Below, one piece after another: positions 1 through 33,360 of a stretch of 33,360 nt of DNA. Location: positions 1 to 33,360 of the IMG/VR virus record IMGVR_UViG_3300030060_004648. One strand, 5' to 3'. The translations under genes were made by a program, and so were the position numbers. The notes under the pieces were generated by a model. That model made no database searches. It was not told the origin of the DNA and saw only the letters and a program-made list of their open reading frames with translations. The number at the start of each line of letters is the position of its first letter. Positions within the stretch are counted from its first letter, which is position 1. Origin of the DNA: a virus.

Positions 1-102
1 TATTACTTTATAGGCTTGCTTTTATTTCAACCTATCGAGGAAATATACACTTGCAATCACCCTAATACGATAGACAATAACCAGCAACTGCTTTGTAATT
101 GG
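1..102. repeat. Terminal direct repeat, left copy
   Basis: The first 102 bases are repeated at 33259-33360. The only difference is T at position 99 against C at 33357, a silent AAT/AAC change in the gene that crosses the junction. This is the usual mark of a contig assembled from a circular or circularly permuted genome. It could also be a true short terminal repeat. The mismatch shows that the two ends come from slightly different molecules or contain a read error. Confidence 0.95.
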
Positions 103-234
103 ACAGATGCAGATTTTATAGAGTATGAAGACGGAACTAGAGTATTAAGACCGAAAAGGAAGAAAGATAACTTTGTTAAAGCGTACTATAGGCGTAAATA
201 CTGGAAAGCTAAAAAAAATCGAAGCAAAGCTTAG
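1..234 (+). CDS. Small hypothetical protein, 3' part of a gene crossing the contig junction
   Basis: This frame is open from base 1. When the ends are joined through the 102-base repeat, it starts at GTG 33253 (GTGA overlap with the terS stop) and continues with AAA TAT TAC into position 1, giving about 79 residues. The TTG at 16 is therefore unlikely to be the start. The joined N-terminus begins MKYYFIGLLLFQP, a short hydrophobic stretch. It is followed by an acidic middle and a very basic C-terminus (RPKRKK, RRKYWKAKKNRSKA). No family is recognised. Its position directly after terS suggests a role in packaging or simple co-expression. Confidence 0.75.
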   Translation, partial: YYFIGLLLFQPIEEIYTCNHPNTIDNNQQLLCNWTDADFIEYEDGTRVLRPKRKKDNFVKAYYRRKYWKAKKNRSKA

Positions 235-267
235 GAAATACATCGAAAAGGTATATGGTAAGATAAA

Positions 268-489
268 ATGAGTAAATTAGACCCTATGAGAGGTGGTAGA
301 ACTGTAGCTATACAGAATAAATATAGGCAAAAGTTTGTAGACGGTGGCAAGATATGCAGTAAATGTGATAAAGTACAGTCACTTGATTCGTATAATAAAA
401 GACAAGGTGGATTACAATCTACTTGCAAGATTTGTATGAATGAAAAGAACAGAAAACGGTGGGAGAAGCAAAAACAACCATTATGGTAA
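268..489 (+). CDS. Small CxxC...CxxC zinc-finger protein
   Basis: A 73-residue basic protein with two cysteine pairs, CSKC (residues 30-33) and CKIC (about 53-56), about 20 residues apart, followed by a basic helix (NEKNRKRWEKQ). This arrangement matches the zinc-binding N-terminal part of phage HNH or endonuclease VII-like proteins, but the catalytic His-Asn-His region is absent. It is therefore better called a stand-alone treble-clef or zinc-ribbon protein that may bind nucleic acid. It lies in the rightward cluster after terS, where phages often carry an HNH protein next to the terminase. The upstream Shine-Dalgarno site is weak. Confidence 0.75.
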   Translation: MSKLDPMRGGRTVAIQNKYRQKFVDGGKICSKCDKVQSLDSYNKRQGGLQSTCKICMNEKNRKRWEKQKQPLW

Positions 490-498
490 GGAGTTATC

Positions 499-690
499 GT
501 GAAAAAACTAACAAATAAAGAAAGAGATCAGCAATTACAGTTCTTAACAGCCCAGGTAGCCAATCTTAATCGTCTTCTAGGCGCTTATGTTGACTTTGAA
601 GGTAATAGTGTTGATTTTCAGAAACATTTAATTGATTTAAACGAAAAAATTAAAAAAGAAGGTGAGAATGGTACAAAAACTAATAATTAA
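499..690 (+). CDS. Small coiled-coil protein
   Basis: A 63-residue protein starting at GTG 499, preceded by a good AAGGAG site a few bases upstream. The sequence is strongly helical (KERDQQLQFLTAQVANLNRLL, then a second charged helix) and looks like a short coiled coil. It has no cysteines and no membrane segment. It overlaps the next gene by 23 bases, which suggests coupled translation. No family is recognised. Small coiled-coil proteins in this place can be terminase or scaffold partners, but nothing in the sequence proves that. Confidence 0.65.
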   Translation: MKKLTNKERDQQLQFLTAQVANLNRLLGAYVDFEGNSVDFQKHLIDLNEKIKKEGENGTKTNN

Positions 691-838
691 CGCTGTAATT
701 AAGGTTTTAGCTAAACAATTTAAGTTAGACAAGGTTTTAGATTACGTTGAAAAGCCCAATGATGCAGATAAAAGGATTAAGAAGATTGAAAAAAGGTTAA
801 AAAATCTAGAAAAGGATGCTATTAAGTGGAGACCGTAG
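668..838 (+). CDS. Small basic helical protein (56 aa)
   Basis: An ATG at 668 with GAAGGTGAG just upstream opens a 56-codon frame ending in TAG at 836-838. It begins MVQKLIINAVIKVLAKQFKL and continues with a charged heptad-like helix (KRIKKIEKRLKNLEKDAIKW). The N-terminal third is hydrophobic and amphipathic and the rest is basic coiled coil. The stop lies directly beside the end of the opposing minor head gene at 839, so the two transcription units converge with no spacer. Function unknown. The overlap with the preceding gene and the ribosome binding site support translation. Confidence 0.6.
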   Translation: MVQKLIINAVIKVLAKQFKLDKVLDYVEKPNDADKRIKKIEKRLKNLEKDAIKWRP

Positions 839-1378
839 TTATCTTGTTGATTCTACGCCACCCACACCTTGAACAATAACTTTATCGTCAATTTCTATAT
901 CTTCTGGTATAAGTTGGCAGTAGCAGTTTTCTTTACAGACCGAGAAACCACTCGCAGGTAGTCCAGCAGCTTCCCAGTTTTGCCAGGTATCGATTTGACC
1001 GACTCGGCTTTGGCAATCAGGACATATTCTAGGGCTTCCAACAGAAACCCAACGCATCATTACGCTATCGCCATAAATATTATCTTGTCCGATCCTAAAG
1101 CCTTGCATAACTCCTCCCACAATTCCTCGCTTAATGGTATTGCGAAATTCTCCAAAGATTCTTCCGTTGGTTCGTAAGTCGTCTGATAAGATTTGGACAA
1201 TTGCTGCATCTCCAATGCCACTTCCTCGCAGAACAGCAATCTCTCGTTCAATTCTTGTAGCAAGGACATCAATTCCGTAAGCGAGTCCGAGTGCAACCCA
1301 CAGCAGGGTTTGTTCGTCTTGTTCTTCGATTTCTTCGGCATTTAAAAACTCCTCTAGGTTATCGTATTGTTCAGCCAT
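839..1378 (-). CDS. Minor head protein, Mu F / SPP1 gp7-like C-terminal domain
   Basis: A 179-residue protein, last gene of the leftward terL-portal unit. The C-terminal third carries the motif typical of Mu F-like minor head proteins: W110-x-SVGSPR, C119-P-D-C122, then Q-x-D-T-W and a second cysteine cluster C148/C152/C154 followed by QLIP. These cysteines probably bind a metal. Proteins of this family sit at the portal vertex inside the procapsid and help head assembly or DNA ejection. It is short, with only about 110 residues before the motif, so the usual long helical N-terminal domain is reduced. The place after the portal gene fits. The start overlaps the stop of the upstream gene at 1378. 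Confidence 0.85.
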   Translation of the reverse strand: MAEQYDNLEEFLNAEEIEEQDEQTLLWVALGLAYGIDVLATRIEREIAVLRGSGIGDAAIVQILSDDLRTNGRIFGEFRNTIKRGIVGGVMQGFRIGQDNIYGDSVMMRWVSVGSPRICPDCQSRVGQIDTWQNWEAAGLPASGFSVCKENCYCQLIPEDIEIDDKVIVQGVGGVESTR

Positions 1379-1920
1379 TATTTAAGATCAAAATTAGTTT
1401 TAGTTCTCATTACCATTTGCATCTTAACTATAAGCTCGTTCTGGACTTCTTCTAATTTTTTTTTATCTCTTTTTAAATCTGATTCGCCAGCAATAAACTT
1501 TCTTGGAAAAACTTTCTTTTCAGAGCCAAGACTAGCAGGCTTTTTCCCTTTTTGTATAAATATTTCTTTTTTCGGTGTTGTAAACCCTTCATGATGCTCA
1601 AGACCATATTCAAGCATTTCAATTCCATCTTTAACAGGCTTTATAGATTTTAACAGCTCGCCAGTATAAATTAAAGGTCTGGATTCTGAAGTTCTTTTAG
1701 GCTTATGCCCTTCAAACGAAGATTGACCTGATAGTCGAGCTAAAATAGTTGATTGAGACAAGCCTCTTAATTTACCATCAGTTATATTTCTTTTAGTCAT
1801 TTGCGCAAGCTCGTCTATAATTTTTTCATTACTAGACCCTAAAACATCTTCTAGCTTGCTTCCTAGCTTCCTAAAGCTAAAATTTGATTTAAAACTTACA
1901 TTATAATAGTTTTTTGCCAA
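1378..1920 (-). CDS. Tail-completion / virion morphogenesis protein (Mu gpG-like)
   Basis: A 180-residue protein with the hallmarks of the phage virion morphogenesis (gpG or tail-completion) family. These are a basic helical N-terminus, a central RPLIYTGELLKSI segment, a G-x-E-x-x-x-HEGF stretch and a late FPRKFIAG motif corresponding to the family's PxRxFxG. Family members act at the head-tail neck or stabilise the tail. It lies between the small gene 1901-2134, which it overlaps by 20 bases, and the Mu F-like gene. That order (portal, then neck or minor head) is common in phages. The family assignment is from motif memory; no search was made. Confidence 0.75.
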   Translation of the reverse strand: MAKNYYNVSFKSNFSFRKLGSKLEDVLGSSNEKIIDELAQMTKRNITDGKLRGLSQSTILARLSGQSSFEGHKPKRTSESRPLIYTGELLKSIKPVKDGIEMLEYGLEHHEGFTTPKKEIFIQKGKKPASLGSEKKVFPRKFIAGESDLKRDKKKLEEVQNELIVKMQMVMRTKTNFDLK

Positions 1921-2134
1921 ACTCTTCTCCTAGTTTGCGTGCTTTCATAATTCTATTAACATTTTGAAGCAGGATTTTGTTAGCCATAGCTTCGCCCCAA
2001 GCTTTTGGGTCTGCTATAATTTCGCTAATATCTCCGTCAATTTCAATATCTATTTTATTAAGTTCTTTGATTTTGCTGACGGATTCTCTCAAAGATTGAT
2101 TGTTGCTCATTTTCTTGCTTGTTTGCTGTGACAA
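1901..2134 (-). CDS. Small hypothetical protein between portal and tail-completion genes
   Basis: A 77-residue protein with a GTG start at 2134 preceded by GAGGAGG about 11 bases upstream. An alternative ATG at 2110 has only a weak site. It overlaps the portal 3' end by 77 bases and the next gene by 20, so it is embedded in the leftward virion operon. The sequence is helical and charged, with the segment IIADPKAWGEAMANKIL and a basic tail (KARKLGEEFGKKLL). Small proteins of this sort occur between portal and minor head genes in other phages, but no function is known to me. Confidence 0.65.
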   Translation of the reverse strand: MSQQTSKKMSNNQSLRESVSKIKELNKIDIEIDGDISEIIADPKAWGEAMANKILLQNVNRIMKARKLGEEFGKKLL

Positions 2135-3362
2135 TTTCTCTTGCCTCCTCTATAGATAAATCTTTATTGTACTTTTGAAGTAATTGTGGCTGTGTTGTTA
2201 AATTGTTTTGTAGCGCATGATTCTCTATTAATATCTGATCTTGTACAGACTTAGGATACTCAGGCTCTATAAAATCAAGTTTAAGCTCAGCAGGAAGATT
2301 AATTCCGTTATATCCAGCAATAGCTCGCTCTACATGATACATTTCATGCTCGTACATTCTCCAAAGCTCTATATCGTCTTGATAATCTTCAAATCTTTCT
2401 AGGTCTTTTATTTTAAGAGCGATACCAGATGGAACTTCGCCACCATCTTGAGCAAACTGCACATACAAGTGATTGTTCTGTGCTACAAGGTCTACCTGAA
2501 ACTTAACACTCTCTATTACAGACTGAATATTACCCCCTGGAGAAGCAATACCAAATGTCGCTCCCTCTGGTAGGTCAAGGATAGAATCAGATCCTGTCCT
2601 CTTCATACCTTTGTCGCTATACACTCCAGTCACAAAAGGCTGCCCAAACATTTGGAATCGAAGTCCTAATTGGAGTTCCGTCATGGTTATATTTACCTGC
2701 TCATTACAATCAACAATATCATTAGCGCCCTCGACAAAGAAAGAGTCTAGCTGATTCTCTCTATGAGTAAAGACAAAAGGAATAACTCCGTAACCATGCT
2801 CGAACTCTTGCACGATATTTCCTTTCTCGTCATACTGCGCATACATATTACTGTCCCAGTAAGCATATTCTAACTCTCTTGTATCATACACTTCATTTAC
2901 ATTGTGTAGTATTGGATAAGTAATTGCAGTAGGCACAAATGGATTTTCATCCATATGCACATCAAAGTAATAAACTGGTCTATAGTCAAAGTGAGGCATT
3001 TCAACATCATCTCGATAAATAATCTGAGTTGCAACAGTACCAAGAAGTCTAGTCATTTTTTCAATGTGTTTCATTCTAGCATCTTTTTTAACAGTAAGAT
3101 TATCATAAGATTCACCAACATTTCTATTTGCCCCAACATTGTAAATCCTAGACATTTTATTTATAAACCTTTTAGTGAAGTTTGCACTGTAGACAGGTAT
3201 TTCTCTAAATGCATCTGCATCAAAGTAGGGTTCTATGTATCTTTCAATTTCGCAGCCAGAATAAAAATCTAACAATTTATAAATTTCTCTTCTCCTGGCT
3301 CTTGCGTGTTGCCCTTTTAAATCTTGTATAGATTCTTTTATAATCTGTTCTACTGTAGTCAT
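2058..3362 (-). CDS. Portal protein
   Basis: A 434-residue protein immediately after terL (TAATG overlap at 3362). The N-terminus (about residues 31-75: LLDFYSGCEIERYI, YSANFTKRFINKMSRIYNVG) matches the wing and clip region of phage portal proteins. Later features are a long central beta-rich part and a C-terminal helical crown region with a glutamine-rich tail. Portals form the dodecameric ring through which DNA enters and leaves the head and which binds the terminase. The length is typical. Order terL-portal and the sequence together make the call firm. Confidence 0.92.
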   Translation of the reverse strand: MTTVEQIIKESIQDLKGQHARARRREIYKLLDFYSGCEIERYIEPYFDADAFREIPVYSANFTKRFINKMSRIYNVGANRNVGESYDNLTVKKDARMKHIEKMTRLLGTVATQIIYRDDVEMPHFDYRPVYYFDVHMDENPFVPTAITYPILHNVNEVYDTRELEYAYWDSNMYAQYDEKGNIVQEFEHGYGVIPFVFTHRENQLDSFFVEGANDIVDCNEQVNITMTELQLGLRFQMFGQPFVTGVYSDKGMKRTGSDSILDLPEGATFGIASPGGNIQSVIESVKFQVDLVAQNNHLYVQFAQDGGEVPSGIALKIKDLERFEDYQDDIELWRMYEHEMYHVERAIAGYNGINLPAELKLDFIEPEYPKSVQDQILIENHALQNNLTTQPQLLQKYNKDLSIEEAREIVTANKQENEQQSIFERIRQQNQRT

Positions 3363-4687
3363 TATCTTGCCCTCATGATTATTTTATTTCTTTTAATAGG
3401 AAATTGGTTTATAAAAAAATACCTAAGCATATCACATCCATGGTCATGCCTACCATCTTTCAGTGGCTCAGGCTTTAAATGTTTATTTTCAACAGCTTCT
3501 GGATAGCGATAGTTTTCCAAATCTTCAGCGAGTCCCACGCATTTACGATCCAAGTGCAAATAACGATTGTCGTTGGCATTCTCAATAAATCCACGAACAT
3601 GACTAATACCTGAAGCAATATTCCTTGAAGTTTTATCTCTAACTGATTGCACATAAATTCCATTTCTTTTAAATATCTCTATATCCCCAAGTCCAGACTG
3701 TCCTTGAGCTTGCATTCCTGCTGGGTCTCCATAGTATTGTCTTACTGCATAATTTTTTGATTTTATTATATTGATAAGCTCATCCGTCTTAATATTCTTT
3801 TCGTGTATAACTTCGTCAATAACATTTATGTGCCACTCTCCATTTATTCTATGTATCTGGAACCAGCCCACTGCTGGCATTCTATATCCAAAGTCAATAG
3901 AACAGTAAGTAGGAAAATTAGGATTGTAAGGATAATCTCCTACATCTTTATTCCTATCAAATGGGTAAACTTTGCCTTCAAAAGAAGTAAAGGCGCTACC
4001 AAACTCCTGGTCAAACATTTCTTTAGACATATTCCTTTTTCTCTCTATAAGAAAAGGATCTTCCATGCCTTCAGGAAAAGCATATTGATTCTCCCAGCTA
4101 GGAGCTTGATGCGATTCCCATAATTTATCAGACTGACCTAATAAGAAGAGGTCGTATATCCAATTAAATCCTTCTGGGGTAGTAATAAAAATACATTTAC
4201 TGTCCTTTTTATCTGCTAAAGTAGGAGATAGGTACATCTCCCATATCTTTCTTTTTACTTTAGCTGCCTCATCGATAACAAGTAGATCAAGACCAGCTCC
4301 CACTAAAGAATCAGGATTATCTGCTGACTTGGCTTCTACCACGCTACCCCATTTGAAGCGTATGTATCGTTCTTTCTCCGAGGCTTTGTCTATATCATTA
4401 GACTTACCGATTACCATTCGCTTCCAAACTTCTCTAAACATAATGTCTGCTTTGTCGTATGATAAACCTACAAGCCACACCCTCTTATTGGGCTGGGAAG
4501 CATAATAGGTAGCTTCCATAGCTGCTGCTGTAGATTTTCCAAACCTACGACCACAAACCATGACAAAAAACCTTGCATCTTCTTTGCTTGGATAATGCAA
4601 TTTGACCTGACCATTATGGGGTTTGTAATCCATAAAGTCAAACCATTTTTCTTTAAAATTTGATAGATTATTATTAAATGTTTGCAT
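3362..4687 (-). CDS. terL: Terminase large subunit
   Basis: A 441-residue packaging motor. Residues 46-53 (GRRFGKST) are the Walker A loop, 135-140 (LLVIDE) the Walker B motif with catalytic Glu, and 168-170 (TTP) the coupling motif. The C-terminal RNase H-like nuclease shows the expected acidic positions: D264 in SIDFGY, D320 in YYGDPAG, and D414/D418 in the final DGRHDHGCD segment. The ATPase drives DNA into the portal and the nuclease cuts concatemers. It is the first gene of the leftward unit and begins 94 bases from the divergent scaffold gene. Unusually, the small subunit is not adjacent but lies about 4.7 kb away on the opposite strand (32615-33256). Confidence 0.96.
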   Translation of the reverse strand: MQTFNNNLSNFKEKWFDFMDYKPHNGQVKLHYPSKEDARFFVMVCGRRFGKSTAAAMEATYYASQPNKRVWLVGLSYDKADIMFREVWKRMVIGKSNDIDKASEKERYIRFKWGSVVEAKSADNPDSLVGAGLDLLVIDEAAKVKRKIWEMYLSPTLADKKDSKCIFITTPEGFNWIYDLFLLGQSDKLWESHQAPSWENQYAFPEGMEDPFLIERKRNMSKEMFDQEFGSAFTSFEGKVYPFDRNKDVGDYPYNPNFPTYCSIDFGYRMPAVGWFQIHRINGEWHINVIDEVIHEKNIKTDELINIIKSKNYAVRQYYGDPAGMQAQGQSGLGDIEIFKRNGIYVQSVRDKTSRNIASGISHVRGFIENANDNRYLHLDRKCVGLAEDLENYRYPEAVENKHLKPEPLKDGRHDHGCDMLRYFFINQFPIKRNKIIMRAR

Positions 4688-4780
4688 TTATAACCCAATG
4701 TAATATAAGTTACGCAATAGGATAAATACAACATATTGTATTTATAATTAAAAAAAACACTATATATGGAGGACATGACA
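4688..4780. promoter_or_regulatory. Divergent control region with 10+10 bp palindrome (4722-4745)
   Basis: The gap between terL (leftward) and scaffold (rightward) contains the perfect inverted repeat ATAAATACAA-CATA-TTGTATTTAT at 4722-4745, which looks like an operator. A TATAAT at 4743-4748 overlaps its right arm and could be the -10 of the rightward late promoter. On the other strand, TTGTAT inside the left arm followed 18 bases later by TATATT could serve terL. A protein bound to the palindrome could therefore control both head operons together. GGAGG at 4768-4772 is the scaffold ribosome binding site. The binding protein is unknown. Confidence 0.65.
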
Positions 4781-5299
4781 ATGTCTGATAATACCGAAAC
4801 CAACGCCACAGTCAGTGAGGAAGTTTCAACAGGGACTGAGGTAAATTCGCCTGATACTGAAAGTCCACTTGCTTATGAAAATAAGAAGTACAGAAAAAGG
4901 GCGCAGGAAGCTGAAGAACGATTAATTAAACTTGAAAAGAAACTTGCTAGCGCAGAAGAAGCTAAACTTAAAGAAAAAGAAGACTTTAAAGCACTTTATG
5001 AAAAAGTGTCTTCTGAAAATGAATCTTTAGCATCAACTGCACAGAAGTGGACAAAGTATGAAGAAAATCGCAGAAGCTCTTTATTAGAGTTAGCTCCTGA
5101 GACAGAGAGAGAAAGATTAGCAGGACTTGATCTTGACACTCTCGAATATGTAACTACAAAACTTAACAACCAGAAGCTTAATGCTCCAGAGGTTGCAGGT
5201 AGCGCAAGAAGAACAAAGCTAGAAAAACCTTTTTCTGAAATGACTTCAGAGGAAAAAGAAGCTAACTGGTTTAACATTCTCAAGAGTTATAAAAACTAA
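4781..5299 (+). CDS. Capsid scaffolding protein
   Basis: The start chosen is ATG 4781, eight bases after GGAGG; an in-frame ATG at 4766 lies before that site and is unlikely. The 172-residue protein is acidic and highly charged. It has a disordered Thr/Glu-rich N-terminus, a long central coiled coil (about residues 35-90, Lys/Glu/Ala heptads) and a C-terminus ending in FNILKSYKN. This is the standard shape of a phage scaffold: an internal coiled-coil rod with a basic C-terminal hook for the capsid protein. It sits 17 bases upstream of the major capsid gene, the classical location. Confidence 0.85.
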   Translation: MSDNTETNATVSEEVSTGTEVNSPDTESPLAYENKKYRKRAQEAEERLIKLEKKLASAEEAKLKEKEDFKALYEKVSSENESLASTAQKWTKYEENRRSSLLELAPETERERLAGLDLDTLEYVTTKLNNQKLNAPEVAGSARRTKLEKPFSEMTSEEKEANWFNILKSYKN

Positions 5300-5316
5300 C
5301 TCTGTAAGGAGTAAAA

Positions 5317-6417
5317 ATGAATAATATTTTAAATAATATCCAAGGATGGGTGCATAATGGTTATGCAGGAAACCATCTTATGGCAGACATTAGCGATCCA
5401 CTAGACATTAATATGCTTCAAGGTGGTGCTTCTGCTGCTGCTGCTGACTCAGTAGGTCAGGAATTTGTGCCTGAAGTTTGGGGACAAGCAATTCTTGATA
5501 AGTTTAGAACAAATACAGTAATGCTTCCACTTGCTAACGATTTGTCGTCAGAGGCAGTTGGTACAGATAAGATACACTTGCCTCATATTGGTGTTACACC
5601 ACTTTCAGATGTTGCTCAAGGCACACCTATCGCTTCTGATGTAGATACAGGTGGGTCAATGACAGCAACTGAAACTGCCTTAGAGATAAGTCAGCACAAA
5701 GTAACATCTCTATGGATCCCAGATGCACTAAAAGCTCAGTCTTCATACAATTTATTTAGTATGTACTCGGATCAATTAGCTTATGCAATTGGTAGGGGAA
5801 TAGATAACTACTTAATGTACAAGATTGTTGAGAACCTAACAACAGCTCATGGTGGAACAAGTGGTGCTACTCAAGATACTGTTGATATGATAGAAGTGGC
5901 AGATGCACTAGCATCAAGTAATATTGATGACATATTCAAAGCTGTTATACTTGAAACAGGAAGCACACAAGGCTGGACAATGGTTTTAAGTCCTACTTTG
6001 TACGCTTCATTAGCAGCTCTGGATAGTGGGGCAGGATTTGTAAGAGGGACAGCTAGCCCATTAGGTGCAGGATTTGCTTCTTCAGGTGTTGCAGGTAATA
6101 TCTTAGGCATGAATGTTGTGGTGTCACAATCTCCATATCTAGATGTAGGCAGTGTTAGTGCTGATGCTGACAAAGGAGTTACAGCATGGACTGGTTTTGA
6201 TACTAACGATAGTACAAACGATGATATACTTAGAGGTTTCTGTATTCATGAATCAGCATTATATTATGCTGCTGCTCAGTCACCAAGAGTACAACAGTCA
6301 TACCAGCACACAGAAATGTCTGACTTGATAACTGTAGATGCAATCTATGGTTGTGCAGTTAGAAATTCTGCTACAGCAGGAGACAGGAGAGTAATTGGAC
6401 TTTCTAAAAACGTCTAA
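5317..6417 (+). CDS. Major capsid protein
   Basis: A 366-residue protein preceded by a strong GTAAGGAG site. After a short N-terminus comes the motif FVPEVWGQAILDKFRTNTVMLPLAND, typical of the start of HK97-fold phage capsid proteins. Later come a beta-rich stretch with IHLPHIG, a helical GRGIDNYLMYKI segment (spine helix region) and a glycine-rich middle with NILGMNVVVSQ, a common P-domain signature. Family and position right after the scaffold agree. It is the shell subunit. No large N-terminal delta domain is visible, which fits the separate scaffold gene. Confidence 0.92.
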   Translation: MNNILNNIQGWVHNGYAGNHLMADISDPLDINMLQGGASAAAADSVGQEFVPEVWGQAILDKFRTNTVMLPLANDLSSEAVGTDKIHLPHIGVTPLSDVAQGTPIASDVDTGGSMTATETALEISQHKVTSLWIPDALKAQSSYNLFSMYSDQLAYAIGRGIDNYLMYKIVENLTTAHGGTSGATQDTVDMIEVADALASSNIDDIFKAVILETGSTQGWTMVLSPTLYASLAALDSGAGFVRGTASPLGAGFASSGVAGNILGMNVVVSQSPYLDVGSVSADADKGVTAWTGFDTNDSTNDDILRGFCIHESALYYAAAQSPRVQQSYQHTEMSDLITVDAIYGCAVRNSATAGDRRVIGLSKNV

Positions 6418-6430
6418 TATCTAACTAATC

Positions 6431-6456
6431 TTAGGGGGTGGGCAACTGCCCCCTAA
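6431..6456 (+). other. GC-rich hairpin after the capsid gene
   Basis: TTAGGGGG (6431-6438) and CCCCCTAA (6449-6456) form a perfect 8 bp stem with a 10-base loop, 14 bases after the capsid stop. No T-run follows, so it is not a classical intrinsic terminator. It may stabilise the abundant capsid mRNA, cause partial attenuation before the lysis genes, or hide the start of the next gene. Confidence 0.7.
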
Positions 6457-6464
6457 CATTAAAA

Positions 6465-6890
6465 ATGAAAAATTTAAATAATTTAAAAAAACAAATAGCA
6501 AAGCACGAAGGCTACGAGCCTGAAGTTTATAAATGTCCCAATGGATACGATACCATTGGCTATGGCTTTGCAATAAAAGACTTATATATGGATAAGGAAG
6601 TGGCTGATCTTATTTTAGATAAAAAAATAAGAGGTATATTAGTTAGCATAGAGTCTAACGATGATTGGAACGAATGGTTCTGGAATAAGCCTAAAAATGT
6701 AAAAGAAGTCCTTATCAACATGATATTCCAGATTGGATTTTCTGGAGTACGAAAATTTAAAAAAACAATACAATACATAAAAGATGACAACTTTTTGATG
6801 GCTAGTGAGGAGATGCTCGATAGTAAATGGGCAAGGTCAGACAGTCCTAATAGGGCTAAAGAGTTAAGTGAAATTATAAAATCACAATAA
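6465..6890 (+). CDS. Endolysin, T4-type lysozyme (GH24)
   Basis: Starting at ATG 6465 gives 141 residues. A GTG at 6438 lies inside the hairpin and would add nine odd residues, so it is rejected. The N-terminus shows the GH24 active site pattern E15-x8-C24-x5-T30 in HEGYEPEVYKCPNGYDTIGYGF. Glu and Thr match T4 lysozyme E11 and T26. The third position is Cys instead of Asp20, a substitution found in many phage lysozymes and tolerated in T4 lysozyme. The protein hydrolyses peptidoglycan at lysis. No signal or membrane anchor is visible, so it needs a holin. The His usually following TIGYG is Phe here. Confidence 0.87.
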   Translation: MKNLNNLKKQIAKHEGYEPEVYKCPNGYDTIGYGFAIKDLYMDKEVADLILDKKIRGILVSIESNDDWNEWFWNKPKNVKEVLINMIFQIGFSGVRKFKKTIQYIKDDNFLMASEEMLDSKWARSDSPNRAKELSEIIKSQ

Positions 6891-6905
6891 TCAGCCAGGG
6901 GGTGC

Positions 6906-8117
6906 ATGATAAACCCTAAAGAGTTAATATGTCCTAATTGCTACAACATTGGAATGACCAAAGAGGGATTTTCAAGAGAAGGCAGGCAGCGATATAAGTG
7001 TAAATCTTGTCATTGCAAGACGGTCTACCCTATATGGGATGCCGACCACGATATAGTCCGAGAGAATGTAAGGCTATCCAAGCAGAAACAGAAGGCTCAG
7101 GACAAAAATCGCATATTGAATAAATCCTTTCGTGAACACGCTAGGATAGAAAACGCTGTAGAAGAGTACAGCAAAGAATTAATAAAGCTTTTTGAAAATA
7201 ACGATTTGCATAAAACCTTAAATGAGTTCAAGGTTAATAATAAAGCTGTAGGTGTACTTCAGTTGTCGGATGTTCATTTTAACGAACTTGTAGATTTGGA
7301 AAACAATAAATATGATTTCGAAGTCGCCTCCTCCAGGATCAGGTATTTTGTCAATAGAGCGAAGATGTACTTTAAGACTGCGAATATTACAAATGTTGTA
7401 TTGGCAATGACTGGCGATATGATGAATAGTGACAGAAGACTTGACGAACTTCTAAATCAGGCTACCAATAGAGCTAAGGCTACATTTCTTGGAGTGGACA
7501 TCCTTCAACAGGCTATTATAGACCTTAACCAGGATTTTAATGTTACAGTTGCATCTATTATAGGTAACGAGGGTAGAGCGAATAAAGAAATGGGTTGGAG
7601 TGACATTGTAGCGACAGATAACTATGATTATACAATATTTCAATGTTTAAGGTATTTATTTAGAGATAAAAGTGTTAAATTTATACACGGTGATCCCTCA
7701 GAATTAGTGATTAATGTCGCAGGACAAAATCTACTAATGCTTCATGGTCATGGTTCAGTTAGAGGTAAACTAGACACTGCTGTAAACCAAATCGCTGGAA
7801 GATACTCACTCAAGGGTATAAAGATTGACTATGTCATATTTGGTCATGTACACAGCGCAAGAGTCGGAGACAACTTTGGAAGAAGCTCATCTTTAGTAGG
7901 TGCTAACGACTATGCAGAGAAAGCACTTAATCTTAATGGTAGAGCTAGCCAAAACTGCTACATATTTCATAGTAACGGAAACAGAGATGGCATAAAGGTT
8001 GACCTTCAGCATACAGACGGAAAAGGGTATGACATAGATAAAGCTTTGGAGGCATACAATGCGAAATCGTCAGAAAAAAGAGTGCAGAAAAAAACGATAT
8101 TTGAAGTTGTCGTCTGA
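6906..8117 (+). CDS. Metallophosphoesterase with N-terminal zinc ribbon
   Basis: A 403-residue fusion. Residues 9-37 form a zinc ribbon (C9PNC12, then RYKCKSC with C32 and C35), like the InsA or transposase-type DNA-binding ribbon. Residues 50-105 are a helical linker. The rest is a calcineurin-like phosphoesterase with the motif series D122-V-H124, G170-D171, G220-N221-E222, H280-G-H282 and G-H314-V-H316. The third motif is GNE rather than the usual GNH. Such enzymes use two metal ions to cleave phosphoester bonds in nucleic acids, proteins or small molecules. The zinc ribbon suggests a nucleic acid substrate. It lies between the endolysin and small membrane genes with a clear AGGGGGTG site. 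Its role is unknown. Confidence 0.87.
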   Translation: MINPKELICPNCYNIGMTKEGFSREGRQRYKCKSCHCKTVYPIWDADHDIVRENVRLSKQKQKAQDKNRILNKSFREHARIENAVEEYSKELIKLFENNDLHKTLNEFKVNNKAVGVLQLSDVHFNELVDLENNKYDFEVASSRIRYFVNRAKMYFKTANITNVVLAMTGDMMNSDRRLDELLNQATNRAKATFLGVDILQQAIIDLNQDFNVTVASIIGNEGRANKEMGWSDIVATDNYDYTIFQCLRYLFRDKSVKFIHGDPSELVINVAGQNLLMLHGHGSVRGKLDTAVNQIAGRYSLKGIKIDYVIFGHVHSARVGDNFGRSSSLVGANDYAEKALNLNGRASQNCYIFHSNGNRDGIKVDLQHTDGKGYDIDKALEAYNAKSSEKRVQKKTIFEVVV

Positions 8118-8159
8118 TTACTGGACTACAACAGTCACACCAAAAATAAGGTTTTATAG

Positions 8160-8405
8160 ATGATAGATAAAAAAATATCTGTGGGAACGCTTCTCACTAT
8201 AGTGACAATAGGAAGCACAATAATATTTACTCAAGGAGCGACAACTCACAGGATAGATGTGATTGAAGCAGATTCAGTTGAGAACAAAAATGCTATAAAG
8301 ACAGTAAGTAGAGAAGTTAATAACAATAAAGTCGATATAGGTAGAATAGAAGCCAAGATAGATGAAGGCTTTAAAAGACTAGAAACATTACTAATCGAGA
8401 ACTAA
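8160..8405 (+). CDS. Small membrane protein with periplasmic coiled coil
   Basis: An 81-residue protein with one N-terminal membrane segment (about residues 7-24, VGTLLTIVTIGSTIIFTQG) followed by a hydrophilic coiled coil (residues 30-81). The shape is that of a spanin-like or holin-accessory protein, N-terminus in the cytoplasm and helix outside. The next gene starts within its stop codon (TAATG at 8403-8407). Position shortly after the endolysin supports a lysis function, but no conserved motif proves it. Confidence 0.65.
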   Translation: MIDKKISVGTLLTIVTIGSTIIFTQGATTHRIDVIEADSVENKNAIKTVSREVNNNKVDIGRIEAKIDEGFKRLETLLIEN

Positions 8406-8698
8406 TGGATGTTTTTGCAATATTAGATCAGTATGGAGTGCCTTTGGCTATGTGCGCAGCATTTGGCTACTTTATTTGGAAGCAAAACTCTTGGATACAA
8501 AATGATTTAAAACGTGACCTTGATGATGCTAACGAAAGATTTGAAAAGATAGTTATTGGGTTAATAAACTCCCAGAAGCAAATGCAGCTAGACATAAAAG
8601 ATTCAAAGGCTAGCTATAGAGCGATAGTAGAGATTCTCGCAGCCATGTCAGGAAATGGGTTGAAAGAGAAATTTTTAAATAACAAAAAAGATTATTAA
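8405..8698 (+). CDS. Holin-like membrane protein
   Basis: A 97-residue protein with an N-terminal hydrophobic helix (about residues 4-25: FAILDQYGVPLAMCAAFGYFIW), then a long charged coiled coil. This is similar in layout to BhlA/UviB-type holins, which have a single membrane helix and a charged cytoplasmic tail. Translation is coupled to the preceding membrane gene through TAATG. A holin is expected here because the endolysin lacks a signal sequence. The alternative is a membrane-anchored virion accessory protein. Confidence 0.6.
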   Translation: MDVFAILDQYGVPLAMCAAFGYFIWKQNSWIQNDLKRDLDDANERFEKIVIGLINSQKQMQLDIKDSKASYRAIVEILAAMSGNGLKEKFLNNKKDY

Positions 8699-8710
8699 AG
8701 AGGAGACAAT

Positions 8711-9004
8711 ATGTTAGATACATTACTAGGAGCAGTAACAGGTAATTCAGGAATGATAGTTGGTGGTGGAGCATCAGCAGTAGTATTATGGGTATTAAAG
8801 AAAGTCCCAAATGAGCATATTTGTGGAGTGATAGAGACAGCGTTTGAAAGCATAGGCAAAGTTATGACACTTGGTCTAGGTAAATGGAAAGTAACAAAAG
8901 GTGTGTGGAATAGCACCATCGAGCCATGGTTTGTAGACTTGATTGATAATGTATTTGGATCTATGGTAAGAGGGTTTATAAAAGGATTGAGGAGTGATAA
9001 TTAA
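8711..9004 (+). CDS. Small membrane-associated phage protein
   Basis: A 97-residue protein after a good AGAGGAGA site. It has a glycine-rich hydrophobic N-terminal segment (about residues 11-29, GNSGMIVGGGASAVVLWVL) and a C-terminal part rich in aromatic and amphipathic stretches (KVMTLGLGKWKVTKGVWN, EPWFVDLIDNVFGSMVRGF). I recall similar proteins in uncultured marine phages but no assigned function. It could be a second holin or antiholin of the lysis cluster. It overlaps the next gene by 11 bases. Confidence 0.6.
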   Translation: MLDTLLGAVTGNSGMIVGGGASAVVLWVLKKVPNEHICGVIETAFESIGKVMTLGLGKWKVTKGVWNSTIEPWFVDLIDNVFGSMVRGFIKGLRSDN

Positions 9005-9218
9005 TTGGATAAAGAATAATATCTTTCCTTTAATTCAAAGCGAGGGGTGGGTGACTAATATTTTTATGAGATTAGATAGATTGGAGAAGGACTCTCATCC
9101 ACCCTTGTTTGAAAAAGAGCAATTAAATAAGTTACACAAGAGAGTAGAAGATTTGGAGACAGTTGCATTTGTTAAAAGGTTTGGAAGTAAGATGAAAGAT
9201 TATGAGGGTACTGACTAG
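8994..9218 (+). CDS. Small helical protein of the lysis/fibre junction
   Basis: A GTG start at 8994 with GATTGAGGA upstream gives 74 residues; a TTG at 9005 is possible. The sequence begins with an amphipathic aromatic stretch (INWIKNNIFPLIQSEGW) and then two charged helices separated by HPPLFEKEQ. It resembles the helical stalk-like small proteins that precede fibre genes. The next gene starts inside its stop region (TAGTG at 9216-9220). No family is recognised. Confidence 0.55.
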   Translation: MIINWIKNNIFPLIQSEGWVTNIFMRLDRLEKDSHPPLFEKEQLNKLHKRVEDLETVAFVKRFGSKMKDYEGTD

Positions 9219-10165
9219 TGGCTAACGAGTTAAAACTAGATAATCCTCTTGCTAGGGATATTAAGCCAGTAAAGATAAATGATGAAGTCACATCTTTACA
9301 GCTTGGAGATAATATTGTTAGAATTGAAAAAGATTTAGAGGTTGGTGGAGATATTAGTATTGAGGGTGGAGACTTAAACTTTAACAATGTTAATACAGAG
9401 CAAATTAAGTTTGGTGACAACACTGTAATACAATCAGAAAACAATGATGTTTTATCAATAGAAAGTACAGGGTTGCTAGTAAGTGGTATACAACAGGCAG
9501 ATCAAACCTCTGTCGGCATAGTAACACAAAGTGGGCAAGACTCTAAGTATGCTTTATATAATGGAGCAACATTGCGATGGACTGCAGGCAACGATGCAGA
9601 TGATTCTAATAAGTTTAAAATAGATTCAGACAATCTTACTGTTGGTGGTAATACAAAGCTGACATTGGATTCTAGTGGCAATTTAACAGTTACAGGTGAT
9701 ATTACATCTAACAACGGAGTATCTCAAGGTAAATTTATTTACGATATACAAAGATGTGGATACTACTCATCGTCTGCAAATGCTTCTTATTTGCCACTTA
9801 ATGGGTATATAATAGAAAAAACATCTACATCTGGAAACAATGAGTTTATAGCTTTTGTTGCCCCTTTTAATGGCACGCTTGAGAAAATTATGTGGAGAAG
9901 TGAAATTGCACAAGATGGAAACTTCAGAAAAAATATATGGGAATCTGAAGACGGAACTGAAGTGCCAGGTACATCGATTGGAAGATGGGATAATACGCAC
10001 GATATAGCTGATGACACTGTTATAACTTTTGATTTTACTACAGGTGCAACAAGTGGCAACAATATTTTAACAAAGGGTAGGATATATGCAATATCTATAG
10101 ACCCACCAACTGCACCACAAGACACAAATGCAACTGTAGTTTTTAAATGGGATATAACAACATAA
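9218..10165 (+). CDS. Fibre or appendage structural protein
   Basis: A 315-residue protein with a GTG start coupled to the previous stop. Residues 1-150 contain repeated short beta segments (GGDISIEGGDLNF, KLTLDSSGNLTVTGDIT) of the kind seen in trimeric beta-helical phage fibres. After GKFIYDIQ at about residue 168 a compact C-terminal domain begins (about 150 residues) with aromatic beta strands, which may be the receptor- or glycan-binding tip. From memory this layout is common in marine phages. It is the first of three appendage-like genes placed between lysis and neck genes. The exact structure in the virion is not known. Confidence 0.75.
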   Translation: MANELKLDNPLARDIKPVKINDEVTSLQLGDNIVRIEKDLEVGGDISIEGGDLNFNNVNTEQIKFGDNTVIQSENNDVLSIESTGLLVSGIQQADQTSVGIVTQSGQDSKYALYNGATLRWTAGNDADDSNKFKIDSDNLTVGGNTKLTLDSSGNLTVTGDITSNNGVSQGKFIYDIQRCGYYSSSANASYLPLNGYIIEKTSTSGNNEFIAFVAPFNGTLEKIMWRSEIAQDGNFRKNIWESEDGTEVPGTSIGRWDNTHDIADDTVITFDFTTGATSGNNILTKGRIYAISIDPPTAPQDTNATVVFKWDITT

Positions 10166-10180
10166 AAACGAAAGGATAGG

Positions 10181-10969
10181 ATGAGTTTAACAGGAAAAAC
10201 ATTAGCAGCAAGTTATAAAGATTTATTACACATGAACAATTCAAATAATGGTGTGACAACATCAACTGTTCGTGTTGTTGATGGAGAAGGAACAGAGTCT
10301 TCAATCCTTATATCTGATGACCAACTAATAGTTTCTCCTAAAAATGATAATTCTACAAACACACTTAGAGTAAGAAAGGTAGATGGGACAGATGTTCTAG
10401 TGGTAGACACTACTAATGAAGTTGTAAAAGCATCTGGTAATAATGTTAATACTCAGTATGCTACATTTAGTATAGTAAACTCAGAATCAGCAAGCTTTGC
10501 AGATGACACACATCAAGCAATACCTTTTGGGTGTGCGAACTTTGGAGACTCTTCAAATCCACCAGCATTTGGCACAGGGACAGATCCTGCCACATCATTT
10601 ACAACAGCAGAGGGTAATGCAACAAGGGCAAGCGATATAGTTCCATGCTTGTGGTATGTTCATGATAATATCTCTATAGATGCTGTAAAATCCATAGAGG
10701 GCGCAGACACAGCAACAGGGGATACTACTCGTATGCACCTAATGAGTTTTGACCTTACAAGTGGGTCAACATCAGCACTATCTAATGGAACAGTTTTAGC
10801 AAATAATTCAGATGTAACTAACGCAGGAAGTGAGCAGGCATACTTGTCTTCATGGACTGTAAGTAGCGCAGCAGTATCGTCAGGAAAGGTTATATTGGCA
10901 TTTTTTAAGTCAGACTCAATCAATAGTGACTATAGCCTGAGCGTACAAATTAAATACCATTTAACTTAG
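10181..10969 (+). CDS. Fibre or appendage structural protein 2
   Basis: A 262-residue protein preceded by AAAGGATAGG. The N-terminus LTGKTLAASYKDLLHMNNSN and the following stretch SSILISDDQLIVSP look like the virion-attachment part of marine phage fibre proteins. The segment NTLRVRKVDGTDVLVVDTT is a short beta repeat typical of trimeric fibres. Residues 90-262 form a separate Ser/Thr/Ala-rich beta domain ending in YSLSVQIKYHLT. It shares its overall design, not obvious sequence identity, with the preceding gene. Host adsorption is the likely role. Confidence 0.72.
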   Translation: MSLTGKTLAASYKDLLHMNNSNNGVTTSTVRVVDGEGTESSILISDDQLIVSPKNDNSTNTLRVRKVDGTDVLVVDTTNEVVKASGNNVNTQYATFSIVNSESASFADDTHQAIPFGCANFGDSSNPPAFGTGTDPATSFTTAEGNATRASDIVPCLWYVHDNISIDAVKSIEGADTATGDTTRMHLMSFDLTSGSTSALSNGTVLANNSDVTNAGSEQAYLSSWTVSSAAVSSGKVILAFFKSDSINSDYSLSVQIKYHLT

Positions 10970-10979
10970 GAGTAAGATT

Positions 10980-12533
10980 ATGGCAACCAAAAAAACAAAA
11001 AATCAACCATATTATGGTGGTGGAGACAGAAACAGGAGAGATCGTAATAAGTATGGTACTCCAATAACTACAATAAAAAAATCTTTAACATATAGTGCAG
11101 ATACACCTGATCTAATATTAGATGTTGATGCGACAGCAAGTGCAACAGCTTCAAAGGCAGGGACTATTAGTGCTGTTAAAATTAAAAATGATGGTTACGT
11201 ACCTGCCATAGCATCATTTGTTTACAACTCTTATACAGCAGCAGATACAATAGATTCAGATGCTACTGGGTTAAGATATGTTAAATATTTACTAAATCCG
11301 AACGAAGAAATTATGATGCCTACAACAAGAGCGATTATAGGTGATGCTGTGGGTGAGTTTACAGGCACAGCAGTTGATAGCGCTGCAATAACGACAGCAG
11401 AGTCTCTAGACACAGGTGCAGACGTAGACACAGCAACTTCAAGCGATATAACATCAGATGCAACTATCACAACAATTAACCTTGAAGATGGGCATAGTAA
11501 ATATTTTTACGCAGGTGATTTGATACGTATAGATAATGAAATATTAGAGGTGTTATCAGTAGGAACAGGTGCAGACCTAGCAAACAGCACTTTGACTGTA
11601 AAAAGAGGTGTTATGGGGTCAACAGCAGCAACTCACAATGATGACAGAGCAGTACACTTACCATTTTTTAATATGCACCATAAATATGTTGCAGCAGGCA
11701 ATGAAAAAGGCAAAACGACAGACAGTAATGGTCGTTGGAAGTCAATGAACTTTTTTGGGCTGGGGCGTTCACAAGGCAATCAAGCAGGGCTTACAGCAGG
11801 CTCTATAGCTATACAGTTTTATGAAGCAGGCTTTGCTAAAGCAAATTTATCTGATATAACTGCAAACACAGAAAGTGGTCTACCAGTTTCAACTGCTCAT
11901 GAATTTGATATAACAGTAGACGGTGGTACAACATTTGATAATCTAACATTTACAACAGATTCAAGTAATACAAAGTTTGGTGGATCTACAGGAATTATAG
12001 CAAAGATACAAGATGCGCTAGACACTCAATATTACACAGCAGGAAACTTGTTTGAAAAGAAAGTTACGGTTGGATTGGAAGATGGAGATATAGTGTTTAG
12101 AAGTGGTTCTTTCTTGTCCACATCAGCTATAGCAATAGGTGCAGGTTCAACTGGTGCAGCAGAGTTTTTAGGTACTGGTAGAATACCATCTGCATTTGAA
12201 TCTGTGGATGCTAGATTGCAAACAGAGACAGAATATAATCCAATAACAAACGATGCTATCTATAAAGAAATATTTATTAGAGACGACGGAAATGGAAATC
12301 TAATATGGAAAAATGAACAAATGATCGGAGAGGTTAATTACGAAACAGGTGCAATATCTTGGGCATTGCCTGAGAGACCAAATGCTGAATTTGTAATTAG
12401 TGTTTTGCATACTAATCCATTTAGTGGAAAGTTAGATGCAACTCAAAACAGTAGAAGAAACTCATTAAGACAGATTTTAGGCAACACTCCACAGCAAAAA
12501 TGTGAAGCACAGCTTACAGTCACAACCTACTAG
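10980..12533 (+). CDS. Virion structural protein, probably an appendage
   Basis: A 517-residue protein rich in Thr, Ala, Ser and Asp with little charge clustering, as in virion proteins. The N-terminus is basic and glycine-rich (YYGGGDRNRRDRNKYG). A segment near residues 180-215 (IRIDNEILEVLSV, LTVKRGVMGSTAATH) is a beta motif often seen in phage structural proteins. The C-terminus (NPITNDAIYKEIFIRDDGNG, EVNYETGAISW) reads like a beta-sandwich tail or fibre domain. No family name is assigned. It ends in TAG, directly followed by a GGAGG site for the first basic mini-protein. Confidence 0.65.
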   Translation: MATKKTKNQPYYGGGDRNRRDRNKYGTPITTIKKSLTYSADTPDLILDVDATASATASKAGTISAVKIKNDGYVPAIASFVYNSYTAADTIDSDATGLRYVKYLLNPNEEIMMPTTRAIIGDAVGEFTGTAVDSAAITTAESLDTGADVDTATSSDITSDATITTINLEDGHSKYFYAGDLIRIDNEILEVLSVGTGADLANSTLTVKRGVMGSTAATHNDDRAVHLPFFNMHHKYVAAGNEKGKTTDSNGRWKSMNFFGLGRSQGNQAGLTAGSIAIQFYEAGFAKANLSDITANTESGLPVSTAHEFDITVDGGTTFDNLTFTTDSSNTKFGGSTGIIAKIQDALDTQYYTAGNLFEKKVTVGLEDGDIVFRSGSFLSTSAIAIGAGSTGAAEFLGTGRIPSAFESVDARLQTETEYNPITNDAIYKEIFIRDDGNGNLIWKNEQMIGEVNYETGAISWALPERPNAEFVISVLHTNPFSGKLDATQNSRRNSLRQILGNTPQQKCEAQLTVTTY

Positions 12534-12542
12534 GAGGTAGAT

Positions 12543-12626
12543 ATGCCATATCATTACGGTGGTAAAAAGAAAAAGATGAAAAAAACAAAGAAGAAAGTTC
12601 GTAAAATGAGAAGGAAAAAGAAATAA
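12543..12626 (+). CDS. Tiny lysine/arginine-rich protein (27 aa)
   Basis: ATG 12543 follows a strong TAGGAGGTAGAT site and the frame ends in TAA 12624-12626, overlapping the next ATG (TAATG). It encodes 27 residues: MPYHYGG and then almost only Lys and Arg (runs such as KKKKMKKTKKKVRKMRRKKK). It would be strongly cationic and unfolded and would bind DNA or RNA without sequence preference. The strong ribosome site and coupling to the following genes show that it is probably translated. Confidence 0.7.
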   Translation: MPYHYGGKKKKMKKTKKKVRKMRRKKK

Positions 12627-12811
12627 TGCCCAAGACAGATTATGTTAAGGGTATAAGCATGAGAGGCTTAACTAAAAGACAAAAGACTGCTATGCGTAGA
12701 CATAAAAAACATCACACTGCAAAGCATTTAAAATCAATGGCTACTGCTATGAGAAAAGGCAAAACATTTACACAATCTCATAAAATAGCTATGAAAAAAG
12801 TAGGTAGATGA
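12626..12811 (+). CDS. Small basic protein 2 (61 aa)
   Basis: A 61-residue protein with many Lys, Arg and His. It has the segment GLTKRQKTAMRRHKKHHTAKHL followed by a second helix (MATAMRKGKTFTQSHKIAMKKVGR). The periodic pattern suggests two amphipathic basic helices. I recall close relatives in other marine phages, near virion genes, without known function. It is coupled to its neighbours on both sides (TAATG upstream, one base between its stop and the next ATG). Confidence 0.75.
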   Translation: MPKTDYVKGISMRGLTKRQKTAMRRHKKHHTAKHLKSMATAMRKGKTFTQSHKIAMKKVGR

Positions 12812-12812
12812 A

Positions 12813-13070
12813 ATGGCTAAGTATAGAGGTAAGTCAGTTAGACTTAATAAGCCGACTCGTATTCGTAAAGGTCAGCCAGGATATGGTAGAAAGAAGTCCC
12901 AAGTATACGTCAGATCTGGGAGTAAAATAAAAAGAATTACATTTGGTGACCCTAATATGAGAATAAAAAAATCAAGCCCAGCAAGAAGAAAGTCTTTCAG
13001 GGCAAGACATAAGTGTGCGACAGCTAAGGATAAAACAACAGCAAGATATTGGTCTTGCAAGGCGTGGTAA
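12813..13070 (+). CDS. Small basic protein 3 with conserved RxSFRARHxC...YWSC motif (85 aa)
   Basis: An 85-residue basic protein. The N-terminus is Arg/Lys-rich (RLNKPTRIRKGQPGYGRKK). The middle reads VYVRSGSKIKRITFGDPNM, and the C-terminus RRKSFRARHKC, AKDKTTARYWSCKAW. The two cysteines (about residues 68 and 82) and the aromatic end are the recognisable signature. I recall this as a widespread family in marine phages, including large myoviruses, where it lies near head genes; its function is not established. The position in a run of basic genes suggests a capsid-internal or DNA-binding role. Confidence 0.8.
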   Translation: MAKYRGKSVRLNKPTRIRKGQPGYGRKKSQVYVRSGSKIKRITFGDPNMRIKKSSPARRKSFRARHKCATAKDKTTARYWSCKAW

Positions 13071-13071
13071 G

Positions 13072-13275
13072 ATGGCGAGAAAGAAACGTAAAACGAGAAG
13101 AAAGACAAAAAGCAGAGTGAATGAAGCAGGCAACTACACTAAGCCTACTATGCGTAAAAGACTTTTTAATAAAATTAAAGCAGGAACAAAGGGTGGCAGA
13201 GCAGGTCAATGGTCAGCCAGAAAAGCTCAGATGTTAGCTAGGCAGTATAAAGCTAAGGGTGGAGGCTACAGATAA
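13072..13275 (+). CDS. Small basic protein 4 with PxxRKRLFNxIKAGxKGG...QWSARKAQ motif (67 aa)
   Basis: The start chosen is ATG 13072, two bases after the preceding stop, rather than an internal upstream ATG at 13015 that lies inside the previous gene. The 67-residue product is very basic (ARKKRKTRRKTKSR) and has the motif VNEAGNYTKPTMRKRLFN, then GGRAGQWSARKAQMLARQYK and a glycine-rich end. The same motif occurs, as I recall, in proteins of unknown function from phages, bacteria and giant viruses. It is part of the basic cassette; the next ATG overlaps its stop. Confidence 0.8.
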   Translation: MARKKRKTRRKTKSRVNEAGNYTKPTMRKRLFNKIKAGTKGGRAGQWSARKAQMLARQYKAKGGGYR

Positions 13276-13520
13276 TGGCTCTTAAAAAATCACAAAAGTC
13301 TTTAAAGAAATGGACTTCGCAGAAATGGGACTATGTTAGTGCAAGAGACAAAAAGAAGCCTAAGAGGAAGAGAGGCAGATATTTACCTAAGTCTGTTAGA
13401 GATAGCCTCACTCCTGGGCAAAAAGCGTACGAAAACAGAAAGAAAAGAAAAGCAACGAAAGCTGGTAAGCAACGAGCAAAATATTCTAAAAAAGTTAGAA
13501 AAAAGATGAGAGGTAAATAA
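13275..13520 (+). CDS. Small basic protein 5 with KKSLKKWTSQKW...RYLPKS motif (81 aa)
   Basis: An 81-residue protein coupled by TAATG to its neighbours on both sides. It begins MALKKSQKSLKKWTSQKW, continues with RGRYLPKSVRDSLTPGQKAYENRKKRKATKAGKQ and ends in a Lys/Arg tail. The KSLKxWTxQKW and RYLPKSxxDxLTPxQ elements are shared with a family of unknown function that I recall in phages, bacteria and giant viruses. In some of those it accompanies the QWSARKAQ motif of the preceding gene. The constant pairing suggests that the two proteins work together. Confidence 0.8.
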   Translation: MALKKSQKSLKKWTSQKWDYVSARDKKKPKRKRGRYLPKSVRDSLTPGQKAYENRKKRKATKAGKQRAKYSKKVRKKMRGK

Positions 13521-14488
13521 TGGCATCAGCCCCAATATATTGTACACATAAAGAATTAAAAAGAGTATTCCCTCAGTTAGATGAATATGATCAAAAGACA
13601 CCTGTATATGGGTGGGTAGAAGTTACAACTAATAAATACGCTGCTCACGATAGTGGCTCGGTAACTCAACTATTTGTAGATGGGGAGTCTCTAGGTGCAG
13701 CTCAGTCTGCTCATACTGACTTAAATGTTGAGGGAGAATGGTTTTACAACTCCACTGACGATGTTCTTTATTATTTTTCTGCTACCACGCCTATAGATAA
13801 ACTTATGGAAGTGGGTGAACTTTTCACTGCAATGGTGACTCAATTTAGAACAGATGCAAGTAGATACCTAGACTCAAGGCTTGACCCCAAGCTACCTAAA
13901 AACCAACTTAAAGATAAGAATGGTAACTTTGACTACATGATAGTAAGAACTACAGCTTTGTATGCTGCTGCGTTTATGGTTAGGACTAAAGACCCAACCT
14001 CAGACATAGCTGCTGCCTTAATGCTAGAAGCTGACAATAACGTACAGCTACTAAACGAAGGTAGAGCTGCTTTATCATATCAGAATACTGGAGATGCCTC
14101 AAAAGGTGTACTAAGAGATGTTACATATACAGATGGTCAGGTTAGACCAGTTGACTTTAGAGGTAGGGCTGGAGCAGTTGACTATGACCTTGTAAAGGTA
14201 AAAATTGGAACTGGTGGAGCTATAGGAACTGCTACTTACAATGTTTTTGTAAAGGATAGTGATGGATTAAAACAAAATCAAGTAGTTACAAACGAAAAAA
14301 TAACTGGGGACTATCAACCCATGGCTTATGGTTTAGAGGTTAGATTTGCTGGTACTACAGATACGAGCGAAGCTACAGCAAATAATGAGTGGGAAGTTGA
14401 AGTCAGAGGATACAATGAGGAAGTAGACACAGCAGACCTCAAGGGTATAAAAATGACTAGAAGAAGGTATTATGGAGGAAGATACTAA
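13520..14488 (+). CDS. Head-tail connector / adaptor-like protein
   Basis: A 322-residue protein starting at ATG 13520, overlapping the last basic gene. The N-terminus (YCTHKELKRVFPQL) and the helix FTAMVTQFRTDASRYLDSRLD followed by VRTTALYAAAFMV resemble the helical gp6-like adaptors that bind the portal. A beta-rich insertion (about residues 30-90) and a C-terminal beta domain (residues 200-322, ending RRRYYGGRY) are additional. Its position before the tail terminator and tail tube genes supports a neck role. The assignment rests on order and shape more than on strict motifs. Confidence 0.62.
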   Translation: MASAPIYCTHKELKRVFPQLDEYDQKTPVYGWVEVTTNKYAAHDSGSVTQLFVDGESLGAAQSAHTDLNVEGEWFYNSTDDVLYYFSATTPIDKLMEVGELFTAMVTQFRTDASRYLDSRLDPKLPKNQLKDKNGNFDYMIVRTTALYAAAFMVRTKDPTSDIAAALMLEADNNVQLLNEGRAALSYQNTGDASKGVLRDVTYTDGQVRPVDFRGRAGAVDYDLVKVKIGTGGAIGTATYNVFVKDSDGLKQNQVVTNEKITGDYQPMAYGLEVRFAGTTDTSEATANNEWEVEVRGYNEEVDTADLKGIKMTRRRYYGGRY

Positions 14489-14937
14489 TGCCTGTAAGTT
14501 TTACTAACAACTTTAAGGATATTCTTGATAAATTAAGGAACATTCTAAGGACAGAATTTAAGGGCGCTCTACCTGTTTATGTAGGTCATGAGTCAGCGCA
14601 AGCTAGCACACAATTTCTAAGATTAGATCCTGTGGGCAGCGAGCTTACTGAATACAATACAAATGGAGAGATTAGGGAGTATACGGTTAATATGTATTAT
14701 TACTTCCTTGATAAGAATATTAAAAAATCATCACTTGACCATGTATTAAGATATTCGGCTAGGGTAGAAGCATTGATTCATGACAATATTGCTTTGAGCT
14801 TTACAGATGAAAAAGGTGCAATTAATAATATTTTTAATTGCAGAATAGAATCTACTAATTTAAACAGTTTAGAAGAAGAAAATGAATATGTCGTAGAGAT
14901 GGTGTGGAAAGGGCAACTATTAACTAATTTAGACTAG
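14488..14937 (+). CDS. Tail terminator / tail completion protein
   Basis: A 149-residue protein whose start overlaps the adaptor stop. It opens with an amphipathic helix (FKDILDKLRNILRTEF) and continues with alternating beta strands (PVYVGHES, FLRLDPVGSEL, EYTVNMYYYF), a helix (LRYSARVEALIHDN) and strands to the end (YVVEMVWKGQLL). This is the alpha-beta layout of the gpU or tail-terminator family, which caps the tail tube and joins it to the head. The order adaptor, terminator, small protein, tube agrees. Confidence 0.72.
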   Translation: MPVSFTNNFKDILDKLRNILRTEFKGALPVYVGHESAQASTQFLRLDPVGSELTEYNTNGEIREYTVNMYYYFLDKNIKKSSLDHVLRYSARVEALIHDNIALSFTDEKGAINNIFNCRIESTNLNSLEEENEYVVEMVWKGQLLTNLD

Positions 14938-14945
14938 GGAAGTAT

Positions 14946-15155
14946 ATGAAAATTAAATTAAAAGACAAAGATAAACCAATAAGCCTAAAGTCAGGTTGGT
15001 GTTTTATGAATACTGGTTTTGATTCTGGTCTTATAGAAAAAATTAATTCAGGAAAGCAAGTAAAAGTAGATAAGATACCAAAACCTGCCTCTGATTATGT
15101 TGAAGAAGTAAAAAAACAAGTAAAGAAAAAAACAAAAACCCAAGGAGGTGAATAA
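14946..15155 (+). CDS. Small basic protein before the tail tube gene
   Basis: A 69-residue protein with a predicted small beta-helix core (SLKSGWCFMNTGF, GLIEKINSGKQVKVDKIP) and a lysine-rich C-terminal tail (EEVKKQVKKKTKTQGGE). A reasonable AGGGAAGT site precedes it. The next gene starts in its stop codon (TAATG at 15153-15157). Small proteins in this place are common in siphophages but have no agreed function; a tail assembly factor is possible. Confidence 0.6.
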   Translation: MKIKLKDKDKPISLKSGWCFMNTGFDSGLIEKINSGKQVKVDKIPKPASDYVEEVKKQVKKKTKTQGGE

Positions 15156-16174
15156 TGGCTATTAATGCTAATGCTTACTCCCCAAAGCAATTTAAATTTT
15201 TAATTGCCGAGCAAGACGACTGGGGAACTTTAAATGAAAACTCAAGTGGAAGTCCAGACAATCCTTATCTTGCTGTGGATGTAGATTCAGTTGGAAGTCC
15301 ATCTTTAAACTTAAACCAAGTTCTCGACCATAGGTCTGGCAGTAGAGTATTACAGGCTACTGACTTTTTCCAAGATAAATTAACTAAAGTAATGGAATTT
15401 TCAGTGAGTGGGACAGCCACAACTGAAGTTTTAGACTTGTTATTGGGCAATATAACAGAGGGTGACACAGTTCCCTATGGGATTGCAGCTAATAGTGGAG
15501 CGCAAAATCTTACAAGCGCATCATCTGGTCAAACAGCTAATCAGATACTATCTGTTATATATAGCTCTCCTACATCAGGCAGAGACATGGCATTTAAAGA
15601 TTGTTTTTGTACATCTTTGTCATTTAATGGCGATGCTGCGACAGAGGGTGGTAGAATTAAGTTTTCAGCAACTTTTAAAACTGGAAGCTTGCCAGCAGAC
15701 TTAACCAACTCATCTATAGCTGTAGATACTGCTATAACTGCAAATAATTATTATATGAGTTCATGGGATGCAGATGATAGAATAGTGGCTGGACACTCAA
15801 ATATGCTAGTGAATACTTTTACTTTAAACATAGAAAATGATGTTATATTTTCAGGAGCAACTGCTACTGGGTATGAATCAGCAGCAAGAGTTGGAGAAGT
15901 CTCAGCAACAGCAGATTTTTCAGTAAAATACGATGCGAATACTGACTCTATGTTTGAAAATTTTCACGATCAAGTAACTGGGGCATCTGAGGGAGCTACC
16001 TTAATGGGAACTGATGATACTCCATCTGACGGAGAATTTGAATTTAAATTTGCAAATTCTGTAATTACAAGCGTTGCTTTAAGTGATGGCGATATAATGA
16101 TGTTAGATGTTTCAGTGAAAGCTGTTGGAGCTGGAATTGGTAGTAGTAATTTGTTTTTTGAAGTTGCTTGCTAA
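15155..16174 (+). CDS. Major tail tube protein
   Basis: A 339-residue protein with a strong AAGGAGGTG site within the previous gene. It is rich in Ser, Thr, Ala and Gly and shows alternating beta strands with the segments KVMEFSVSGTATTEVLDLLLG, SLSFNGDAATEGGRIKFSATFKTG and NTFTLNIENDV. These are typical of tail tube proteins, where a beta-sandwich hexamer forms the channel. The gene order tail terminator, tube, chaperones, tape measure is the canonical siphophage order, which makes the call firm despite weak sequence signatures. Confidence 0.85.
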   Translation: MAINANAYSPKQFKFLIAEQDDWGTLNENSSGSPDNPYLAVDVDSVGSPSLNLNQVLDHRSGSRVLQATDFFQDKLTKVMEFSVSGTATTEVLDLLLGNITEGDTVPYGIAANSGAQNLTSASSGQTANQILSVIYSSPTSGRDMAFKDCFCTSLSFNGDAATEGGRIKFSATFKTGSLPADLTNSSIAVDTAITANNYYMSSWDADDRIVAGHSNMLVNTFTLNIENDVIFSGATATGYESAARVGEVSATADFSVKYDANTDSMFENFHDQVTGASEGATLMGTDDTPSDGEFEFKFANSVITSVALSDGDIMMLDVSVKAVGAGIGSSNLFFEVAC

Positions 16175-16194
16175 TAAATAAAAAGGAATAAAAA

Positions 16195-16473
16195 ATGGAA
16201 TTTAAAACAAAATCTGGTTTAAAGGTTAAGTTTAAAGAGATAAGTGTGCTAGAGTTGTGTAAACTAAAAGATATACTACATAACTCTACAGACTTTAACT
16301 CTGAAGATAATAAATTCACTGCTCCATTTGAATGTATGTACAGATGGTTGAGCGCAGGGATTGAAGGCTTTACAGATGAATTGTTTACATCTTTCAAAGA
16401 TGATGATAGGGTAGAAATCTTCATTAAGATGCAAGACCACTATATCATGGGGGAGCAAGAAGCCTCCAACTAG
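16195..16473 (+). CDS. Tail assembly chaperone, short (gpG-like) form
   Basis: A 92-residue protein starting at ATG 16195 and ending in TAG 16471-16473. It lies between tail tube and tape measure, the place of the lambda G gene. The N-terminus (LKVKFKEISVLELCKLKDIL) is a beta-helix start common in this group. The frame carries a run of five G at 16449-16453 near its end. The -1 frame is open from 16428 through the next gene, so some ribosomes probably slip and make a G-T fusion. The chaperone coats the tape measure during tail assembly and is absent from the virion. Confidence 0.82.
   Translation: MEFKTKSGLKVKFKEISVLELCKLKDILHNSTDFNSEDNKFTAPFECMYRWLSAGIEGFTDELFTSFKDDDRVEIFIKMQDHYIMGEQEASN
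16449..16453 (+). other. Probable -1 programmed frameshift site (GGGGG)
   Basis: The upstream frame reads ATC ATG GGG GAG. A slip of one base back with GGG in the P site keeps perfect pairing on GGG and continues GGA GCA AGA. The overlap window in which both frames are open is only 16428-16473, and this is the only homopolymer in it. The classical XXXYYYZ heptamer is not met in full because the A-site pairing is imperfect. Confidence 0.7.
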
Positions 16474-16913
16474 AACTCAATGTAACGATTGAGCCATGTG
16501 GGGGCTGTAAATTCCATAAATTTCCTTACAAGGCACAACTGCCAGTAATGGTAGATGGGCAATACGAAACTCGCACATTTACTTGCGAGAAAGATGTTTG
16601 GGAAGTTGTAGATTTAATTATAGAAGAAACAAAGGAGATGAATGAAACGAGTGGCAAATCTTTTAGCCCAGCATTCTCTGTCAAGAGCCAACTTCCTTTC
16701 TTTGCCTGTAATAACATCATATTTGATAAAGAATTTCAACAAGATATTGAACGATATATATACTGCGAGAACTTTAAGACTCCAGCATTCCCTGGGAGTT
16801 ATGACGAGCAACCTGCGAGATGGGTTCAAAAGTCTTTTCTTATAAAGAAAGCAGTAGGAAAAATACAAAATAAGGCTGTAAAGAATGGCAAACAAGATAA
16901 CAGTAAAGTTTGA
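16452..16913 (+). CDS. Tail assembly chaperone, frameshift extension (gpT-like)
   Basis: This is the second half of the G-T fusion, in the -1 frame relative to the short chaperone. The joined product would be join(16195..16452,16452..16913), about 239 residues. The first ATG of this frame is at 16548. However, the open stretch before it encodes protein-like sequence (ELNVTIEPCGGCKFHKFPY, with a CxxC pair) and has no ATG, GTG or TTG start. Hence translation by frameshift is more likely than an independent start. A second cysteine-containing part (FTCEKDVWEVVDLIIEET) and a basic end follow. It overlaps the tape measure start by 29 bases. Confidence 0.75.
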   Translation, partial: GARSLQLELNVTIEPCGGCKFHKFPYKAQLPVMVDGQYETRTFTCEKDVWEVVDLIIEETKEMNETSGKSFSPAFSVKSQLPFFACNNIIFDKEFQQDIERYIYCENFKTPAFPGSYDEQPARWVQKSFLIKKAVGKIQNKAVKNGKQDNSKV

Positions 16914-18606
16914 GGCACAGGGCGCAAGAGCGCTAAAAACTGCTATAGATCAACTAGCAGTAGCACAAACAAGATTAAATAAAAGCAATAAAGCTGCTGA
17001 AAGATTGCAAGCTAAATTAAATAAGCAAATTAAAAATTACAGCAAAGACTCTGTTCTTGCCACTAGAAATACAAGATTACTTGCAGGGGCGTTTGCAACA
17101 TTAAGATCAAAACTTCTTTTGACTGCTTTTGCAATGAATATTGTTAAAAATTCATTAGGTAGTTTAGTTAATTTGTTTGGAGAGCAAGAAGATGCAGAAA
17201 AAAGATTAGAAGTTGCTTTAGGTGGTGTAAATCAAGAGTTATTAGATTTTGCATCTGCAAGCCAGAAAGTTACTAGGTCTGGAGATGAAACTATAATATC
17301 TGCAATGGCTTTAATAGCAGCTTTTGTTGATGATGAAGAGCAAATAAAAGCAGCAACTACAGCAACTTTAGATTTAGCAGCAGCAAAAGGTATGGACTTA
17401 AATTCTGCTGCTGATTTAGTAGCCAAGACTTTGGGAAGTGAGACAAATTCTTTATCTAGATATGGTATTCAAGTAGAGGGAGCAGTAGGGTCAACCGAAA
17501 GACTTACAAGTCTTACTGATAGTATGGCTGAAGCTTTTGGGGGGCAAGCTACCGAGCAGGCTGGCACTTTAGCAGGCAAGCTTGATAGAGTAAAAAATAT
17601 CATGGGAGATATTGGCGAAGATGTTGGAGAAAAAATGGAATCTACTTTAAGCAAAGTAACTACAGCTATGCTTAAATTTAATGATGCTCTAACAGATCAA
17701 GAAATACAAGAAGAAGCAATTAAAAAAACAAAAGAAGATATAATAGAGTTGGATAGAAGGATTGCAGCTAATCTTGAAAACACTAATTCAGAGGACAAGC
17801 TTGATGCTGAAATTGACCTTTTAGATCAGTTCCTTAGAAAAACAAAAGAAGCAAGAGAAGAGCAACTAAAACTGCTTACCCCAACGGAAAACACAGAAGC
17901 TCAAGCTGCTTTTGAACAAGAGATGGCTTTAATTCAATTAGAATTAGATACAGATGAAAATAAGTATATACAAAAAAGAGACAGAATGATAGCTTTCAGG
18001 CAAGAAGAAACAGCTTTAGGGGAAAACGCTGTTCATTTTAGTTTTGAAATGCACAAGAAGGAATTGAAAGCATTTGAAGACAAAGAAAATAAAAAAAAAT
18101 TAATACAATTAAAAGCAGGGCAAGAATCTATAAGAATATTATCACAAGTTGCTCAAGCTATTGACAGAAACTCTGGATTAGCTAAAGCTGCGATGGTTGC
18201 AGAGATGATGGTTAATGCTTTTATGATTGCTCAAAAAACCTTAATGTCTCTACTTGATATGGATGTGCCATTTCCTGCTGCTTTTGCTTTATCAACAGCT
18301 CAATTTGTTGCACAAGTAGCCCAAGTAAATAAAGCAAAACAATTTGAAACTGGTGGACTTGTCGGAGGAAGAAGACATTCTCAAGGTGGAACAATGATAG
18401 AAGCAGAACAAGGCGAGTTTGTTATGAGTAGAGATGCTGTAGAGTCTATAGGCGCTGGGACTTTGGAAGCTATGAATCAAGGTGGAGGTGGCGCTATAAC
18501 AGTTAATGTGTCTGGTAATGTTATGACAGACGACTTTGTAGAGAATGAACTTGCAGAAAAAATAGCTACTGCTGTTAGGCGTGGCACAGACTTTGGAATG
18601 GCATGA
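16885..18606 (+). CDS. Tail tape measure protein
   Basis: A 573-residue protein. The N-terminal 60 residues form a coiled coil (ALKTAIDQLAVAQTRLNKSN), then a hydrophobic helix (about residues 66-94, LLAGAFATLRSKLLLTAFAMN). Next is a long helical part with repeats such as LNSAADLVAKTLG and LSRYGIQVEGAVG, a charged coiled coil (280-410) and a second hydrophobic region (430-480). The C-terminal GGLVGGRRHSQGGTMIEAEQGEFVMSRDAV is a signature of phage tape measures. At roughly 1.5 Angstrom per residue this suggests a tail of about 85 nm. It acts as ruler inside the tube and is ejected with the DNA. Its stop overlaps the next start by four bases. Confidence 0.92.
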   Translation: MANKITVKFEAQGARALKTAIDQLAVAQTRLNKSNKAAERLQAKLNKQIKNYSKDSVLATRNTRLLAGAFATLRSKLLLTAFAMNIVKNSLGSLVNLFGEQEDAEKRLEVALGGVNQELLDFASASQKVTRSGDETIISAMALIAAFVDDEEQIKAATTATLDLAAAKGMDLNSAADLVAKTLGSETNSLSRYGIQVEGAVGSTERLTSLTDSMAEAFGGQATEQAGTLAGKLDRVKNIMGDIGEDVGEKMESTLSKVTTAMLKFNDALTDQEIQEEAIKKTKEDIIELDRRIAANLENTNSEDKLDAEIDLLDQFLRKTKEAREEQLKLLTPTENTEAQAAFEQEMALIQLELDTDENKYIQKRDRMIAFRQEETALGENAVHFSFEMHKKELKAFEDKENKKKLIQLKAGQESIRILSQVAQAIDRNSGLAKAAMVAEMMVNAFMIAQKTLMSLLDMDVPFPAAFALSTAQFVAQVAQVNKAKQFETGGLVGGRRHSQGGTMIEAEQGEFVMSRDAVESIGAGTLEAMNQGGGGAITVNVSGNVMTDDFVENELAEKIATAVRRGTDFGMA

Positions 18607-21600
18607 TAGATATAGATTCGCTTTACCCAGCTATAGCAAATGACCTAGCATCACAAGCAAATAATATAGAGTATCTTGTTCATATAGAAGGTGTTGCTTA
18701 TATTGCGACAAGAAAACAAATGTTTGAAACTGACGGTCAAGAAACATACTACGAAGACCTTGATTTAAAAGTATCAAATATCAAAGAAAAGATAGATATT
18801 AAGAATAAGAAAATATATCTTTCTAATTCTAGTATCACCATGAATAACTTCCCTGTGCTAACTAGCGAAATCTCGCTTGACAATGAAAGAATATCAGATA
18901 GAATATTTCAAGGTTATGGCAAAACAATCTCTGTATACTTTAAGACTCAATCTTGTAAAAACTTAGATGATTGTTTAAAGATAGCAGACCTTAGCATTAC
19001 TAAAATAACACACGATGGTGACAAGATAAAAATAGATGCAGAAGACAAGAATCAGCAGTCATTTTATGTAAATCTCCCAAGGCAACAACACATACTAGAA
19101 AAAGATTTAAATACTTTCTCTTCATACGACCAAAAAGTTGTGCCTATCTTGTATGGACATTTATTAGATGCCCCTGCTGTAATATATGTAAATGAAATGC
19201 AACTACCTGCTTCAAATATATATGATGACAATAATATTACTTTACTACCAGACAACTCTTTTATCTCGCAAAACAATTCTAATATTCAAGGCATTAAAGA
19301 TTATGGTCAGCCTATATTTACTAGTGGTGACTCAATTAATGAAGTTAGTTTCTTAGAAAATGACAATGTTGTCAAAATGAAAATAGATGATATTATGTGT
19401 AGTGTTAATAGGTTGCCTTACTACAATATAAGAGATTTTAAGGACTTATCTATAGCTGCTTTTCATAACTACCCTCAATTTGAAGTTATGGCAGACCATA
19501 TTCAATTTAATACAAGGTACGAAGGGGAATCAACTATATTAAAAAAGGGTGGAGTTTGGACACACACATTTTCTCCATCCATATCTAGGGAAGGAATATT
19601 CCTAAGAAGCATATCAGCTTTCACTGAGGTTTTGAATAACATTATTGATTCTAGCCCAATACAATATCAAGCGTTTTCGACAATTATTAATGGAGAAAAT
19701 TTAGAATTCCAAAATTCTATTTTTACTGACCAAGATGATCCTGTAGCTAATTTTAATTTTACTTTAACAAATTTAGTTACAACTGGATTGTGTGCAGAAA
19801 AATTAGAGTTTGAATCTGCTCCAAACATGAATGTGCTTATGAAGCCTAACGGCAATGATTATCCAAAAGATATGAATTTTACTGGTAATATGGAAGTTTT
19901 ATTAAATCCTGATGGTGTAAGTAATGCTCAAAATTTAAATGTGTTTTGTGTGCCATCTGGATACAGCTTAGATGAAACTAATTTTGGAGATTCGGGGGTT
20001 ATTAACAATGCAGACCTTAATGGGTTTCCATCCGAGTTTGGAAGTGACTTGCAAGAAGTTAAAAATCAATTTTTTCAAATTGAAATTGGTGATCTTGGGA
20101 TTCCAGAAGGTTTATTTTCCTTTGAAATAGATAGGTTAGATCAATATATTAATTTTATATTTGCTTTATCATCTCCATTTTTTACCTCAATGTCTTTAGA
20201 AAACGAAAATAATCTAAGCAATAGATTTATATCTTATTTATACCCACAATATGGTTTAAACTCTGATGGCATATCTGGCTTTGGATTGGAATTTGAAAAT
20301 ATTTTTAAAAACTATGAAAGGTCGTTTGATGAGTTTCTTCCTGAGTTAGCAGTTGAAGCTTTTGAAGACGAGGGGTTAATAACCAATCCTAAGTTTCCTA
20401 TAGAAAAAGCATCAGAACTAACATTCTATTATATGTTTGATACTCTTTTTGAAGATTCGGATGGGACTGGAATAAACAATACATTGATTACAAACCTATC
20501 TAATATTCACATGAGAAGATTTTGGTGTGAAGCAGAAGCGTTTACTAAAGAATACTTTTTAGATGCACGAGGCAGAACTGATTTAGCAGTGTACGAGACA
20601 AGACTGACTGAGGGAGAGCCTGACTTTTTACTTATAGATAGAGTTACTGGTTTAGTAAGGATAGTTGCAGATTCATCAGATGACAATATTTTTGACGTTG
20701 ATTCTAACAATAAATCTTATAGTTACAATGTAGACAATAAACATTACTTAGAATTTATAGAAAAGCTTACCAATCCTGACCTTAAAACAAAAATGATAGA
20801 TGGAAAAGTTCACGAAATAATGATGATGTGTGGAGAGGCATTTTTATATGACATAGAAATAAATGATATCACGCCTTTTAAAAATGGTATGGATATCCCT
20901 GAATTGCCATGGCAGCAATTTGATGGTGGAAATGTAAGCAAAAATAACGGTTGGGACATTAACTTTAAAGCAAATAGATTTGGTTTTAACGGAGATATAG
21001 CCATTAATGTAAGTAAAATAGATGATGAATACTTTGGAAGGTTTGATGGAATAAAATTAGTATATGGAAGAAAAGTTTTTAATTACGATTTAGATGAGGT
21101 TGGCGCTAAAGAAATTACTTCCATAGAGGTTGCACCTGACGAGGATTCTACTGAATTGCAAGAATTTAACACTTTAAATAGATATGATGGGGGCGAAATA
21201 AGTAATCCATTGAATGTTGAAGGTTTATCTGCTGCTATTTGGAACTCTGCGTATCATAATCAATTAAATTATTATGGGAATATGATAGAAAACCCAGTAG
21301 AAATATCTAGAAACTTAATAAAAACAGAAATGAATGAATCGGTTACATTTGATCCTAATAAATTAAAAATAGGTCAAGAGTTTAACGATTCAATAAAGCA
21401 GGCGTTTTCTGTAAATGAGAGACTAAATTCTAGAGAAATACTTGAAAACATATTTAAGCATTCAAGGTCATACTTTAATTACAGACCAAGAGATGGCAAG
21501 GCTATCGTACATACGATACAAGACGATTACTCATCTGTCGACAAAACTATAGACTCAGACAATATTTTAAAATTTAGCTACACTAAAACTAGCTTAAAAG

Positions 21601-23288
21601 ACATTTGTGGGGCTGGATGTACAGTTAAGTATGGATACGACTATGGGACAGAAGAGCTTACAAAAACAACTACAAAAAGAGCTATATTTTCTGGTGATGC
21701 AATTCCTTATAAGTTATATTATGGCATTTCTGATGATGATTTTGATAACTATGTATTAGAGTTTGAAGCGCCATACATTCAGGATAAAGCTTCTGCTGAA
21801 TATTTAAGAAACTTTCTTTTCCAAATGAATTTACACCAGCACCTAATTGTAAAACTTACTTTAGACATAAAAGATGGATTAGAGCTAGAGGTAGGAGATG
21901 TTGTCTCATTTAATAAAAACCCTAATAATGTAAAGCCTTATGGAAGAAGTTTAAATGCTTCTTATGAGCTTTTTCAGCAGACAGTGTTACCTTTTTTTAT
22001 GATTACAAATATATCTAAAGGGGCTACAAGTGTTGCTATAGAGGCTTATCAACTTCACACAATAAATATGGAGCAAATTAAACCTACATTGCTAGGGGAT
22101 ATAAATGAAGACAATCAAGTCGATCAATCTGATTTTGTTATTTTAAGTAATTATATATCTAACCCTAATAACTTTGATTTAACAGAACAACAATTTGTAA
22201 ATGCTGATATAAATGGCGATGAAGTTTTAAATGAGTTAGATTTATTGGCAATGACCGATTTAGATTATTTTGTCCAACCTAATCAGCCCCCAACATCTAG
22301 TATTTTAATAGATGGCGCAAACGTTGGTTATAATTTGGAAACTTCTGTAGGAGAAGATGGCAGTGAAATATACATACTAGACATAAACAATTCTTCAAAT
22401 TACGTTAATGGTGGATTTTATGATGGAGTTTTATTTACTAACTTAAAAGCTCAAGGTAGTGATTCAGATGGAGAAGTTGAGCAATATTTGTGGAGCGTGC
22501 AAATAGGAGAGACCATGCCTATGTTTTTAAACAGCATAGAGCCAGGAACTTCAAGTGCATCTACGATATCTTTAAGACATACAGATAACCCAGAGGAAGT
22601 TGGAGAAATAACACTTAATGATTTTGCAGATTCTTTTTCTATAAAAGTTGACTTAAAGGGATCAAACGCTGTGCAAGAGGGCGTGAGAGTATATTTAAAT
22701 ACAGTGGACAATGATGGAGCAATGTCGGAACAAGAATCACAAATAACTTTCTTCCCAGGTGAATACTCGGAAGTTCCAGATCCACCAGTGTTTTCTATCT
22801 GCGAGCCAAAACAGACTTTTATGAATGCTTTAAATACGGATATAAATTTTGAATTGGTAGGTAATATTTGGCAAGCATCAGTCTTAGATGGTGATATGAA
22901 CACAGATTATATAAATTTCCCAGGATCAAATCCTTTATATAGTACAATGAAAATTAATTTCAATATAGCTCAACATTATAGAGATATATTAAATAGTCCT
23001 GCTCCATATTGGGTTATATATACGTTTAATGATATATTTGGAAATAAAATATCGGAATATTCTGTATGGGTTACTTCAAATGTTGAAAGTGAGTATACAC
23101 TATCAATTTACATGAATGAATTATTAAATGCGATAGACGAAAATGCAACTGGATTCCCTGTAAACACTAGCCCTCACAGGATTTTATTAGATATTTATGT
23201 CAATACATACGGTAATTTAAATCAAGGAAATCCATTTTTAGGTGCGCAGGTGCAATTTAACATTCCAGAGATTTATGAAGAATTTTAA
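18603..23288 (+). CDS. Giant tail-tip/hub protein with dockerin-like and Ig/PKD-like domains
   Basis: A 1561-residue protein, the largest of the genome, immediately after the tape measure (ATGA overlap). Residues 1-230 resemble a tail hub or distal-tail start (VPILYGHLLDAPAVIY). Residues about 900-1160 resemble the hub domains of siphophage tip proteins (ILENIFKHSRSYFNYRPRDGK, then LELEVGDVVSFNKNP). At 1165-1221 is a dockerin-like pair of calcium loops: D1166-I-N-E-D-N-Q-V-D-Q-S-D1177 and D1202-I-N-G-D-E-V-L-N-E-L-D1213. Residues 1228-1395 look like a PKD or Ig-like beta domain (DSDGEVEQYLWSVQIG, VRVYLNTVDNDGAMSEQ). The last 165 residues form another beta domain. It probably closes the tail and contacts the host. 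The middle (230-900) is not recognised. Confidence 0.85.
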   Translation: MIDIDSLYPAIANDLASQANNIEYLVHIEGVAYIATRKQMFETDGQETYYEDLDLKVSNIKEKIDIKNKKIYLSNSSITMNNFPVLTSEISLDNERISDRIFQGYGKTISVYFKTQSCKNLDDCLKIADLSITKITHDGDKIKIDAEDKNQQSFYVNLPRQQHILEKDLNTFSSYDQKVVPILYGHLLDAPAVIYVNEMQLPASNIYDDNNITLLPDNSFISQNNSNIQGIKDYGQPIFTSGDSINEVSFLENDNVVKMKIDDIMCSVNRLPYYNIRDFKDLSIAAFHNYPQFEVMADHIQFNTRYEGESTILKKGGVWTHTFSPSISREGIFLRSISAFTEVLNNIIDSSPIQYQAFSTIINGENLEFQNSIFTDQDDPVANFNFTLTNLVTTGLCAEKLEFESAPNMNVLMKPNGNDYPKDMNFTGNMEVLLNPDGVSNAQNLNVFCVPSGYSLDETNFGDSGVINNADLNGFPSEFGSDLQEVKNQFFQIEIGDLGIPEGLFSFEIDRLDQYINFIFALSSPFFTSMSLENENNLSNRFISYLYPQYGLNSDGISGFGLEFENIFKNYERSFDEFLPELAVEAFEDEGLITNPKFPIEKASELTFYYMFDTLFEDSDGTGINNTLITNLSNIHMRRFWCEAEAFTKEYFLDARGRTDLAVYETRLTEGEPDFLLIDRVTGLVRIVADSSDDNIFDVDSNNKSYSYNVDNKHYLEFIEKLTNPDLKTKMIDGKVHEIMMMCGEAFLYDIEINDITPFKNGMDIPELPWQQFDGGNVSKNNGWDINFKANRFGFNGDIAINVSKIDDEYFGRFDGIKLVYGRKVFNYDLDEVGAKEITSIEVAPDEDSTELQEFNTLNRYDGGEISNPLNVEGLSAAIWNSAYHNQLNYYGNMIENPVEISRNLIKTEMNESVTFDPNKLKIGQEFNDSIKQAFSVNERLNSREILENIFKHSRSYFNYRPRDGKAIVHTIQDDYSSVDKTIDSDNILKFSYTKTSLKDICGAGCTVKYGYDYGTEELTKTTTKRAIFSGDAIPYKLYYGISDDDFDNYVLEFEAPYIQDKASAEYLRNFLFQMNLHQHLIVKLTLDIKDGLELEVGDVVSFNKNPNNVKPYGRSLNASYELFQQTVLPFFMITNISKGATSVAIEAYQLHTINMEQIKPTLLGDINEDNQVDQSDFVILSNYISNPNNFDLTEQQFVNADINGDEVLNELDLLAMTDLDYFVQPNQPPTSSILIDGANVGYNLETSVGEDGSEIYILDINNSSNYVNGGFYDGVLFTNLKAQGSDSDGEVEQYLWSVQIGETMPMFLNSIEPGTSSASTISLRHTDNPEEVGEITLNDFADSFSIKVDLKGSNAVQEGVRVYLNTVDNDGAMSEQESQITFFPGEYSEVPDPPVFSICEPKQTFMNALNTDINFELVGNIWQASVLDGDMNTDYINFPGSNPLYSTMKINFNIAQHYRDILNSPAPYWVIYTFNDIFGNKISEYSVWVTSNVESEYTLSIYMNELLNAIDENATGFPVNTSPHRILLDIYVNTYGNLNQGNPFLGAQVQFNIPEIYEEF

Positions 23289-23297
23289 GGTAATTAA

Positions 23298-23816
23298 ATG
23301 AATAAAAATTTACTACATATAAATCAGTATCATGACGAGATTTACATTAAAAATAAATATGATGCTAAAATTATAGAAATCAGGTATACTGGTAATATTG
23401 TTGCAGATTGTTTAGCAAATTCTGTCGTGCTTATGAGTCATAATAAAATAATGATTATTAATCCTAAAAAAGAAACTAGGGCAAAACTTTTATTTAGATA
23501 CTATGGAAACTTTAAGATAAAAAGAATATATGTTTATCATGAAGGTAAAATGATTCCTGGAGCAATTAGTCATCATTTTGACGAGGTAGAACATATACAC
23601 AGCCAAATAGACACAGCTACATTTAAATACGAAGACATGAACAAAACAACTAAAAATTATCCAGCTTTAAATAGTATGGTGTCTTATGAAATTGAAGGCA
23701 AAAAAGGGTATACTTCTCCGAAAGATATTGGGAAAAGAATAACAAAAAGATATACAAAAGAGGGCGCAATTTTAAATAATTTAATAAGTAAAAGAGGTGA
23801 CGATGCCATTAGATAG
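23298..23816 (+). CDS. Hypothetical tail-region protein
   Basis: A 172-residue basic protein (many Lys, His, Tyr) directly after the tail-tip gene, with AAGGTAAT upstream. The first 100 residues look like a beta domain (DEIYIKNKYDAKIIEIRYTG, RAKLLFRYYGNFKIKRIYVYHEG). The rest is helical and charged (KDIGKRITKRYTKEGAILNN). No signal or membrane segment is present. The family is not recognised. Its position within the tail block suggests a minor tail or baseplate part. Confidence 0.65.
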   Translation: MNKNLLHINQYHDEIYIKNKYDAKIIEIRYTGNIVADCLANSVVLMSHNKIMIINPKKETRAKLLFRYYGNFKIKRIYVYHEGKMIPGAISHHFDEVEHIHSQIDTATFKYEDMNKTTKNYPALNSMVSYEIEGKKGYTSPKDIGKRITKRYTKEGAILNNLISKRGDDAIR

Positions 23817-24756
23817 AGGAACATCAATAGGAAAACCAAAAGTGTTTATAGACTATGTACAGTATTTAAGAGCTGTTGGAGCAGTTAGCGAGTTTGACGA
23901 AAACCCCAATGTTTGGGATATGAATCCATCTAAAACTGTTAATTTGAGTTTTGGCACTACAAGTCAAGTAGTATTTGACATACTTGAAGATAACAATCTG
24001 TCAGATTTTTTAAATACTGTAAATTATTTTGCTATACTGGGTCACGATAGCAATGCTGAAAACTTTACTTTAAATTTTGGTCAAGACAGCAGCAACGTTA
24101 ATTTAAATGTTTACGCCCCTAGGCTTGCTTTAGCAGATTACTCTGGATATCATATTTTTAATATAAAAAAATCAGTATCTGACAATAGTAGATATAAAGT
24201 TAAAAATACATCACCTTGCAATATTGGATGCTACTCCATAGGAAGAATATTTACTTTCCCAAATGCTCCAGACCTAAGTGTTGATTTTAAACTTACGCAC
24301 GATGGCATAAAAAGAAAAAGAACTATAGGTGGCAGTGATATTACTGACATCAATCACTATCAAACTCCAGATTGGGTAGGCAGAAGACCGTGGACAGCTT
24401 CTGATGACTACGACACAAATTATAAATATACTGGCTATAATGGCAGAAGGTCTTGGAAAGTCAAATTTTCGTATCTAGATCACACTAACACTATGCCCAT
24501 TGACACCAATGAATCTTTTTTGCTTGATGGGTACTTACCAGACAATGCAATATCTTTAAACGTAATGCCTGATAAATTAAATATAGTATCTCACTTTTTA
24601 ACACTAACTATGAATGGCAATTTAAAATTTATATTTCAACCAAATGAAGATGAAGATCAGTTTTCTTTATGTTTGCTAGATAAGAACAGCACCACTATAA
24701 AGCAAGTAGCACATAAGACCTACGAAGTTAGCTTTACTTTTGTCGAGACTTACTAG
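23803..24756 (+). CDS. Tail protein, last gene of the late block
   Basis: The start chosen is ATG 23803 because AGAGG lies five bases before it; the in-frame GTG at 23797 falls on that site. The 317-residue protein overlaps the 3' end of the previous gene by 14 bases. It is rich in Asn, Asp, Tyr and Phe with clear beta strands (NLSFGTTSQVVFDIL, FTLNFGQDSSNVNLNVYAPRL, KIFQPNEDEDQF-like end). This fits a distal tail or baseplate beta-sandwich protein, perhaps a receptor-contacting one. It is not assignable to a named family from motifs alone. The 3' end overlaps the opposing resolvase gene by 23 bases. Confidence 0.65.
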   Translation: MPLDRGTSIGKPKVFIDYVQYLRAVGAVSEFDENPNVWDMNPSKTVNLSFGTTSQVVFDILEDNNLSDFLNTVNYFAILGHDSNAENFTLNFGQDSSNVNLNVYAPRLALADYSGYHIFNIKKSVSDNSRYKVKNTSPCNIGCYSIGRIFTFPNAPDLSVDFKLTHDGIKRKRTIGGSDITDINHYQTPDWVGRRPWTASDDYDTNYKYTGYNGRRSWKVKFSYLDHTNTMPIDTNESFLLDGYLPDNAISLNVMPDKLNIVSHFLTLTMNGNLKFIFQPNEDEDQFSLCLLDKNSTTIKQVAHKTYEVSFTFVETY

Positions 24757-25111
24757 AGCCTTCATATAGCTCTAATTCTTGTTTTAAGACACGATAGCGC
24801 CTCATTTCAGCAAGATAATCATCATACCTAATAACTATGTAGGATTCGCCTCTGTCTTGCCTAATTAGCTGCGCATCTATGGCATCATCTTTTGGGAATA
24901 TATACTCTGGTAATCGCTTCCTAATCTTGCATTGTATGTGTGTTTCGTCATTATACTCTTTATCACCTATAACGATGTCAACTTCTGCGTGTAGACCCAT
25001 AGATCTTCCGTCACTACCCCAGGCTCTTTTAGATGGGATTTCATACTCTTCTGCTTTTTTACAGCAGTCTCTTTCAAACTTATTACCTTTGATTTTACTT
25101 GGATGGCTCAT
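24734..25111 (-). CDS. Holliday-junction resolvase-like PD-(D/E)XK nuclease (Hjc-like)
   Basis: A 125-residue protein matching the pattern of archaeal Hjc and phage relatives: G9-N-K-F-E13-R14, R29-A-W-G-S, then E43-V-D45 and Q60-C-K62-x-R. The E13, R29, D45 and K62 positions fit the active site. The usual Glu before xK is Gln here, so metal binding may differ, though QCK also occurs in this family as I recall. It would cut branched replication or recombination intermediates before packaging. It is the last gene of the leftward DNA-metabolism operon and starts inside the stop of the MazG-like gene (TAATG). Confidence 0.75.
   Translation of the reverse strand: MSHPSKIKGNKFERDCCKKAEEYEIPSKRAWGSDGRSMGLHAEVDIVIGDKEYNDETHIQCKIRKRLPEYIFPKDDAIDAQLIRQDRGESYIVIRYDDYLAEMRRYRVLKQELELYEGSSKSRQK
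24754..24784 (+). terminator. Possible terminator of the late operon
   Basis: TAGAGC (24754-24759) and GCTCTA (24769-24774) form a six-base stem with a nine-base loop. They begin at the stop codon of the last tail gene and are followed by the T-rich stretch ATTCTTGTTTT. The stem is short and AT-rich, so the call is tentative. Its place between the convergent late and DNA-metabolism operons supports it. Confidence 0.4.
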
Positions 25112-25455
25112 TATTTACCCCACTTTCCAACTCTTAATGTGATAAGTATGTTAGCGTAGTTTATTAAGTCTAATAATGTGTCGTCTACAGACTCATTTAC
25201 AGCAGAGCTTTCTACCATATCTTTTTTATACAGATTGACAAGTCTATTTATCTTATCATTCATTCTTATAACAACCCCAAGCTGAGCAAGTCTGTTATTT
25301 TCTGGTGAATTATATATATCCAATCCAAGCCTGATATTTGAGTCGCCATAATCGTGCTGCTTCTTGCAGAATAATTTATATGCCTTATCAAAGTTGCTTT
25401 GCATCTCATCAGTGCATTCTGGATACTGCTCTTCTATTTCTTGTATTACGCCCAT
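25111..25455 (-). CDS. MazG-like / nucleotide modification-associated all-alpha protein
   Basis: ATG 25455 is preceded by AAAGGAGAAAAT and gives 114 residues; the longer frame to 25497 has no such site and crosses a hairpin. The motif HDYGDSNIRLG, then NRLAQLGVVIRMNDKINRLVNL and ESVDDTLLDLINYANILI is typical of the all-alpha family related to MazG pyrophosphatases and the nucleotide modification-associated domain 1 group. Helix residues E/D in ESVDDTLLD are the likely metal ligands. Members trim or sanitise nucleotide pools. In phages they sometimes accompany base-modification genes, none of which is visible here. Confidence 0.77.
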   Translation of the reverse strand: MGVIQEIEEQYPECTDEMQSNFDKAYKLFCKKQHDYGDSNIRLGLDIYNSPENNRLAQLGVVIRMNDKINRLVNLYKKDMVESSAVNESVDDTLLDLINYANILITLRVGKWGK

Positions 25456-25477
25456 ATTTTCTCCTTTATTAGAGTCT

Positions 25478-25495
25478 GGGAGTCCGAAGACCCCC
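25478..25495 (-). other. C(UUCG)G tetraloop hairpin in the leader of the MazG-like gene
   Basis: On the minus strand GGGGGTC-TTCG-GACTCCC forms a seven-base-pair stem, including one G-U pair, closed by the extra-stable cUUCGg tetraloop. It stands 23 bases before ATG 25455 and has no following T-run, so it is more likely an mRNA stabiliser or processing element than a terminator. Confidence 0.7.
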
Positions 25496-25510
25496 ATTCT
25501 CTTTTCGACG

Positions 25511-25531
25511 AGGTAAACATCACATTTACCT
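25511..25531 (-). other. Inverted repeat at the end of the PD-(D/E)XK gene
   Basis: AGGTAAA (25511-25517) and TTTACCT (25525-25531) form a perfect seven-base inverted repeat with a seven-base loop. It covers the stop codon of gene 25526-25966 and lies just ahead of the UUCG hairpin in the direction of transcription. It could be an operator-like dyad or an RNA hairpin. Confidence 0.55.
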
Positions 25532-25966
25532 AATTAATTCCCAGGGTATTTTGTAGTACGCCTTGCCATTATCTTCATAATAGCTGATTTCGCAAGTATA
25601 AGCAATTTCGCATAACTTTTCATAACTAATAATTTTATGTTTTCTTTCCATGGAAGAGTAAATAAAAACATATACATGAATTAATGTTTCCCAGAAATTA
25701 TAAGACTTCATATCGTCTAATTTTAACCTTAGAATGTCATGACAGCCTTTTGCTTCAACTAAATATGCAGCACTAGAAATAACCATATAGTCAGGCGTAT
25801 TTCTAAGTTTCTCTGGTATTTTTAAAAAATCTTGTGGCTTTATATCAAACAAGCAATCAAAACCATATCTAGTGTATGTAATATTATTTTCTTTAAAGTA
25901 TTCTACGCACTTTTCCTCTGCTAATAACCTTTTATTCCTTTTCTTGAAGTTATCTTTAAAGCTCAC
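25526..25966 (-). CDS. PD-(D/E)XK nuclease-fold protein
   Basis: A 146-residue protein with a GTG start coupled to the previous stop (TAGTG) and AAGG upstream. The motif TPD59YMV followed twelve residues later by LVE71-A-K73 is a PD-(D/E)XK nuclease core. A preceding helix (AEEKCVEYFKENNITYTRYGFD) is the usual first element of this fold. The second half is aromatic and probably substrate-specific. It is one of several such folds in this operon. The biological substrate cannot be read from the sequence; branched or damaged DNA processing or host DNA breakdown are possible. Confidence 0.7.
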   Translation of the reverse strand: MSFKDNFKKRNKRLLAEEKCVEYFKENNITYTRYGFDCLFDIKPQDFLKIPEKLRNTPDYMVISSAAYLVEAKGCHDILRLKLDDMKSYNFWETLIHVYVFIYSSMERKHKIISYEKLCEIAYTCEISYYEDNGKAYYKIPWELIR

Positions 25967-26184
25967 TAAAACCTTTCATCAAATAGTTTTTTATGTTTAG
26001 TGCCACATTCTCTAACTGCACACTTACGACATACAATTAAATCTATTGAAGGTTTTTCTTTTAATTCCCAGGTCTTGTAAATATATCTTTCTCCGTTAAC
26101 ATAGTATTTAGTACACATATCACAATGAAATGTTTGTTTGTTTAATTTCTCGGCAATAGACATAAAGGATTGGCTACCCACCAT
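25966..26184 (-). CDS. Small zinc-finger protein
   Basis: A 72-residue protein with cysteine pairs C21-D-M-C24 and C52-R-K-C55, plus C60, and a basic C-terminus. The two pairs about 30 residues apart suggest one zinc-binding knuckle, with the segment YVNGERYIYKTWELKE between. The start is uncertain: ATG 26184, directly beside the inverted repeat described separately, or ATG 26163. Neither has a clear ribosome site. Function unknown; a small nucleic acid-binding or anti-host protein is possible. Confidence 0.6.
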   Translation of the reverse strand: MVGSQSFMSIAEKLNKQTFHCDMCTKYYVNGERYIYKTWELKEKPSIDLIVCRKCAVRECGTKHKKLFDERF

Positions 26185-26235
26185 GGCAGATGGATTGGGG
26201 CAGTAAAGGAATCAAGAAAAACCCCTTGGGTAGCC
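26172..26235 (-). promoter_or_regulatory. Long inverted repeat around the zinc-finger gene start
   Basis: GGCTACCCA (26172-26180) and TGGGTAGCC (26227-26235) are perfect nine-base inverted repeats 46 bases apart. In the leftward RNA the second arm lies inside the first codons of the zinc-finger gene. The start ATG 26184-26182 sits immediately before it. Folding would hide the start region, so this may control translation. A short GGGGTTTTT stretch lies within the loop. Confidence 0.6.
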
Positions 26236-26247
26236 TCTATAATATAA

Positions 26248-26409
26248 TTATTTCTTGTCTATTTTTTTAGAGATTTTAAACATCTCTTCAAGAGTAGCCT
26301 TTGCTATAGGATCTTTATCAGCAAGTAACCTCAGACCCTCCTTGGCAACTCTAATCGACTGCTTATAAAGCTCAAGCTTCTCTCTCATTATGACATCGAA
26401 ATCAGTCAT
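26248..26409 (-). CDS. Small helical protein (53 aa)
   Basis: The ATG at 26409 follows an AGGAGA site at six bases, inside the end of gene 26402-26893, and the frame runs 53 codons to TAA. The product is entirely helical and charged (MTDFDVIMREKLELYKQSIR, then ADKDPIAKATLEEMFKIS and KKIDKK). The coupling, the ribosome site and protein-like composition support translation. No family is recognised. It may be a small partner of the replication proteins encoded just before it. Confidence 0.65.
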   Translation of the reverse strand: MTDFDVIMREKLELYKQSIRVAKEGLRLLADKDPIAKATLEEMFKISKKIDKK

Positions 26410-26893
26410 CATTGTCTCCTAGTTTAAAAGATTTTAACAAATCTCCAATCTCTGTAACATCGGCAGCCCTCTCGTTTCCGTAGGTCTTAGTATAACTATC
26501 CATCTGACTGTACCTTTTTCTATCTTTCCTTACATCAGCATTAGTCCTAGTCTGTGGTGTAAACGATGGTGTTGCCTTACTTATCCAATTATAACAGAAC
26601 TTCTTTAAATCTTTCTTGTGCGCTTTGTTAGATAATAGCCAAGCCTTAGCTTTGTCTAATTCGTTATTGATATCCACACCAGGGAATGCCTTACGCATAT
26701 CATCAAGCCAAGCACCCTCTTCAACTATCTGTATAAAGAAGTTATTGACTCTCTCATCATAAGGTAGAACTGCTTTAGTTGTTTCAGTTCTTCCCTGGTA
26801 TTTAGAATATCGTTCCATAAGCCACGAGAATACTTTATCTCCGTCAGCATAATACTGCTTTCCATCTTTCTCTATAGCTATTTTAATTTTCAT
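26402..26893 (-). CDS. Replication-organiser-like protein (DnaT-like C-terminal motif)
   Basis: A 163-residue protein coupled to the SSB-like gene by TAATG. Residues 65-110 read FPGVDINNELDKAKAWLLSN followed by KKDLKKFCYNWISKA. This is a helical motif often found at the C-terminus of phage replication initiation and helicase-loader proteins (FPxxDxxxELxKxxxWLxxN...FxxNWLxR). The first half is less typical and could be a regulator or DNA-binding domain. The C-terminal tail is polar and ends acidic (KLGDNDD). If right, it would help recruit the host helicase. No polymerase, helicase or primase gene is visible in this genome. Confidence 0.6.
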   Translation of the reverse strand: MKIKIAIEKDGKQYYADGDKVFSWLMERYSKYQGRTETTKAVLPYDERVNNFFIQIVEEGAWLDDMRKAFPGVDINNELDKAKAWLLSNKAHKKDLKKFCYNWISKATPSFTPQTRTNADVRKDRKRYSQMDSYTKTYGNERAADVTEIGDLLKSFKLGDNDD

Positions 26894-27264
26894 TAAAACG
26901 GAATCTCAGCGCTTTCTTTCTTTTCTGGAGTAGCGTTAGACTTAACTGCTGGTGCATTAGGATCAAACTTAACCCATCCACCATCTGATAGCCAATTCCC
27001 ATCTGCATCTTTCCTTCTTGGAAATAAACTACCATCTTTTTTAGTCTTACCGAACTTTAGTACATGGAATGTCTCTTTATCATACATCTCATAATAATGA
27101 TTACCATCTACTTCTCTATGCCTAAAGCCAATATTCTCACTATTGTTAGCTTTATTAACACAATTACCAAACACACTATCGAACGAAGCAAGTTGCTCAA
27201 ACACTTCTGTTGTGCTTCCTTCTGCTTCCACAGTGAATTTGCCAGTTTTATAAGTTACTTTCAT
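26893..27264 (-). CDS. SSB-like protein (acidic EIPF C-terminal tip)
   Basis: A 123-residue protein. Residues 1-100 form an alpha-beta domain (KVTYKTGKFTVEAEGST, RHREVDGNHYYEMYD, HVLKFGKTKKDGSLFPRRKD). A polar, unstructured linker follows (NAPAVKSNATPEKKE) and the protein ends in SAEIPF. Ending a disordered tail in (D/E)IPF is the hallmark of bacterial single-strand binding proteins, where it contacts partner enzymes. The N-terminal domain is not an obvious OB fold; I recall LKFGxxKxGxLFP proteins in phages without firm function. The place between the nuclease and replication genes supports an SSB role. Confidence 0.55.
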   Translation of the reverse strand: MKVTYKTGKFTVEAEGSTTEVFEQLASFDSVFGNCVNKANNSENIGFRHREVDGNHYYEMYDKETFHVLKFGKTKKDGSLFPRRKDADGNWLSDGGWVKFDPNAPAVKSNATPEKKESAEIPF

Positions 27265-27803
27265 TATTTATTCTCCTTTTGTTCATTTAAATAAACTTTA
27301 GGCTCATCAACCTCAATAATTATTCCATGTGTTTCTAAGAATTTTTCTGCTTTTTTAATTTCATCTAATGCATCAAAAATAGATTTTAATTCATCATCTA
27401 TTCTTGTTAAAACAGTGTCAAACCAATACTCAGACCTATTGTCTAAATGTGACCTTAATCTCCTTACCTCATTAGCTAAATTATTATAATCCTTTGCACT
27501 TATAACTTTTTTAAGTCTGCCTAAATGTTTTGGTTTTCCTGTAGGGGTTAATTTGTGGCTATTTTCACTTTTTTCAAAATCTTGTGGTCTTATGATGTAT
27601 GTTGGTAGCCCTGCCTTTTTTAAAGCATCTATCATTTTAACTTGTTCAGGTCGTAGCTTGTCATTTCTATTTTTAACTTCAACACAACCTAATCCGTTAT
27701 ACCTACCAAGCCTTCTAATCATAAAGTCTGGATATCCATTTCTTAAAACTTCATATCCTAATGTTTCTAAATATAATTTAACCTTTTTTTCAAATGCGTT
27801 CAT
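27264..27803 (-). CDS. VRR-NUC domain nuclease
   Basis: A 179-residue protein. The N-terminal 75 residues are a compact VRR-NUC or PD-(D/E)XK core: helix EKKVKLYLETLGYEVL, then YPD26FMI, CVE42VK44NRNDKLRPEQ54 and LPTYII. D26, E42, K44 and Q54 match the family's active site. Residues 80-179 are a charged coiled-coil tail (ANEVRRLRSHLDN, RIDDELKSIFDALDEIKK) not usual in stand-alone phage VRR-NUC proteins and possibly used for dimerisation. It would cut branched DNA. Both neighbours overlap by a few bases. Confidence 0.85.
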   Translation of the reverse strand: MNAFEKKVKLYLETLGYEVLRNGYPDFMIRRLGRYNGLGCVEVKNRNDKLRPEQVKMIDALKKAGLPTYIIRPQDFEKSENSHKLTPTGKPKHLGRLKKVISAKDYNNLANEVRRLRSHLDNRSEYWFDTVLTRIDDELKSIFDALDEIKKAEKFLETHGIIIEVDEPKVYLNEQKENK

Positions 27804-28282
27804 TTCTCCCCCTTTAAATTAAACTTACTTGGAAACTGCCTTGCAAAATTAGGCGTTGGATTATTACCTTTTGCGTCTTGGTTCTTCCATTGCCATATAT
27901 CATACACATTCTTTACCAAATTATAGTCAATATTATAATACTTTAGCGTGTATGTAGGTTTCTTAATCCAGGAATCTTTTAAATGTAGTGTGGCTATCTT
28001 TTCAATCTTATACTTCGGAAATAGCTTATTCCAGATCATCGCATAAGCAGATAACTGAACTTGATGTGTTTTATAAGGCAGTCCAGTTTTATAATCAACT
28101 AAATTAATCTCTAGCTTGTTGGTCTTCTTATCACCAATATAACCTACAAAGTCAGCAGTACCACAAAAAGGTATATCCTTATGATGTAACATAATCTCGC
28201 TAGCAATAGGTATTGGCTCATAATCATCCCAAAACTGCTTAAAACCCATTAATCTCTTACTTATAGCTTTCTTAGTTATCAT
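27800..28282 (-). CDS. C-terminal half of a split RecB/Cas4-type nuclease
   Basis: A 160-residue protein with the catalytic part of the RecB nuclease family: E29 in IASEI, G41-T-A-D44 in CGTADFVGYI, D63-Y-K65-T-G, then Q76-x-x-x-Y80. The first motif of this fold (GTxxH in a helix) is missing here. It is found in the gene 28511-28876, separated from this one by another small gene. ATG 28282 overlaps the previous stop (ATGA). Joined, the two parts would have about 280 residues, a normal length for phage RecB-like exonucleases, which resect DNA for recombination. Confidence 0.75.
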   Translation of the reverse strand: MITKKAISKRLMGFKQFWDDYEPIPIASEIMLHHKDIPFCGTADFVGYIGDKKTNKLEINLVDYKTGLPYKTHQVQLSAYAMIWNKLFPKYKIEKIATLHLKDSWIKKPTYTLKYYNIDYNLVKNVYDIWQWKNQDAKGNNPTPNFARQFPSKFNLKGEK

Positions 28283-28530
28283 CCTGGCAATATCCTTATA
28301 TTAGTTTGGTATTCGATGGTATATAATCTTACAAAAAAATCCACCTTGGTATTGTCATTTATACCTAAAGTAAATGGATTACCGTCATAATCAACTACAT
28401 CTCTTACTGGTGAAACCTTGCACTTCTGAGTTTTTTCACTCCATTTATAAGGCATACCTTTCATTTTCTTCCTATAAGCCATAAAATTCCTGTAGTTCTG
28501 GAATTGCACTTTATGATTCGTCGTTATCAT
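28279..28530 (-). CDS. Hypothetical protein between the nuclease halves
   Basis: The start chosen is ATG 28530 because GGAGG lies five bases before it; an earlier ATG at 28560 lacks a site. The 82-residue protein overlaps the N-half gene by 20 bases and the C-half gene by four. It is basic and aromatic at the start (FQNYRNFMAYRKKMKGMPYKW) and has a beta-like second half (RDVVDYDGNPFTLG, VDFFVRLYTIEYQTNIRIL). No family is recognised. Its position inside an otherwise contiguous nuclease suggests either an insertion or a functional partner. Confidence 0.65.
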   Translation of the reverse strand: MITTNHKVQFQNYRNFMAYRKKMKGMPYKWSEKTQKCKVSPVRDVVDYDGNPFTLGINDNTKVDFFVRLYTIEYQTNIRILPG

Positions 28531-28876
28531 TACTACCTCCGAAATTATAATGAACGCCATCTAGTGTATATCCACGCCTAAGATCAACATCCTCGCCCTC
28601 CACCATCATATCTATATAAGCGTGTACAATCGTACCCATAGTGGCTTTTTCATCTCTTATTTTAATAGCATTGTGTCCGTGTGTCATTAACCAGTTATGA
28701 AAACTAACACCCTTATCTACGATATCAAAACTAGTAACAGATATATAATGCTTGCCTTTTGAGTCTTCATACCACCTACCATTTGATAAATCGTGCCTTT
28801 TTAACGGATTATTATCAATGTAGTTTTTTACTATATTCTTAATGTTCTCTTTTTTCGGCTTCTTCTTTTGAGTCAT
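28511..28876 (-). CDS. N-terminal half of a split RecB/Cas4-type nuclease
   Basis: A 121-residue protein with GGAGATTTTT before its ATG. It overlaps the regulator gene by 38 bases. Residues 43-60 (HYISVTSFDIVDKGVSFHNWL) and 77-92 (KATMGTIVH85AYIDMMVEG) match the beginning of phage RecB-like nucleases, where the His of GTxxH is part of the active site. The protein then ends in a polar tail rich in Asp and Asn. The remaining catalytic motifs occur in gene 27800-28282. On its own it cannot be an active nuclease of this family. Confidence 0.72.
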   Translation of the reverse strand: MTQKKKPKKENIKNIVKNYIDNNPLKRHDLSNGRWYEDSKGKHYISVTSFDIVDKGVSFHNWLMTHGHNAIKIRDEKATMGTIVHAYIDMMVEGEDVDLRRGYTLDGVHYNFGGSNDNDES

Positions 28877-29066
28877 AAAAATCTCCTAGTTTGCATCTAC
28901 ATAGTTTAGCTATTTCTTTTAAGGTTTCTTTCTTAGGCTTTCTGTCACCAGAGCAGTAATAATATAGTGTTACTCTGTGAAGATTTAGCTTATCAGCGAT
29001 AAACGAAGCCTTCATTCCAGATTGCTTTATTGCTTTTTTGAGTTTGCTTCTATTAAAGTATATCAT
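28839..29066 (-). CDS. Cro/CI-type (XRE) transcriptional regulator
   Basis: A 75-residue protein with a complete helix-turn-helix of the XRE family (residues about 7-60: LKKAIKQSGMKASFIADKLN, HRVTLYYYCSGDRKPKKETLKEIAKLC). The C-terminus is short, so it lacks the oligomerisation or protease domain of a CI repressor and resembles Cro. It is the first gene of the leftward operon; its promoter and the divergent rightward promoter are close upstream. It probably controls one or both of them through the dyads at 29081-29093 or 29197-29233. Confidence 0.85.
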   Translation of the reverse strand: MIYFNRSKLKKAIKQSGMKASFIADKLNLHRVTLYYYCSGDRKPKKETLKEIAKLCRCKLGDFYDSKEEAEKREH

Positions 29067-29080
29067 AGCGACAATTTAGT

Positions 29081-29093
29081 AAGTTATAAACTT
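29081..29093. promoter_or_regulatory. Small dyad upstream of the regulator gene
   Basis: AAGTT-ATA-AACTT is a perfect five-base inverted repeat ending 15 bases before the regulator start, downstream of the likely leftward transcription start. It could be an operator of the XRE protein. The size is small and chance occurrence in such AT-rich DNA is possible. Confidence 0.35.
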
Positions 29094-29139
29094 CCTTGCA
29101 ACAAAAAAATAAACTAATGTAGGAATTAAGACGAGAAAT

Positions 29140-29190
29140 ATAATATAATCCAGGAATGCACTTGCAAAATATAATGATATTGTTTATAAT
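29140..29190. promoter_or_regulatory. Divergent promoter pair sharing a palindromic -35 (TTGCAA)
   Basis: TTGCAA at 29162-29167 is its own reverse complement. Rightward, a perfect TATAAT (29185-29190) follows after 17 bases. Leftward, TATTAT (29145-29140 on the minus strand) follows after 16 bases. Both could be sigma-70-type promoters, one for the regulator operon and one reading to the right. One polymerase at the shared -35 would exclude the other, a simple switch. Confidence 0.6.
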
Positions 29191-29196
29191 ATAATC

Positions 29197-29233
29197 CCCT
29201 ATGGTTTGGGAACTATTTACTTTTTGCATAGGG
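29197..29233. promoter_or_regulatory. Inverted repeat just downstream of the rightward promoter
   Basis: CCCTATG (29197-29203) and CATAGGG (29227-29233) are seven-base inverted repeats with 23 bases between. The rightward transcript from TATAAT 29185-29190 would begin at about its left arm. It may be an operator or form a hairpin at the 5' end of that RNA. Confidence 0.5.
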
Positions 29234-29244
29234 ATTAATATAAA

Positions 29245-29430
29245 GTGGTTACAAAAAGGGATCTCGGTGCAGCCACAAGTCAAGACGAACACTAGACTGA
29301 CTCCGATAGAGTTACCAGACTCGAAACTGGAACTAGTGCATTAATTATACTGGAATTTATAATTATAGGCATATCCGACAGCGACAAGTCAAAGGGTAAT
29401 AAAAGCCTAGAATCCTCCTCTGATTTATAA
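29245..29430 (+). pseudogene. Possible small membrane protein gene with an internal TAG
   Basis: Downstream of the rightward promoter a frame from GTG 29245 reads 16 codons (VVTKRDLGAATSQDEH), meets TAG at 29293-29295 and continues without further stops for 44 codons to TAA 29428-29430. The second part (DRVTRLETGTSALIILEFIIIGISDSDKSK) looks like a short helix, a membrane segment and a polar tail. TAG is a normal stop elsewhere in this genome, so this is either a decayed gene, a read-through case or chance. Its end overlaps the leftward terminator. The opposite frames 29053-29292 and 29292-29582 look non-coding. Confidence 0.3.
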
Positions 29431-29456
29431 TTAGGGGATAGGGATTCCTCTAGGCT
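29397..29456 (-). terminator. Intrinsic terminator of the leftward small-gene operon
   Basis: On the minus strand AGCCTAG-AGG-AATCC pairs with GGATT-CTAGGCT (7+5 base pairs with a three-base bulge, about 26-base loop) and is followed by TTTTATTA. It lies about 70 bases after the stop of gene 29528-29710 and before the regulator's own promoter. This separates the small-gene unit from the DNA-metabolism operon. Confidence 0.6.
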
Positions 29457-29527
29457 AACCTCAAGCTCTAATATCAAGGGTAATATTAAAAAGGATGTTA
29501 TAGAGCATTCTTTAGAGTATATCTTAG

Positions 29528-29710
29528 TTATTTCATTTCTCCTTTTATAAAAAATCCTTCTGTTTCTTTTAAACCTAAACAATAATGCGATGGAATATAA
29601 TTCCTATCTAGTAAGTCAAGTTCATTTCCATTTTTATCTTCTGTGGGTGTTCCCTCTATCTGTATCTCACATTTAGGGCAAGAAACCCAACTATTAATAC
29701 TATATTTCAT
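29528..29710 (-). CDS. Small CxxC protein (60 aa)
   Basis: A 60-residue protein with an AAGGAG site upstream. It has the pair C11-P-K-C14 near the N-terminus and a late segment RNYIPSHYCLG with His and Cys. These could together bind zinc. The stretch between (IEGTPTEDKNGNELDLLD) is acidic. It is the last gene before the leftward terminator. Its start codon overlaps the stop of the preceding gene (ATGA). Function unknown. Confidence 0.65.
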   Translation of the reverse strand: MKYSINSWVSCPKCEIQIEGTPTEDKNGNELDLLDRNYIPSHYCLGLKETEGFFIKGEMK

Positions 29711-29829
29711 TTTCTTTCTCCTTTACTTATTTTTAAAAACTCTATTAAAATATATAAAACTCCCACTTGAAATATAATGCTCACAAACTCTGAGCAAAAA
29801 TATAATAGATCGTATTGATATTCAGTCAT
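29707..29829 (-). CDS. Tiny membrane protein (40 aa)
   Basis: ATG 29829 with AAAGGAG seven bases upstream opens a 40-codon frame that ends in TGA overlapping the next ATG. Residues about 16-34 (FVSIIFQVGVLYILIEFLK) form one membrane helix; the N-terminus is polar and the C-terminus basic (KISKGERK). The good ribosome site, preceded by the repeated leader motif AAGTAAAGG, supports expression. It may act on the host membrane; no family is recognised. Confidence 0.55.
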   Translation of the reverse strand: MTEYQYDLLYFCSEFVSIIFQVGVLYILIEFLKISKGERK

Positions 29830-29864
29830 TTATAACTCCTTTACTTTTTAAATTAAGCTGCTAT

Positions 29865-29990
29865 TTATAATAAATCTTCTATCTCAAAATCAATTTTTAA
29901 ATTATAATGATCAATTAGGCAAGCCCTACAGATAGGAATACCATCCTCGCATTTATAAATATCTTCTGAGCTGCAATCAATACAAGTCAT
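29865..29990 (-). CDS. Tiny zinc-finger protein (41 aa)
   Basis: A 41-residue protein from ATG 29990 (GAGG upstream, ATGA overlap with the previous stop). Two CxxC pairs, C3-I-D-C6 and C21-R-A-C24, and an additional C14 (CSSEDIYKCEDGIPICRACL) give a compact zinc knuckle followed by an acidic tail (IDFEIEDLL). Such mini zinc ribbons are common in phage early regions and can bind host RNA polymerase or nucleic acids, but here the function is open. Confidence 0.65.
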   Translation of the reverse strand: MTCIDCSSEDIYKCEDGIPICRACLIDHYNLKIDFEIEDLL

Positions 29991-30184
29991 TTTATAACCT
30001 CTAATTTAACTATATCACTATTTATAATATTAACTCCATAATCATCATTAATATTATCTTTTAAATATGCTATTGCATCATTATCATCAAACGCATCAAA
30101 AACATAATTAATATCTTGTTGATAAATATTACAATGCGTAGATGTTACACAAATTGCAGCACTATACATTTTTTCTTTAGTCAT
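29987..30184 (-). CDS. Small hypothetical protein (65 aa)
   Basis: A 65-residue acidic protein (many Asp and Asn) with an AAGGTT site. It reads as a beta-alpha-beta unit (MYSAAICVTSTHCNIYQQ, YVFDAFDDNDAIAYLKDN, GVNIINSDIVKLEV). The helix with repeated Asp resembles the small domain seen in gene 31980-32153 (ETKDDALHVIKLTI), which may be a distant relative. No family is recognised. Confidence 0.6.
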   Translation of the reverse strand: MTKEKMYSAAICVTSTHCNIYQQDINYVFDAFDDNDAIAYLKDNINDDYGVNIINSDIVKLEVIK

Positions 30185-30202
30185 TTTTTAACCTTCCTTT
30201 TT

Positions 30203-30307
30203 TTATTGTGATAGAATCCAAATGCAAGTTATAAATATAAAAATACTACTTGTAATTAATATGATATAACATATAGCTATTGAAAAATAATCCTTGAAAT
30301 TATCCAT
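30203..30307 (-). CDS. Tiny membrane protein (34 aa)
   Basis: ATG 30307 with AAGGAT upstream starts a 34-codon frame. After MDNFKDYF the rest is almost entirely hydrophobic (SIAICYIILITSSIFIFITC) and ends WILSQ, a single membrane helix. In such AT-rich DNA, Ile/Phe-rich frames arise by chance, so confidence is limited. Confidence 0.42.
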   Translation of the reverse strand: MDNFKDYFSIAICYIILITSSIFIFITCIWILSQ

Positions 30308-30324
30308 AAAAATATAATCCTTAT

Positions 30325-30405
30325 TTATAATAATTGGTTTTCATCTGTAAAAAGTTTGAAAATAAATACTAAACTAGTAGTAATTAAAATTATTGATTCA
30401 AGCAT
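30325..30405 (-). CDS. Tiny membrane protein (26 aa)
   Basis: ATG 30405 with an AGGGGGC site upstream opens a 26-codon frame: MLESIILITTSLVFIFKLF then DENQLL. It would be a membrane helix with a short polar tail. The strong G-rich ribosome site in this very AT-rich stretch is the main argument for it. About 75 bases upstream (30406-30481) hold no gene. Confidence 0.4.
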   Translation of the reverse strand: MLESIILITTSLVFIFKLFTDENQLL

Positions 30406-30481
30406 AAAAGCCCCCTAATTTAATAAATTTTATCACATAGGTATACTTGCAGCCCTATAAAAGAAAATCTTTTTTAAATGC

Positions 30482-30694
30482 TTATTTAGTTAGTCTATTT
30501 CTAGTGTTTAAATGTAAACTAATATCATAAATACGCTCTATGTGATTCGATTTTTTATTGTAATATATACAATAGTCACCGTAAAATAATTTTATATATT
30601 CATAGCCATTTAAATACTTACATTGATTAAAATCAATATTAAATCTATTATTTAATTTAAAATCAATATTATTTATCATTTTTTGATCTAACAT
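30482..30694 (-). CDS. Small hypothetical protein (70 aa)
   Basis: A 70-residue protein rich in Asn, Tyr and Lys, preceded by AAAGGGG. It has no cysteine pair or membrane segment; the middle (NGYEYIKLFYGDYCIYYNKKSN) is a beta-like aromatic stretch and the end is basic. No family is recognised. It belongs to the group of tiny leftward genes. Confidence 0.55.
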   Translation of the reverse strand: MLDQKMINNIDFKLNNRFNIDFNQCKYLNGYEYIKLFYGDYCIYYNKKSNHIERIYDISLHLNTRNRLTK

Positions 30695-30709
30695 AGTAAA
30701 CCCCTTTAT

Positions 30710-30922
30710 TTAATTAATTTCTTTTAAATACTCTTCAATATCATTTAATAATATATCATATTGCAATGGCGTGTAAATAAATCTATTGGTTATTAATTTA
30801 TCTAGTCTATTAATATCTTTTATATTTATAAATAACTTTTCATCATTAAAAACAAATTGACTTAATTCCCTATCTTTACAATTTATTATATTAGTTTTTG
30901 ATCTTTTAATTAATGTATTCAT
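30710..30922 (-). CDS. Small hypothetical protein (70 aa)
   Basis: A 70-residue protein with AAGGAATAA upstream. The N-terminus is basic (LIKRSKTNIINCKDREL) and the C-terminus helical and acidic (LQYDILLNDIEEYLKEIN). No motif is recognised. It follows the GP88-like gene by 21 bases and is probably on the same transcript. Confidence 0.55.
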   Translation of the reverse strand: MNTLIKRSKTNIINCKDRELSQFVFNDEKLFINIKDINRLDKLITNRFIYTPLQYDILLNDIEEYLKEIN

Positions 30923-30943
30923 TTTGTTTTATTCCTTATTTAA

Positions 30944-31750
30944 TTAATTATTTATAACAAATCCTGTCTTGTCTTTTTTAGCGTCACCCTTTGCAAGTAA
31001 TCCGATTATTACGTTTTTAGGATCTAAAAATCGTAAGTCTGTATCATCACCATTAAAGACTTTAAAACCTTTGTATGTAGATGGTATTTTATTCTTAAAT
31101 ACAAAAGCCGAATTATAGCCATTTATTAGATAGTTAAGGGCTTTTTTCTCATTATCCTCACATCTACTGAAGGTTAAATGGTAATTACTTAGTTTTAAAG
31201 CGTTTTTACGCCACTCAATACAATGCTTGGTGTAATCATAAAATGTACAAGTATTAAATAATTGCATGATATTAAATGTATCACTAGTCAACATATCTAA
31301 TGTAATTTTATTAGTATTATTAAAAATATTTAAATAGTTAGCATTATTAACAATATACTTCCTGGTCATCAAGTCACTTGTTTTTATTTTGATATTTTCC
31401 CACATAATGTCTGAGGTTCCATTTAATCTGATAACTGGAATTAAATTTTTATTCTTGGCTTTTATTTGAAGTCTGATTATAGACTCTATTAAATCTAGCA
31501 TAAAATTAATCCTATCATTAATAAAGTATTTACTTTTTTTGATCCGTGCCTTTTGTACGCTATTAAAAGCGCCACGCCCAGCCGAATATAAGCAAGCTAA
31601 TTTGCAGCCCTCTGATGCTGATGCACATAAATTAACGCCAGATGTCTCATGGGGGGCAAGATATAAAATGCCAGTTAAATAGCCTTTTTTAGTCCCTTTG
31701 CTCGTTTTATAGTCGCTATTGATACTTAGTAATTGATTATATTTTTTCAT
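30944..31750 (-). CDS. GP88-like conserved phage protein
   Basis: A 268-residue protein of the family known as gene product 88 in mycobacteriophages and widespread in phages and plasmids; its biochemical function is not established to my knowledge. Landmarks are KTSKGTKKGYLTGILYLAP, the cysteine motif C42-x6-C49-x3-C53 followed by LYSAGRG, the motif RLNGTSDIMWE (about residue 107), FYDYTKHC, the LTFSRCEDN stretch and the closing FLDPKNVIIGLLAKGDAKKDKTGFV. The conserved cysteines resemble ligands of an iron-sulphur cluster, but this is inference. It is the largest protein of its operon and is preceded by AAGTAAAGG. Confidence 0.85.
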   Translation of the reverse strand: MKKYNQLLSINSDYKTSKGTKKGYLTGILYLAPHETSGVNLCASASEGCKLACLYSAGRGAFNSVQKARIKKSKYFINDRINFMLDLIESIIRLQIKAKNKNLIPVIRLNGTSDIMWENIKIKTSDLMTRKYIVNNANYLNIFNNTNKITLDMLTSDTFNIMQLFNTCTFYDYTKHCIEWRKNALKLSNYHLTFSRCEDNEKKALNYLINGYNSAFVFKNKIPSTYKGFKVFNGDDTDLRFLDPKNVIIGLLAKGDAKKDKTGFVINN

Positions 31751-31782
31751 AATGTTTTGTCCCTTTACTTTTATTTATTTAA

Positions 31783-31959
31783 TTAAAAAGTTTTTAAAGT
31801 ATCTATATTTACTTCTATATCTATATTATCTATATCTTTTGTATCTTTAATATTAAATTGACTTTTTAGCATTAAATCAAAAGAACTAATAGTTTTATAT
31901 TCTCCATTAATGGTACCTTTTATTTCTACAAAATCATCTCTATACATTGTAATCTTCAT
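31783..31959 (-). CDS. Small hypothetical protein (58 aa)
   Basis: ATG 31959 with AAAGTAAAGGA upstream gives 58 codons to TAA 31783-31785. It starts with a short beta stretch (MKITMYRDDFVEIKGTING), followed by a helix and an acidic Asp/Ile-rich end. It is in the same leader-motif family of small genes as its neighbours. No family is recognised. Confidence 0.6.
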   Translation of the reverse strand: MKITMYRDDFVEIKGTINGEYKTISSFDLMLKSQFNIKDTKDIDNIDIEVNIDTLKTF

Positions 31960-31979
31960 TTTATTTATTTCCTTTACTT

Positions 31980-32153
31980 TTATTTATTGTTAGTGATGTC
32001 AATAGTTAATTTAATAACGTGTAATGCATCATCTTTAGTTTCAAAGCTTTCTTTTAATATATCATTAGCTTGTAAGTCTAGTACATTATATTTATCATTT
32101 AAGTTTTTACTTATTTGAAAATCGTAACCTCTGTAATTGTAAATCTTAATCAT
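31980..32153 (-). CDS. Small hypothetical protein (57 aa), first gene of the operon
   Basis: ATG 32153 preceded by AAAGTAAAGGA opens a 57-codon frame ending at 31980. It reads MIKIYNYRGYDFQISKNLN, then YNVLDLQAND, and a helix ETKDDALHVIKLTIDI: a beta-beta-alpha unit similar in shape to genes 29987-30184 and 31783-31959. It is the promoter-proximal gene of the leftward small-gene unit. Function unknown. Confidence 0.6.
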   Translation of the reverse strand: MIKIYNYRGYDFQISKNLNDKYNVLDLQANDILKESFETKDDALHVIKLTIDITNNK

Positions 32154-32614
32154 CTTGTTTATTCCTTTACTTTGTTAAGTGTTCTTAATTCCTATTATTA
32201 GTTTAGTTATAAATAAACAATTAAACAAGGAAAACATACATAAAATAATATTTTTATTTTAAATATAGTTTATTGTTGGAGCTGTTTTAGGGCTTGTATG
32301 TTGAGATTATCGGATCAGTTATCACTCACAATTCATAAAAGAAACACTATAATCAATTGATACTACTATATCTAGTATGTCAATACCTTAAAATCTAGTA
32401 TATATCAAGTAATACTTTAAGTCTACCGAGAATAAACAGTCATTTATAAACTTTACATAATGTTAATTATCAGAAGTGACAAAACCCCATACCCCGTATA
32501 GAAATAGAGACCCCTTAACAGCCACCATTCCACAAAAATTAGAGATATTAATGTCAATATCGCCCCTACAAAAAAATATTTGAAAATAATGTCAACGCTT
32601 GTATATTAATAGCC
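32154..32614. other. AT-rich non-coding control region upstream of terS
   Basis: No convincing gene was found in these 461 bases. The left part is the leader and probably the promoter of the leftward small-gene operon. The middle holds inverted repeats: TACTA-TATC-TAGTA (about 32363-32376) and CTTAAA...AGTAT...ATACT-TTAAG (about 32387-32421). The sequence ATGTCAA occurs three times (about 32377, 32551, 32589). Around 32483-32513 there are three ACCCC blocks, one within ATAC-CCC-GTAT. A packaging (pac or cos) recognition site or a replication origin would suit this place, but neither is proven. Confidence 0.5.
32580..32607 (+). promoter_or_regulatory. Probable terS promoter, possibly giving a leaderless mRNA
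   Basis: TTGAAA (32580-32585) and TATATT (32602-32607) are 16 bases apart. A transcript starting seven or eight bases after the -10 would begin at 32614-32615, that is at the terS ATG itself. No Shine-Dalgarno site is present before that ATG, which agrees with leaderless translation. Confidence 0.5.
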
Positions 32615-33256
32615 ATGAGTAACTTGCCTAAACTTAACGAAAGAAAAAAAGCAGCAGAAATTATGGCAACTAATCCTGATATGAGCTGTAAACAAATAGC
32701 TGCAAAGCTTAAAGTGCATGAGAATACGGTGCTTAATTGGCGCAAAGATCCTAACTTCGTAGATATGGTATATCAGACTTATATGGTTGAATTTGGCGCT
32801 GAAATACCTGCTGTATTAAGCTCTATGATTAGGGAAGCTAAGGCTGGCAATGTCCAGGCTGGAAGATTAGTATTAGAGCATAGTGGAAAGCTTGTTAAGA
32901 ATATAAATGTTACTATAGATAGTCCTTTTGAGAAGTTCTTAAAGGCTGAGCAGGCAGAAGTAGAGTATATGGATGCAGAGATACAAGATATAGTAGAGGA
33001 TATTGAAGAGGTACAAGATATAGCGTTACCAGAGCGTAAGGCTGAGGATCAAAAGAAGCGCACACAGTCAGAGTTTAAGACTATTAAGCAAGCAGCGCAG
33101 AGTTCTAAGCGTAGAATGAATAGAAATAAGATGCACCGATGGAAGCAAAGGGCTAAGGCTGTAGGTATAGAGCCATTACCTGCTGGCAGACCCACCAAAG
33201 CACAAAAAAAGGAATGGATAGAGCTTGTAAGAGCTAAAGAACGAGAACAGAAGTGA
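32615..33256 (+). CDS. terS: Terminase small subunit
   Basis: A 213-residue protein with an N-terminal helix-turn-helix (residues 24-46, SCKQIAAKLKVHENTVLNWR), then the helical oligomerisation part (IPAVLSSMIREAKAGNVQAG, LVLEHSGKLV) typical of phage small terminases with a phBC6A51-like start. A long charged C-terminal tail (about 110-213) is rich in Lys and Arg and may bind DNA or TerL. It recognises viral DNA at the start of packaging. The large subunit is not adjacent but convergent, about 4.7 kb away. A small gene starts in its stop codon (GTGA) and continues across the contig end. Confidence 0.82.
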   Translation: MSNLPKLNERKKAAEIMATNPDMSCKQIAAKLKVHENTVLNWRKDPNFVDMVYQTYMVEFGAEIPAVLSSMIREAKAGNVQAGRLVLEHSGKLVKNINVTIDSPFEKFLKAEQAEVEYMDAEIQDIVEDIEEVQDIALPERKAEDQKKRTQSEFKTIKQAAQSSKRRMNRNKMHRWKQRAKAVGIEPLPAGRPTKAQKKEWIELVRAKEREQK

Positions 33257-33360
33257 AATATTACTTTATAGGCTTGCTTTTATTTCAACCTATCGAGGAA
33301 ATATACACTTGCAATCACCCTAATACGATAGACAATAACCAGCAACTGCTTTGTAACTGG
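33253..33360 (+). CDS. 5' part of the junction-crossing small gene
   Basis: GTG 33253 overlaps the terS stop (GTGA) and opens the frame that continues, through the terminal repeat, into the gene ending at 234. The first 36 codons are present here. It supplies the true N-terminus (MKYYFIGLLLFQPIEE) missing from the left end of the window. Confidence 0.72.
   Translation, partial: MKYYFIGLLLFQPIEEIYTCNHPNTIDNNQQLLCNW
33259..33360. repeat. Terminal direct repeat, right copy
   Basis: Identical to bases 1-102 except C at 33357 in place of T at 99. See the left copy; removal of one copy gives a 33,258 bp circle. Confidence 0.95.

Follow-up and report, generated by a model that had tools for sequence, protein, structure and literature searches.

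Two neighbouring genes of a phage carry between them the motifs of one nuclease family, with an unrelated gene lying in the middle. Do they encode a single working enzyme in two pieces, or a nuclease that is being lost? The locus lies in a 33,360-base record of an uncultivated virus (IMG/VR), which was analysed over its whole length and is called the window here; all numbering refers to window positions. The phage is a tailed one, judging from its genes for a terminase large subunit and a major head protein. An initial annotation had described the locus as a RecB/Cas4-type nuclease divided over two genes, and had favoured a split enzyme over loss. We refer to the gene for the N-terminal half as N, to that for the catalytic half as C, and to the gene between them as the middle gene (Table 1).

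Table 1. Coordinates of the split exonuclease locus and of other features of the window
Feature	Position	Strand	Description
Metallophosphoesterase gene	6906-8117	+	DNA-repair-exonuclease type
Likely PD-(D/E)XK protein	24734-25111	-	same gene block as the split exonuclease
123-aa gene	26893-27264	-	SSB-like EIPF tail; downstream of C; conserved marker of the exonuclease neighbourhood
VRR-NUC nuclease gene	27264-27803	-	directly after C
C gene	27800-28282	-	160 aa; catalytic half, motifs I-IV
C-gene motif residues			E29 (motif I); D44 (motif II, GTAD); D63 and K65 (motif III, DYKTG); Q76 and Y80 (motif IV, QLSAY)
Middle gene	28279-28530	-	about 82 residues; no family assigned; start overlaps N, end overlaps C
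N gene	28511-28876	-	121 aa; N-terminal half of RecB/MGME1-type exonuclease; motif Ia GTIVH at residues 81-85
His85 codon of N	28622-28624	-	within motif Ia GTIVH
Cro/CI-type HTH gene	28839-29066	-	upstream, overlaps the start of N; Pfam HTH_3, E = 4e-10
Conserved intergenic DNA	29060-29420	-	upstream of the HTH gene
GP88 family gene	30944-31750	-	Pfam PF17338, E = 2e-39

N and C correspond to neighbouring stretches of a single exonuclease family

The motifs on which the initial annotation was built are present, GTxxH in N and the D, DxK and Q motifs in C, both in intact frames. Searches against PHROGs profiles placed both proteins in phrog_298, N over columns 26-126 of 293 (E = 7e-10) and C over columns 140-268 (E = 2e-16). 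Since the two sets of columns are consecutive and do not overlap, the halves are adjacent in one family, as had been proposed. Their summed length of 281 aa, correctly described as normal, compares with about 260-300 aa in most single-gene relatives. In Pfam, N had no recognised family and C had only a weak match to PDDEXK_1, under the cut-off. The annotation had named an N half belonging to another family as the observation that would speak against a split; neither Pfam nor PHROGs held a better-fitting different family for either half. The RecB part of the name "RecB/Cas4-type" was upheld, while the Cas4 part was not. The nearest PDB entry by profile was human MGME1 (E = 1e-5), whereas C scored 21.2 bits against the Cas4 family model TIGR00372, whose cut-off is 65. 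By sequence and predicted fold, the putative enzyme resembles RecB exonucleases of the MGME1 type more closely than it does Cas4 proper. No second copy of a phrog_298-type exonuclease was present in the window or in related records.

A single clade of phages shares the split

Split relatives were taken from the IMG/VR contigs with the closest relatives, and gene order was scored wherever a contig covers the locus; the contigs are metagenomic, and most appear to derive from related samples. Complete sets of HTH, N, middle and C genes, in the same order, occur in nine contigs (the window, L003-L009 and L012), and five partial contigs (L001, L010, L011, L014, L015) agree with this order. The HTH gene is the conserved first gene of the block, its position being unchanged in the relatives. 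The N and C proteins of the nine contigs are about 70-86% identical to those of the window. The split arrangement is not due to chance, because nine contigs that have diverged to about 70% keep the order HTH-N-middle-C.

Distant relatives have both parts in one ORF, N first, at every locus checked (75/75, representing 46 distinct sequences). The alignment with full-length relatives that had been suggested as a check thus gives a single ORF matching both genes, N first and C second. Between fixed points on either side, the linker of the unsplit relatives has a median length of 20 residues. In the nearest single-gene homologue (L094, a contig of a Thermoplasmatota MAG), the match to N stops at residue 110 and the match to C begins at 113. 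The other proposed comparison concerned relatives lacking the middle gene: those found were all unsplit, and no split relative without the middle gene was found. A tree of 29 sequences, with some long deep branches and long branches for L094, L023 and L024, unites the nine complete split forms (support 99/97). Thus, the split most likely happened once and was then inherited. Judged from these sequences, a single split is the simplest account, and it has most likely been retained as the identity of N and C fell to about 70%.

The three genes overlap and keep intact frames

N, middle and C are three overlapping genes on the minus strand of the window, spanning positions 28876-27800, and all of their frames are intact. 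The same holds for every complete copy of the three genes in the nine contigs. The most likely start of the middle gene of the window is the ATG at 28530, inside N and with GGAGG ahead of it, which refines the 82 residues given earlier to 82-83. The ribosome site of C in the window is TAAGGATA, inside the end of the middle gene. A ribosome site AAGGAT precedes C in 9/9 contigs, within the codons for the invariant RILP end of the middle protein; the middle gene starts inside N in the nine contigs, behind GGAGG or a weaker site. That all three genes have been kept intact suggests that N and C function by coming back together.

The middle protein evolves faster than the halves it separates

The protein encoded between the halves had no match in Pfam, PHROGs or NCBIfam and no PDB profile match. 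The predicted structure is a compact beta-alpha-beta-beta fold (pLDDT 87.6). Foldseek returned a best PDB match with E = 0.06 (uS10-like, TM 0.43) and VIA-align a best Z of 4.6, neither convincing, and comparison with viral models (BFVD) gave nothing better. Across Pfam, PHROGs, NCBIfam, PDB and BFVD, the protein had no family or convincing fold match to an HNH, GIY-YIG or LAGLIDADG-type nuclease. With its 82 residues, the gene may be a degenerate remnant of a homing endonuclease. No copy was found elsewhere in the split contigs, in five single-gene records or in viral contigs. A weak match in L094 (E = 0.009) was dropped, as it was gone in the record-wide search.

Alternatively, the working enzyme might be a heterotrimer of N, middle and C, in which the middle protein serves as an indispensable subunit for clamping or regulating the halves. 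In its favour, the middle gene is present in every contig covering the locus and was found nowhere else, always between the halves and within an overlapping operon, and its product is predicted to fold compactly. However, the homologues, all situated between N and C, are 28-73% identical to the protein of the window, and where N and C keep about 70% identity the middle protein keeps 28-41%. It thus evolves much faster than its neighbours, unlike a protein with a conserved interface. Moreover, single-chain relatives function with no such protein, the corresponding position being taken up by just a short linker. We consider a heterotrimer unlikely. The same low standing is given to its more elaborate form, a three-protein exonuclease in which a middle protein born or captured at the break became an obligate clamp or switch that times formation of the shared metal site. 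Because the middle protein changes faster than N and C, a role as an autonomous accessory protein fits better than that of an obligate bridge, and such independence is most likely.

The putative active site is divided between N and C

The metal site of MGME1 involves His180 (motif Ia), Asp238 and Asp251, with an assisting role for Glu223 (motif I); activity is lower when any of these residues is mutated, and motif IV has the form QhXXY (PMC6237815). The phrog_298-family profile aligns with MGME1 over motifs Ia, I, II, III and IV. Across the split clade, His85 in N and E29, D44, D63, K65, Q76 and Y80 in C are invariant. The motif Ia His lies in N and motifs I-IV lie in C; therefore the break sits between Ia and I, and two polypeptides would each supply ligands to the metal. 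We infer, with the help of the models described below, an exonuclease active site that is completed in trans.

As C holds all of motifs I-IV, C might be the nuclease by itself, with the N protein now on a separate task. The MGME1 motif Ia mutant H180Q, which loses activity more mildly than the Asp mutants (PMC6237815), points the same way. Yet the family motifs GTxxH and SVT of N are invariant in the split clade, which makes sense only beside the active site encoded by C, and N and C occur together in every contig covering both. We regard an enzyme made of C alone as improbable.

Selection on the three genes was estimated from pairwise dN/dS ratios, which are rough because many dS values are near saturation: they ranged from 0.06 to 0.13 for N, from 0.02 to 0.16 for C (except for the close pair L003/L007, at 0.41), and from 0.07 to 0.18 for the middle gene in pairs of at least 52% identity, with 0.32-0.65 in two more distant pairs. 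The locus thus has the make-up of a gene in pieces: neighbouring genes that are homologous to either end of a single-gene enzyme, a further gene between them, and parts that are intact and under selection. These values bear on the loss of the nuclease, in which the split would have inactivated the enzyme and the halves would be decaying. An enzyme of one chain would indeed be inactivated by a break at this point, between motifs Ia and I, if its halves did not come together again. Against decay stand nine contigs that, despite divergence to about 70% identity, have no broken frames, conserve the catalytic residues of N and of C without change, and show dN/dS ratios that are mostly low. As far as sequences can tell, this conservation largely refutes loss, which we hold to be very improbable; the preference for a split in the initial annotation is borne out, with reassembly itself put forward as a probable consequence.

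N and C form complementary parts of one predicted fold

Since N and C share a frame in the window, the whole stretch could be read through as one chain. For this read-through model the stops were replaced with Gln, and the alignment included both split and single-chain relatives. Most of N and C was predicted with pLDDT of about 80-96 (pTM 0.70), while residues 114-195 between them were disordered (pLDDT <50). The model has a RecB-type nuclease fold, as a predicted structure. It matched MGME1 with Z 16.9 and an rmsd of 2.4 A over 176 residues, with model residues 39-335 spanning both halves; Dna2, AdnA, Cas4, AddB, RecE and lambda exonuclease followed at lower rank. It shows N and C as complementary parts of one predicted fold; with single-chain relatives in its alignment, it does not prove that the separate chains meet.

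Removal or bypass of the interruption (by an intron, an intein, a programmed frameshift or readthrough), which would restore a single-chain enzyme, can draw on the common frame of N and C in 4/9 contigs, but it is hardly credible, given that the two are not in the same frame in 5/9, that many stops lie across the insert in the frame of N, and that the downstream genes each have their own start, most with a ribosome site. An intein is excluded because the middle ORF and N are in different frames; the frame of N has many stops across the middle ORF. No Rfam family reached its gathering score in the window, which leaves a self-splicing intron without a candidate. Fusion by frameshift or readthrough is disfavoured by the offset between the N and C frames, which differs between contigs and is not conserved.

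Neighbouring genes

The slot directly after C, occupied in the window by the VRR-NUC gene, is variable among the relatives and holds unrelated genes: 240 aa in L002, 77 aa in L003, 168 + 56 aa in L004, 190 aa in L009 and 313 aa in L010. The split exonuclease thus has an insertion hot spot next to it. Because its content differs between relatives, turnover of small genes is common beside C. The gene with the EIPF tail is found downstream of C in the split relatives as well, and the unsplit exonucleases of L094 and L023 have downstream genes with similar SSB-like acidic PF tails; its product may serve as an SSB.

Several further features of the window were recorded. The likely PD-(D/E)XK protein of the same gene block has weak matches to PDDEXK_15 and Hjc, and PHROGs labels its family as RusA-like resolvase. 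Upstream of the HTH gene, the intergenic DNA is strongly conserved (mean column identity 73% in ten contigs), and an ORF seen there in relatives is broken in the window; the region has the look of non-coding DNA that is conserved as a control region or origin. The gene of the metallophosphoesterase (phrog_284, E = 4e-62) sits among structural genes, just downstream of the one for the major head protein. A GP88 family protein is also encoded in the window.

Discussion

We propose that a single event split an ancestral single-chain RecB/MGME1-type phage exonuclease of phrog_298, breaking the linker that joins the N-terminal helical part, which carries the motif Ia His, to the catalytic core with motifs I-IV. 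The split would have been connected with the arrival of the unrelated gene of about 82 residues. Each half would then have acquired a start or stop codon and a ribosome site of its own, giving an overlapping N-middle-C operon that is translated. N and C would associate in trans into one exonuclease fold with a metal site shared by two chains, while the middle protein would most likely be an autonomous accessory. This account, a passenger gene splitting an exonuclease whose halves reassemble around an independent accessory protein, is in our judgement probable. From the sequences, physical association of N and C, nuclease activity and a role in recombination or processing of phage DNA are likely.

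Single-gene members of the family are known. The phrog_298 exonucleases of Flavobacterium phage immuto, Croceibacter phage P2559S and Elizabethkingia phage TCUEAP2, together with the L094 homologue, have the same motif order and both halves recognisable, but in one gene, whereas here there are two genes with a third between. Human MGME1 is alike in motifs Ia and I-IV and in predicted fold; it differs in being a single mitochondrial chain of about 12% identity, the phage protein being known here from sequence and model. Cas4 shares the motif layout (GxxxH, D, D/ExK, QxxxY), with fold matches of Z about 7-11, but apart from the score under its family cut-off, no CRISPR genes were seen in the neighbourhood here.

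Split enzymes of phages are likewise known. NrdA of phage Aeh1 is split by mobE and functional, and in Aeromonas phage 25 the split parts of gp43 co-purify and act as a polymerase (PMC2988022); further cases concern NrdA/D/E (PMC3653736). As here, one ancestral enzyme in Aeh1 and phage 25 has become two adjacent genes with an intervening gene. In those two cases the gene between the parts encodes a homing endonuclease and the parts are proven to reassemble, whereas here that gene belongs to no known family and reassembly is probable; furthermore, the enzyme here is a RecB/MGME1-type exonuclease, the break separates its metal ligands, and a diverged clade has retained the split. No earlier report of a split exonuclease of the RecB/MGME1 type was found in the literature searched, the coverage of which was incomplete. 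Split phage enzymes are thus already known as a kind, and what is different here is a split RecB/MGME1-type exonuclease with an insert that is not a recognisable homing endonuclease.

Annotation misses this split exonuclease, with the N half lacking Pfam recognition and the C half under the Pfam cut-off. If the halves reassemble, the locus would encode a natural split nuclease, its metal site completed by two polypeptides and stable across a diverged phage clade, in which the splitting gene is no recognisable homing endonuclease. It would then offer a split-enzyme pair already made by nature, and exemplify how a broken gene turns into a stable two-subunit enzyme.
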